From Luteolibacter ambystomatis (GTDB lineage Bacteria > Verrucomicrobiota > Verrucomicrobiia > Verrucomicrobiales > Akkermansiaceae), in NCBI RefSeq assembly GCF_018137965.1, contig NZ_CP073100.1, positions 3,297,754 to 3,361,753 on the forward strand: a DNA stretch of 64,000 bases, given 5' to 3'. Position 1 is the stretch's first letter. Each line of letters opens with the position of its first letter. This document shows positions 1 to 64,000 of the stretch, one piece after another. Position numbers and translations under genes: made by a program. The notes beneath the pieces were generated by a model that saw only the letters and a program-made list of their open reading frames with translations, made no database searches and had not been told where the DNA came from.

Positions 1-1323
1 CAGCGCGGCCACCAGCTCATGCGCATCCTCGGCGTCAATGCGAAGGACGGCAAGGTGCGGGTGATTCACGAGGACAAGACCGACACCTTCATCGACTACT
101 CACAGAAGTTCTACTTCCGTCACCTCCCGGAAACGAAGGAGATCCTGTGGATGTCCGAGCGCGACGGCTGGAACCACCTCTACCTGATCGATACCGCCAA
201 CGGCCGCATCAAGAACCAGATCACCAGGGGCCAATGGAACGTCCGGGAGATCGTGGATGTGGATGCCACCAAGCGCACGATTCTCTTCAAAGCCCTTGGC
301 ACTATTCCCGGGCAAGACCCCTACTACACTCACTTCGCGCGGGTGAACTTCGACGGCAGCGGCCTGATGCGTCTCACCGAATCGAACGGCGATCATCGCA
401 TCACCTTCTCTCCGGATCAGAAGCATCTCATCGATACCTGGTCGCGCATGGACCAGCCGCCGGTGACCGAACTGCGGAATGCGGAAACCGGCAAGCTGGT
501 GTGCGAACTCGGACGCGGTGATGACTCCGCCCTTCAGAAAACCGGCTGGAGCCGTGCCGAGCCGCTCTCCGCGAAAGGCCGCGATGGCAAAACCGACATC
601 TACGGCGTACTCATCAAGCCCTCCAACTTCGACCCGGCGAAAAAGTATCCCGTCATCGAGAACATCTATAGCGGACCGCACGATTTCTTCGTTCCGAAAC
701 CGTATCACGCCTGGACCCGCATGAACGATCTGGCCGAGCTGGGCTTCATCGTCGTGCAGATCGATGGCATGGGCACCAACTGGCGGAGCAAGACCTTTCA
801 CGATGTCGCATGGAAAAACCTCGCCGATGCCGGTCTCCCCGATCACATCGCCTGGATCAAGACCGCCGCCGCCACCCGTCCGTGGATGGACCTGTCCCGC
901 GTAGGCATCTACGGTGGTAGCGCCGGCGGCCAGAACTCGCTCTCCGCAATGTTGCACCATGGCGATTTCTACAAAGCCTGCGTCTCCGACTGCGGCTGCC
1001 ATGACAACCGCATGGACAAGATCTGGTGGAACGAGGCGTGGATGGGCTGGCCTGTCGATGAAAGCTACACCCGCAACTCCAACGTCACCGACGCCGCGAA
1101 ACTGCAAGGCAAGCTGATGCTGGTCGTCGGCGAACTGGACCACAACGTCGACCCCGCCTCGACGCTGCAAGTTGCCAACGCCCTCCAAAAAGCGGACAAG
1201 GACTTCGAGTTGCTGATCATCACGGGAGCGGACCACGGGGCCGCGGAAACCCCCTATGGCAGCCGCCGCCGGGCGGATTTCTTCGTGCGCAATTTGTTGG
1301 GCGTGGAGCCACGGGTGAACTGA
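1..1323 (+). CDS. S9 family prolyl oligopeptidase / DPP IV-like serine peptidase (5' end cut by window)
   Basis: The frame is open to the first base of the window, so this is the C-terminal part of a longer protein; an internal ATG lies at 19. The first ~150 residues look like the last blades of a DPP IV N-terminal beta-propeller (SERDGWNHLYLID, FSPDQKHLIDTWS). The rest is an alpha/beta hydrolase domain. Counting from base 19, the nucleophile is Ser301 in GIYGGSAGG, the acid Asp374 in GELDHNVDP and the base His406 in TGADHGA, the S9 order Ser-Asp-His. The family removes dipeptides or cleaves after Pro in small peptides, usually in the periplasm. The signal peptide would lie upstream of the window. 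Family call is firm; exact specificity is unknown. Confidence 0.9.
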   Translation, partial: QRGHQLMRILGVNAKDGKVRVIHEDKTDTFIDYSQKFYFRHLPETKEILWMSERDGWNHLYLIDTANGRIKNQITRGQWNVREIVDVDATKRTILFKALGTIPGQDPYYTHFARVNFDGSGLMRLTESNGDHRITFSPDQKHLIDTWSRMDQPPVTELRNAETGKLVCELGRGDDSALQKTGWSRAEPLSAKGRDGKTDIYGVLIKPSNFDPAKKYPVIENIYSGPHDFFVPKPYHAWTRMNDLAELGFIVVQIDGMGTNWRSKTFHDVAWKNLADAGLPDHIAWIKTAAATRPWMDLSRVGIYGGSAGGQNSLSAMLHHGDFYKACVSDCGCHDNRMDKIWWNEAWMGWPVDESYTRNSNVTDAAKLQGKLMLVVGELDHNVDPASTLQVANALQKADKDFELLIITGADHGAAETPYGSRRRADFFVRNLLGVEPRVN

Positions 1324-1382
1324 GCCGCCATTTTTCTCATTTTTCCGCTACAGAAATCGCGTGGGCGGGTTTCTATTCGTGA

Positions 1383-2972
1383 ATGCGCGCGCCACGCTGG
1401 ATACTGATCCCCCTCTTCCTTGCAGTTTGCACGGCAGGTGGATACCTGCTTGTCCGTTCGGCCAAGCCGCAGTCAGCCCCGAAGAAGGCCGCGTCCACAC
1501 CCGAACCGATGGTCTATCATGACTCGGAAGCTCCGGCCTTCCGCAGTGGAGACCGCAAGGAGGCCCGGCCAAAGGGCGACGTGGAGGCGCTTTCAAAAGG
1601 CGCTCTCGCCGGACAACGTTCCGTCACTTTCAAGGATCGCGCCTCCATGGAGGCTTTCCTCGAGAAAATCAAAGGCAAGGGGATCGCCGTCATGGGCCGT
1701 CTCGATGCGATCAACACCCTGCGCCTTGGATTCCTGAGCGCGGACGAACTGGCCTCCGTGCTCGATGGCTCGGAAAAAACCGGTTTCATTTTCCCGGTAA
1801 TGGTGCCGGGTCTTCCCGAAGGCAGTATCCAGCCGGGAGCCGTACCGCTCGGCAATCGCTTGGCGGAATGGCTCGGAATCGCCGGCTACGACCGGTCCAC
1901 CTGGGGCAAAGGCTTGAACGTGGCCGTGCTGGATACGGGCATCTCCACCATGGCCTCGTTTTTCGGCAAGGTGAACCAGAGCGCGCTGGTGGATTTCTCC
2001 GCGGATGCCAGCGGGCTCAACGGGCACGGCACCGCGGTCGCCTCGATTATCAACGGCATCGCTCCCGAGGCGAACATCCTCTCCTACCGCATCGCCGACG
2101 ACAATGGCATGTCCAACAGCGGACTGATCGCAGAGGGCATTCTCAAGGCCGTGGCGGATGGAGCCTCCGTCATCAATATTTCCCTCGGTGGCTTCGGTGA
2201 CAGCCTGGTCCTGCGGCAGGCGGTGGAATACGCCCAACAGCATGGCGTGGCGATCGTGGCAGCCACCGGCAACAACGGCATCGACCAGATCGCGCAGCCG
2301 GCCTCCATCAGCGGCGTCATCGGCGTGGGTGCCGTCGATGCGAATGGCGATCACCTGCTGTTCTCCAACACCGGCAAGCAGATCTCCTCGGTGGCTCCGG
2401 GCTATGGAGTGGCCGCGGAAGGCGTGGATGGATCGGTCATCTATTTCAGCGGCACCTCGGCCAGCGCCCCGATTGAAACCGGTGCCCTGCTCGCCGCGAT
2501 GTCCAACAGCGTGCTCTCCGGCAACCTGTCCTCCGGCGATGCATCCGCCCTTCTCACCTCCCTGCTGGACGAGTCCGGAGCTCCGGGATTCGACACCCAG
2601 TATGGCAATGGCGCCGTTGACCTGGGCCGGGTGATGATCAGCGGAACGCGCAATCTCACGGACGCCGCCATGGCCTCCCAATGGGTGACCACCAACGAAA
2701 ACGGCCAGCAGATTCTCCAGATCACCGTCCAGAACCGCGGTACCAATACCCTCACCAACGTGCCGGTGATGGTGAATACGCCGGATGGCACCGCATCGTT
2801 CAATGTCGGCTCGCTCGGACCGACCGCGATCCAGACCTTCGAGGTTCCGATCCGTGTGACCGATTCGGCGATGACCTTCCAGTCGTCGATTGGAAATGCC
2901 GGTGGCCAAAAGGACATCAATACGGCAAACAATAGCCGCAGAGATGTCTATACGCCTGCCTCGGCCCAGTAG
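1383..2972 (+). CDS. Subtilisin-like S8 serine peptidase with C-terminal CARDB-like domain
   Basis: 529 residues. An N-terminal hydrophobic segment (about residues 5-22) is a signal peptide or anchor, followed by a propeptide-like region to about 150. The catalytic triad is visible: Asp184 in VAVLDTGIS, His215 in NGHGTAVAS and Ser359 in SGTSASAP. After the peptidase domain (to about 420) comes a beta-rich segment with phrases such as TVQNRGTNTLTNVPV, typical of CARDB-like adhesion modules. It overlaps the following lipoprotein gene by 29 bases, suggesting translational coupling. No clear Shine-Dalgarno precedes the ATG. Secreted proteolysis is a secure inference; the substrate is unknown. Confidence 0.9.
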   Translation: MRAPRWILIPLFLAVCTAGGYLLVRSAKPQSAPKKAASTPEPMVYHDSEAPAFRSGDRKEARPKGDVEALSKGALAGQRSVTFKDRASMEAFLEKIKGKGIAVMGRLDAINTLRLGFLSADELASVLDGSEKTGFIFPVMVPGLPEGSIQPGAVPLGNRLAEWLGIAGYDRSTWGKGLNVAVLDTGISTMASFFGKVNQSALVDFSADASGLNGHGTAVASIINGIAPEANILSYRIADDNGMSNSGLIAEGILKAVADGASVINISLGGFGDSLVLRQAVEYAQQHGVAIVAATGNNGIDQIAQPASISGVIGVGAVDANGDHLLFSNTGKQISSVAPGYGVAAEGVDGSVIYFSGTSASAPIETGALLAAMSNSVLSGNLSSGDASALLTSLLDESGAPGFDTQYGNGAVDLGRVMISGTRNLTDAAMASQWVTTNENGQQILQITVQNRGTNTLTNVPVMVNTPDGTASFNVGSLGPTAIQTFEVPIRVTDSAMTFQSSIGNAGGQKDINTANNSRRDVYTPASAQ

Positions 2973-3699
2973 CCTGCTGCTCTGTCTCGCGCTCGTTTCC
3001 TGCGCCAAGGAACCGGCCGCATCCGCGGTCGTGAATGCACCTCCGTTCAACCAGCTCACGGTTTCCGGAAACGCCTGTGGCCCGGCGGCACTGCTGAACT
3101 CCTTTCGCCACGGGAACGCCGGATGGCGGGCCTTGGCCGATACGCTGCCCGGCGACAGCGACGAGAGCCGCCTGAGCTACACCATACGGGCCTATGGACT
3201 CCGGCCATCCGCTCACTTGCGCGGCCGAACCCGATGGTCGCGCGCGGGTATCAATGTAACGGATCTCACGAACCTGGGGAACGATCTGGCCGCCACCAGG
3301 CTTCTCCCCTCCTTGCGGAATGAAGTACTTTTGCCCCGCGCCGGGGAATCATCCGATCATTTGGCCGGGCGGGTGCGGGATACGCTTTCCACCTCGCTCT
3401 CGCATGGCCTGCCACCGGTGGTGAGCATACGACGGCAGGCGTTGCGAAACGGCGCATGGATCACGGTGGAAAGTCATTTCATCACGGTGTTGCGGGTAGG
3501 AGCAGTCGACCCAACCGGGATACAAATCGACTACATCGATCCGTGGGGCGGACGAAAATGCGTAGGCCACCTCGGGATCCCATCCGAATCAGCCTTGGGA
3601 CTTGAAGCTGATCTACCCGCCACACCTGTGGGCAGGAGATTGGTACATGCAGGTGAAAAAACCCTCGTCACCGTCTCCGCAGTCATCGGCAGATGGTGA
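2944..3699 (+). CDS. C39-like (papain-fold) peptidase lipoprotein
   Basis: 251 residues from the ATG at 2944, chosen because it puts a lipoprotein signal (hydrophobic core LLLCLALVSC, lipobox Cys20) at the N-terminus; an earlier in-frame ATG at 2890 would bury it. Cys45 in GNACGPAAL matches the catalytic Cys of C39-like peptidases, and VESHFITVLRV around residue 175 with IDPWGG further on supplies plausible His and Asp. It starts inside the subtilase gene upstream (29-base overlap), so the two are probably made together. The fold call rests on motifs only; it could be a bacteriocin-type processing protease or a structural relative. Confidence 0.75.
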   Translation: MSIRLPRPSSLLLCLALVSCAKEPAASAVVNAPPFNQLTVSGNACGPAALLNSFRHGNAGWRALADTLPGDSDESRLSYTIRAYGLRPSAHLRGRTRWSRAGINVTDLTNLGNDLAATRLLPSLRNEVLLPRAGESSDHLAGRVRDTLSTSLSHGLPPVVSIRRQALRNGAWITVESHFITVLRVGAVDPTGIQIDYIDPWGGRKCVGHLGIPSESALGLEADLPATPVGRRLVHAGEKTLVTVSAVIGRW

Positions 3700-3709
3700 T
3701 CCTCGTACG

Positions 3710-3737
3710 TAGTTCCGGCCTTCAGGCGGCGGAACTA
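3710..3737. terminator. Inverted repeat between convergent genes
   Basis: TAGTTCCG (3710-3717) pairs with CGGAACTA (3730-3737), with an inner GCC/GGC pair. It sits between the C39-like gene and the minus-strand synthase, overlapping the synthase stop codon. There is no U-tract on either strand, so termination is only suggested by position. Confidence 0.35.
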
Positions 3738-4682
3738 GTTACGAAGAAACGCCTTCCACAGCAGCGCATAGACGCGCTTGCGCGGCACCTTGACCCGGCG
3801 TTCCAGATCCGCCCACCTGGCGCCTTGCAGCTTCGCCAAAGTTTCTTCCGCTAACAAAGCAGGCAGCACGGTGGCGGCACGCAAGCGGCGGATCGGCAAT
3901 GTCCGCGCATAGTGACGGCCTTCTCCCACCCAAGCCTGTGCCTTTTCAACCCAGCGGGCATGGCATTCCAACAGCGCCTTCCGATCCCATGGTTCGTCCA
4001 CCGGCAAATAGCAGCGTCCCGCGGCGAGATCACGCGGCAGATCCCGCAGAATATTCACGAGCTGGAGGCCTTTCCCATAGGAGATGCCCTTTTCCAACAG
4101 TTCTTCCATCGGCGCGGTCGAATAGCGTTCGCCCAGCGTAAGGAATCCCAGCTTGGTCCAGAAGGCACCCACGCATCCCGCCACGCGCCACGCGTAATCT
4201 TCGACCGTGTCATCATCCGGCAGAGAAACCGGCTCGGCCGGAGTCGCGGCGGAAAAACGCTCCAAATCCAGCCGCTGTCCGGAAACAATGATCTCCAATA
4301 CCTCACGGATCAACGCCTTCTCCGCCTCCGGAGTTTGATCCAAGGCAGCCAGCACCTCGGCGGATCGCTCCAGCAGGACGATCTCCTTCGGCTCCGCGGC
4401 AGCCAGCAAATGGCTTGGCCACGCGGGCGTGGTTCCGGTCCCCGCCACCGCGGCACCGTACGCATCCAGCAACGCCAGCCGATCCGCCACCGGGACGAGA
4501 GTGGTATCGGTGATGGTGTCACTGGTCCGCGCCAACAAGTAGCCGAGGCTGGCCCCGTGGCGCATCGGCCCGGGAAGCAGCCGCAGCGTCAGATAAAACG
4601 AGCGCGACACCCCCTTCAGCACGTCCGTAGCCAGATCCCCCTTCACGCGAGCCACCCAACCAGCCCGGACCCGCCATTTCAA
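3735..4682 (-). CDS. Squalene/phytoene synthase family protein
   Basis: 315 residues. The two Asp-rich substrate-binding regions of trans-isoprenyl head-to-head synthases are present: LLARTSDTITDT near residue 50 (DxxxD) and NILRDLPRDLAAGRCYLP near residue 215 (DxxxD). GVSRSFYLTLRLLPGP near the N-terminus is also typical. The enzyme condenses two prenyl diphosphates (FPP or GGPP) at the inner membrane face, feeding hopanoids, squalene or carotenoids. No other isoprenoid gene is in the window, so the product cannot be assigned. It is divergent from hemW across 84 bases. Confidence 0.88.
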   Translation of the reverse strand: MKWRVRAGWVARVKGDLATDVLKGVSRSFYLTLRLLPGPMRHGASLGYLLARTSDTITDTTLVPVADRLALLDAYGAAVAGTGTTPAWPSHLLAAAEPKEIVLLERSAEVLAALDQTPEAEKALIREVLEIIVSGQRLDLERFSAATPAEPVSLPDDDTVEDYAWRVAGCVGAFWTKLGFLTLGERYSTAPMEELLEKGISYGKGLQLVNILRDLPRDLAAGRCYLPVDEPWDRKALLECHARWVEKAQAWVGEGRHYARTLPIRRLRAATVLPALLAEETLAKLQGARWADLERRVKVPRKRVYALLWKAFLRN

Positions 4683-4766
4683 CCATCCCGCACGATTTTC
4701 AGCGGACTAGCGGAATTTTAGTTTCGCATTCGCTTCCCGCGGGGCGATTTTCCCCACCGCTTCCGC

Positions 4767-5858
4767 TTGCTCACCTACCTCCATATCCCGTTCTGCCACC
4801 GTGTCTGCCCGTATTGCTCGTTCTACAAGCATACTCCCGGCTCCACGCCGATCGGCGCGTTCGTGGATGCCTTGGCAAAGGAAGCCGCCTACCGGCTGCC
4901 GCCCCTAAACACTCAACCTCGCACCCTCTACTTGGGAGGCGGCACACCTTCCATGCTCTCGCCGACGCATCTCGAGCGGTTGTTCGGCGCGTTGCGGGAA
5001 CAACTGGATTTCGCGGCGCTGGACGAAATCACGATGGAGGCGAATCCCGCGACCTTCGATCTGACCAAGGCCCGGTTGTTCCGCGAGCTCGGAGTGACGC
5101 GTGTTTCGCTGGGCATCCAGTCGTTCACCCCGCATGTCCTGCAAACACTCGGCCGCGAGCACGATCCGGAGCAAGCGGCCGAAGCCGTGGCGATCCTGCG
5201 CGAAGCGGGCATGCCTTCGGTGAACATCGATCTGATGTTCTCGATCCCCGGCCAGTCCATTGACGATTGGCGTGAAACGCTGGAGCGCACCATTTCCCTC
5301 AATCCCGACCACGTCTCCGCCTACAATCTCACCTACGAGGAAGACACGGCTTTTTTCGAATCGCTGAAACGGGGTGAAATGAATGCGGACGAAGATCGCG
5401 ATGCCAGCTTCTACCATCTCGCCCACCGCCTGCTGACCTCCTCCGGCTACGATCACTACGAAACCTCGAACTACGCCCGCCCCGGACATCACTCTTCGCA
5501 CAACCGCGGCTACTGGCAGGGGGAGGACTACATCGGCCTGGGTCCCTCCGCCGTCTCCACCATCGAGCGCGTCCGCTCGCAGAACGTCGCGGACACCGCC
5601 CGTTATGTGGAGATGGTGAACGGCATCGGCCATGCGATCACCGGCAGCGAGGCCATCGATCCGGAGGCCTGGCGGATCGAGCGCATCGCCCTCGGTCTGC
5701 GCACCCGCGAGGGCATCCCGCTGGACCGCGTGGACAGCCGGGCCGAAACGCTGCAATCGCTGGTAGACGCCGGATATGCGGTCATTCAAGATGGCAGGCT
5801 GGTCTTGACCGAGGAAGGCTCGGCCTTGGTCGATCCGATCGCAGGCGAATTGGTCTGA
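4767..5858 (+). CDS. hemW: HemW-type radical SAM protein (heme chaperone, coproporphyrinogen oxidase-like)
   Basis: 363 residues. The radical SAM cluster motif is Cys10-x3-Cys14-x2-Cys17 (PFCHRVCPYC) directly at the N-terminus, followed by GGGTPSML. The extra Cys before Phe-Tyr and the family length fit HemW rather than HemN. The only usable start in frame is TTG at 4767; a stop lies at 4719 and the motif begins at residue 5, so the start is well constrained although no Shine-Dalgarno is obvious. HemW proteins bind heme and insert it into respiratory enzymes; true HemN activity cannot be excluded from sequence alone. Confidence 0.88.
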   Translation: MLTYLHIPFCHRVCPYCSFYKHTPGSTPIGAFVDALAKEAAYRLPPLNTQPRTLYLGGGTPSMLSPTHLERLFGALREQLDFAALDEITMEANPATFDLTKARLFRELGVTRVSLGIQSFTPHVLQTLGREHDPEQAAEAVAILREAGMPSVNIDLMFSIPGQSIDDWRETLERTISLNPDHVSAYNLTYEEDTAFFESLKRGEMNADEDRDASFYHLAHRLLTSSGYDHYETSNYARPGHHSSHNRGYWQGEDYIGLGPSAVSTIERVRSQNVADTARYVEMVNGIGHAITGSEAIDPEAWRIERIALGLRTREGIPLDRVDSRAETLQSLVDAGYAVIQDGRLVLTEEGSALVDPIAGELV

Positions 5859-5890
5859 CTTATGGCCAAGTAAGGAAAACCTGCTATAGC

Positions 5891-6649
5891 GTGAACCGCC
5901 GCATGCGATTTTTCCTCACCGCCGCTCTCTGCATCGTCGTCACGCTGCTGACATCCTGTTTCGATGGGAAGGAGGAATTGTGGCTGGCCAAGGACGGAGC
6001 CGCCATCTTCGAGGCCACCTATGACGTGCCCACCACCACCGTCCGTCTCAGCGGCGGAGAAGCAAAGCTCCGCGGCAGCGTGGACGAGTGGTTGAAGGAA
6101 TCTCCTGAAGTACGCTGCGAGGCATTCGACATCAGCCAGCACGAAGACCGCACGCGCATTCACATCCGGCTCTCCTGCGCCTCGGTGCTGAAGATCGCAG
6201 ACCTTTCGAAACCGGAGAAATCCAAAAGCATGCCCAATCCATTCCAGCACATTGCCGGGGTGGTGGAGGTCAAACGCAATGGACTGGACGTGGAACTCAC
6301 ACGCACGATCAGTCCGAACCGGGCATTGGTGGGCGGCTTGTTCATGCCACGGAAGGAGATCGACGGACGGCGGCTCGTCTATGTGATGCATCTCCCGCAA
6401 GCCCCGCTGGAGTCCAATGCCACGCGCACGGAAGACGGCGGAAAGACATTGGTGTGGGACTACACGCTTGCCGAGGGATTGAAGCATCCCTTGGTCACCC
6501 GACTGAAAGGGCGCGTGCCGCTGCCCTGGTGGGTGTTCGGCGGTGCGGGAGTCGTGGGAGTGGGCTTGGTGTGGGTGGGATACCGCGGTTTCAAACGCTT
6601 GGCACGGGTGAGATCGGAACGTCCGCGCGACTCCGATGCTCCCCCATGA
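5891..6649 (+). CDS. Hypothetical lipoprotein with C-terminal membrane segment
   Basis: 252 residues from GTG at 5891, which has an AAGGA about 14 bases upstream; an alternative ATG at 5903 also keeps the signal. A lipoprotein signal ends at LLTSC (Cys23). The middle is soluble and beta-rich (EELWLAKDGAAIFEATYDVPTT). Near the C-terminus a hydrophobic stretch (WWVFGGAGVVGVGLVWVGY) followed by basic residues predicts a membrane anchor. A lipoprotein with a second C-terminal membrane helix is a layout I cannot tie to a named family. It follows hemW by 32 bases and may be co-transcribed. Confidence 0.7.
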   Translation: MNRRMRFFLTAALCIVVTLLTSCFDGKEELWLAKDGAAIFEATYDVPTTTVRLSGGEAKLRGSVDEWLKESPEVRCEAFDISQHEDRTRIHIRLSCASVLKIADLSKPEKSKSMPNPFQHIAGVVEVKRNGLDVELTRTISPNRALVGGLFMPRKEIDGRRLVYVMHLPQAPLESNATRTEDGGKTLVWDYTLAEGLKHPLVTRLKGRVPLPWWVFGGAGVVGVGLVWVGYRGFKRLARVRSERPRDSDAPP

Positions 6650-6670
6650 GCAAGTTGAAAACTTGCGCTA

Positions 6671-7573
6671 CTACTTCACCGCATCCCCTGCCTTCGGCGG
6701 ATTCGCGGCGGTGCGTTCGATGAACTCGATGATCATGCCGGACACGTCCTTGCCAGAGCATTGTTCGATGCCTTCCAGGCCGGGTGAGGAATTCACCTCC
6801 ATCACCACCGGGCCGTGATTCGAGCGCAGCAGGTCCACACCAGCGACGTTCAGGCCCATCGCCTTCGCCGCACGACAGGCCACGGCGCGTTCTTCCGGGG
6901 AAATCTTCACTTTCTCCGCCACTCCACCACGGTGGAGGTTCGAGCGGAACTCGCCTTCCGCTGCCTGGCGTTTCATCGCTGCGACGACCTTGCCGCCCAC
7001 GACAATGCAGCGGATGTCCGCTCCCTTCGCCTCCTTGATGAACTCCTGCACGAGGATGTTCATGTTCCCGGCTTTGAAAGCCTCGATCACCGATTGAGCG
7101 GTGTTCTGTGTTTCCGCCAGTACCACGCCCGCGCCCTGGGTCCCTTCCAGCAGCTTGATGACGAGCGGTGCGCCGCCGCACATCTTGATCAACTCATTGG
7201 TCGCATCCGTATGGTGGGCGAATGCGGTGACCGGCAGGCCCACTCCCTTGCGCGCGAGCAACTGCATCGAGCGCAGCTTGTCACGGGAACGGGCGATGGC
7301 CACCGAGTCGTTCACGGTGAATACCCCCATCATCTCGAACTGCCGGACGACGGCATTGCCATAGAACGTGTGCGAGGCGGCGATGCGCGGGATCACCGCG
7401 TCCGCCTGGAGTTCCTCCCCGTCCACATAGATCTTCGGCTTCCGGGAGGTGATGTTCATGTAGCAGCGGAGATAGTCCACCACCCGGACTTCATGCCCGC
7501 GCGTCTCGGCGGCGCGCACGAGCGCGTCGGTGCTGTACAACTGGGCGTTGCGGGAAAGGATGAGAATTTTCAT
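6671..7573 (-). CDS. rimK: RimK-type ATP-grasp alpha-L-glutamate ligase
   Basis: 300 residues, the normal RimK length. The N-terminus [18 protein letters not shown] and the ATP-grasp signatures ([45 protein letters not shown]) are classic. RimK adds glutamate residues to the C-terminus of ribosomal protein S6 using ATP, altering ribosome function. Its ATG overlaps the end of the upstream rimB-like gene by four bases, so the ligase and a putative partner protease are translationally coupled. Confidence 0.93.
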
Positions 7574-8127
7574 GAGGGACGGGTGCCCGGAACGTGGGGT
7601 TCGAGATCGCGCACGCCTCCCAACAAGTGGGAAGCCTGCGGGTCAATGAGAAAAAAACCGGAAAGCGCGCGGCGTCCGATCAGCATGGGGCAGCGCATCA
7701 CGGAGCGGTTGGCCAGACTGAGGCGGATCGCACAGGTGAAACCGCCTGCGAGTACTGCTTTTGTCTCGATGAAAATGCGTTTTTTCGCCGCCCCGGAGGA
7801 GCTGCGCACCTTCTTTGTCATCACCACCACCGCCTCGCAGGAAATACGATCTCCATAGTGGTTGGCGGTGACGAATTTGACACTTTTTCCATCCTCGGAC
7901 AGCGATATGTCCTCCGCGTGAAGCGATGACGAACGCGCGCCGCTGTCGGTCTTCGCGTTGAGCGGCGAGATGCCGAGGTCCGGAAGCCCCACCCACTCGC
8001 GCCGACCGATGAGCAGGCGTGGCATCCCCGCTTGTTTCCATGGCAGACCGAGCTCCCGCGCCAGTTCGCCCGAAGAGGCCTCCACCTGCTCCGGCACGGC
8101 CTTGTAGGTGCGGGGCGTGCGTTTCAT
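7570..8127 (-). CDS. rimB: RimB-like retropepsin-fold protein (ATP-dependent zinc protease family, PF05618)
   Basis: 185 residues. The retropepsin-like active-site loop is [14 protein letters not shown] (Asp in D-S-G-A), with the family motifs SCEAVV and [11 protein letters not shown] downstream. Proteins of this family sit beside rimK in several bacteria, where the protease is thought to act on glutamylated S6. Here the gene lies between recN and rimK with ATGA overlaps at both ends (8124-8127 and 7570-7573), consistent with one operon. Function in S6 processing is inferred from neighbourhood and family. Confidence 0.85.
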
Positions 8128-9773
8128 GCGTTTTCAAGCAGGCTGGCAGCCATCGCCCGCGCCTGCTCGCCACCACCGCCAAGCATGCGCACAAGCTCCT
8201 TGATCCGTGCCTCACCGGTGACGGGATAGAGACGCGAGCGGGTGCGGCCGTTCGCCACCTCCTTCTCGACCACGAAATGGTGTGCCGCGGTGGCGGCGAC
8301 CTGCGGGAAATGGGTGATCGATACCACCTGATGGCGGGCACCGAGTGCCGCCATCTTCAATCCCACCGAGCGAGCCACCTCGCCGCCGACGTTCGCATCA
8401 ATCTCATCGAAGACCATCAGCGGCGTGGCATCCTGTTCCGCCAGCGCGCTTTTCACCGCCAGCATCACGCGGCTGATTTCACCGCTGGATGCGATCTGGC
8501 GCAGCGGCAGCAGGGGTTCGCCGGGATTCGGACCGAACTGGAATTCCACACCTTCGTATCCCTGCGGTCCGGGTTCGGTGGAGGGCACCACCTGCACATC
8601 GAAGGAGGATTGCTTGAAGCCGAGATCCTTGAGCTGGGAGGCGATTTCCTTGGCCAGCTTCGGCGCGATCTTCTTGCGCGCGGCGGTGAGCGACTTGCCC
8701 GCCGTATCGAGTTTGGCACGGCAGGCGGTCACTTCGGCAGCGAGCTTTTCCAGTTTCTCGCCACGGTTCTCGATATTGTCGAGGCGGGCGGCGGCGGCAT
8801 CGCGGCGCTCGATCACATCGGCCAAGGACGCGCCGTATTTCCTCTTCAGCGACTCAATGAGATTCACCCGTTCTTCCAGCGTGGCGGCTTCTTCCGGATC
8901 GATCTCCAGTTCCTCACCGTATTCCACCAGCGAACGCTCCAGTTCCTGAAGTTCCAGCACCGCGGTTTCCAGACCACCGGTGCGCTCGATCACGGACGGA
9001 TCGAGCTTCTCCAACTCCCGGACCAGACGCTGGACCTCGCCGAGGCGTTCCAGGATGCCATCGTCATTCGAAAGCGATGCGATCGCAGCACCGGAAGCTT
9101 CCACCAATCGCGAAGCATTCACGGCGCGGCGCCAGCGGTCCTCCAGATCGTTTTCCTCACCGGGCTTGAGATTCGCAGCGTCGATTTCAGAAACCTGATA
9201 ACGCAGTAGTTCCAGCTCCTGCTCGCTGGCACTCTCCGCGCGACGAAGCTCGTCCAACTCCGTGGTCTTCGCCCGCCAGTCGCGCCAGGCTTCACGCCAC
9301 GCGGTGAGGCTGCTCTCCGCGCCTGCATAGGCATCCACCATCGAAAGCTGGCGTTCGGTGGACAGCAGCGACTGGTGATCGTGCGGGCCGTGCAGGTCCA
9401 CGAGATGCTCACCGAGTTTCTTCAACATCGCCAGCGTCACCGGCGAGTCGTTCACGAACTGGCGGTTCGCCGTCTGGCCCACCGCGCGGCGCACGATCAG
9501 TTCGCCCTCACAGGGAGCCAGACCACCCTCCTCCAGAATCGCATCGATCGCGGAAGAATCGGTTAGATTGAAAATCGCCTCCACCGTGCAGGATTCCTCA
9601 CCGGTGCGGATGAGCCCCTTGTCGGCCCGTTCACCGAGCACGAGCTTGAGGGCCCCCACGATCACCGACTTGCCCGCGCCGGTCTCACCAGTCACGCCGA
9701 CAAGGCCGGAGCCCAGCTCCCAGGTAAGTTCATCGACGAGGGCGAGATTGCGGATTTTCAGCAGGGTGAGCAT
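8124..9773 (-). CDS. recN: DNA repair protein RecN
   Basis: 549 residues, typical RecN size. MLTLLKIRNLALVDEL opens an SMC-like ATPase with Walker A GETGAGKS near residue 30; the C-terminal half carries the ABC signature region SSGEISRVMLAVK and Walker B PLMVFDEIDANVGG. A long coiled coil rich in E, R, A and L spans roughly residues 150-370. RecN holds broken DNA ends together in recombinational repair. It is the first gene of a recN-rimB-rimK chain joined by four-base overlaps, an unusual pairing of DNA repair with ribosome modification. A SOS box was not evident in the 45 bases upstream. Confidence 0.95.
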   Translation of the reverse strand: MLTLLKIRNLALVDELTWELGSGLVGVTGETGAGKSVIVGALKLVLGERADKGLIRTGEESCTVEAIFNLTDSSAIDAILEEGGLAPCEGELIVRRAVGQTANRQFVNDSPVTLAMLKKLGEHLVDLHGPHDHQSLLSTERQLSMVDAYAGAESSLTAWREAWRDWRAKTTELDELRRAESASEQELELLRYQVSEIDAANLKPGEENDLEDRWRRAVNASRLVEASGAAIASLSNDDGILERLGEVQRLVRELEKLDPSVIERTGGLETAVLELQELERSLVEYGEELEIDPEEAATLEERVNLIESLKRKYGASLADVIERRDAAAARLDNIENRGEKLEKLAAEVTACRAKLDTAGKSLTAARKKIAPKLAKEIASQLKDLGFKQSSFDVQVVPSTEPGPQGYEGVEFQFGPNPGEPLLPLRQIASSGEISRVMLAVKSALAEQDATPLMVFDEIDANVGGEVARSVGLKMAALGARHQVVSITHFPQVAATAAHHFVVEKEVANGRTRSRLYPVTGEARIKELVRMLGGGGEQARAMAASLLENA

Positions 9774-9818
9774 GCGGGTGCCGGAGGCGGCGGCATCATG
9801 CCAAGCCGGAGCCGGGAA

Positions 9819-11099
9819 TCAATCTCTGGAAATCACCGGAATCGTCCCCTTCGCCCCAGGCAAAAGCGCCTCGATTTCCTCACACGTCCGCCGCATCCAT
9901 GTTTCCGGCTCAAAGCAAGCGGCCATCTCCGTGGCGTTCTCCTTGAAAAACGAATCCGTCAACAAGCGATCCAGTATTTCCGCAATCCGCCCATCCGTGA
10001 ATTCGGCGGGTGAAAGCCCGAGGCCCACCCCCATCTTCCGCACCCGGGCGAGCGTATCCAACTGGTCATGAGCCATCGGCTGGATCAGGTGGGGAATGCC
10101 CGCCTGCAAGGCCTGGGCACAAGTGCCGATCCCCCCATGATAGACCAACGCCGCAGCGCGCGGCAGCACCTCGCTGAAAGGCACGTAGGAGAAATGCCGG
10201 ATGCCAGGAGGCAGATTCTCCGGAAGGGTTTCGGTGAAGGGTGAAAGCAGGATGCCCCGGCGGTTCAAACGGACCAGCGCCTTCACGGCCTCCCGGAAAA
10301 AAGATTCGCCGTGCGCCATCGCGCTGCCGGGAGTGAAAATCACCGGCGGCTCGCCCGCATCGAGAAAGTCCCGCACCTCGGCGGGCACCTCGCGGATGCC
10401 CCTTTCATCGAACAGCGGAAATCCGGTCTGCCGTGTCTGCTGCGGCCAATCCGGCTGGGGCGGTGCGAACCAGTCCGGAAACAGGGCGATCACCCGGTCC
10501 GGCGCATGCCACCAATCCAACAGCATGTTCCTCGCAGGCGGCAATCCATGCTCCTGCCGCAAGCGGTTCAACTGCGGGAGGACATAGTGGTCAACGACCT
10601 TGCCCGCGATCCACCACTGGATCTTCTTGAGAAAACGCGGCGCACCTTGGCCGAACACCATGCCATGCAGCTCCGGCTGATGATAAACGCTGGGGAGCAA
10701 CGATGGAGCCAAATGCACGGTAGCCATTGGAATTCCCAACAGTTCGCTGGCATTGCGCGCCCCAAAGGCCAGCGAACTGGCCAGGAGGACGGTATTGCCG
10801 GGTTGGTGCAGCTCCCGTGTGAGCTCCAGGATCGGGGCGTAGCTGGGATCGACCGCGCCACGGATGATCACCTGGAGGGCTTTGCGCGGGTGCCAGAGGT
10901 CCGGATTGCTACGGAGCCGCTCGAAATCCTCGATCGTTCCGAGCGGGTGGAATTCCAATCCGCTTTCCCGCACCACCCGCTCAAAAACCGCGCCGGTGAT
11001 GACATGCACGTCATGCCCGCGGGCCTTCAGGGCACGCCCCACGCCGATGAAGGGATGGACGTCCCCGGCACTGCCTATCGTGTGGACCAGGACCCGCAT
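9819..11099 (-). CDS. GT1 family glycosyltransferase (UGT/MGT-like, GT-B fold)
   Basis: 426 residues from the ATG at 11097-11099, chosen because the protein then begins MRVLVHTIGSAGDVHP, the usual start of GT1 enzymes with the GxxGDVxP loop. The frame stays open further upstream but that part lacks family character and runs into the divergent promoter region. The C-terminal donor-binding motif is YHGGIGTCAQALQAGIPHLIQP followed by HDQLDTLARV, as in sterol or macrolide glucosyltransferases. Likely transfers sugar from an NDP-sugar to a lipid or secondary metabolite. Acceptor unknown. Confidence 0.85.
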   Translation of the reverse strand: MRVLVHTIGSAGDVHPFIGVGRALKARGHDVHVITGAVFERVVRESGLEFHPLGTIEDFERLRSNPDLWHPRKALQVIIRGAVDPSYAPILELTRELHQPGNTVLLASSLAFGARNASELLGIPMATVHLAPSLLPSVYHQPELHGMVFGQGAPRFLKKIQWWIAGKVVDHYVLPQLNRLRQEHGLPPARNMLLDWWHAPDRVIALFPDWFAPPQPDWPQQTRQTGFPLFDERGIREVPAEVRDFLDAGEPPVIFTPGSAMAHGESFFREAVKALVRLNRRGILLSPFTETLPENLPPGIRHFSYVPFSEVLPRAAALVYHGGIGTCAQALQAGIPHLIQPMAHDQLDTLARVRKMGVGLGLSPAEFTDGRIAEILDRLLTDSFFKENATEMAACFEPETWMRRTCEEIEALLPGAKGTIPVISRD

Positions 11100-11229
11100 T
11101 TGCCCCGCACGGTCGTCTTCATCCGGATCTTCGCAAATTCCAAATGGATCGTCATCCGGCCTTTTCTTCCCCGAGTGTCCCGGACCGTTGCGAAGCCACC
11201 GGGCTTGTGCCAGCCTTGCTCCGGATTTC

Positions 11230-12027
11230 ATGACGGACGATCTCACCCTCACCTTCCTCGGCACCGGAACCTCCACGGGCATTCCCGTGATCGGCTGTGA
11301 ATGTGAGACCTGCCGGTCCACCGACCCCCGCAACACCCGCACCCGCTCCTCGATCCTCATCGAGACCCCGGAAACCACGCTGCTGGTGGACTCCGGGCCG
11401 GACCTCCGCCAGCAGGCGCTCCGTGAAAACATCCGCAGGATCGACGCCGTCCTCTACACCCACGGGCATCTTGATCACGTGACCGGATTCGACGATCTGC
11501 GCGCCTTCTGCTGGCACCGGGACGCCCCGCTTCCCATGCATGCCACCACCGAGTGCATGGCCACGCTGCGCTCGATGTTTGCCTGGGCTTTCTCTTCCGC
11601 GAATACCTATCGCGGTTATGTGAAACCCGATCCTCGTCTCATTGAGGGACCATTCACCTACGGCCGGTTGAAGATCACACCGCTGCCTGTCCAACATGCC
11701 TCGGTGGAGACGGTGGGGTTCCTGTTCGAGTATCCGGGCTGCAAATCGGCGGCGTATTTCCCTGATGCGAAGGCCTTCCCTCCGGTCACGCTGGCAGCCT
11801 TGAAAGATGTGGACGTGCTGGTCATCGACTCACTCCAGCCAACTCCGCATGCCACCCACTTCTCGAACGAAGAGGCACTGGCCATGATCGGCGAGGTCAA
11901 GGCGCGCGAGGCGTGGCTGATCCACCTCGGCCACCAGAACGAACACATGACACTGGAGTCCACGCTGCCGCGGCATGTGAAAGTCGCGTATGACGGATTG
12001 AAGTTGAGCTTGGCCCGGACCACCTGA
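11230..12027 (+). CDS. MBL-fold metallo-hydrolase, PhnP-like
   Basis: 265 residues from ATG 11230; longer in-frame starts lie inside the divergent glycosyltransferase. LGTGTSTGIPVIGCECETCRS at the N-terminus resembles the PhnP/MBL group including its Cys pair, and the metal-binding signature is THGHLDHVTGFDDLR. VDSGPDLRQQ and the late LIHLGHQNEH complete the fold. PhnP itself is a cyclic phosphodiesterase of phosphonate breakdown, but no phn genes are nearby, so a general phosphodiesterase role is the most that can be said. The next gene follows after 20 bases. Confidence 0.85.
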   Translation: MTDDLTLTFLGTGTSTGIPVIGCECETCRSTDPRNTRTRSSILIETPETTLLVDSGPDLRQQALRENIRRIDAVLYTHGHLDHVTGFDDLRAFCWHRDAPLPMHATTECMATLRSMFAWAFSSANTYRGYVKPDPRLIEGPFTYGRLKITPLPVQHASVETVGFLFEYPGCKSAAYFPDAKAFPPVTLAALKDVDVLVIDSLQPTPHATHFSNEEALAMIGEVKAREAWLIHLGHQNEHMTLESTLPRHVKVAYDGLKLSLARTT

Positions 12028-12047
12028 TCCTGACACCTTCCCTTGCA

Positions 12048-13601
12048 ATGAGGCTTTTCCTGTTCCTGATCCTCACCACCGGCATCACCCTCGCGGCGAC
12101 GCCCGACCCTGCTTCCGTGGTGGTCCTCTATAACAAGGCGATTCCGGAATCGGCGAAGCTGGCGGAAACGTACCGTGCCGCCCGCAGCATCCCCGCTGAA
12201 AACCTCGTCGGCCTCGATCTGCCGAAGAGCGATGACATCAGCCGCGAGGACTACGACAAGGGCTTGGTGAAACCGCTGCGTGGGATCTTCGATTCCAAAG
12301 GATGGTGGAAGCTTGGCAAGAACCAGGAGAACCTGACGCTGCCGGTTCAGAACCAGATCCGTTTCATCGCGGTGATGCGCGGAGTGCCGCTGCGGATTCG
12401 CAACACAAGTGCCACTCCGCCCCCGATCGATCTGCAAAAACCCTTCGAAGGCCGCAACGAAGCCGCCGTGGACTCGGAACTCGCGGCGTTCGGCATCCAG
12501 GGACTGCCGACGCTGGGCGTGGTCAACAATGCCTATTTCAAAAGCGAGAAGCCCTTTGCCGAGGCGGGCATGCCGTTTCTCGTCCTGGTGGCCCGCATCG
12601 ATGCCGCAAAGTGGGAAACCTGCGAGCGGATGATCAAGGACGCGGTGGCAACGGAGAAGACCGGCCTGTGGGGCCGTGCCTACGTGGACATCGCGAACAA
12701 GATCCCGGAAGGCGACCAATGGCTGGAAGGCGTGGCCAAGGCCAACCTCTCCACGGGCATCCCGACGGTGGTGGACCGCTTCAACGACACGCTGCCGACG
12801 AACTATCCGATGACGGATGCCTCGCTCTACTACGGTTGGTACGAGTGGAATGTGAACGGCCCCTTCCTGAACCCGCGGTTCCAGTTCCGTCCCGGCGCGG
12901 TGGCGATGCATCTGCACTCCTTCAGCGCGGAGCAGATCCGCGACCCCAACAAAAACTGGAGCGCGGCCCTGCTGGAGCGCGGCGCCTGCTGCACCATCGG
13001 CAATACCTACGAGCCGTATCTGGGCATCACCCATTACTTCGACATCCTTCACAAGCGGTTGCTCGATGGCTCCACCTTCGCCGAAGCAGCCTACGCCGCG
13101 ATGCCCGCGCTATCCTGGCAGGGCGTCGTGTTCGGGGACCCGCTCTACCGGCCCTTCATTCATCTGGACGGCAGTGGCGAGAAGCAGCCCGGCGACAATG
13201 ACTATCGGGCGCTGCGGATGGCATCACTCCAATGGGACAGCAAACCGGCCGAACTGCACGACCAGCTCGCAAAAGCGGTCGAACGCACCCACAGCGGAGT
13301 TCTCGCGGAAGCCCTGGGTCTCCGCTATCGGGCGATCAGCCTGAACGACGATGCGAAAAAGTGGTTCGGCGTCGCCAGGGAGAACTACACCAATACCGCC
13401 GACAAACTGCGGCAGGAGTTCAACATCATCTCCATCGACCGCGCGGTGGGACACAAGGACCTGGCCATCCGGGAACTCCGTGATGCCCGCACGATCTACG
13501 CCGCCATTCCCGAATCCCAGGCTCTCACCGGCTGGCTCAATATCCTCGACCCGCCACCGCCACCTCCTGCCGATCCGACCAAAGTGCCGAAGATCAAATG
13601 A
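12048..13601 (+). CDS. TIGR03790 family protein
   Basis: 517 residues with a signal peptide (MRLFLFLILTTGITLAA). The segment SVVVLYNKAIPESAKLAETYRAARSIPAENLVGLDLP and the following MRGVPLRI match what I know of the TIGR03790 family, found mainly in Verrucomicrobia, Planctomycetes and Acidobacteria; no function is established for it. The C-terminus is Pro-rich after LNILDPPPPPP. The stop overlaps the start of the DUF2851 gene by four bases (ATGA), so the pair is co-translated. Exported, probably periplasmic. Confidence 0.75.
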   Translation: MRLFLFLILTTGITLAATPDPASVVVLYNKAIPESAKLAETYRAARSIPAENLVGLDLPKSDDISREDYDKGLVKPLRGIFDSKGWWKLGKNQENLTLPVQNQIRFIAVMRGVPLRIRNTSATPPPIDLQKPFEGRNEAAVDSELAAFGIQGLPTLGVVNNAYFKSEKPFAEAGMPFLVLVARIDAAKWETCERMIKDAVATEKTGLWGRAYVDIANKIPEGDQWLEGVAKANLSTGIPTVVDRFNDTLPTNYPMTDASLYYGWYEWNVNGPFLNPRFQFRPGAVAMHLHSFSAEQIRDPNKNWSAALLERGACCTIGNTYEPYLGITHYFDILHKRLLDGSTFAEAAYAAMPALSWQGVVFGDPLYRPFIHLDGSGEKQPGDNDYRALRMASLQWDSKPAELHDQLAKAVERTHSGVLAEALGLRYRAISLNDDAKKWFGVARENYTNTADKLRQEFNIISIDRAVGHKDLAIRELRDARTIYAAIPESQALTGWLNILDPPPPPPADPTKVPKIK

Positions 13602-14971
13602 GCTACGCCCGCCTCCTTGAAGACGCTTTCCAGCCATCGACGCTGGCGGAGCCTCGCGGGCGCGCGCTGCCGCCGGAACTGGAACTGCAGGCGCTTTGGT
13701 TTGCCGGCGCCTTCGGGCGGGACTTCGCCACCACCAGCGGCAATCAGGTCCGCATCGTCCAATTCGGAGAGTGGAACCGCTCGGCCGGGCCGGACTTCAT
13801 CCAAGCGGCGGTAGAGATCGATGGTGTCTTGAAAAAAGGAGCCATCGAACTCGATCCCGAACCGGAAGATTGGGAGCGCCACGGCCACGCGGCCAATCCG
13901 GCCTACCGCGAGGTAATCCTGCATGTGGTGTTCCGCCCCGCCGAACGGGAAAGTTTCACCCGCAATGACGAGCACCATGAGATCCCGCGTGTGGAAATCG
14001 GAGCGGAAGCCATCGAAGAAGCCCTGAACCTGCCTCCCCGCGAGATCGCCATCGCCCGCCCCGGCCGCTGCGTGCGGCCGCTGGCCGGAATGGACAGCGT
14101 GGCGGTGAGCCGCCTGTTGGAACAGGCGGCGGCTCATCGGGCGACACGAAAAGCCGCACGATTCCTTCGCATGGCGGACGCCCACGGCCGCGATGCCGCT
14201 CTCTTCCAAGCCACCGCGGAGACGCTGGGGTATCGTGGCAATTCCCTGGCCATGCGCCTGCTGGCCCAGCGGGCTCCGCTTTCCGCAATGAAGGAGGAGA
14301 TGGATCATGAGGCGCTGCTATTCGGCACAGCCGGGTTCCTCTCGCCAATCCTGCACGAGAAAGCTCCGACCGATACCCGTGAATACCTGCGCGGACTGTG
14401 GGATACCTGGTGGAAGCAACGCGGCCGCTTTGAGACCGCTGGCACCCGCACAATCCCGTGGAAGCTTCATGGCCACCGCCCCGCCAATCATCCCCACCGC
14501 CGGGCTGGTGCTCTCTCCGCATTGGTGACGGTATGGCCGAAGTATCGGCGAGTCGCCTTGGCGAGGCCGTTTCGTCCGGAAGCTGTGCTCACATTCCTTG
14601 AAGAACTGAATCACGATTTCTGGGAACGCCGCCACACGCTGACCTCCGCACCGACGCTGCGGCCGGTGGCCTTGTTCGGACGTTCGCAGGGATTGGAACT
14701 TCTGGCGAATCATCTGGCTCCACTGGCTCTCCATGAGGATGACGGCTTCGATTTCAACGCCTACTGGAAACTCCGTGCGGCCTCTCCGAATGAACGGGTA
14801 AAACGTTGCGGACTGCGGTTGTTCGGCTCCCTGGAGACTGCGAAGCCATGGTTCCAGAAGGTGGCCCATCATCAGGCGCTGCTGCAGATCTACCACGACT
14901 TCTGCCTGGAGGATGTGAGCGATTGCGAACGCTGCCCGTTCCCCGAGCAGCTCGCCCAGTGGCGGGCGTGA
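13598..14971 (+). CDS. DUF2851 family protein
   Basis: 457 residues. WNRSAGPDFIQAAVEIDG, DWERHGHAANPAYREVILHVVF and the C-terminal Cys cluster CLEDVSDCERCPFPEQ are the hallmarks of DUF2851. At GAIELDPEPEDW I would expect a Glu-x-His motif in this family; an Asp stands where I recall His, which may matter if that residue is functional. The spaced C-x6-C-x2-C pattern could bind a metal. It overlaps the TIGR03790 gene by four bases. No signal peptide, so cytoplasmic. Role unknown. Confidence 0.78.
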   Translation: MSYARLLEDAFQPSTLAEPRGRALPPELELQALWFAGAFGRDFATTSGNQVRIVQFGEWNRSAGPDFIQAAVEIDGVLKKGAIELDPEPEDWERHGHAANPAYREVILHVVFRPAERESFTRNDEHHEIPRVEIGAEAIEEALNLPPREIAIARPGRCVRPLAGMDSVAVSRLLEQAAAHRATRKAARFLRMADAHGRDAALFQATAETLGYRGNSLAMRLLAQRAPLSAMKEEMDHEALLFGTAGFLSPILHEKAPTDTREYLRGLWDTWWKQRGRFETAGTRTIPWKLHGHRPANHPHRRAGALSALVTVWPKYRRVALARPFRPEAVLTFLEELNHDFWERRHTLTSAPTLRPVALFGRSQGLELLANHLAPLALHEDDGFDFNAYWKLRAASPNERVKRCGLRLFGSLETAKPWFQKVAHHQALLQIYHDFCLEDVSDCERCPFPEQLAQWRA

Positions 14972-15014
14972 TTTTCCATTTCCGCTTCCTCCGTTCCGGC
15001 GTTATCGACGGGTC

Positions 15015-15215
15015 ATGCAGATCACGCTCAATGGACAGCCTCACGAACTCGCCGCGACGCGCTCGGTGGAGCAGTTGCTGCAAGATGTGGGATTGGGCGG
15101 CAAACCGGTGGTGGTGGAGCTGAATCTGGAAGCGATCTTCCCCCGGGATTTCAGCACCACGCAGGTGAACGATGGTGACCGGGTGGAGATTGTGACGCTG
15201 GCTGCGGGAGGTTGA
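15015..15215 (+). CDS. thiS: Sulfur carrier protein ThiS
   Basis: 66 residues with a ubiquitin-like fold pattern (MQITLNGQPHEL, VVVELNLEAI) and the obligatory C-terminal Gly-Gly (VTLAAGG). ThiS carries the thiocarboxylate sulfur used to build the thiamin thiazole. No thiG, thiF or thiH accompanies it in the 64 kb, so it is a stand-alone thiS. It lies between the DUF2851 gene and the convergent rpoC terminator. Confidence 0.85.
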   Translation: MQITLNGQPHELAATRSVEQLLQDVGLGGKPVVVELNLEAIFPRDFSTTQVNDGDRVEIVTLAAGG

Positions 15216-15271
15216 GACCACTCCGGCCAAATCGGGAACGCAGATTCATTTAGGCAGCCATTCAGCAAGGC

Positions 15272-15285
15272 CGGACTGGAGTCCG
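15272..15285. repeat. Short palindrome in intergenic spacer
   Basis: CGGACT-GG-AGTCCG is a perfect six-base inverted repeat in the 90-base spacer between thiS and the rpoC terminator. The surrounding bases look like a fragment of a REP-type repeat but only this copy is seen. The rest of the spacer shows nothing else. Confidence 0.4.
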
Positions 15286-15304
15286 CAGCCCGGTTGGGGA
15301 AAAC

Positions 15305-15340
15305 AAAAACGCCCGGCCACCTTGCGGCAGCCGGGCGTTT
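15305..15340 (-). terminator. Rho-independent terminator of the rpoBC operon
   Basis: AAACGCCCGGC (15307-15317) pairs with GCCGGGCGTTT (15330-15340) around a 12-base loop. Read on the minus strand the stem is followed by a T-rich run (TTTTTGTTT), 17 bases past the rpoC stop. The weaker T-run on the plus side (GTTTG) could also help stop thiS transcripts. Confidence 0.85.
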
Positions 15341-15356
15341 GTGAATGTTCGTCGGA

Positions 15357-19502
<4,146 letters not shown>

Positions 19503-19545
19503 GTGGTAGGATGGTTCGGGCTGTTTGTGTTTCGCGGCTCAAAAG

Positions 19546-23427
<3,882 letters not shown>

Positions 23428-23579
23428 AACGTGTCTGGGGTGCTGCTTACAGGTTTAGCCCGAGCCGCTTGCGGTCTCAGGCAGAAGGATTCAGGCGATG
23501 GAAAGTGGAATCGGTATCGGCGCGAAATGCCTCATTTGGGGGTTGTGGAATCTCGCGCCGGTGCCGGTGCCCGGAGATA

Positions 23580-23608
23580 CTCCAGGGCGGCACGAAGCCG
23601 CCCTGGAG
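23580..23608 (-). promoter_or_regulatory. Strong hairpin in rplL-rpoB spacer, possible attenuator or processing site
   Basis: A perfect 12-base stem, CTCCAGGGCGGC against GCCGCCCTGGAG with loop ACGAA, lies 18 bases past the rplL stop. No U-tract follows on the minus strand. Partial terminators and RNase III sites in the rplL-rpoB spacer are known from E. coli; the same role here is inferred from position. The remaining ~150 bases of the spacer hold no gene. Confidence 0.6.
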
Positions 23609-23626
23609 AAAATCCGGAATGTGAAG

Positions 23627-24001
23627 TTACTTGAGCTCGATCTTGGCGCCAGCTTCTTCGAGCTTTTTCTTGGCGGCTTCGGCAGCGTCCTTGGCGACGC
23701 CTTCGAGGATCTTCGCCGGAGCGCTTTCGACAAGCTTCTTGGCATCGGCCAGGCCGAGACCAGGGGAAACTTCGCGGACCGCCTTGATGACGGCGATCTT
23801 GTTCGCACCACCGTCGGTGATGACGACGTCGAATTCGGTCTTCTCTTCGACGGCTTCCGCAGGACCAGCGGCAGGGCCGGCGGCGGCGACAGGAGCTGCG
23901 GCGGAAACGCCCCAGGCTTCTTCCAGTTTCTTCACGAGGTCGGCGGCTTCCAGGACGGTGAGCTTGCCGAGTTCTTCAACGAGTTGTTCGATATTAGCCA
24001 T
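23627..24001 (-). CDS. rplL: 50S ribosomal protein L7/L12
   Basis: 124 residues from ATG at 23999-24001 ([14 protein letters not shown]), the usual start; an upstream in-frame ATG only adds spacer sequence. N-terminal dimerisation helix pair, an Ala/Pro-rich hinge (residues ~35-50), and the C-terminal domain with [16 protein letters not shown] and [14 protein letters not shown]. Forms the ribosomal stalk with L10 and recruits translation factors. GGAGAAAC precedes the start as a good ribosome binding site. Confidence 0.97.
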
Positions 24002-24089
24002 TGTGTTTCTCCTTTGCGGTATCGTCGCGCCCGGAGCTCCGGGCATTTCAGAAGGGGCCCCCTTCCGACGAGGAACCATTGTGGGTTCA

Positions 24090-24115
24090 GGCGGTGGCAC
24101 GGAGATGCCACCGCC
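24090..24115 (-). promoter_or_regulatory. Hairpin in the rplJ-rplL spacer
   Basis: GGCGGTGGCA (24090-24099) pairs with TGCCACCGCC (24106-24115), a perfect ten-base stem in the 129-base spacer between rplJ and rplL. Two smaller palindromes (GCCCGGAGCTCCGGGC and GAAGGGGCCCCCTTC) lie nearby. No U-tract; RNA processing or stability control is the likely use. Confidence 0.5.
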
Positions 24116-24130
24116 GTCTGTTCAGATTGT

Positions 24131-24655
24131 TTATTCGGCAGCCGCTTCGGCGGCCGGAGCTTCTTCCGTGGATTCGTCGGAATCCGGGTTGAACTTCGCC
24201 TTGATGACGCGGGCGATGCTCGCGGCCGGCTCGAGGATGGTGCCAAGCAGCGAGGACAGGATGGCTTCGCGGGACGGGATGTCGGCGATGGCCTTGAGCT
24301 TGTCCGCGGAGAGGATGGCGCCGTCGAGGATGCCGATCTTCATTTCCGGCTTCTTGAACTCCTTCTCGAAGTTCTTGATGGCCTTGGCGGCGGCGAAGAC
24401 CTCGCTCTCGCCGGTGACGAAAGCGGTCTGGCCAACGAGACCGTCAGCGATGTCCGGCAGACCGGCTTCCGCCAGCGCCTTCTTCATGTAGCTGTTCTTG
24501 GCAACGAGGCACTTGGCACCGCCGTCCGAGAGGCGGTTGCGCAGTTCGGTGAACTGCTGCACCGTCATGCCGGTGTAATCGATCACGATCACGTACGGGG
24601 AGGTGTTCACCCGGTCGAGCAGCCCGTCGATGATGATTTTCTTATCGGGATTCAT
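24131..24655 (-). CDS. rplJ: 50S ribosomal protein L10
   Basis: 174 residues: MNPDKKIIIDGLLDRV, the YTGMTVQQFTELRNRLSDGGAKCLVAKN region and an acidic Ala/Glu-rich tail (STEEAPAAEAAAE). Binds 23S rRNA and the L7/L12 dimers to form the stalk base. The spacer to rplA is only 14 bases, so the L10 leader that autoregulates rplJ in many bacteria has no room directly upstream. Confidence 0.96.
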   Translation of the reverse strand: MNPDKKIIIDGLLDRVNTSPYVIVIDYTGMTVQQFTELRNRLSDGGAKCLVAKNSYMKKALAEAGLPDIADGLVGQTAFVTGESEVFAAAKAIKNFEKEFKKPEMKIGILDGAILSADKLKAIADIPSREAILSSLLGTILEPAASIARVIKAKFNPDSDESTEEAPAAEAAAE

Positions 24656-24669
24656 GGTCGTTCCGTGGT

Positions 24670-25377
24670 TCAGGCGGATGCCTTGGTGTAGGTGGCCGAT
24701 TCAAGCGGCAGGCCCGGCAGCATGGTGGCGGCGAGGGTAGCGCTCTGGATGTAGTTGCCCTTCGCGGAGGCGGGCTTGGCACGGACCACGCTGTCGACGA
24801 ACGCCTGGGTGTTCTCGATGAGCTGCTCCGGGGAGAAAGAGGACTTGCCGACGGGGCCGGAAACGTTGCCGTTCTTGTCGAGCTTGAAGTCGACGCGACC
24901 GGCCTTCACTTCCTTGACGGCCTTGGCGACGTCATCCGTCACGGTGCCGGTTTTCGGGTTCGGCATGAGGCCGCGGGGACCGAGGACGCGGGCGATCTTG
25001 CGGACTTCGGTCATCGCGTCCGGCGTGGCGATCGCGGCATCGAAATCGGTGAAGCCACCCTGCACCTTGGCGATGAGGTCTTCGTAACCGACGAATTCCG
25101 CACCGGCAGCCTTGGCGGCTTCGGCGGCGGCACCCTGGGCGAAGACGGCGACGCGGACGTTCTTACCCGTGCCGTGTGGCAGCGAGACGGAACCGCGGAC
25201 CATCTGGTCGCTCTTGCGGGGATCCACTCCGAGGTGGAAGGAGATCGTGACGGTGGGATCGAACTTCGGAGCCGGGAATTTCTTCACGGTTCCGACGGCG
25301 TCGCTGAGCGTGTAGGACTTGCCGGCTTCGACGAGCGCGACAGCCGAGACGTAGCGTTTGCTGCGGTGTTTGGCCAT
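24670..25377 (-). CDS. rplA: 50S ribosomal protein L1
   Basis: 235 residues. [24 protein letters not shown] and the signature [34 protein letters not shown] with [11 protein letters not shown] are characteristic. L1 forms the mobile stalk near the E site and in other bacteria represses the rplKA transcript. It follows rplK by 89 bases containing a hairpin (CGGACG/CGTCCG, 25435-25458) that could be part of such control. Confidence 0.96.
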
Positions 25378-25466
25378 GGTGGTGTTTGGTTTGCAGTTCG
25401 GTCGGATTCCGCTTGTCGGAACCCTCCTGCGGGTGCCGGACGATTTTCACCGTCCGGCTGAGAGCA

Positions 25467-25895
25467 TTAGTAGCCTTCGATCTCGAGACCCATCTGGCGG
25501 GCGGTGCCGGCCAGGATGCGGGCGGCGGCTTCCGGGTCCTTGGTGTTGAGGTCCGGCATCTTGATCTTCACGACCTCCATGAGCTTTTCCTTGGAGATCT
25601 TGCCGACCTTCTTCTTGTTCGGCTCACCGGAGCCCGAGGCCAGACCGGCGGCCTTCTTGAGAAGGTTGCCTGCGGGGGGCTTCTTGGTGATGTAAGAGAA
25701 GGTCTTGTCCTTGTAGACCGAGATCACGACCGGGAGGATGTCACCGGACTGGCTCTGCGTGGTGGCATTGAAGTCCTTGCAGAAGGCCATGATGTTGACG
25801 CCTGCCTGACCGAGGGCGGGACCGACGGGCGGGGACGGATTGGCGGCTCCGGCTGGAATCTGGAGCTTGATGAGTTTGACGACTTCCTTGGCCAT
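25467..25895 (-). CDS. rplK: 50S ribosomal protein L11
   Basis: 142 residues, standard length. [39 protein letters not shown] is the conserved N-terminal domain; [25 protein letters not shown] closes it. L11 binds the GTPase-associated region of 23S rRNA. Located between nusG and rplA as in most bacteria. Confidence 0.97.
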
Positions 25896-25969
25896 GGTGA
25901 TAGGGAGTTACAGTGACGTTCTTGAGATCGGAGGAACCGGAGGAAAACCGGTCCGGCACCGGGAGGGCT

Positions 25970-26539
25970 TCAGGCGCGCTCAACCTGCCAGTATTCCAGT
26001 TCAACCGGCGTGCTGCGGCCGAAAATGGTGACCGAGACGCGGAGCTTGCCGCGTTCCGGGTCGATTTCTTCCACGATGCCGGTCTGGCTCTGGAAGGGGC
26101 CGTCGGCCACCTTGACGGTGTCTCCGACTTCAAAAGTGATGGCGGGGCGGACATTTTCCTCCCGCTCGCGGATCTGGGCCAGCATTCCCTCAACCTCGCG
26201 CGGACGCATCGGGATCGGACGGTCCTTGGTGCCGGCGAAGCCGATCACGCCTTCCATCTCCTTGATGAAGTACCAGGCCTTCTCGACGAGCTGGTTGTCT
26301 TCGGTGATGAGGCTCATGTTCACCAGGATGTATCCCGGGAAGAACTTGCGCTTGGTTTCGGTCTTTTTGCCGCGGCGGATCTCGGAGACCATTTCGGTCG
26401 GAACGAGAGCGTCGAACACACAGTCACCCAGCTCCTCGGCTTCGGCTTGGCGGAGGATGCGCTCGCGGACCTTGGATTCCTGACCGGAGAGGACGTGGAC
26501 CACGTACCACTGGTCTTTGGCGGGCGGGATGGCTGGCAT
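25970..26539 (-). CDS. nusG: Transcription termination/antitermination protein NusG
   Basis: 189 residues. NGN domain opens with WYVVHVLSGQESKVRERI and carries KRKFFPGYILVNM; the C-terminal KOW domain reads FEVGDTVKVADGPFQSQTGIVEEID. NusG couples RNA polymerase with Rho or the ribosome. It follows secE by 51 bases. Confidence 0.97.
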   Translation of the reverse strand: MPAIPPAKDQWYVVHVLSGQESKVRERILRQAEAEELGDCVFDALVPTEMVSEIRRGKKTETKRKFFPGYILVNMSLITEDNQLVEKAWYFIKEMEGVIGFAGTKDRPIPMRPREVEGMLAQIREREENVRPAITFEVGDTVKVADGPFQSQTGIVEEIDPERGKLRVSVTIFGRSTPVELEYWQVERA

Positions 26540-26590
26540 GAGGAAGGTCGGAAATAAAAAAATGGAAACCGAAGTGCCGTCAAGGGCGCT

Positions 26591-26812
26591 TCAGTGTCCG
26601 AAATTGGTGAGGAAGGTAACGATCTCGACGTGGAGGAAGTCCCAGAATTGGACAAAGCCCGCGACGAGCACCATCGCGATCAAAACCACGACCGTGGAGT
26701 CGATCAGTTCTTTGTACTTCTTGACGCCCTTGATCTTCGGATCGGACTCCCAGGGCCAGCTGGCTTTGCGGAGTTCTCCGAGGGTCTCGCCGATGAAGCT
26801 GCCGAGTTTCAT
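26591..26812 (-). CDS. secE: Preprotein translocase subunit SecE
   Basis: 73 residues with the amphipathic helix GETLGELRKASWP followed by one membrane segment (VVVLIAMVLVAGFVQFW, about residues 41-60), the minimal SecE form. Clamps the SecY channel. Position between tRNA-Trp and nusG matches the common bacterial order. Confidence 0.95.
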   Translation of the reverse strand: MKLGSFIGETLGELRKASWPWESDPKIKGVKKYKELIDSTVVVLIAMVLVAGFVQFWDFLHVEIVTFLTNFGH

Positions 26813-26843
26813 GAAGTCTGCTTTGCGGGGATGAGAGGGAAAA

Positions 26844-26918
26844 TGGCACGGCAGGTAGGACTCGAACCTACAACACCCGGTTTTGGAGACCGGTGCTCTA
26901 CCATTGAACTACTGCCGT
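26844..26918 (-). tRNA. trnW: tRNA-Trp (CCA anticodon)
   Basis: 75 nt including an encoded 3' CCA. Acceptor arm ACGGCAG (26912-26918) pairs with CTGCCGT (26848-26854), discriminator G. The anticodon loop CTCCAAA gives anticodon CCA at 26884-26886, read on the minus strand. D arm AGTTCAATGGTAGAGC and T arm GGTTCGAGTCC are standard. It lies between tuf and secE, a common location. Confidence 0.96.
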
Positions 26919-26931
26919 GTTGAGGCGACTG

Positions 26932-27001
26932 CGGGGCAGTCCGGTTTTAGCCGGAATGCCCCGGAATCCAGCGTTCCAATCCGCGCATGGCGCGCGGATT
27001 G
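26932..27001 (-). promoter_or_regulatory. Two hairpins between tuf and tRNA-Trp
   Basis: On the minus strand, just after tuf, CAATCCGCGC (26977-26986) pairs with GCGCGGATTG (26992-27001). Next, CGGGGCA plus TCCGG (26932-26944) pair with CCGGA plus TGCCCCG (26951-26963), one mismatch. Neither has a U-tract. They probably mark processing of the tuf mRNA away from the tRNA. Confidence 0.5.
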
Positions 27002-27019
27002 AAAGCTCTTCGCGAAATA

Positions 27020-28204
<1,185 letters not shown>

Positions 28205-28254
28205 GGTGGTTGTTGGTTCGCGTGAGAGTTGCCGGATGAAGCGGACAACACCGC

Positions 28255-28329
<75 letters not shown>

Positions 28330-28443
28330 AACTGGCGTTGTACACCTCTCCCACCGGAGGACAAAAATTCCGCGGTCTGCTCCGGAGTTGAATCCGGAAC
28401 CGGCCGCGGAACCGGTGTCGGCCCTGGCGGGGAAAGCGGGCGG

Positions 28444-28472
28444 AAGTTGAACAAAGCCGTCGACTCTGTCAA
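28444..28472 (-). promoter_or_regulatory. Candidate promoter for tRNA-Thr/tuf block
   Basis: On the minus strand a perfect TTGACA (28467-28472) follows a run of eight T's; 17 bases on lies CAACTT (28444-28449), a poor -10. It would start about 100 bases before tRNA-Thr, in the 186-base gap between ymdB and the tRNA. The -35 and T-rich upstream element are good, the -10 is weak. Confidence 0.35.
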
Positions 28473-28515
28473 AAAAAATATCCTTGGAAAGAAGATTTTC
28501 GCCGGGCCTCTGATT

Positions 28516-29352
28516 TCAAAGGGTTTGAGGAGTTGCCGCGGCCGGTTCGGGTGCCTCCGCCTCGACCAAATGGGAGACCCGGCGCACCGAAATGCATTTT
28601 CCGGTCTCCGTATCCACATCCACGATCGCGCCGCACAGGCGCACCGGACCTTTCGCCACGGGAAAACGGGTCGGCAATCCGGTGCGGAACCGCCACACCA
28701 CCGATTCCACCGAGCGCCCGAGCACGGAATCCTCCGGGCCGCACATGCCAGCATCCGTCAGGAAGCCGGTGCCTCCGGGGAAAATGCGCTCGTCCGCCGT
28801 CTGGACGTGGGTGTGGGTCCCGACCACGAAGGAAGCCTTGCCGTCCAACAGCCTGCCCATGGCGATCTTCTCGCTGGTGGTCTCGGCATGGATCTCGCAG
28901 ACGATGATGTTCACCCCGTCCGCCCGCAGACGCTCGACCTCGGCCTCCGCAGCCAGAAACGGGTTTTCCAGCGGCGGCTGGATGAACGAGCGGCCCTGTA
29001 CCTGCACCACGCCGACCTTGCCCTTCGCCGTTTCCAGCACCACAGAACCACCGCCCGGCGTGCCCTCCGGATAGTTCAGGGGGCGTAAAAGGCGCGGCTC
29101 GGTCGGAAAATAATCCACGATTTCCGGCTGATCCCAGACGTGATCACCGGTGGTGACGACCGCGGCCCCCGCGCGCAGGAGATCAATGGTGATCCGCGGC
29201 GTGATTCCCCGGCCGCCGGCGGCGTTTTCGCCATTGACGATGATGAAATCGACTCCTTCTTCCTCGCGGAAGCGGGGTAATTGGGCGATGACAGCCTTGC
29301 GGCCCGGCTCGCCGACGACGTCACCCAGAAACAAGATGCGGAGAGAGGACAT
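28516..29352 (-). CDS. YmdB-type metallophosphoesterase (TIGR00282 family)
   Basis: 278 residues. Metal-binding motifs in order: FLGDVVGEPGR, NGENAAGGRG, TTGDHVWDQ, EIHAETTSEK and VVGTHTHVQTAD. Length and motifs match the YmdB 2',3'-cAMP phosphodiesterase family that in Bacillus affects biofilm and RNA turnover. Divergent from the amidase gene. The cyclic-nucleotide activity is inferred from family. Confidence 0.92.
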   Translation of the reverse strand: MSSLRILFLGDVVGEPGRKAVIAQLPRFREEEGVDFIIVNGENAAGGRGITPRITIDLLRAGAAVVTTGDHVWDQPEIVDYFPTEPRLLRPLNYPEGTPGGGSVVLETAKGKVGVVQVQGRSFIQPPLENPFLAAEAEVERLRADGVNIIVCEIHAETTSEKIAMGRLLDGKASFVVGTHTHVQTADERIFPGGTGFLTDAGMCGPEDSVLGRSVESVVWRFRTGLPTRFPVAKGPVRLCGAIVDVDTETGKCISVRRVSHLVEAEAPEPAAATPQTL

Positions 29353-29433
29353 GATGCGGAAAAACGTATGCGGCCTGAAGGCCCACCGGCCGAACTAACC
29401 ACCCCGATCCGCCACCGACAACCGAATTCCCCC

Positions 29434-30783
29434 ATGTCGCTCTGCACCAAAGCACTGGCGTTTCTTGTGCTGGTTATCCTCGCCGCGGGCAGCTGGCTGG
29501 CGCTGCGCCAGCCGGAGAAACCGGTCGTCCTTCCCGCCACCGAACGGCCCGCGGTGACGACGATTCCGGCCTCCCCACCGGGAGAAACCACCACTCCGGA
29601 ACCCGAGCGTCATCTTGGACCGCTGGGGGACGCCCCGGACTGGGCGGCGCTCGATGCCTATCAGGGCACCATCAGCCGGAAGGATTTCGAGCAGTTGCTG
29701 GATACCATCTTCACCACCGGCAGCGGATGGCGGAGTTACTTCTCCATCAACGACCAGGAGGCGGTGATCGCGACCGACGCCAGCGACAGCGGCCTGCGCT
29801 TCCATCTGCGCTTCGCCGCTCCGGATCACACTTCCCCTGCTCCGCGGCATTGGCGGACCGCCCGGGAATTGCCGCCCGCGCCCCCGGAGCGCCCGCTGGA
29901 GGGACTCCGCATCGCGATCGACCCCGGCCACATCGGCGGGGAGTGGGCGAAGATGGAGGAACGCTGGTTTGCCATCGGCGAGGCTCCACCGGTCTGCGAG
30001 GGCGATCTCACCCTCGCAGTCGCCCGGCTGTTGAAGCCGGAACTGGAATCGCTCGGCGCGACCGTCACGCTCGTCCGCAACGACTCCAAGCCCCTCACCC
30101 CGCTGCGCCCGGAAACCCTGATGGCAGCGGCGGAGGCAGCAACCGATCCCGGCGGCGATGTCCGCAAGACCGCCGAGCGCCTGTTCTACCGCACGGCCGA
30201 AATCCGCGCCCGGGCGGAGTATGTGAACCGCACCCTCAAACCGGATCTCGTTCTCTGCCTGCATTTCAATGCCGAGGCGTGGGGCCATGCATCCAATCCC
30301 TCGCTGACCGATCATTCCCACTGCCACCTGCTGCTCAACGGCGGCTATACCGACGAAGAGCTCGCCCTCGCCGACCAGCGTTACGAGATGCTTCGCAAGC
30401 TCCTCCAGCGCACGCATGCCGAGGAAGCCGCCGTGGGTGCGGACGTGGCCGCCTCCTTCTATTCGTCCACCGGTCTGCCGCCCTACACTTACAACCCTCT
30501 CTCGCGGAACGCCCGGATGGTGGATGGAAATCCCTATCTGTGGGCGCGCAACCTGCTCGCCAACCGGCTCTACGATTGCCCGGTGATCTTCATGGAGCCG
30601 TATGTGATGAACTCCCGGCACGACTACAACCGTATCCAGGCCGGAGACTACGAGGGGACGCGTGAGATCGATGGCAAGCTGCTGCCCTCCATTTTCCGCG
30701 AGTACGCCGGAGCAGTGGCCAACGGGTTGAAAACCCACTATGCCAAGGTCCGGCAGGGCGAGCCGCTGCTGCCCGAACACTAG
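29434..30783 (+). CDS. N-acetylmuramoyl-L-alanine amidase-like exported protein
   Basis: 449 residues from ATG 29434, chosen because it gives a membrane/signal segment at once (ALAFLVLVILAAGSWLAL); the frame is open further upstream but overlaps ymdB. A Pro/Thr-rich linker leads to an Amidase_3-type zinc fold: RIAIDPGHIGG (first His), a Glu in CEGDLTLAVARLLKPEL, and LVLCLHFNAEAW (second His). Would cleave the peptide stem from peptidoglycan. The domain is longer than usual, with insertions between the ligands. Confidence 0.82.
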   Translation: MSLCTKALAFLVLVILAAGSWLALRQPEKPVVLPATERPAVTTIPASPPGETTTPEPERHLGPLGDAPDWAALDAYQGTISRKDFEQLLDTIFTTGSGWRSYFSINDQEAVIATDASDSGLRFHLRFAAPDHTSPAPRHWRTARELPPAPPERPLEGLRIAIDPGHIGGEWAKMEERWFAIGEAPPVCEGDLTLAVARLLKPELESLGATVTLVRNDSKPLTPLRPETLMAAAEAATDPGGDVRKTAERLFYRTAEIRARAEYVNRTLKPDLVLCLHFNAEAWGHASNPSLTDHSHCHLLLNGGYTDEELALADQRYEMLRKLLQRTHAEEAAVGADVAASFYSSTGLPPYTYNPLSRNARMVDGNPYLWARNLLANRLYDCPVIFMEPYVMNSRHDYNRIQAGDYEGTREIDGKLLPSIFREYAGAVANGLKTHYAKVRQGEPLLPEH

Positions 30784-30796
30784 CATCGCCCCTCTC

Positions 30797-31624
30797 TTGA
30801 AACTACTCCTCTGCGGCCACGGCTACCTGGGCCAAGCCATTTCCCGCGAATTCCTGACCGCAGGCTGGGACATCACCGCCACTTCCCTCTCCGGTGGTGA
30901 TGGCACACGTTCCTGTGATCTTTCGTCCGCCGCCCAGGTGGCTGCCCTCGCGGACGAGCAGCCCGACTTCCTCGTCCACTGCGCCGCTTCGGGCCGGGGT
31001 GGTCCGGAGGCCTACCGCGCGGTCTATTTGGAAGGCTGCCGCCATCTTGTCGCGACCTTTCCCGGCATCCCCCTGCTCTTTACCTCCAGCACGTCCGTGT
31101 ATGCGCAAACCGATGGCTCGGTGGTGACGGAGGATAGCGACGCCGAACCGGATCGCGAGACGGGGCTGATTCTCCGTGAGACGGAAGAGCTCGTTCTCGC
31201 CTCCAGCGGCATCGTTACACGTCTGGCCGGCATCTATGGCCCGCACCGCAGCGTGATCCTGAAGAAGTTTCTCAATGGTGAAGCGGTGATCGAGGAAGAC
31301 GGCCGCCGCTATCTGAATCAAATCCATCGCGACGACGCCGCCCGCGCCATCCTGCATCTGGCATCTTCTCCATCTGATATTTCAGATTTGAAATCTCAAA
31401 TTTACAACGTCGGCGACTCGCACCCCCTCACCCAGTTGGAGGTCTACACAGCGCTCGCTTCGATTTTCGAAAAACCGCTGCCGCCCTCCGGCCCGCGTGA
31501 CCTCAACCGCAAACGCGGCTGGACCCACAAACGGGTCTCGAATGCGAAACTCCGCGCCACCGGTTGGGAACCGCTCTATCCATCTTTCCTCGACGCCGCA
31601 CCATACCTCGCGACCACGCTCTGA
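30797..31624 (+). CDS. NAD(P)-dependent epimerase/dehydratase (atypical SDR)
   Basis: 275 residues with TTG as start, giving MKLLLCGHGYLGQAI with the GxGxxG nucleotide loop; earlier ATG starts lie within the amidase gene. FTSSTSVYAQ holds the Ser and Tyr region; RLAGIYGPHRSV and LNQIHRDDAARAILHL are typical of the SDR group of the YeeZ type. An AT-rich palindromic stretch (31373-31404) inserts about ten residues (SDISDLKSQI) before YNVGDSHPLT. Substrate unknown. Confidence 0.85.
   Translation: MKLLLCGHGYLGQAISREFLTAGWDITATSLSGGDGTRSCDLSSAAQVAALADEQPDFLVHCAASGRGGPEAYRAVYLEGCRHLVATFPGIPLLFTSSTSVYAQTDGSVVTEDSDAEPDRETGLILRETEELVLASSGIVTRLAGIYGPHRSVILKKFLNGEAVIEEDGRRYLNQIHRDDAARAILHLASSPSDISDLKSQIYNVGDSHPLTQLEVYTALASIFEKPLPPSGPRDLNRKRGWTHKRVSNAKLRATGWEPLYPSFLDAAPYLATTL
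31373..31404. repeat. AT-rich palindromic insert inside a gene
   Basis: A 32-base stretch of roughly 25% GC sits inside a GC-rich coding region. It contains overlapping inverted repeats built on TGATATTTCA and AGATTTGAAATCT. Its frame encodes SDISDLKSQIY in the epimerase without a stop. Looks like a small in-frame palindromic repeat element. Confidence 0.55.
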
Positions 31625-31690
31625 GCAAATCCCTCGATTTCATGACAATTCCATGACACATCCGGAGATGAAACCGGCTGTCATCCTTGC

Positions 31691-34420
31691 ATGAGATCAA
31701 TCGTTCTCGCTTCCGCACTCACCCTCGCCGCAGCCGCCGCCCAGACCTCCGCGCCTCCGCTGAACGAACTGTTGCGCGACGGCCTCTTCGCCGAGGAAGT
31801 TTCCCAAGACAGCGAGGAGGCCGCCCGGAACTACAACCGGGTGCTTTCCCGCGCCGCAGCCGACGAGCCTTTCATCGCCAATGCGCTCTTCCGGCTGGCG
31901 GAAATCCGCCGCAAGCAGGATCGCAGGGACGAGGCCATCGCCCTCTATCAGCGGCTGCTCACGCGTTATCCGGACGCCGATCCGCAAGCGAAGTTGAGCC
32001 GCGAGGCGCTGGCCAAGCTGGGAGTGGCCGACACCACCTCTCCCGGCCCCATACAGGAGGATGACGAATCCCGCGAAGTCCAGAGGCTGGAAAAGCTGCT
32101 CCAATCCAGCCCGGACCTGCTTCGCAAGGACGACTTCTTCCTCGATAACATCCAGAAAGGCTGGGAGCGCCCCATCGTTTTCCTGCTCGATCATGGTGTG
32201 GCGGCCAACCGGGAGGCCGTGGGCAACGGGTTGGTCAAAGCCGCGACCATCGGCCACCTGAATATCGTCAAAGCGATCCTCAGCCGCGGAGTCGATCAGA
32301 AGGGGGATCTCGCCAAGAAGGCGCTCTGCTGTGCCGTCAACGCGGGCAACACCGCCATCGTCAAACTGCTGTTGGAATCCGGCATCACGCCCTTGTCCGA
32401 ACGCGCGGGAGACATCCCCAGCCACTATCCTCCATTGGGTCTCGCGGCCACCAGGAACCATCTGGACATCGCCAGGCTGCTCCTGGAGCACGGTGCCGAC
32501 GTCAATCAAGGTCCACTGGAGGAAGGCAGGAGCATCCGGGTGGAAGGGCTCACCACGTCGTATGCAAATCCGCTTTTCGCAGCCATCGCCAACAAGCATG
32601 CGGGCATGGTCGCCCTGCTGATCGAGAAGCGCGCGAACCTGAATGTGGCGAGCAGCTACACCGAAGCCACCCCTCTCGCGCTGGCCGCAGATATATCCAC
32701 GAAAACCGGCACCGAAATTCTCTCTCAACTGCTGGCCGCGGGAGCCGACCTGAAGACACCGGTGCCGGGCAGCCGCTCGCTGCTCCAGCGCGCGGCCTTC
32801 TCGGACAATGTCGAATCACTCAAGCTGCTGCTCGACCGTGGCGCGGTGCCGGAGCCCGGATGGATTGCCAGCGGATTCACGCCCTCCGGCGAAAATGCCA
32901 GGTTGGAACTTCTGCAGCGTTACGCGTTTCCGGTTTGGAGCCAGGAGTCCAAAGTCCGGATCATCGTCAGTGTCGGTGGCCATATGAGCGATGGCGCCCC
33001 GGGCAAAACCGACTCCGACAACAACTTCATCACCACAACCCCCATTCTAGCCGATCGTGACAAGAATGATGCACTCGGTTGCCCGGCGGCGCTCCTGCTT
33101 GAGGTGAAGTTCCTGAGCGCTTCCACGCCCGCCACGGAACTGACTCTCTATCGCCGCAAGCAGGAAGGAGGCTATCTCACCATTCCATTCGATTTTGGAA
33201 ATCCCGCACCCTATCCGGAGTTGCAATGGGGTGACATCCTGATGGTGGGTTACAAGCAGAGCACCCCTCCCCGTTCCGGATCGTCCAGCTCCGGATGGAG
33301 CGATGAAATCGGAACCTCTCTCCTGCAACATGTGGTGGTGCCGATCATCGTGGAGCTGAATGGCAGGGAACAAGCCCTGACACTGCATGGCGACTGCCTC
33401 GTCTATGATCCCACCAAGCCGGTGGCTCCGTGGCTCGGCTCCCGCGAACTGGCCGGGCTCTTGTTTGACCATATCCCCGACCAGCACATCACGATCACCA
33501 TTCACCGGAAAGGATCGGCCGGGCCCATTTCGATCGATCCGAACGACCCCGGTTCCGACAAGCCGCTGCGTGCGGGAGACCGTCTGGTCATCCACCGTGA
33601 CAAGCAAGAGCGCCGGAAGGACGAAGTCCGGGTCGTCTCTCCGGATTTGTGGTTCGATCTCCGCTTGGGGGAAGACCCTTTCTTCTCCCGGGAAGAAGCA
33701 GAGAGGCAATTCCTCCCGCCCACCTTGTTCCAAGCCATTGCCGACTGCTACACCGGCATCCGCTGGCCCGACAACCTTCCCTATCCTTCCACTCCTCTGA
33801 AATTGCTCGAGCGCATGCATGGAGTTCGAACCCTGCTGCCCCATCCGGATCTCGCCCACGTCCGCATCCGCCGGCAGAACTCCGATGGCGGCGAAACAAT
33901 CATCGACGTGAACATCGATGAAGCGGCTTCACGTTGCACCAATGAAACGACCTCCGCGGAGGCCAGGCTTCTCGATCAACCTCTCGTTCCCGGTGACATC
34001 GTGGAGCTGAAGACGCTCCCCGGCACAACCGATGTCCCATGGGCCGGCTTCAACGAAGCACAAAGCCGCCTGTTCACCAAGGCACTGTCCGGTCAGGTCA
34101 CCCTGGTGAGCGGAGGACAATCCATTGCCAAGGACATCCTCTATGCTCCGGCCACGATGCTGCCTTCCTCCTATGGGCCGGTGCCGGTCGAACGCTCCGC
34201 CAGGAACAGGACTCCACTCAGGCTCGCCGAGGCGCTGCGCGGGTGGGGGTATTCGGATGCCGGCACGATCAACCTGACCCGGAATGGCAAAACCAGCGAG
34301 GTCAGCGTCCCTGCGGTCCTGCTGCAGGATGGCGACCGGATTGAATCGAAATCCGGCCTGTTGCCTCAAGGGGTCCGCCCGCCCCGGCCACGAAGCGCCC
34401 CGAATACTCCGGGTCGGTAA
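31691..34420 (+). CDS. Large periplasmic protein with TPR and ankyrin repeats and SLBB-like C-terminal segments
   Basis: 909 residues after a signal peptide (MRSIVLASALTLAAAAA). Residues ~35-105 form a tetratricopeptide pair (ANALFRLAEIRRKQDRRDEAIALYQRLLTRYPDA). Residues ~130-400 are ankyrin repeats with GHLNIVKAILSRG, GNTAIVKLLLESG, NHLDIARLLLEHGADVNQ and NVESLKLLLDRGA. The remaining 500 residues are beta-rich and repeat a pattern of Gly-Asp followed by hydrophobics (WGDILMVG, AGDRLVIHR, PGDIVELKT, DGDRIESK), reminiscent of SLBB/polysaccharide-export folds. I do not recognise a named family for the whole. A sensor kinase gene follows after 22 bases. Confidence 0.75.
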   Translation: MRSIVLASALTLAAAAAQTSAPPLNELLRDGLFAEEVSQDSEEAARNYNRVLSRAAADEPFIANALFRLAEIRRKQDRRDEAIALYQRLLTRYPDADPQAKLSREALAKLGVADTTSPGPIQEDDESREVQRLEKLLQSSPDLLRKDDFFLDNIQKGWERPIVFLLDHGVAANREAVGNGLVKAATIGHLNIVKAILSRGVDQKGDLAKKALCCAVNAGNTAIVKLLLESGITPLSERAGDIPSHYPPLGLAATRNHLDIARLLLEHGADVNQGPLEEGRSIRVEGLTTSYANPLFAAIANKHAGMVALLIEKRANLNVASSYTEATPLALAADISTKTGTEILSQLLAAGADLKTPVPGSRSLLQRAAFSDNVESLKLLLDRGAVPEPGWIASGFTPSGENARLELLQRYAFPVWSQESKVRIIVSVGGHMSDGAPGKTDSDNNFITTTPILADRDKNDALGCPAALLLEVKFLSASTPATELTLYRRKQEGGYLTIPFDFGNPAPYPELQWGDILMVGYKQSTPPRSGSSSSGWSDEIGTSLLQHVVVPIIVELNGREQALTLHGDCLVYDPTKPVAPWLGSRELAGLLFDHIPDQHITITIHRKGSAGPISIDPNDPGSDKPLRAGDRLVIHRDKQERRKDEVRVVSPDLWFDLRLGEDPFFSREEAERQFLPPTLFQAIADCYTGIRWPDNLPYPSTPLKLLERMHGVRTLLPHPDLAHVRIRRQNSDGGETIIDVNIDEAASRCTNETTSAEARLLDQPLVPGDIVELKTLPGTTDVPWAGFNEAQSRLFTKALSGQVTLVSGGQSIAKDILYAPATMLPSSYGPVPVERSARNRTPLRLAEALRGWGYSDAGTINLTRNGKTSEVSVPAVLLQDGDRIESKSGLLPQGVRPPRPRSAPNTPGR

Positions 34421-34442
34421 CCACCAGTCCCCAGCGTCATTG

Positions 34443-36059
34443 ATGAAAGTCCGCTTCCCGCTGCTCGCCGCCTTGGTGCTGGTGCCGATGGTATTGCTCT
34501 CGGTGCTGGCGTGGCGGGGCGCGCATGCGCGGCGTGTGGAACTCATACATGAGCAGGGGGAGGAGGCACGGCGTCTGGCCTTGGCCTGCGCGCTGGAGAT
34601 CCGGAAGGAAATGGATCTCACCGCCATCAGCATTCCCAACTATCCCGACCCTCCCATCCCACAGGCCGACGACACCTGGAGCCGGAAATTGGAGGCGGCC
34701 GCCACCGCCGAGGAACTCCGGAAGTTGCGGGATGATCCCGCCGCCGGACTGACCACCTCGGGTCTGCCCGTGCGCGCGCTCGCGGCCTTCCGGATTTTGG
34801 AGATCACGGAAGCGGCTGCTCCGGGAGTGACACGGACGGACCAAACAATGTCCCCCGATGCAAAAGAATTCGAGCGCTTGGTCACTCACGAAGCGCCCTC
34901 GGTGATGACCGGCTTGCTGTTGGAACAAGCAGCCAATGAACCAATCGGTCCGGACGCGTTGGCCTGGCCCTCGCGGCAATCTCTCCGGGAATGGGCCGCC
35001 GCGCTTCCTCCGGATGCCAGACAGTGGGTGGGCACCTCGTGGCTGGACAATGGGAAGCACCTCACGGTGCCTCCGGACTGGATGGCGAAACTGCCGGCTC
35101 TTGTAAAAACCCCGGGGTGGAGCGCCCGGGCTGAGATTGTCGGCGTCGATGGATACCCGTACCACAACAAGCCGACAGCCGAACAGGAAGTCTCCGGCTA
35201 CCCCGGTCTCTCGATCCAGATCATGCCCCCGAAGGCGGGAGTCGTGGAGGCGGGGCTGGCCGCACAGGAACGTCTGTCGCTGGTGATGGTCGTGGCATCC
35301 GCCGTCACGGCCTTGGGTGGCATGGCGCTGCTCCATCGCACTCTCGCGCGCGAACGCCGCCTCAACGAATTGAAGAGCCACTTCGTCGCCAGCGTCTCGC
35401 ACGAACTGCGCGCGCCGGTGGGATCGATCCGATTGATGGCGGATGCCCTCGATGCGGGAAAGGTGGCACCGGAAACCGCCGCGGAATTCCATCGCCTCAT
35501 TTCACGCGAGGGAAAGCGGCTGTCCCATCTGATCGAGAATGTCCTCGATTTCGCCCGCATCGAACAAGGGCGGAAGCGCTGGCACTTCGAGCCGACCGAC
35601 ATGGTGTCGCTGGTTGCGGACACGATGAAGGTGATGGAACCTCCCGCCGCGGAGAAGCGGATCGCGCTGGGATTCATCCACGGTGTTTTCACAGCGGAAC
35701 CGGAAGTGGATGGGGCGGCTCTCCAGCAGGCACTGATCAACCTGCTCGACAATGCGATCAAGTTCTCCCCTCCCGACAGCGGCATCGAAGTCATCCTAGC
35801 CTCCGATGACCGCTGCTGGCGGCTCGCCGTGAGAGATCACGGCCCCGGCATCCCCAGGTCCGAGCATGCACGGATCTTCGAACGCTTCTACCGCCCCGGA
35901 GACGAATTGCGCCGGGAAACGCAGGGCACCGGCATCGGCCTCAGCCTGGTCAAAGCCATCGCCGAAGCCCATGGTGGCAAGGTCGAACTCGACAGCCGTC
36001 CGAACAGCGGCAGCACCTTCACCCTCGTGATCCCCCTCCATGCGCCTGCTGGTCATTGA
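34443..36059 (+). CDS. Sensor histidine kinase
   Basis: 538 residues from ATG 34443. Membrane helices at about 4-23 and 278-300 bracket a ~250-residue periplasmic sensor domain of no recognised family. HisKA contains FVASVSHELRAPVGS with His320; the ATPase domain has NLLDNAIKFS, DHGPGIPRSEHARIFERFYR and GTGIGLSLVKAI. No HAMP domain is evident. Overlaps the response regulator by 20 bases. With the preceding ankyrin protein it may form one operon. Confidence 0.93.
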   Translation: MKVRFPLLAALVLVPMVLLSVLAWRGAHARRVELIHEQGEEARRLALACALEIRKEMDLTAISIPNYPDPPIPQADDTWSRKLEAAATAEELRKLRDDPAAGLTTSGLPVRALAAFRILEITEAAAPGVTRTDQTMSPDAKEFERLVTHEAPSVMTGLLLEQAANEPIGPDALAWPSRQSLREWAAALPPDARQWVGTSWLDNGKHLTVPPDWMAKLPALVKTPGWSARAEIVGVDGYPYHNKPTAEQEVSGYPGLSIQIMPPKAGVVEAGLAAQERLSLVMVVASAVTALGGMALLHRTLARERRLNELKSHFVASVSHELRAPVGSIRLMADALDAGKVAPETAAEFHRLISREGKRLSHLIENVLDFARIEQGRKRWHFEPTDMVSLVADTMKVMEPPAAEKRIALGFIHGVFTAEPEVDGAALQQALINLLDNAIKFSPPDSGIEVILASDDRCWRLAVRDHGPGIPRSEHARIFERFYRPGDELRRETQGTGIGLSLVKAIAEAHGGKVELDSRPNSGSTFTLVIPLHAPAGH

Positions 36060-36717
36060 AGACGAACTGCCGATGCGCACCGCATTGGTCGAAACGCTTT
36101 CCGCGGAAGGCTACCGTGTACGCTCTGCCGAAAACGGAGAAGAGGGGCTGGAGATCGCATGCACGGAAACTTTCGATCTGGTCCTGCTCGACGTGATGAT
36201 GCCGGTCCTCGATGGCTTCTCCGTATGCCGGGAGCTGCGGAAGCGCGGCCGGCTCTTCCCCATCCTCATGCTCACCGCCAAGGGCCAGGTGGATGATCGC
36301 GTGGAGGGCCTGGACAATGGCGCGGACGACTATCTGGTGAAGCCTTTCAGCCTGCGCGAACTTCTCGCGCGCGTCCGCGCGTTGCTCCGCCGTCACGAAC
36401 AAAAAAGCGCGGTGCCGGAGACGGTGCAGCTTGGATCGGTCACGCTGGATTTCAAAAAGCAGATCGTGCATCGCAGCGGTGCCGAGCTTCCGCTTTCAGA
36501 CAAGGAAGCGGGAATGCTGCGCCTGCTGGCCGCGCATCCGGATGAACCGGTGTCCCGCGAGCGCTTTCTGGATGTGGTCTGGGGCTACAATGCCTATCCC
36601 TCCACCCGCACGGTGGACAATTTCATCGCCGCCTTGCGAACCAAGATCGAGGCCGATCCGGCAGCGCCCCGCCATCTCATCACGGTGCGTGGCACGGGAT
36701 ACCGGCTGGTCCCGTGA
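36040..36717 (+). CDS. OmpR/PhoB-family response regulator
   Basis: 225 residues. Receiver domain: acidic pocket in VIEDELPM, phosphoacceptor Asp51 in LVLLDVMMP, Thr in MLTAKG, Lys in YLVKPFSLREL. C-terminal winged helix ends GYNAYPSTRTVDNFIAALRTKIEADP and RGTGYRLVP. Paired with the kinase gene by 20-base overlap. Target genes unknown. Confidence 0.95.
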   Translation: MRLLVIEDELPMRTALVETLSAEGYRVRSAENGEEGLEIACTETFDLVLLDVMMPVLDGFSVCRELRKRGRLFPILMLTAKGQVDDRVEGLDNGADDYLVKPFSLRELLARVRALLRRHEQKSAVPETVQLGSVTLDFKKQIVHRSGAELPLSDKEAGMLRLLAAHPDEPVSRERFLDVVWGYNAYPSTRTVDNFIAALRTKIEADPAAPRHLITVRGTGYRLVP

Positions 36718-36759
36718 TCCCGTTTGACGTCACGCCAGAGTGCCTCCAGATTCGCGATC

Positions 36760-37392
36760 ATGAGAAAACTTCTCTCCATGCTCCTGCTCTGCCTCGGCAT
36801 CCAGACCGGATGGGCGGATTCCACAGCCAAGAAAACGGGAGCCGCTTACGAACCCCAGGAAGGAGACATCGTTTTCCAATCCCTGCCCAATGGCTGGGGC
36901 ATGGATCTGGTGGATGCCATCGAAGGATCGACCCACTCGCCCTATTCGCATTGCGGGATGGTTTTCCAGACGAGCGGTGCGTGGATGGTGATAGAGGCCA
37001 TCGGCCCGGTGCAGCACACACCGCTCGCCGAGTGGATCGCCCGCGGCCGCAAGAAGAAGGTGTGGGCTTATCGTCTGGCGGAGGATCAGAAGAAATTCAT
37101 CCCCACCGCGCTCGCCGCCATGAACAAGGATCTCGGCAAACCCTACGATCCACGCTACCGCTTCGACGATGATGCGATCTATTGCTCCGAGTTGATCTGG
37201 CGCGGATGGAAGGCCGCCACCGGCCACGGACTCGGCAAGACGGTGAAGCTCGGCGAGCTCGATTGGCAGCCGTATCGCAAGCTGATCGAACGGATCGAAG
37301 GAACCACGACCATTCCGGTGGATCGCGAGATGATCACCCCGCGCGATCTTGCAGCAGCGAGGGAACTGACCCAAGTCTATCCCCTGCCGTAA
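36760..37392 (+). CDS. YiiX/YebB-like NlpC/P60 family cysteine hydrolase
   Basis: 210 residues from ATG 36760, giving a signal peptide (LLSMLLLCLGIQTGWA). The permuted papain arrangement shows in order: EGDIVFQS, His in SPYSHCGMVF, and Cys in DDAIYCSELIW. YiiX-like enzymes act on lipid or peptide amide bonds at the cell envelope. It starts 43 bases after the response regulator and may share its transcript. Confidence 0.85.
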   Translation: MRKLLSMLLLCLGIQTGWADSTAKKTGAAYEPQEGDIVFQSLPNGWGMDLVDAIEGSTHSPYSHCGMVFQTSGAWMVIEAIGPVQHTPLAEWIARGRKKKVWAYRLAEDQKKFIPTALAAMNKDLGKPYDPRYRFDDDAIYCSELIWRGWKAATGHGLGKTVKLGELDWQPYRKLIERIEGTTTIPVDREMITPRDLAAARELTQVYPLP

Positions 37393-37416
37393 GCATGGTG
37401 GCTGGAAACCATGCTT
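37391..37416 (+). terminator. Hairpin after the YiiX-like gene
   Basis: AAGCATGGT (37391-37399) pairs with ACCATGCTT (37408-37416), overlapping the stop codon, followed by TTCAG. The stem is only moderately GC-rich and the T-run is short, so termination is tentative. Confidence 0.35.
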
Positions 37417-37420
37417 TCAG

Positions 37421-37536
37421 AATGTAGGGGAAAGCTCCAGCTTTCCCTCTTCGGAGGCGGACGCCGCTTCGCCTGACACTCCACCGCCAACCTGAGCTGG
37501 CGGATACCATTCGAAAGCGGAGCTTCCGACTACATT
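37421..37536. repeat. Palindromic intergenic element (REP/MITE-like)
   Basis: A 116-base element with complementary ends: AATGTAG at 37421 and CTACATT at 37530-37536. The first ~28 bases of each end, compared as inverted copies, match imperfectly (GGAAAGCTCCAGCTTTCC against GGAAGCTCCGCTTTC). The left arm forms an 8-base hairpin of its own (37429-37446); the centre contains GGCGGACGCCGCTTCGCC. It fills the gap between two convergent genes and has no reading frame. Confidence 0.6.
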
Positions 37537-38237
37537 GTCAACAAGGACCATCGATGACACGCCACCGGCGCGTCGAACCATGGATTGCCCGACAAGGCTG
37601 GATTGAGAATCGCCACGCCTCCCGCACCGGGATCAGCCTGTATCCAATCCCGCCCGCCGAAATAGATCATCACATGCCGGCCATCCCGTGTGATCGCAAG
37701 ATCGCCCGGTTGGAGACTGTTGCAATCGAGGGCACGGACCGAGCCTTCGACTCCGAGTGACCGGGTCAATCCACGATAGCCTTCGCCCAACGCTTTCGCG
37801 CTCGCATCGTGCCACCATTGGTCCGCCCACATCCTGAAGGCCGCACCATTCCCATGATGCCAGCCTTGATTGAAAAGCGCATCGCGCATCGCCCGCCGTG
37901 GCAGACCGGAGCAATCGATGCCCGAACGGCCCTCTCCACCCCAGAGATAGCGCACGCCTTCGTAACGTTTCATGGCGGCGACGTAGTCGTCCCGAAGCTC
38001 ATTCCGATCCATTGGGTGTGATGGCAGGAAAAAAGGAATGGCTGCCACCAGCGGAGCGAAGCGCAACGGCCATCGCCACAACGAGTCCCGGCTCCAACAC
38101 AGCAGGGACACCCATACGCCCGCGATCCCATAGAGCGTTCCGAGCCTGAACGCCGCATCGTGATATGGCCAAAGGACCAGAGCGGCCAAAACGGTAACGG
38201 AACCGATGAAAAGCAGGCGAATGAACCTCGGAAGCAT
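37530..38237 (-). CDS. Membrane-anchored NlpC/P60-type peptidase
   Basis: 235 residues. Two or three N-terminal membrane segments (about residues 5-24, 32-47, 58-71) precede a papain-like domain with YLWGGEGRSGIDCSGL (Cys nucleophile), GDLAITRDGRHVMIYFGG (His) and a later Asn/Asp. Such enzymes cut peptidoglycan peptides. Its end abuts the palindromic element and faces the YiiX-like gene. Confidence 0.85.
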   Translation of the reverse strand: MLPRFIRLLFIGSVTVLAALVLWPYHDAAFRLGTLYGIAGVWVSLLCWSRDSLWRWPLRFAPLVAAIPFFLPSHPMDRNELRDDYVAAMKRYEGVRYLWGGEGRSGIDCSGLPRRAMRDALFNQGWHHGNGAAFRMWADQWWHDASAKALGEGYRGLTRSLGVEGSVRALDCNSLQPGDLAITRDGRHVMIYFGGRDWIQADPGAGGVAILNPALSGNPWFDAPVACHRWSLLTM

Positions 38238-38308
38238 CTCCTCTTTTCCACTCCCGCCGACGGGCTTTCCATATTCATCAACCGCTTCACCGCGATTTCA
38301 CACCGGCT

Positions 38309-39739
38309 TCACGGAACGTGGGCCAACACCCCATTGAGAATGCCGAACACCTCCGGCTCCAGGCCACGATCCGGCGAACCTTTCAGACAAGACGCGAACC
38401 ACTTCTGGAGCACGGAACGCTGCTCCGATGGCAGCAACCGCACACGGCTTTCACCGGTGGCGGAACCGACTGCTTCCACATCCCGGCGTCCATGCGCGCG
38501 GTCGATGATATTCTGATACCGCAGCAACATCGAGTCCAGCAGCACCCACGGAAAGTTCGGGCTCGCGGGCGGGCCAACCACAAGGTTCCGGCCATCGCCA
38601 CCGGCGAGCTTGATGCCGCCGAACTTCATCTTGAGTTCCGGCAGGCTTCCTCCCTTGAAGAACGCGGCGATACCACCACCCAGCGCACCAATCACCGTGC
38701 CTGCTCCGAGACTGTGGACGCCCACGCCGAGATCAAAAGCCGCTCCGGCCGCTCCGCCCGCGATCGCTCCCGCCGCCGCAAGCTGGCCGCGACCGAGCCC
38801 CCACTTCCGCCACGTTTCCTCGGTGGCGAGATCAAGGCCCCGATGGGAAGCGGGATCGGCATCGATGCGCAGCAGATGATGCCGGTAGAGCTTGAGCAGC
38901 TCCTTCACGCAATCGTTCTCGATCTCCGCGAGCTTCTTGAAATAGCGCTCGGACATTTCCGTCCGCTTGCGCTCACGGCGTGCGGGCAAGCCCTGGTCCT
39001 TTTCATCGAGCGGCTCATGAACGCGCAGCAGCAGGGATTTCTCAAGGAAATCCACGATGGCCTCTGCTGACAGTTCGCGGCGTTCCTGCCACTCGTCCTC
39101 CATCTTGCCGAGCACGCGCCGGATCGCATCGCCGTGGCGCTCGTCGATCTGGAGCAACGATTCGAGCAATTTACGACGTTCCTCGTAGCGGGCCGAATGA
39201 GCATCGAAGGTACGGACGAGATTGAAGGTCGCACCGAGGCGTTCGCGCCACGCGCTTTCCTGGCCGGGCGGGATGTCGCCCTGGGGATTGAGCAGCGCGA
39301 GTCGCGGGCGCCCGGTCCAGCGCAGGATTTCCATCTCCGCGAGGAAAGCATCACGCAGCGGATTGCTGGGATCGACCACGTAGAGCACGCCCGCTCCGGC
39401 CACTACCGGCTCGAGCAAGCGCACCTCATCGGGAAAGCGCGCGCCGCATTCCGCGACAAACCGCTGCACATGCGGCGGTCCGGGGGTGCCGCCACCCGCG
39501 ATGCGTTCGATCTCGCGCATCGCCTCCACCGGTTGCTGGAAGCCGGGCGTATCGAGAAACCGCACCAGTTCCTCGCCGTGGTACACCACGGGGAGTGCCT
39601 GCACCCGCGTGGTCTCACCGGGCGTGGCGCTCACGCGCAGCACATCGTTGTCATCCACTTCCAACAAGGTGGCCAAGGTGGCAGTCTTGCCCGCGTTGAC
39701 GCGACCGACGACGGCGAAGGATGGAATCGCCTCACTCAC
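38309..39739 (-). CDS. GTPase with DUF3482 domain
   Basis: 476 residues from GTG at 39737-39739, overlapping the upstream gene stop (GTGA). P-loop GRVNAGKT with Lys18, then switch Thr in PGETTRVQAL, DTPGF, and a non-canonical G4 region LLNPQGD instead of NKxD. The C-terminal half is DUF3482: an Ala/Gly-rich membrane-interacting stretch (GAIAGGAAGAAFDLGVGVHSLGAGTVIGALGGGIAA, residue ~340-375) flanked by helical sequence. Probably acts at the membrane with the adjacent DUF2868 protein. Confidence 0.85.
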   Translation of the reverse strand: MSEAIPSFAVVGRVNAGKTATLATLLEVDDNDVLRVSATPGETTRVQALPVVYHGEELVRFLDTPGFQQPVEAMREIERIAGGGTPGPPHVQRFVAECGARFPDEVRLLEPVVAGAGVLYVVDPSNPLRDAFLAEMEILRWTGRPRLALLNPQGDIPPGQESAWRERLGATFNLVRTFDAHSARYEERRKLLESLLQIDERHGDAIRRVLGKMEDEWQERRELSAEAIVDFLEKSLLLRVHEPLDEKDQGLPARRERKRTEMSERYFKKLAEIENDCVKELLKLYRHHLLRIDADPASHRGLDLATEETWRKWGLGRGQLAAAGAIAGGAAGAAFDLGVGVHSLGAGTVIGALGGGIAAFFKGGSLPELKMKFGGIKLAGGDGRNLVVGPPASPNFPWVLLDSMLLRYQNIIDRAHGRRDVEAVGSATGESRVRLLPSEQRSVLQKWFASCLKGSPDRGLEPEVFGILNGVLAHVP

Positions 39740-41109
39740 GCCGCACCTCCTTCCACAAAAATCAGTTCGATTTCCGAGCCTCTCATGCCATCCGCAAAGT
39801 TCTCCCACGTCCGGCGCTCTTCCGCCGATGGCGGACGGATCGCTCCAGCCTCGGCATTGCCCACGAAGAGGATCACCCGCCGGTTCTCCTTCACTTCACC
39901 CACGCGCGCCAGCAGACCCTCGATCTGCCGGGGCGAAAGCGCCCAACCCTCCGCGAGCAACACGATGGCCGCATCCGCCCGCGACAATGCCTCACGGGCC
40001 GAGGCTTCGCTGGCGGCATCCAGCACACCGATGCGTTCCCACGCGACGGGGTTTACCCGCAGCTTCTGCAAAAGAATCGGCCGAAGCTTGTCAGGAGAAA
40101 AACCAGCGCCGCCCACGTCGATCACCAGCGCGCCATCGGCCGGACGATTGTGGATCTCCTCCCGCTGTTCCGCCGCAAACCACTCGCGCCACGCCGCGCG
40201 GTGATGCTTCGATTGGAAGGACAGCGCCTTCAATGCCCGGCCCTCCTGCCAGCGACAAACCGCGCGTAGGATCCAGCGTGGGCCCATGCCCCACACCACC
40301 AGCGACCACAGCAGGAAGCGCCACCACTCCGGCGGACCGGGAGCGAGCTTGCCGACCTCACCGGGTTCCCAGCGGGTAGCGTCGAGGGTCAGGGAGCCCG
40401 GCACCGCGATCGGATCAACCCACTGCCACGGGGCGGAAAGGATGTGGGTCACCTGCCATAGCACCGCTCGCATGGTGGACTCGGTGGTGGTTTCCCAGAA
40501 AAAGCCGATGTTCCGGAACAGGATCAGCCCGGCCAGCGCCGCCAGCGCGCCGAGATTGAATGCCACCCCGGCGGTCTGCACCGATCGAGCCAACCGCCAT
40601 AGCACGGCCTTCCGGGCTGCCGCATCCTCCATCAGGCGGTGCCACCATTCCGGGTCCTTCTCCCCGGAGAAACGCCGGGCCAGCACCCCGACCCAGCCTT
40701 GGATCTGCGAAAACGCTTCCCCTGCCCGCCGATGGAAGAGCCACGCCAGCAGCGCGCCCAGCAGCACCAGCCATTGCGTGCCGAGCACCAGCGCGAGGAA
40801 GAGCCCGACATTGATCCCACCGCGCTCCGGCTCCCACAGGCCGAGGACGGCCGAGCCACCCACCAGAGCCATCACGACCGCCAGGCAGAAGGTGACGCCA
40901 CGGAGCGCTCCGAGAAATTTCCGCCCCGGTCCGCCAGATCCCGCCTCCCGCCAGCTTTCGAGCCACCTCCGCCACACCACCCGCCGCTCCGCTCCCTCCA
41001 TGAGTAGGGAGCTCTTCTCCTCCTCGCCAGGGCCTGAGGACGCGGAACCCAAGGCCTGCTCGAAATCGATCAGATCCGCCAAATTCCACCTCCCACGATC
41101 ACGCGCCAT
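39736..41109 (-). CDS. DUF2868 multi-pass membrane protein
   Basis: 457 residues from ATG 41107-41109 (an ATG 12 codons earlier is possible). After WNLADLIDFEQAL, the DUF2868 opening, four membrane segments follow (about 68-95, 104-128, 180-204, 262-280). A C-terminal soluble domain has an alpha/beta pattern (ALVIDVGGAGFSPD, AAIVLLAEGW, RRVILFVGN) resembling a nucleotide-binding or Rossmann fold. DUF2868 genes are known next to GTPase/DUF3482 genes; the pair has no established function. Confidence 0.8.
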   Translation of the reverse strand: MARDRGRWNLADLIDFEQALGSASSGPGEEEKSSLLMEGAERRVVWRRWLESWREAGSGGPGRKFLGALRGVTFCLAVVMALVGGSAVLGLWEPERGGINVGLFLALVLGTQWLVLLGALLAWLFHRRAGEAFSQIQGWVGVLARRFSGEKDPEWWHRLMEDAAARKAVLWRLARSVQTAGVAFNLGALAALAGLILFRNIGFFWETTTESTMRAVLWQVTHILSAPWQWVDPIAVPGSLTLDATRWEPGEVGKLAPGPPEWWRFLLWSLVVWGMGPRWILRAVCRWQEGRALKALSFQSKHHRAAWREWFAAEQREEIHNRPADGALVIDVGGAGFSPDKLRPILLQKLRVNPVAWERIGVLDAASEASAREALSRADAAIVLLAEGWALSPRQIEGLLARVGEVKENRRVILFVGNAEAGAIRPPSAEERRTWENFADGMRGSEIELIFVEGGAA

Positions 41110-41175
41110 CCGCACTAACAGAGCCCATTTTCCATACGGTGGCAACGTTGAGGATCACTCCACGCCTCTCAATAG

Positions 41176-41211
41176 TACAATTTATTTGCATTTGCATATT
41201 TAGAGCAAATA
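41176..41211 (+). promoter_or_regulatory. Candidate -10 and AT-rich inverted repeat operator
   Basis: TACAAT (41176-41181) could be a -10; no good -35 lies 17 bases upstream. Immediately after it TATTTGC (41183-41189) is mirrored by GCAAATA (41205-41211), in an AT-rich island that stands out from the GC-rich surroundings. A repressor bound here would block transcription of the PEP-CTERM gene. A metal regulator such as Zur is possible because of the gene it controls. Confidence 0.4.
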
Positions 41212-41232
41212 GAAGAACAGCGTCCAATCCAC

Positions 41233-42075
41233 ATGAAAGCCATTCCATCCTCAGTCGTCCTCCCTCTGCGGAGCCTCGCCGCAGCCTCCCTGCTCCTCAC
41301 CGCCGCCGGGTCTTCCGCAGCCATCGCCAGCTACTATGTCGGCGTAGACAACCTGCAGAACTTCACCAGCGGAACCTATCAGGGCCAAGCGAACCCCAAT
41401 CACGGACGGCTCACCTTCCTCTATGCCCACCCCAACTATAACACGCCCGCCAGCAGCCACTATCACTCGAAGGGCGTCTATACCCTGAGCGGGCCGGCCG
41501 GATCTCCGACCGTGATCACCTCCTCCTCGAACTACCTCCCGGAAGGAGCCAATCCGCCTCTCCAGTTGACGGCAGGAAGCGGTTTTTATGCGAACAAGCT
41601 GGTCAGCAATCCTTACACGGATGCCGCCAATCCCGGGTTCCATTTCAGCCAACTGAACATCCGCGACACCGCCGACCTCAGTACCTCGGCTCCCGGAACC
41701 GCCGAGCAATTCCTCTTCAACAGCTCCGCAGGCCGCTGGAATTCACCGATTGCAGGAGCCGATATCCATCTCACTCTGGTCGGACTGAGCGAAGGGCTGC
41801 GGATCGGCGACATCAGCGCGCTCGATATTGGCCTGAATGCGGCTGGTGATGAATTCCACCTTGGGGATGACATCGATTTCACACCGGCCTTCTGGGTCGA
41901 TGCCTCGGCGGCACCGGGCACCTACACCGCCACCTTCAAGTTGACGGACGAAAGCGGGCTTTTCCAGGAATCCGGCAATTTCGAATTCCGGTTCACCGTC
42001 GTTCCCGAACCGTCCGGTACCCTGCTGATCGCGGGAGCAGCGGCACTCGGAATCATGCGCCGTCGCCGCCACTGA
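41233..42075 (+). CDS. PEP-CTERM protein resembling the all3515 (Zur-repressed) family
   Basis: 280 residues. Signal peptide to about residue 30, then SYYVGVDNLQNFTSGTYQGQANPNHGRLTFLYAH, wording I associate with the all3515 family of Zur-repressed PEP-CTERM proteins. His residues are frequent (SHYHSKG, GFHFSQ, DEFHLG), fitting metal binding. The C-terminus is a sorting tag: VPEPSG, a hydrophobic helix and RRRRH, recognised by an exosortase. Exported and processed at the cell surface. Family assignment is from memory of motifs; PEP-CTERM status is firm. Confidence 0.82.
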   Translation: MKAIPSSVVLPLRSLAAASLLLTAAGSSAAIASYYVGVDNLQNFTSGTYQGQANPNHGRLTFLYAHPNYNTPASSHYHSKGVYTLSGPAGSPTVITSSSNYLPEGANPPLQLTAGSGFYANKLVSNPYTDAANPGFHFSQLNIRDTADLSTSAPGTAEQFLFNSSAGRWNSPIAGADIHLTLVGLSEGLRIGDISALDIGLNAAGDEFHLGDDIDFTPAFWVDASAAPGTYTATFKLTDESGLFQESGNFEFRFTVVPEPSGTLLIAGAAALGIMRRRRH

Positions 42076-42088
42076 GTCAAAAAAGCCG

Positions 42089-42115
42089 CCCCGACAGGCA
42101 AGCAACCTGTCGGGG
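42089..42115. terminator. Hairpin downstream of the PEP-CTERM gene
   Basis: CCCCGACAGG (42089-42098) pairs with CCTGTCGGGG (42106-42115), loop CAAGCAA. Six A's precede the stem, which would be a T-run on the minus strand; the plus side lacks one. Probably separates the gene from metH. Confidence 0.5.
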
Positions 42116-42150
42116 TATAGCACCGGCCAATAAACGCATCAACACATCCG

Positions 42151-42192
42151 GATACGAAGATTTGACTCTTGCCCACCGGTGGTTCGTATCTA
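42151..42192 (+). promoter_or_regulatory. Candidate metH promoter and operator-like inverted repeat
   Basis: TTGACT (42162-42167) and TATCTA (42187-42192) are spaced 19 bases, slightly long for sigma-70, leaving a leader of only a few bases before the metH ATG. GATACGAA (42151-42158) is the exact inverse of TTCGTATC (42183-42190), and a palindrome CCACCGGTGG lies between them. The arrangement suggests a repressor site or RNA hairpin. Confidence 0.35.
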
Positions 42193-42205
42193 GATTGGCC
42201 CGCCC

Positions 42206-46132
<3,927 letters not shown>

Positions 46133-46209
46133 AAAGACCACGCAAAGTGGTTCCAATCTAATGCCCTTTTGATAACAGCTTGGCCGGTGTTTCCTGTTAG
46201 CATGGATGG

Positions 46210-46938
46210 ATGCCATCCGTCCCATCTTCCTCCCTCGCGATTCTGATCGACGCGGACAACGCCTCGCCGACGGTCATCGCCGCGCTGCTGGCTGAGGCCG
46301 CCAAATACGGCACGGCCAGCGTCAAAAGAATCTATGGCGACTGGACCCATGACCGCCTGGGAGGATGGAAAAAAGAACTGCTCCATCACTCCATCCAGCC
46401 CATCCAACAGTTCGCATACACGACCGGGAAAAACGCGACGGATAGTGCCATGATCATCGACGCGATGGATCTGCTCTACACGAACCGCTTCCAAGGCTTC
46501 TGCCTCGTCTCCAGCGACAGTGATTTCACCCGGCTGGCAACGCGTATTCGCGAGCAAGGCCTGACGGTCTATGGATTCGGAGAGAAAAAGACACCCGCTC
46601 CGTTCGTCTCTGCCTGTGACAAATTCATCCACACCGAACTGCTGGAAGTGCCGGGTGAAGAAAAAGACACCAAACCGGACAAACCCACCGCCAAGGATCT
46701 GCGGAAAAACACAAAACTGATCAATCTCATCGATCAAGCGATCAAAGCCGGAACCCCGGAAGAAAGCGATTGGGCGAATCTCGGAGCTGTCGGCAGCCTG
46801 ATCAACAAACAACATCCCGCCTTTGATTCGCGCTCTTACGGATACCCCAAGCTCCGGAGTCTCATCGAGGCAACCGGCCTCTACGAATTCAACCCGTCGG
46901 AAAAACATCTTCAGGTCAGACGAAGACCCAAGGCCTGA
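46210..46938 (+). CDS. NYN-domain putative RNase with OST-HTH/LOTUS domain
   Basis: 242 residues. The PIN-like NYN fold is clear: LAILIDADNASP with the first acidic cluster, KNATDSAMIIDAMDLLY, and CLVSSDSDFTRLATRIREQGL. The C-terminal part (about 160-240, LRKNTKLINLIDQAI to GYPKLRSLIEATGLYEFN) resembles an OST-HTH domain, which binds RNA. Bacterial members are thought to be RNA nucleases; substrate unknown. It follows metH by 77 bases but a shared function is not apparent. Confidence 0.85.
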   Translation: MPSVPSSSLAILIDADNASPTVIAALLAEAAKYGTASVKRIYGDWTHDRLGGWKKELLHHSIQPIQQFAYTTGKNATDSAMIIDAMDLLYTNRFQGFCLVSSDSDFTRLATRIREQGLTVYGFGEKKTPAPFVSACDKFIHTELLEVPGEEKDTKPDKPTAKDLRKNTKLINLIDQAIKAGTPEESDWANLGAVGSLINKQHPAFDSRSYGYPKLRSLIEATGLYEFNPSEKHLQVRRRPKA

Positions 46939-47023
46939 CCGGTTTGTCCAACCAACCGCGATTCTTGCGAAATATCCGATGGCATGGTGACGTTTGGGGG
47001 ATTTCCTTTCGTTCACTGTTCCT

Positions 47024-49543
47024 ATGTTTCGTTCCATTTCTCCGGTTCTGTTGTGCGGCGTGGCCGCGGTCGCCCAAGCGCAGGTTCCCCTTCCGGCCTC
47101 GGTGCAGGCGGGCAGCGGCAAGTTCGTCTTGAAAGCGGACGATGCCATCCAAACCAACTCGCCGGTCGCCGCAAAGGAGGCAGAGAAGTTCGCCGCCGGT
47201 CTGCGGACCTCCACCGGTCTGCCGCTCACAGTCGGCACGGCACAGGCGCGGATCCGGATCGGCATCGATGAATCGGTGAGAGCCGCCGCCGGAGACGAAG
47301 GCTACCGGCTGAACGTCACCCCGGAGCAGATCCAGCTCACCGCCGCCACGGCGGAGGGCCTCTACCACGGCATCCAGACGCTGCGGCAGTTGCTGCCACC
47401 CGCCGCGTTTTCCACACAAAAGGTGGGTGGCATCGAATGGTCGATGGGCAGCGTGAAGATCGACGACCGCCCGCGCTTCGGTTGGCGCGGCTTCATGCTC
47501 GATGAGTCCCGCCACTTCTTCGGCATGGACTATGTGAAACATCTGCTCGATGCCATGGCGGCACGGAAGATGAACGTCTTCCATTGGCACCTTTCCGATG
47601 ATGATGGCTGGCGCATCGAGATCAAATCGTGGCCGAAGCTTACCGAGGTCGGTGCCTGGAGAGGCACCGAATGCGCGCTGCCGAACACGCGCGAGGGCGA
47701 AACCCACAAACGCTACGGCGGCTTCTACACCCAGGAACAGATCAAGGAGATCGTGGCCTATGCGGCGGAACGCCACATCGACATCATGCCGGAACTGGAC
47801 ATGCCCGGCCACTGCCTGGCCGTGGTGACCGCTTATCCGGAAACGCTTCCCGGTACGGCGGACGACAGCGTCTCCGTGCAGGGCGTGAAGTCCAACGTGA
47901 TCTCGCCCGCCCGCGAGGAGAACTACAAGATGGTGGATGACATCATCCGCGAGGTCGCCACGCTGTTCCCCTTCCAGTTCATCCATGTCGGCGGTGACGA
48001 AGTGAACCACAACGCCTGGTCGAAGGATCCGAGGATCAAGGAGCTGATGGAGCGCGAGAATCTCAAGAACCTGAGCGCGGTTCAGAACTACTTCACGCGC
48101 AGACTTGAAGGCATCATCAGCAAGCACCAGCGCCGCATGGTCGGCTGGAATGAAATCCTCGGCGGCGGCAACCTGCGTCCGGATACCACCGTGATGGCCT
48201 GGACCGGCACCGGCCCGGGATTCGAGGCCGCGAAGAAAGGCCATCCGGTGATCATGGCCCCGGGCCCCTACTGCTACTTCGACATGGGCTACGGTGGCCC
48301 CGACGAACCAAAGACGCATTGGTGGGCGGGCAACGTCGAGACTTCGAAAACCTACTCATTCGATCCAACCGCCGGCGGCAATCTCACTCCCGACCAGCAG
48401 GCTCTCATCCAAGGCGCTCACAGCGCACTGTGGACCGAGTTCGTCACCGATGGAGAAGCCGCGGACTACCGCATCTTCCCGCGCCTCAACGCCCTCGCGG
48501 AAGTTGCGTGGACCCCGCAGGAGAAGCGCAACTGGGATGATTTCACCAAGCGTTTCGGCAACGATCTGGAGCGCTTGCATTACCAGGGCATCGCCTTCCG
48601 CGTTCCGCCGCCGACCGCATTGTGGAAACAGGGTGTCGCGAAGCTGGTGCCGCCCTTCCCCGGCGCGGAAATGCACTACACCACCGATGGCAGCAAACCA
48701 ACCGCCACTTCACCGCGCTATGAATCGGTGATCCCGATCACTGATCCGAACAAGCTGCGTTACATCACCGTCTTCCACGGCCGCACCAGCCCGGCGAAGA
48801 ATGGCGCGGAGCGCGAAGGCTTCGCGAAGTGGTCGCCGGAGAACATCACCGCGGACTGGAAGCCGGTCGACTTCGACGCGACCTCCGTTGTCACCGCGGA
48901 TGGCATTCATCGCGCTGTGTTCCAATTCAACAGCGGCGGAAAGAAGCTCATGATCCGCAAGGTCGAGCTGCTCCGCGACGGCAAGGTCATCGCCACCGAT
49001 GCTCATGACGGCGAGAGTGGCGGCAAGGCCGTGAACAACAGCTATCGCCTGCCCGTCACCGGTCATCGCAGCGGATCGAAGTACACACTGCGTGCGGAGA
49101 TCAAGGGCGATGGCGGCAACGATTCACGCGGTGGCATTTCGCTGGATCGCGCGGAAGGCCTGGAACCCGAGATGACAGTGACTGCCACCGCCAATGGCTA
49201 TCAGGATCACACCACGGCCTCACTCCCCACCTGGACCCCCGGCGCGTTTTTCTGGTCGGATCGCCCGCTGAAGGATGGAGACACGGTGACCTTCACCTTC
49301 AAGAATCCGCTGCCACTCCGCCAGGTGGAACTGCCCACCGGGGAAGCCTCCGGCACCAAGGACCAGATCCAGAACGCGGTCCTCGAAGTCTCCGCCGACG
49401 GGAAGTCCTTCAAGAAGGTGGCGGATTTCTCCTATGGCAGCGCCAAGGCCGCCCTCGATGGCAAGGCGGTCACCGCAATCCGGCTCCGCGCCACAGGTGC
49501 CCACGCCGGTTGGTGCATCGTGCGGTTGCCCCTGCTGAAATAA
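47024..49543 (+). CDS. GH20 beta-N-acetylhexosaminidase with C-terminal carbohydrate-binding modules
   Basis: 839 residues from ATG 47024, giving the signal peptide MFRSISPVLLCGVAAVAQA. A small N-terminal GH20b domain precedes a TIM barrel with WHLSDDDGWRIEIK and the catalytic pair Asp325-Glu326 in FIHVGGDEVNHNAW. Residues ~540-610 look like a chitobiase C-terminal beta domain (YTTDGSKPTATSPRYES); the last ~170 like an F5/8-type module. Releases GlcNAc or GalNAc from glycans, in the periplasm or outside. Confidence 0.95.
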   Translation: MFRSISPVLLCGVAAVAQAQVPLPASVQAGSGKFVLKADDAIQTNSPVAAKEAEKFAAGLRTSTGLPLTVGTAQARIRIGIDESVRAAAGDEGYRLNVTPEQIQLTAATAEGLYHGIQTLRQLLPPAAFSTQKVGGIEWSMGSVKIDDRPRFGWRGFMLDESRHFFGMDYVKHLLDAMAARKMNVFHWHLSDDDGWRIEIKSWPKLTEVGAWRGTECALPNTREGETHKRYGGFYTQEQIKEIVAYAAERHIDIMPELDMPGHCLAVVTAYPETLPGTADDSVSVQGVKSNVISPAREENYKMVDDIIREVATLFPFQFIHVGGDEVNHNAWSKDPRIKELMERENLKNLSAVQNYFTRRLEGIISKHQRRMVGWNEILGGGNLRPDTTVMAWTGTGPGFEAAKKGHPVIMAPGPYCYFDMGYGGPDEPKTHWWAGNVETSKTYSFDPTAGGNLTPDQQALIQGAHSALWTEFVTDGEAADYRIFPRLNALAEVAWTPQEKRNWDDFTKRFGNDLERLHYQGIAFRVPPPTALWKQGVAKLVPPFPGAEMHYTTDGSKPTATSPRYESVIPITDPNKLRYITVFHGRTSPAKNGAEREGFAKWSPENITADWKPVDFDATSVVTADGIHRAVFQFNSGGKKLMIRKVELLRDGKVIATDAHDGESGGKAVNNSYRLPVTGHRSGSKYTLRAEIKGDGGNDSRGGISLDRAEGLEPEMTVTATANGYQDHTTASLPTWTPGAFFWSDRPLKDGDTVTFTFKNPLPLRQVELPTGEASGTKDQIQNAVLEVSADGKSFKKVADFSYGSAKAALDGKAVTAIRLRATGAHAGWCIVRLPLLK

Positions 49544-49552
49544 AGACTCCCC

Positions 49553-49569
49553 CTACTCAAATGGAGTAG
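49553..49569. promoter_or_regulatory. Short palindrome upstream of cytochrome gene
   Basis: CTACTC-AAATG-GAGTAG is a perfect six-base inverted repeat in the 192-base spacer between the hexosaminidase and the cytochrome c gene. It could be a regulator binding site, for example for a LuxR-type protein. The rest of the spacer shows no gene. Confidence 0.3.
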
Positions 49570-49735
49570 TCCTGCGTTCTTTACACACGGGGGCATTCAG
49601 GGCTCGGATAACGGCTGCGCTGATTCTGGCGGCAGCCCGGGAGGACGATGCCTTCATCCTTTCGTCCTCGATCCAAACCGCCAGACTGAAAGAAGCATGG
49701 AGCCTACGTCGTCTTAGCCCTTGCCCTGTTATTGC

Positions 49736-50782
49736 ATGAAATTGCCATTACCTCTTCTCGCCCTCACCGCCTTGGCGGCCCAGGCGGATCCGTTTCTCAC
49801 CTATGAGAACCGGCCGCTCGGGACCGCGGACGCGCCGCTCCTCATCAGCACCTATCTGCCGGACCCGAGCCTCGATCCGGCGGTTTTCTCCCACCACCAC
49901 GTGGGGGAAGCGGTGCGGAAATACAGCCCGGAAAAAGGTGTGGACCTCCCCGGATACGAATCCCCCATCCCCGGCGTCCCCGCGGCATTGGCCGTGAACT
50001 TCGGAAAGGATCTCTCCTACGTGTTCGACACGGTGGAATGCCGCCCGCTCTATGCTTGGCAGGGTGGCTTCCTCGATTTCACGCCGTATTGGGGTGATCA
50101 GGCACGCGGCTCCCGCGTCTCGTTCGACTACGTGCCGCGCTTGGTCGGCACGCTGTTCCAGAAGGCTTCCGGCAAGCACCCGATCAGCATCAACGGCAAG
50201 CCCGCGGATGCGGATGGCCCGCTGCAATACATCGGCTACAAGCTGGAGAAAGGCGTGCCGCGCTTCACGGTGAAATCCGGCAAGACTCTCCTGCGCGTGA
50301 AGATCACCCCGGGCAAACAGCCGCTGTCCTGCCACTACGAGTGGAGCAGCGATCCTGCCGCCAAGCTGGTTTACAAGGAGGGCGGGTTCACCGCCTCCGG
50401 TGACGGCAAGATCGAGTTCGATTACCAAGGAAAGGCGGTGGGTGAATTCACCGGCTATCAGGTGAAGCTGGACCTTTCGAAACCCAGCGCGAAGACGGGC
50501 AGCGCCCTTTTCGGCAACTTCGGCTGCGCCACCTGCCACTCGATCGACGGCGCGGGCGGACATGGCCCGACACTGGCCGGTCTCGCCAACAGCACCGTGG
50601 AACTCGAAGGCGGAGGCACGGCGAAGGCCGACACGGAGTACCTGCTGGAGTCCCTCCGCAATCCGAACGCGAAAATCGTCAAAGGCTATCCACCGAACTA
50701 CATGCCGCCGTTCGCCGCCCTGTCGGACGTCGAGCTGAAGTCCATGGTCCTCTACATCCAATCCCTTCCCAAGCCCGAATGA
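49736..50782 (+). CDS. c-type cytochrome domain protein
   Basis: 348 residues from ATG 49736 with signal peptide (LPLPLLALTALAAQA). The first ~240 residues are a beta-rich domain of unknown family; the last ~100 form a class I cytochrome c with heme motif Cys264-x2-Cys267-His268 (GCATCHS) and Met ligand in NYMPPF. It overlaps the dehydrogenase gene by four bases, so it is probably the electron acceptor for that enzyme in the periplasm. Confidence 0.9.
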   Translation: MKLPLPLLALTALAAQADPFLTYENRPLGTADAPLLISTYLPDPSLDPAVFSHHHVGEAVRKYSPEKGVDLPGYESPIPGVPAALAVNFGKDLSYVFDTVECRPLYAWQGGFLDFTPYWGDQARGSRVSFDYVPRLVGTLFQKASGKHPISINGKPADADGPLQYIGYKLEKGVPRFTVKSGKTLLRVKITPGKQPLSCHYEWSSDPAAKLVYKEGGFTASGDGKIEFDYQGKAVGEFTGYQVKLDLSKPSAKTGSALFGNFGCATCHSIDGAGGHGPTLAGLANSTVELEGGGTAKADTEYLLESLRNPNAKIVKGYPPNYMPPFAALSDVELKSMVLYIQSLPKPE

Positions 50783-52245
50783 AACCGCTGCTGCTCGCAC
50801 CCCTGTTCGCCGGCATCGCGTTCGGTGTCGACTTCGACGATTGCTACAAGGTGGAAACCATCAAGCTGCCGGACGGCGTGCCGCCCGAAGTGGGCGCGAT
50901 CGATTTCGCTTCCGATGGCACGCTGTTCGTGGCCCTGCGCCGCGGTGACATCATCAGGGCCAAGCCCTCGTCCGATCCCAATGGCTTCAAGTGGGAACTC
51001 TTCGCCACCGGTTTCCAGAACGGCTGCGGACTGGACGTGGTCTCACCGGTGAAAGTCCGCGTCATCCAGATGTCGGACATGACCGAGGCCGAGGACACCG
51101 ATGGCGATGGCAAGGCCGATTCCTACATGCGCTTCTCCTCCGGATGGGGCCTCAGCGGAAACTACCACGAGACCAACAGCCTCACCCGCGATGGCAAAGG
51201 CGGCTACTACTTCTCGCTGGGCACCGCCTCGCATGCGGGCCCGGTGTTCACCCACGTGCTGAACGACTTCTCCGCCGCCGGTCACCGCGGGCGCAATTTC
51301 TCCTCCGTGAAATGGCGCGGCTGGGTGATGCACTGCGATGACAAGGGCGTGATCACGCCTTTTGCCAGCGGCTTCCGCATGGCCAATGGCATCTACCGCG
51401 ATCCGGATGGCAATGTCTGGTGCGGCGACAACCAGGGCGACTGGAAGGCAGTGACCCCGCTCTACCTCGTCGAAAAGGGCAATTTCTACGGCCACCCTAG
51501 TAGTTTGAACTGGGACCCGGCATGGGCTGGCAAGGACCCCCTCCAGACCTATCGCGACGATCTGGGCGCCTACAACAAGGCGCGCACCAAGGCCACCGTG
51601 GAACTGCCGAACAAGACGATCAACCGTTCCGCGGGCGAGCCGATGGAACTGCCGCGCGCCGGTGGCTTCGGTCCCTTCGCCGGGCAACTGCTGGTCCCGG
51701 ACAACAACAGCACCCGTATCTCCCGCGTGATGCTGGAGAAGGTGAACGGCAGGTTCCAGGGCAGCGTGACGCACTTCATCAAGGACCACGGCCTCCGCTC
51801 CGGCAACCACCGCCTGCGCTTCACCGCGGATGGCAAGCAGCTCTACGTGGGTGCGACCGTCCGCGGCTGGGGAACCCCGGCGGAAGGTCTCCAGCGCATC
51901 ACCTGGCTGGGCGGCACGCCGTTCGACGTGAACATGATCCATGTCACCAAGACCGGCTTCAAACTGGAGTTCACCAAGGACATCCCCGACGATCTGCTGA
52001 AAGACAAATGGAAGGTCTCCTCCTTCACTTATCAGCCGAAGTGGACCTACGGCAGCGACGAGGATGATAAGAAGAGCCACGAGATCTCCAGCATCACCCG
52101 TACTGGCAAAAACTCGCTGGAAGTGAAGGTGGCGGATTTCTCCGCGGCGCGGATCTATCAGCTCGATCTGCCGAAGGCGGAATCGGCCGATCATTCGCAG
52201 CTTCAGAACCGCCTGTTCTACTACACCGCGAACCAGCTTCCCTGA
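50779..52245 (+). CDS. PVC-type periplasmic sugar dehydrogenase-like beta-propeller protein
   Basis: 488 residues with a signal peptide. Repeated propeller strands (GAIDFASDGTLFVALRRGDI, NGIYRDPDGNVWCGDNQGDW, HRLRFTADGKQLYVG) and an EF-hand-like DTDGDGKAD are typical of the PQQ-dependent sugar dehydrogenase-like proteins abundant in Verrucomicrobia and Planctomycetes. Coupled by ATGA to the cytochrome c gene, it would pass electrons to it. Substrate not predictable. Confidence 0.82.
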   Translation: MKPLLLAPLFAGIAFGVDFDDCYKVETIKLPDGVPPEVGAIDFASDGTLFVALRRGDIIRAKPSSDPNGFKWELFATGFQNGCGLDVVSPVKVRVIQMSDMTEAEDTDGDGKADSYMRFSSGWGLSGNYHETNSLTRDGKGGYYFSLGTASHAGPVFTHVLNDFSAAGHRGRNFSSVKWRGWVMHCDDKGVITPFASGFRMANGIYRDPDGNVWCGDNQGDWKAVTPLYLVEKGNFYGHPSSLNWDPAWAGKDPLQTYRDDLGAYNKARTKATVELPNKTINRSAGEPMELPRAGGFGPFAGQLLVPDNNSTRISRVMLEKVNGRFQGSVTHFIKDHGLRSGNHRLRFTADGKQLYVGATVRGWGTPAEGLQRITWLGGTPFDVNMIHVTKTGFKLEFTKDIPDDLLKDKWKVSSFTYQPKWTYGSDEDDKKSHEISSITRTGKNSLEVKVADFSAARIYQLDLPKAESADHSQLQNRLFYYTANQLP

Positions 52246-52261
52246 TCTGCTGATGATGACA

Positions 52262-52302
52262 GTCCGTGTCCAAAGGGCTCGCCTTGCCCGATGGACACGG
52301 AC
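52262..52302 (+). terminator. Long inverted repeat after the dehydrogenase gene
   Basis: GTCCGTGTCCA (52262-52272) pairs perfectly with TGGACACGGAC (52292-52302); the 19-base loop contains a further AAGG/CCTT pair. It lies 16 bases past the stop, where a terminator is expected, but no U-tract follows. It also covers an ATG at 52291. Confidence 0.5.
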
Positions 52303-52317
52303 AGTCTGCGGCCGTTC

Positions 52318-52872
52318 ATGGAACCGAACCCTTATCTCCCACCCACCGCCGCACCGGCTCCAGCGGATGCCGGTCTTTCCTCCGACGAACAACTCCGCCG
52401 CCAGTGCATCAAGCGGGAGTCCACCCTCAAGTCCTTGGGCGGATTGCAGATCATCGGAGGAGTTTTCCTCATCGTCGGGATTTTGAGCGCGCTTTCGCGC
52501 GGGCCGGGGCAAGGCCCTGACAATCCGGTGATGGCGGGTACCGCGGTGATTCTTCCTCTCGCCTTGTTGAGCCTGGTGAATGGCGTGGGCTTGTACAAGC
52601 TGATGCCATGGGCACGGATCGTGGGCACCGTCCTGTCATGCCTGGGATTGCTCGGTTTCCCCATCGGCACCTTGATCAACGCGCTGATTCTCGGCGCCTA
52701 CTGGAGCAAGCCCAGCGACCTCATTTTCTCGGCGGACTACAAACGGATCGTCGCCGCCACGCCTCACGTGAAAATGAAGACCTCGAAGGTGATGATCGTG
52801 ATGCTTGTCATCTTCGGTGTCGTGGTCCTGGCTCTGGCCGGACTGTTCATCGTCGGATCGCTGATCAGGTGA
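52318..52872 (+). CDS. Small hypothetical membrane protein
   Basis: 184 residues from ATG 52318; an ATG at 52291 lies in the hairpin and is less likely, and MEPNPYLPPTAAP is a usual opening for such proteins. A Pro/Ala-rich cytoplasmic start is followed by four hydrophobic segments: two near residues 43-57 and 70-88, one at ~93-118, and a last one at the C-terminus (VMIVMLVIFGVVVLALAGLFIVG). No family recognised. The region before it suggests an independent transcript. Confidence 0.65.
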   Translation: MEPNPYLPPTAAPAPADAGLSSDEQLRRQCIKRESTLKSLGGLQIIGGVFLIVGILSALSRGPGQGPDNPVMAGTAVILPLALLSLVNGVGLYKLMPWARIVGTVLSCLGLLGFPIGTLINALILGAYWSKPSDLIFSADYKRIVAATPHVKMKTSKVMIVMLVIFGVVVLALAGLFIVGSLIR

Positions 52873-52886
52873 GCAACGCCTCATGG

Positions 52887-52915
52887 AGGCGACCGCAAAG
52901 GAAAAGCGGCCGCCT
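52887..52915. terminator. Hairpin between convergent genes
   Basis: AGGCG-a-CCGC pairs with GCGG-c-CGCCT, one mismatch, loop AAAGGAAAA, in the 52-base gap between the membrane protein and the LuxR regulator. Likely a bidirectional terminator though no strong U-tract exists. Confidence 0.5.
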
Positions 52916-52924
52916 GCAATGAGC

Positions 52925-53983
52925 TCACGCTCCCTGGCCGGGAATCAAGCCCCCCTTCGCCTCCAGATAGCTGCGGACCGCAGCCACACGGTTCTCCACG
53001 CCGAAACGCTGGAACACGGCTTCCAGATGCTTCTCCACCGTGCGCGGGCTGATCTCAAGAATGATGGCCACCTCGGCGCTGGTCTTGCCCTCGGCAATCC
53101 AGTCCATGATGTCGCACTGGCGGCGGGTCAGCATCGGCACAGTACCTCCTCCGGAGATCTGGCGTGGCGGCGGAGCAAAGTAGATGATGATATTCCCCTC
53201 CGGCCGGGCAAGGGCACCAATGCGGACCAAGCCGCCACCGAGATCCAGATCCAGTTCCGCCCATTGGGCATCCACCGGACTGGACCACGAAGCCGTGATC
53301 GCCTTGTTGAGCGCCTCGATCATTTCCGGGGCAAGCGCATGCTCCACCTCATCCTTTTCCCAGCAGGAATCGGCGTAGGAAACCGCCCCGGGATTATAGG
53401 GAATGACCACGTCACCCCTGAGCATGAAGACGGCATTCGTCGTCTCCTTGCGGGAGTGCATGAGACGGTCCAGCACGCTGCGCTCGTAGTTCGCATCCAG
53501 CAGGCGGGAAAGCACGCTGCGCGCGACGAGCACGGCGGCCTGAAGACGTTCGCGTTCGTCGGTATCGAAAATGCTGTCCTTCTTGATGACGGCCATGCTG
53601 CCGGAGCGGAACCGGCCGCGGATGAGGCGGGCGCCGATGATGTCGGAGCAGCCGATCTGCTTCAGCCATTCGGCCACATCCGGTGCCTCGCGGAGCTCGC
53701 CGCCGGTGAGCGCCGTGCAGAGCACCGAGGAATCATCCGGGAACCGGCGGTCATGCTCGGATATCCATCCACGGACTCCTTCGAGATCCTGCCGGAGTGT
53801 CTCCGCCACCGGCCCCTCACCCACCACGCGGACCACCGAAAGGTCGGTCGCGAAATCGAAAAGCACCACCTCGGCGGCGCCAATCAGCTTACGGATGCGG
53901 CCGAAGAGCAAATCCGAGACCTGACCGTAGCTGGATGCCTTCACCAGCTCGTGGCCGGCCTCAAAGAAAGATTCACCAAGCAT
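52925..53983 (-). CDS. LuxR-type transcriptional regulator with GAF-like N-terminus
   Basis: 352 residues from ATG 53981-53983; a GTG at 54058 gives 377 but leaves no room for a divergent promoter. The C-terminal helix-turn-helix is LTRRQCDIMDWIAEGKTSAEVAIILEISPRTVEKHLEAVFQRFGVENR, complete with the GKT and VEKH elements. The N-terminal ~250 residues look GAF/PAS-like with an LxF pattern (VVLFDFATDLSVVRVVGEG); there is no receiver Asp, so it senses a ligand rather than a kinase. Target genes unknown; the divergent leader ORF is a candidate. Confidence 0.85.
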   Translation of the reverse strand: MLGESFFEAGHELVKASSYGQVSDLLFGRIRKLIGAAEVVLFDFATDLSVVRVVGEGPVAETLRQDLEGVRGWISEHDRRFPDDSSVLCTALTGGELREAPDVAEWLKQIGCSDIIGARLIRGRFRSGSMAVIKKDSIFDTDERERLQAAVLVARSVLSRLLDANYERSVLDRLMHSRKETTNAVFMLRGDVVIPYNPGAVSYADSCWEKDEVEHALAPEMIEALNKAITASWSSPVDAQWAELDLDLGGGLVRIGALARPEGNIIIYFAPPPRQISGGGTVPMLTRRQCDIMDWIAEGKTSAEVAIILEISPRTVEKHLEAVFQRFGVENRVAAVRSYLEAKGGLIPGQGA

Positions 53984-54060
53984 TTTGCAAAGTTCTATGC
54001 CGCTGGATGGACCATCTGTCAAACCTTGCTCTACGAAGAAATACGCAAGTAGGAACACGA

Positions 54061-54129
54061 ATGGCTAAAACGTCCGTTTGGTGGCAGTTTCGTCACGTCA
54101 CCGCAAGTGGCGCCAGTTGCTGGCGGTGA
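54061..54129 (+). CDS. 22-codon leader ORF rich in Trp codons
   Basis: ATG at 54061 has an AGGA six bases upstream, the right Shine-Dalgarno spacing. The ORF encodes MAKTSVWWQFRH then VTASGASCWR: three Trp codons, a tandem TGG-TGG at codons 7-8 and one at codon 21 just before the stop. The last codons lie in a hairpin (CGCCAG/CTGGCG, 54111-54125). A strong terminator begins 17 bases after the stop. The layout is that of an amino-acid leader peptide, as in trp operon attenuators. The only gene downstream is a pseudouridine synthase. Expression is unproven. Confidence 0.55.
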   Translation: MAKTSVWWQFRHVTASGASCWR

Positions 54130-54145
54130 TGTTTTCTTTGGGGGA

Positions 54146-54181
54146 GATGGCCCGTTGGTTCGCCAACGGGCCATCGTTTTT
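54146..54181 (+). terminator. Strong intrinsic terminator after the leader ORF
   Basis: GATGGCCCGTTGG (54146-54158), tetraloop TTCG, CCAACGGGCCATC (54163-54175), then GTTTTT: a perfect 13-base stem with a UUCG loop and U-tract. No large gene on the plus strand ends before it, so it terminates the leader transcript or regulates the pseudouridine synthase. Confidence 0.88.
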
Positions 54182-54231
54182 CGCGGGCCGCCTTGCCGCG
54201 GGTGCGATGGAAGACTAGCACGGATGCGCAT

Positions 54232-54801
54232 ATGCTGCTCGCCTTTTTCAAGCCTTACGGAGTGCTGACCCAATTCACACTGGACCAACCCGGCCAGCGG
54301 ACTTTGGCGGATTTTGGATTCCCGCAGCGGGTGTATCCGCTGGGACGCCTCGACATGGATTCGGAGGGTCTCCTGCTGCTGAGCGATGAAGCGGGCATGA
54401 ACAGCAAGCTCCTCGATCCCGAGGCCGGCCATCCCCGCACCTACCTCGCCGAAGTGGAAGGAATCCCGACCCGCGAGGCCCTGCAAACCTTGCGCAAGGG
54501 CGGCATCGATCTCAAAGGGCACCGCACCCGTGCGTGTGATGCCCGGCTGCTGGAATCCTCTCCCGATCTGCCGCCGCGCGATCCACCGGTGCGCTTCCGC
54601 AAATCGGTGCCAACCTCCTGGCTGGAACTGACGCTCACGGAGGGAAAAAACCGCCAGGTGCGGCGTATGACCGCTGCTGTCGGATTTCCCACACTGCGAC
54701 TGGTGCGGGTGGCCATAGGCAAGCTCCGGCTCGGAGAAATGGAACCGGGCACCTGGCATGAACTGGCGTCTGCCGATCGCGATCTGATCTGGAAACGGTG
54801 A
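54232..54801 (+). CDS. RluE/RsuA-type pseudouridine synthase
   Basis: 189 residues from ATG 54232. LAFFKPYGVLTQFT and the catalytic Asp in YPLGRLDMDSEGLLLLSDE match the RsuA/RluB/E group; LELTLTEGKNRQVRRMTAAVGFPTLRLVRVAIG closes it. No S4 domain, as in RluE. Isomerises uridine in 23S or 16S rRNA. It lies 50 bases after the strong terminator, so read-through from the leader could control it. Confidence 0.9.
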   Translation: MLLAFFKPYGVLTQFTLDQPGQRTLADFGFPQRVYPLGRLDMDSEGLLLLSDEAGMNSKLLDPEAGHPRTYLAEVEGIPTREALQTLRKGGIDLKGHRTRACDARLLESSPDLPPRDPPVRFRKSVPTSWLELTLTEGKNRQVRRMTAAVGFPTLRLVRVAIGKLRLGEMEPGTWHELASADRDLIWKR

Positions 54802-57800
54802 TCATCTCGTCACCCGGAGGCGCAGGAATTTCTTCTCGTCCGCCACCCTCGGTACGCTCGCTTCCATCGTGAGCGTGCCACCGTCATCGCCGACTTCCAT
54901 CGTGGTGATTCCTTCCGAGTGCCAGGTGATCAGATCCGTCGACCACTCGGGCACCACCGTGATTCCACCCGCGCCCGGATTGAGCGTGTAACGCCACTTC
55001 AGCGAGTTCCCGGTCACAGTTGGAGCAGACAGCGCGTTCGGCGTGGAGGGATCGAGATGCAATGCGAACTCGACGAGATTGTTGAAGCCGTCGTGATCCG
55101 GATCCGCGGTTGCAGCCTTGTCCTGAGCCGCAAGGGACGGGAAACCATCCATCCACACCACGAAGGGATCTTCCCCACTCACCACCAGCAGCAGCCCGGT
55201 ACCGGTGATGCGGACCGTTTCATGCTCCGCGCCAGAACCGATCGAGCCCCACGTGCCCGCGAGCTGAAGCTCGCCATCGAAGCTCAGGCTTTGAACGGTA
55301 TCGCTGCCGGCGAAGCCGAGCTTGAGCGTGGCGGCCGAGGAAATCTCCACCGCTCCCGCATCCGCCAGCATGGCGGAGGAAATGACGAGCGAGCCACCCG
55401 TGACGCGCGTGTCTCCCGAGTAGCTGTTCGCTCCGGTGAGCGTGGTGGTTCCGCTACCGGATTGGACAAACGAGCCTGTGCCGGAGATGGCATTCGAAAT
55501 CGTATAAGCGTTCGAGCGGCACACCTCGAGCGTCGCGTTGTTGGTGGCGCCGGACACGCCGAGCGTGCCGGTGGCGCCGCCGTTTCCGATACGGAGCGTG
55601 CCTCCATTGATGGTGGTGCTGCCGGAGTAGCTGTTCGTGCCCGCCAGCGTCCAGGTGCCTGTTCCATCCTTCACCAGCGGGAAGCCACCGCTGCCATCGA
55701 GGATATTCCCGGTCACCACGCCATCGCCCGCTCCACCGAGACCAAAGGATCGGACCGAGGCCACGGTGTGGCTGATGGTACCCGCAAGCGTGAGGAAGCC
55801 ACCGCTGGATTTCACATAGAGACCATTGCCGCCCATGCCAGTCACGGTCAGCGCACTGGTGATCGTGGTGATGCCGGAGAGGTTCTCGATGCAGGGCTGG
55901 GTGGCATCGCCATTGAAGGTGGTCGAATTGAAACCGGAGAACGTGTTGGCGAGCGTGTTCGTCCCGGTGAATTGGAGCGCCAGCGATCCGGTCACGGTGG
56001 AACTCTTCGAGAGCGTAATCGCGCCGGTGCCGAGAGCCGCGGGCCGCGTGATCACCAGCATGCCTCCGTTCGAGGGGATCACGGTACCGCCGCTGTAGGT
56101 ATTGGTCCCGGTCAACGTGAGCGTGCCAGCGCCGTTTTTCGTCAGCGCACCGGTGCCGGAAACCACGGTCTCCAGCGTGGCATTGAAACCGTTCGTATGA
56201 ATCGTGCCGCCGCCGGTGCCGATCTGGAAATTGAGCGCGCTGCCCGCGGTGGTGGCGAGCGTGGGCACATCCGCGGACAGTTTGAGAGTGCCTCCGCCCT
56301 GGATCACCAGATTCGCCGCACCGCTGCTGGATGCCACGGGATTGCTGAAACCCCGCGCCGTGGTGAATGTGCCGCCGGCCAAGTTCAGGCTGGTCGTGCC
56401 TGCCGCAGCGGAGGACGGATGCAGACTGATGGCGGACGTGCCATTGTAACTGAACGTCGCGCCGCTGTTGACGGTCACGCTGGTGCCATAGCTGGTGCCG
56501 GAGGAAGGACCGATGTCCATGGAGCCACCCTGGGTCCACGAAGCACCGGAATTGAAATTGGCAGTCGCGGCCCGGACCAGCGACAGTGCTCCGGCATTCG
56601 TGACCGTCCCGGCCACATTCAAGGTCGCAGCTCCGGGACTCGATCCGGCCTGGTTGACCACGATGCTCTTCCCCGTAGCGGTATCAATCTTCGAACCGGC
56701 CTGGAACGAAGCCGTGGCGGTCGTGGAGTTCGCACTGTTGCCGATGCTCCATCCACCGGTGGCGGCGGAATGATCGCCGGTGAGATTCACCACTCCGGCA
56801 TTCACGATGGTGGCACCGGTGTAGCTGTTGGAGCCGGAGAGATTCACCGTGCCCCCACCCGCCTTCGCAAGCGAGAAAGCACCTTGGATCGCATTGCCCA
56901 GCTCCAATGTGGTATTGGTATCAGGTTGGAACGTGGTGTTTCCGGCGAGCGTCAGATCGGCAGCACTGCCAGGCACGCTGTAGGCCACCGATGAAGATCC
57001 GATGGTATTGGCGAGGGTGATGGTCGGAGATGCAGCGCCATCATTCGCCAGAGTGAGCCCGATGGACGTCCCGCCAAGCGATGTGCCGCCGGGATGATTC
57101 ACCGTGGAGGTCGCCGTGCCGAGAGAGTCGAACCAATCCGGCTGGGCTCCTCCTGACAAATCGAGCCCGGTGGTGGAGACCTGGAGGGTCATCGCCAGGG
57201 CCTCCGGGTTGGCGCTGGTGATCTGGAGATTGTTCGGCTGGCGGTACACCTGCACGACCGCCTTGCCATTCGCTGACAGCGTCCTCCCCGGCGCGATCGT
57301 GATACTATCCGCACCGTAGAAAGCCGCCTGCGTGATGCCTGCGGAATCGTTGTCCACCGCCTGGACCGTGGCATCGTTCCGCACGGTCCGCACTGGAATC
57401 GCAGCCACATAGGCGTCCATGGCCGCCGCGGTGACACCGGGAACAACGATGTAATTGTAGGAGCCGCCCGTGCTCCCTGCGGACTGGCTGACATGCAGCG
57501 AGAAGACATTCTTGGAAACGTTCGAGGTCGAGTAACCTGAGCCGCTGTTGATCGAGGCCCAGCTTCCGCTCTGCGAAACCGCCTGGATGGTGGCGTTGTT
57601 GACGGGAGTATCGAACACATATCCGGTTCCATCGTGATGGACCCATTTCAACCCCGAAGGCGTGACCGTGCCGGAGGTGAGCGTCTGCGTTCCAGACGAG
57701 GTCTTGTAGGTGACCGTGCCGTTGAGCAGGCACTGGTTGAGGGTCGTATACACCGCCGAGGTCGCGGTGGAGGCGTTCACCGCCGCGCCGAGCGCCACGA

Positions 57801-59232
57801 ACTCATGATCGAAATCGAACCAGCTTTTTTTCGCGGCGACGCGATAGCGGCTGTAGTTGAAGGCCGTCGCACCATAGAGCCCGTCGGAAACGCCCCCCGC
57901 ATAGGTGCTGGTGCCAAACACGCCCCAGTCGGCGGACGGCTTCAGCGAACGTGTGTCCTGCTCGACGGTGGTGCCGGGAAGACGCCGCCAATCCCAAGCC
58001 GGCATGATGTCGTCGTATTCATTCCCCGTCCGCATGATCAGGGTGACGCCATCGCCAAGATAAAGGTTCTTCAGCCCTTCGTTGTTCCCGCTCTCCGGTT
58101 GGAAGGTACGGGTGGAGGATATTTTGACGGAGGTGTAAAAATCGGGGCGTTGGTGGGTGGAAAAATCGGATCGCCAGAAATGCCGATGGCCAACCAAAGC
58201 GAGCGCTGGGTCCGCGGTGTGGTTCGTCCGCGATGAAGTCTGCCGTGTGATCAACGCCTGGAGTTCGTCCGCACGATAGTCGCCGAGCGCCAGCGCGTTG
58301 GTCGCGGGACTGATGAGGCCATTGCCATTGGTCGATTGGTTCATGCGGGACAGACCGCGTCCGGATGCGGTGTAGTCGAAGGTTTCGCCACGGACCATCT
58401 GCTGGCTGCCATCCAGGATCGCATCGACCAGAATCTTCTGCTGGGCCGCGGTCACCTGATACGCCGTGCCGGCAGCCAGCACCGAATACGTGAGCACCTC
58501 GGAGAAATAGCCGGAGCCATAGCCCTGGTTGTAGAGTTGCGCGCCATGCTGCTGGAAGGAACCGTCCGGCTGGATACCCTCACCGGTGGTGACGGTGATC
58601 ACGCTTCCGATGTAGGCGAAGGAACCGCTCACCAGCACCGCGTCATTCTGGGCGATGCCGCGGCAGACCTTCGACACGGCAATATCGACGCGGTTGAGAC
58701 CGCCATAGGAAGCCGGATTGCCCGCGATCTTTGCCGCACCCGTATTGATCTGCGCGGTGGTGAGATCCCCTTTCATCAAGACGAGCGTATTGCCGATGGC
58801 CTGGGCACTGCCGATCGCGGCGAACCACCAGTTGGTGCTGGTGGGATAGGGATTGATGGCGAACCACGCATCGTAAGCCTGCAGGATCGAGGCTTTCAGC
58901 GATGCATCCTGATACAGCGTGTTGCCGCTTTTATTATACGCCTGCGCCATCGCCAGCAGGCGGGTGAGATGCGTCTGCGGAGCCCATACCGTCTGCCCAT
59001 GGTCCGAGTAGTTGATGTCCGACCAGAGCCCGGTGGAGAGGAGCGAAGACTGGTAGCCCTGCACCGTCGTCACGGACGGTGTCGAACTGAGGATCTGCGT
59101 ACGCAAGCGCGCTTCGACCGTCTCCATGTCTGTGGCGGCGGCTGCCTTGGCCGCCAGCAACAGGACGAGCGCCAGCATCCGGGCGCAAACACCCCCTGCC
59201 TCCAGCAGACGCCGGAAGCTCAAGCCGAACAA
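54802..59232 (-). CDS. Polysaccharide lyase family 8-like enzyme fused to autotransporter-associated beta-strand repeats
   Basis: 1476 residues. Signal peptide (LALVLLLAAKAAAA, residues ~20-33). Residues ~35-760 follow PL8 lyases: NWWFAAIG, Asn180 in GGLNRVDIA, His229 and Tyr238 in QQHGAQLYNQGY, Arg292/Arg296 in GRGLSRM, later GNEYDDIMPAWDWRRLPGT. The spacing matches the catalytic Asn/His/Tyr/Arg set of chondroitin AC lyases. Residues ~850-1340 carry four repeats of the type GTLTLTGTNTYSGGT. A final ~100-residue domain contains DPDHDGFNNLVEFAL. Secreted, likely degrading uronic-acid polysaccharides. Confidence 0.85.
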   Translation of the reverse strand: MFGLSFRRLLEAGGVCARMLALVLLLAAKAAAATDMETVEARLRTQILSSTPSVTTVQGYQSSLLSTGLWSDINYSDHGQTVWAPQTHLTRLLAMAQAYNKSGNTLYQDASLKASILQAYDAWFAINPYPTSTNWWFAAIGSAQAIGNTLVLMKGDLTTAQINTGAAKIAGNPASYGGLNRVDIAVSKVCRGIAQNDAVLVSGSFAYIGSVITVTTGEGIQPDGSFQQHGAQLYNQGYGSGYFSEVLTYSVLAAGTAYQVTAAQQKILVDAILDGSQQMVRGETFDYTASGRGLSRMNQSTNGNGLISPATNALALGDYRADELQALITRQTSSRTNHTADPALALVGHRHFWRSDFSTHQRPDFYTSVKISSTRTFQPESGNNEGLKNLYLGDGVTLIMRTGNEYDDIMPAWDWRRLPGTTVEQDTRSLKPSADWGVFGTSTYAGGVSDGLYGATAFNYSRYRVAAKKSWFDFDHEFVALGAAVNASTATSAVYTTLNQCLLNGTVTYKTSSGTQTLTSGTVTPSGLKWVHHDGTGYVFDTPVNNATIQAVSQSGSWASINSGSGYSTSNVSKNVFSLHVSQSAGSTGGSYNYIVVPGVTAAAMDAYVAAIPVRTVRNDATVQAVDNDSAGITQAAFYGADSITIAPGRTLSANGKAVVQVYRQPNNLQITSANPEALAMTLQVSTTGLDLSGGAQPDWFDSLGTATSTVNHPGGTSLGGTSIGLTLANDGAASPTITLANTIGSSSVAYSVPGSAADLTLAGNTTFQPDTNTTLELGNAIQGAFSLAKAGGGTVNLSGSNSYTGATIVNAGVVNLTGDHSAATGGWSIGNSANSTTATASFQAGSKIDTATGKSIVVNQAGSSPGAATLNVAGTVTNAGALSLVRAATANFNSGASWTQGGSMDIGPSSGTSYGTSVTVNSGATFSYNGTSAISLHPSSAAAGTTSLNLAGGTFTTARGFSNPVASSSGAANLVIQGGGTLKLSADVPTLATTAGSALNFQIGTGGGTIHTNGFNATLETVVSGTGALTKNGAGTLTLTGTNTYSGGTVIPSNGGMLVITRPAALGTGAITLSKSSTVTGSLALQFTGTNTLANTFSGFNSTTFNGDATQPCIENLSGITTITSALTVTGMGGNGLYVKSSGGFLTLAGTISHTVASVRSFGLGGAGDGVVTGNILDGSGGFPLVKDGTGTWTLAGTNSYSGSTTINGGTLRIGNGGATGTLGVSGATNNATLEVCRSNAYTISNAISGTGSFVQSGSGTTTLTGANSYSGDTRVTGGSLVISSAMLADAGAVEISSAATLKLGFAGSDTVQSLSFDGELQLAGTWGSIGSGAEHETVRITGTGLLLVVSGEDPFVVWMDGFPSLAAQDKAATADPDHDGFNNLVEFALHLDPSTPNALSAPTVTGNSLKWRYTLNPGAGGITVVPEWSTDLITWHSEGITTMEVGDDGGTLTMEASVPRVADEKKFLRLRVTR

Positions 59233-59343
59233 ACGGGGGGGCTTGTGGCTTGGATTCAGGGTTGGTGGATTATGGAAGGTGAATGCTCATACAAAAACCA
59301 ACGGATGAAAACTGAGGCTGTGCGGCGGCCGTTGCAAGCCGGG

Positions 59344-60675
59344 TTAGATATCGGGGCGGCCGCCCTTTCCGACGAGTTTCCACACCGGACCATCTTTCGC
59401 GAACGGCGGTGCTTCCCCTTTCATCTCGGGCAGATTCGAATCGATCCGGAACAGGGGAAGAATCGGATCGCCGCCCGAATCCTTCTCATAGGCGGCACCA
59501 ACCTCCTCGATCAACAGGCAGGCTCCGAAGCTGCCACCCGGAATCTCGCTGATGAGGATCTCCATGTCGTAGACATTCCCCTCCCGGGCCTCGAACTCGC
59601 TGCCCACCGCCAATCCGCCAATGGCACCGTTCCATCCGGGAAGGCTGCTGTATTTGTAGAAAGTCACCGGGAGCTTGGACGGGTAGGATTCCTGCAGCTT
59701 CTTCTTCACCCCGTCATCCTGCGCCGCACCGGTCATCACGTCGCGGTTGTGGCTGCTCATCAGCGAAAGCCCGGTGGTGCCGGAAGTGAACCCATGATCG
59801 AGGACCAGCTTGTGGTTGAAGCGGATCACCATCACATCATCCGCGCCACCGACGAAGCGGTATTTGGCTGTCTTCGGCGGCGAAACCCGACCGCGATAGA
59901 CCACGATCCAGCGGCTGGGCTTCACTTCATCCGCACACTTGAAGGCGGCGGGCGCGTTGTCCGCGGACATGCGCGGGATGTAGATCTTCGTTTGCAGGAG
60001 CTTCTGCTTCGCCTCGTAGTATTCGCGCAGTTCGGAATCGCGCCAGTTGCCCTCCACGAACTTGCGGATGATCGCCGGCATGCCCGATGGCTGCACGCCG
60101 GTGTCCTTGCGTTTGTCGGTCTGCTTGATGTCGTAAAACGCCCCGGCCATTCCAACTTCCGCACCCGCCACGGGAAGGATGCCGAAGGGGTTCGCGCCGG
60201 GAGCCCCACCGCCGAGGCCCGGCCCCGAACCGCTACCGAAGCCCTTGCCGTGACCATCGCCACGACCGCCACCGGAGCCACTGCCACCGAGACCTCCGGA
60301 AAGTCCACCACTGCTCAAGGAACCCACCGAGGACATCGCCGAGGCGGCATCCGGTTCCGGCAGAGTGAAGGTGCTGCTCGCCCCCTTGGCCGCCATCCGC
60401 GGCGTGTTCGGCGTGGACATGGTAGCGCGCTGCTTCTTGTTGCTGATCTCCTTCACCCCCGGAGAACCGCCGCCTCCGCCCTTCGGCATGAAGTCGGGCT
60501 CCGGCTTCTTGTCCGGAATCACCTGGAAAATCCAGAACACGCCGAGGGCCAGCAGGACCGCGTGGACGATGAGGGAAATGGAAAGCGAACCGCCTCCCAG
60601 TTTCCGCCAGAAGGACGTCCTGCCTGTGGTGGCGCGCGATGGATGAAGTTCGGAATGGGAAGGATCAACGGACAT
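59344..60675 (-). CDS. Gly-rich membrane-anchored protein with PA14-like region
   Basis: 443 residues from ATG 60673-60675. After a cytoplasmic start there is one membrane segment (LSISLIVHAVLLALGVFWIFQV, about 33-55), then a Gly/Ser-rich linker (about 95-160). The distal region includes PFGILPVAGAEVGMAGAFYDIKQT and KPSRWIVVYRGRVSPPKTAKYRFVGGADDVMVIRF, a pattern like PA14 sugar-binding domains. I know similar proteins from Verrucomicrobia in many copies, without function. Between two beta-repeat genes; 20 bases follow the first, 111 precede the second. Confidence 0.7.
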   Translation of the reverse strand: MSVDPSHSELHPSRATTGRTSFWRKLGGGSLSISLIVHAVLLALGVFWIFQVIPDKKPEPDFMPKGGGGGSPGVKEISNKKQRATMSTPNTPRMAAKGASSTFTLPEPDAASAMSSVGSLSSGGLSGGLGGSGSGGGRGDGHGKGFGSGSGPGLGGGAPGANPFGILPVAGAEVGMAGAFYDIKQTDKRKDTGVQPSGMPAIIRKFVEGNWRDSELREYYEAKQKLLQTKIYIPRMSADNAPAAFKCADEVKPSRWIVVYRGRVSPPKTAKYRFVGGADDVMVIRFNHKLVLDHGFTSGTTGLSLMSSHNRDVMTGAAQDDGVKKKLQESYPSKLPVTFYKYSSLPGWNGAIGGLAVGSEFEAREGNVYDMEILISEIPGGSFGACLLIEEVGAAYEKDSGGDPILPLFRIDSNLPEMKGEAPPFAKDGPVWKLVGKGGRPDI

Positions 60676-60695
60676 GAGAGGGAAAGCGCGTGGGT

Positions 60696-63600
60696 TCAAA
60701 GCTTGCGACGGCGCATCAGGAGCATCAGACCGATGCCTCCAAGCAGTGCGGCCTTCGGTTCGGGCACCACGGTAAGAGTCACGAAATTATCGTAGGAGCC
60801 ACCATTGGTTCCGGCGGAAGTATCTGCATAATTGATCTGCCAGTTGTTCGCTCCGAGCGTGAAGACGGAGCCATCGGCATGGCTGTCAAATATACCACCA
60901 TTCCACAAACCGTCGTAACTGATCAGCGTGAATTTGGTGTCTTGCGCCAAGGCCGCGGTGGCGAGGTCGGTGAGATCGAGCACCACCGTTCCGTTCAAAT
61001 CGAGGGCCCCGCCGACGTTGAGAAGATCCGCGGAAACGGCGGTGGAATCGAGTTCATAGGAGAAGGTCGAACCGTCATTGAAGGCGATCGCTCCGGCTCC
61101 GAGCGCGCCGATCGATGCACCGGGAGCAAGCGTGCCATTCACCGTGACCGAGGCGGCACTGTTGATGGTGCCGGTGCCGCCCAGGCGTCCGCCCGCATTC
61201 ACCGTCACGCCACTGGTCCCTCCCAGGCTGCCATTCACCAGTAAAGTCCCGGCACTGACGGTGGTGGCACCGGTGTAGGTGCTGCTGGCGCTTAGAGTCG
61301 TAACTCCCGTCCCGGCGTGGATGAAAGCTCCGCTGCCGCTGATCGCATTGCCCAACGCATAGGCATTGCTGCGGTTGATGGTGAGCGTGGCGTTGTTGGT
61401 CACCGACGCGGAACCAAGGCTGCCGGTGGTGCCGCCATTGCCAAGCTGAAGGACACCACCGCTGATGGTGGTTCCACCATTATAGGTATTGCTCCCTGTC
61501 AGGGTCCACGTCCCTGCATCGTCCTTGGTCAGACTCAAGCCGCCGGTTCCAGCCAGGATGTTTCCGGACACCAGCCCGTTGGATGCCCCGCCGAGCCCGA
61601 CCGAACGAATGGTCCCTACCGTCTGGCTAATGTTCCCAGCGAGAGTGATGGAGCCGCCACTTGAGCGGACATAGACGCCATTGCCACCGGAGCTGGTCAC
61701 GGTCAGAGCGCTCGTGATCGTGTTATTGCCGGAGATGTTGTCGATGCTAGCCGCCGTCGTGGCACCGGAGAAGGTCGTGGAACTGAAGCCGCCGAAGGTA
61801 TTGGAAAGGGTATTGGTGCCGGTGAGCTGGAGGGCGAGCGTGCCGGTGGCGGCCCCCGATTTGTTGATGTTGATATTGCCGGTGCCCAGCGCTCCGACAT
61901 CCGTGATAACGAGCGTTCCACCTCCGGAATTGATGGTGGTGGTGCCGGTATAGCTGTTCGCCGTCGCCAGCGTGATGGTTCCCGTGCCCGTCTTTACCAA
62001 GGAAAGATTGCCGGATGTGTTCTGGATCAGACCTGAAAAGCTGGAACTGGCATTGCCGGAGCCGATGGTGAGCGTGGCGGAACCGGAAGTGGTATCGACG
62101 GTGCCGGTGCCGCTGAGGCCGGCGATCGTTTCGCTCTTGGCATTGAGATCGAGCGTTCCATTGACGGTCACGGAGCTGCCGTCCGGAATCACGCCTGCGG
62201 CACCGAGCTGGAGAACCCCGGAACTGATGATGGTGCTGCCATTGTAGGTATTCGCCCCGCTCAGGATCAGCGTGCCCGCGCCGGTCTTGGTCAGAGCTGT
62301 GGTGCCGGAAGCCGTGCTGATCACAGAGGACACCGTGCCGGTTCGTCCGGAAGTAATGTCGAAGATGTGCGAACCGCTACCCGTGAGCGCGATCGAGATG
62401 CCGCTGATCGAGAGATTCCCGGTGGAAATATTGCCAATCGTTCCATCGGTCCAATTGATCCGGGCGGTGCGTGAGGTTTCCCCGGCCACCACGGTTCCCT
62501 GCTGAATGGTGGTCGAGCGGAGCGTGGTGGTGCCGCCCGTGCCGTCCAGAGAGAGCTGGCCATTGATATTGGTGGTGCCACCGATGCTTGCCAGCGCGTC
62601 GTTGCCGATTGTCACGGTGCCGATCGTGGCGGTGCCGTCCGCGGTGAGGGACAGCAGGCCGGTGGCCGTGTAGGTGTTCGTGCCAGTGGTGGCGGTGCCA
62701 CTGATCTGGCCGATCACCGCGGAAGTAGCGGTCAGGGTGCCCGCCCCCATCTTGAAGGTGCCATTGCTGTTGACCTGACGTCCTGTCGCGCCGTCCGAAT
62801 TCGCGTTTCCGATGACCACCGTGCCGACCAATGCATCCAGCGCAGCCCCGTTGCCAGTGGTATCGAACAACGAGGTGTAGACCGTGCTGTCTCCGCTGAA
62901 GGACGAGTTTTTACCAACGGTGATATTCGCCGCGCCGGTGCCTGCAGCATCCCGGATCACAAGCGAGCCACCGGTCCCGAGACCAGTGGCATACTGGATG
63001 GTGCCACCGGAGCGGCTGGACGAATTGCCCACGCCGATGCTATTGGCGTAGATCGTGTTGGTCAGTCCGAGATTGAGGATGCTCTTGCCGGTGCTGCCGG
63101 AAGCTCCGCCGACACCACCAATCGCAAGCGAACCCGCGGTGATGGTGTTGCTCGTTGCAGAAAGTGTGAGCGTCTGGTTGCCGGAGGTGTTGCTGCCGCC
63201 GCCGTTCTGCACGGCGAAAGTGCCGGAGGAGTTGTTGTAGGTGAAGGCACCGAGGGTGGCCATCGTCACCGTCAGGGTGCTGCCCGCGGCATTGGTCGGC
63301 GCGAAGGTCAGACTACCAGTGTTGATCGAGAGGGAGCTGGCGGCATTCCCGGAAATCGTGACGGTATTGGTTCCAGTTGTCTGCGTGCCGAAGGTGAGGC
63401 CCGCGAGGGTCTGGGCAACTCCGGTGATGTCCAACGCCACGGTCCCGGTGGTGTTGGTGAAGGCCACCGTGGTCCCGCTCGGCAGCGCACCGCTGGAAAC
63501 GGCGAGTGTGCCCGCATTGATGGTGGTGGTGCCGGTGTAGGTATTCGCCCCGCCCAGCGTGAGCGTGCCCGCTCCGGTTTTGGTCAGCCCCACCGTTCCA

Positions 63601-63992
63601 CCGATGGCGCTGTTGATCGTGGCATTCGCCGTGGTCGTGATAGTGGGACCGGTGAGGGTGATCGCTCCTCCGCTGAGTGTGACCAAACCTTCCTCAAAGG
63701 TGATCCCCGCTGCGGTCTGGGTTCCGCTCACCGTCACGGTGTAGGTCCCGGTGGCGGTGGTGCCGGCCGCAAAGATCGCGGTATCACCGGAGGTCCATCC
63801 GGTGGTGGCGGTGGTGCCTGCGGAACTCGTGGACCAGAATGTACTGCTCCCCCACGTGCCGGTGGGCGTCACGCCGGTGCCGGTGGTGGCTCCATTGTCA
63901 TCCCAATACGCATTCGCCGCGTGCAGCGCGGGCATGGCGAAGGTCCAGGCGCATGTGGCGGCAAGGAAGCGGCGTAAAACAGGAGGACGCAT
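60696..63992 (-). CDS. PEP-CTERM autotransporter-associated beta-strand repeat protein
   Basis: 1098 residues, signal peptide (RRFLAATCAWTFAMPALHA). Almost all Ala, Gly, Thr, Ser and Asn, built from parallel beta-strand repeats; at least five have the PATR form GTLTLGGANTYTGTTTINAGTL. The C-terminus VVPEPKAALLGGIGLMLLMRRRKL is a PEP-CTERM tag, so it is delivered by Sec and sorted by an exosortase rather than by an autotransporter barrel (none present). Likely an elongated surface fibre. A ribosome site AGGAGG precedes the ATG at the window edge. Confidence 0.85.
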   Translation of the reverse strand: MRPPVLRRFLAATCAWTFAMPALHAANAYWDDNGATTGTGVTPTGTWGSSTFWSTSSAGTTATTGWTSGDTAIFAAGTTATGTYTVTVSGTQTAAGITFEEGLVTLSGGAITLTGPTITTTANATINSAIGGTVGLTKTGAGTLTLGGANTYTGTTTINAGTLAVSSGALPSGTTVAFTNTTGTVALDITGVAQTLAGLTFGTQTTGTNTVTISGNAASSLSINTGSLTFAPTNAAGSTLTVTMATLGAFTYNNSSGTFAVQNGGGSNTSGNQTLTLSATSNTITAGSLAIGGVGGASGSTGKSILNLGLTNTIYANSIGVGNSSSRSGGTIQYATGLGTGGSLVIRDAAGTGAANITVGKNSSFSGDSTVYTSLFDTTGNGAALDALVGTVVIGNANSDGATGRQVNSNGTFKMGAGTLTATSAVIGQISGTATTGTNTYTATGLLSLTADGTATIGTVTIGNDALASIGGTTNINGQLSLDGTGGTTTLRSTTIQQGTVVAGETSRTARINWTDGTIGNISTGNLSISGISIALTGSGSHIFDITSGRTGTVSSVISTASGTTALTKTGAGTLILSGANTYNGSTIISSGVLQLGAAGVIPDGSSVTVNGTLDLNAKSETIAGLSGTGTVDTTSGSATLTIGSGNASSSFSGLIQNTSGNLSLVKTGTGTITLATANSYTGTTTINSGGGTLVITDVGALGTGNININKSGAATGTLALQLTGTNTLSNTFGGFSSTTFSGATTAASIDNISGNNTITSALTVTSSGGNGVYVRSSGGSITLAGNISQTVGTIRSVGLGGASNGLVSGNILAGTGGLSLTKDDAGTWTLTGSNTYNGGTTISGGVLQLGNGGTTGSLGSASVTNNATLTINRSNAYALGNAISGSGAFIHAGTGVTTLSASSTYTGATTVSAGTLLVNGSLGGTSGVTVNAGGRLGGTGTINSAASVTVNGTLAPGASIGALGAGAIAFNDGSTFSYELDSTAVSADLLNVGGALDLNGTVVLDLTDLATAALAQDTKFTLISYDGLWNGGIFDSHADGSVFTLGANNWQINYADTSAGTNGGSYDNFVTLTVVPEPKAALLGGIGLMLLMRRRKL

Positions 63993-64000
63993 GACTCGTA

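Follow-up and report, generated by a model that had tools for sequence, protein, structure and literature searches.

The window, the whole 64,000-nt stretch of Luteolibacter ambystomatis DNA analysed here, contains a short ORF with tandem Trp codons, a hairpin and a terminator, all within positions 54061–54181 of the plus strand. To the left of this element lies luxR (52925–53983, minus strand, with its start at 53983), which encodes a LuxR-type regulator of 352 aa with a GerE domain. To the right, on the strand of the element and 57 nt past the terminator stem, lies an rluE-like gene for a 23S pseudouridine synthase (54232–54801, plus strand; TIGR00093 over cut-off, and PF00849). The best named model for its product is RluE, though the match falls below that model's own cut-off.

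The ORF runs from an ATG at 54061 to a TGA at 54129 and encodes the 22-residue peptide MAKTSVWWQFRHVTASGASCWR. As the initial annotation had read from the sequence, it is preceded by a Shine-Dalgarno motif (AGGA, ending 6 nt upstream of the ATG) and has TGG codons at positions 7 and 8, with a third at position 21 near the stop. A stem-loop of 9 + 6 pairs (54095–54132) overlaps the end of the ORF and is followed by an intrinsic terminator with a 13-bp stem, a UUCG loop and a U-tract (54146–54181, of which 54146–54175 form the stem-loop, then UUUUU), also as first described; the spacer between stop codon and terminator stem measures 16 bases and not 17. A less well supported predicted hairpin at 54055–54082 includes the start codon. 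No Trp gene follows, the next gene being the pseudouridine synthase. An Rfam scan of the window returned two tRNAs elsewhere and nothing else, and in the scan of the element's own locus there was no match at E ≤ 1 and the gathering score of a known family was not reached. A tRNA-Trp(CCA) gene is found at 26844–26918 (minus strand), 27 kb from the ORF, with no sign of a link between the two.

When 260 family genomes were searched at the DNA level, a single true homologue emerged, in the relative G181 (89% identity over 206 nt). Matches at E ≤ 0.1 occurred in 43 of the 260 genomes, and only the organism's own genome and G181 were accepted: the 18 other loci that we fetched are chance matches, with 23–30% identity in register outside an 18–37-nt match, and rows beyond the fetched loci were judged by scores alone. 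The window and G181 are 77.1% identical across the 13,968 bases aligned in this region, and third codon positions agree at 50% in rluE and 56% in luxR. The 135-nt block 54047–54181 has an identity of 0.911, a value reached by 1.1% of 13,432 alignment windows, which average 0.771 (sd 0.082); the other top-identity windows fall in long ORFs. Within the block, 54130–54147 is identical in both genomes. Strong conservation ends at the terminator, as identity falls to 66% in the 56 nt between the terminator and rluE. Thus, judged from one pairwise comparison between two carrier species, the 135-nt element is under selection, its 91% identity standing well above the local mean of 77%.

Does this conservation reflect a separate product? 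The terminator could simply shield rluE from antisense or stray transcription of luxR, while the stretch upstream would be a luxR operator. The 22 codons do form the 3′ part of a longer, mechanically called open frame (53797–54129) that extends antisense through luxR, and 53985–54061 is 87% identical to G181, a conservation upstream of 54061 that may serve luxR instead of an RNA. However, the stretch from ORF start to terminator is also conserved, up to the invariant 54130–54147, which an insulator would not need, and the terminator is missing from relatives in which the flanking genes are the same. The longer frame contains a 1-nt deletion in G181. We consider an insulator with no product of its own quite unlikely.

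Conservation in G181 and a stable predicted fold (z = -4.58) mark 54061–54181 as a candidate small RNA gene of ~121 nt, with an uncertain 5′ end. When 151 nt were folded, the z-score was -4.36 and none of 200 shuffles was equally stable; the RNA minus its terminator is not unusually stable (z = -1.26). Comparison with G181 leaves all 8 pairs of the 5′ hairpin and all 15 pairs of the middle stem-loop unchanged. Two pairs of the terminator are compensatory, both switched between U-A and C-G, and every uncompensated change falls in an unpaired column of the structure used, a structure derived from these same two sequences. In a shuffle control, the observed compensation was reached in 105 of 500 cases, a weak result with two rows. 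The pairing pattern thus gives mild support to conservation as RNA. Two unpaired stretches are conserved as well, namely the loop of the 5′ hairpin and 54133–54145.

A covariance model built from the two sequences found the element in the same two of 73 genus genomes. Four of the 73 had matches at E ≤ 1, at four places besides the element itself. A match in G190 (1.8e-4) and a second place in the organism's own genome (0.0056) lie at the terminator, a match in G003 is to the middle hairpin (E > 0.01), and the fourth place is likewise weaker; none of these was taken as a further copy. A scan for the pseudouridine synthase in named genomes gave the best 80 of 569 relatives, with a top identity of 70%, and the covariance model run on nine of those 80 loci (L072–L080) had one match, at E = 0.41.

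The open frame itself is retained in G181 (MAKTGVWCHFRHVTDSGASCWR), with start, stop and AGGA in place and 18 of 22 residues identical. An RNA that in addition encodes a selected 22-aa peptide as a second product would account for this, and 5 of the 8 substitutions in the ORF, which affect 6 codons, are at third positions. That excess is slight (P = 0.09), however, and 4 of the 6 altered codons change the residue (S5G, W8C, Q9H, A15D), W8C and A15D non-conservatively; W7 and W21 are retained. Silent positions of the ORF are conserved too, which points to a constraint on RNA or DNA, and a Pfam search of the peptide gave no family match. A peptide search returned something at E ≤ 10 in 22 of 39 genomes, with a best E of 0.04 outside the window; from the E-values and 19 other loci viewed, we judged these other matches to be chance. 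The comparison between window and G181 leaves selection on the peptide undecided, and we regard a second, selected peptide product as rather unlikely. A second ORF (54130–54216, plus strand), whose ATG comes immediately after the first stop (TGATG) and which reads through the terminator, was set aside because inspection by eye showed a frameshift in the G181 counterpart.

The Trp codons had been the reason to propose a Trp-responsive device, either attenuating rluE in cis or acting in trans like rnTrpL. The window ORF does have its tandem Trp codons, and the order of ORF, hairpin and terminator is that of the ribosome-mediated trpL-trpE attenuator. When 53985–54231 was shuffled 5000 times, 0.08% of the shuffles gave a Shine-Dalgarno-preceded tandem-Trp ORF, a figure that overstates the surprise, as these features were picked after being seen; any Shine-Dalgarno-preceded short ORF arose in 6.3% of the same shuffles. 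The 64 kb hold one other ORF of the tandem-Trp kind. In G181, the tandem pair is lost because W8 is Cys, so that of the Trp codons expected to be conserved in relatives only the first and the third persist there, within the open frame.

Sensing by a stalled ribosome also calls for an alternative fold. The initial annotation had pointed to a near-complementarity between the stretch around the first Trp codon, TCCGTTTGG, and the 3′ arm of the terminator, CCAACGGG. By eye, this complementarity exists in the window, as 7 pairs round a bulged U, and is weaker in G181, where the counterpart has 6 pairs, one of them G-U. We modelled equilibrium folding in both species, with the RNA free or with a ribosome at codons 7, 8, 20, 21 or 22. 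The mean pairing probability of the terminator stayed at 0.82–1.00 in all modelled states (lowest in G181 with a ribosome at codon 8), so the modelled ribosome does not displace it, and no antiterminator was predicted in the window or in G181. Forcing the 5′ arm of the terminator to pair upstream or to remain unpaired costs 13 kcal/mol in the window (-51.0 versus -64.3).

There is, moreover, no adjacent trp gene. The organism's own trpE match (L151) lies 712 kb into the genome (~0.71 Mb), the window at 3.30–3.36 Mb, and the 600 nt before trpE contain no ORF of 8–60 codons with two or more Trp; the element thus has no recognised local trp leader as the source of the displacement that had been suggested. 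Two minus-strand matches below the family cut-off, L152 and L153, were left out of this reading. Unlike for the trpL-trpE attenuator, no mutually exclusive fold was found for the element, and it has no amino-acid gene and no preserved Trp run. The rnTrpL RNA of Sinorhizobium meliloti is described as beginning with the ATG of its ORF (PMC7298713). The element resembles rnTrpL/peTrpL as a short terminated RNA with a Trp-containing ORF, whose candidate promoter would likewise start it at the ATG, but it has no trp gene downstream, has not kept its tandem Trp and has no predicted antiterminator, and trpE is without a Trp-rich leader ORF. Of the rnTrpL-like proposal, therefore, a selected, terminated, stand-alone RNA fits our data and the Trp part is not supported; a Trp-responsive attenuator of either kind is highly improbable. 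The case shows that an ORF rich in Trp and placed like a leader ahead of a terminator can mislead, since a single relative sufficed to drop the tandem Trp.

How might the RNA and its neighbours be transcribed? By consensus reading, luxR is preceded on the minus strand by a promoter-like pair at 53994–54022, with a -35 box TTGACA (54022–54017), a 17-nt spacer and a -10 box CATAGA (53999–53994). This pair, TTGACA-N17-CATAG[AC], is kept at the same spacing in the organism's own genome and G181 (CATAGA) and in G002 (CATAGC). On the opposite strand, 54026–54055 holds a candidate promoter for the RNA (TTGCTC, an 18-nt spacer, TAGGAA), a weak sigma-70 match that is kept in G181 as TTGCGC-N18-TAGGAA and absent from G002. 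The -35 boxes of the two divergent sites are 3 nt apart. From a promoter of the form TTGC[TG]C-N18-TAGGAA, transcription would begin at the ATG of the ORF or right next to it. An RNA beginning at 54061 would have a truncated 5′ hairpin (54055–54082), so either this promoter or this hairpin must be wrong or secondary. A sigma-E-like GGAAC box was also considered and dropped, its partner not being kept in G181, by eye.

A third promoter-like pair (TTGCCG, a 17-nt spacer, TAGCAC; 54193–54221, plus strand) follows the terminator and ends 10 nt short of the rluE start codon. In the form TTG[CT]CG-N17-TA[AG]CAC, it is found 9–10 nt upstream of that codon in all four genomes of the lineage: the organism's own, G181, G002 and G024. 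In shuffles, the loose pattern occurred at 2.6% and the strict one at 0.0015%. Of 31 rluE upstream regions, 6 have TTGnCn-N17-TAnnnn ending 9–10 nt upstream of the gene, 3 have the pattern elsewhere and 22 lack it; besides the four lineage genomes, L029 and L032 carry TTGTCA-N17-TAT equally far from rluE. The position of the pattern suggests that the rluE mRNA is nearly leaderless. A standard promoter scan lists no promoter at the locus, and the -10 boxes are poor sigma-70 matches, so the promoter argument rests on conserved position. Start sites have reportedly been mapped in Akkermansia (PMC4782308).

Two of the four genomes with the rluE pair, G002 and G024, are without the RNA. Only four of 73 genus genomes have luxR: it is full-length in the window, in G181 (75%) and in G002 (56%), and a fragment in G012 that stops at a contig end and is uninformative on the element. 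G002 shares the luxR and rluE neighbourhood, and G024 shares the region before rluE, its contig ending before luxR. In neither did we find the element, by covariance model or by inspection of the sequences, and the G002 interval has no terminator and no excess folding (z = 0.47). Because the rluE pair is downstream of the terminator and occurs both in genomes that have the RNA and in genomes that lack it, rluE probably does not need the RNA, which also speaks against the proposed Trp-responsive switch for rRNA modification.

The same observations bear on the possibility that the element is a regulated-termination leader that senses a signal other than Trp, with the terminator being bypassed so that the transcript continues into rluE. 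Leaders of this type can evolve fast. The rluE gene is on the same strand just 57 nt past the terminator stem, and a kinetic switch would be compatible with the equilibrium folding result. However, the terminator holds its pairing (0.82–1.00) in every modelled state, rluE has a promoter-like sequence of its own past the terminator, identity falls to 66% directly after the terminator, and in relatives rluE occurs with no leader of this kind before it. A leader of rluE is in our view improbable.

The neighbourhood of rluE yielded another structured RNA candidate, outside the window. At a threshold of E ≤ 0.01, a search of 73 genus genomes detected it in 14 (L159–L172, for example L159:1461–1640, plus strand), which include neither the organism's own genome nor G181; it is also visible in G009 (L025:1240–1500), below the search threshold. 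Its place relative to rluE was determined in eight of the 14: in seven (G049, G041, G044, G001, G013, G020 and G011) it sits immediately 3′ of that gene and on the other strand, and in G016 the two are on different contigs. Of the 12 pairs in its GC-rich hairpin, 4 are changed on both sides and 9 are broken or gapped in at least one sequence. Five carrier loci scanned with Rfam gave no match at E ≤ 1.

At the locus itself, we favour an independent, terminated small RNA gene of ~120 nt that is divergent from the LuxR-type regulator gene and precedes rluE, a reading to which we give a probability of roughly 60%. Comparison supports part of it, as judged from aligned genomes: the selected block, the compensated terminator, and promoter-like luxR and rluE sites that are kept with or without the RNA. 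We searched the organism's own genome and G181 for the usual protein partners of such RNAs. Hfq (TIGR02383) had no match at E ≤ 0.01 in either (0/2); as a control, the same model matched in 5 of 14 named genomes, so it works and absence is common. CsrA (PF02599) likewise had no match at E ≤ 0.01 in the two genomes, and CsrA titration was discarded as a function on this ground. The lack of matches to both removes the usual sRNA partners and counts against the small RNA reading.

What would the RNA do? Transcribed from the site at 54026–54055, and probably under control of the neighbouring LuxR protein, it would be ended by its own terminator before rluE and might act in trans on mRNAs through the 5′ hairpin loop and 54133–54145, without Hfq. 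Base-pairing in trans is a tentative proposal, which we hold with less than even confidence. The ORF may also be translated, in which case its start codon would stand at the 5′ end of the RNA or close to it. The full combination, a lineage-specific dual-function RNA that is leaderless at its AUG, encodes the 22-aa peptide and acts in trans without detectable Hfq or CsrA, is distinctly improbable.

In enteric bacteria, sgrR is divergent from sgrS. SgrS is described as a small RNA encoded beside a gene for a transcription factor; the intergenic region is conserved, and the RNA has a Rho-independent terminator, an extra stem-loop ahead of that terminator and a small ORF (PMC4021124). The arrangement in L. 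ambystomatis is similar, with regulator gene, conserved intergenic region, small ORF, stem-loop and terminator, here read from sequence. The likeness drawn here is one of layout; unlike at SgrS, the regulator is of the LuxR and not the SgrR type, and no Hfq was found. The element is not placed in the SgrS family, as the searches of the two genomes found no Hfq and no CsrA.

A search of the open literature on Luteolibacter and small RNA returned no paper on the subject by title. If real, the element would be a small RNA that is compact and open to testing, in a genus where we found no such papers and in genomes where neither Hfq nor CsrA is detected. The small RNA gene would have been gained or lost between two older promoters, those of luxR and rluE. 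That some genomes have the RNA between these two promoter-like sites and others have the same sites without it suggests that the gain or loss was recent.
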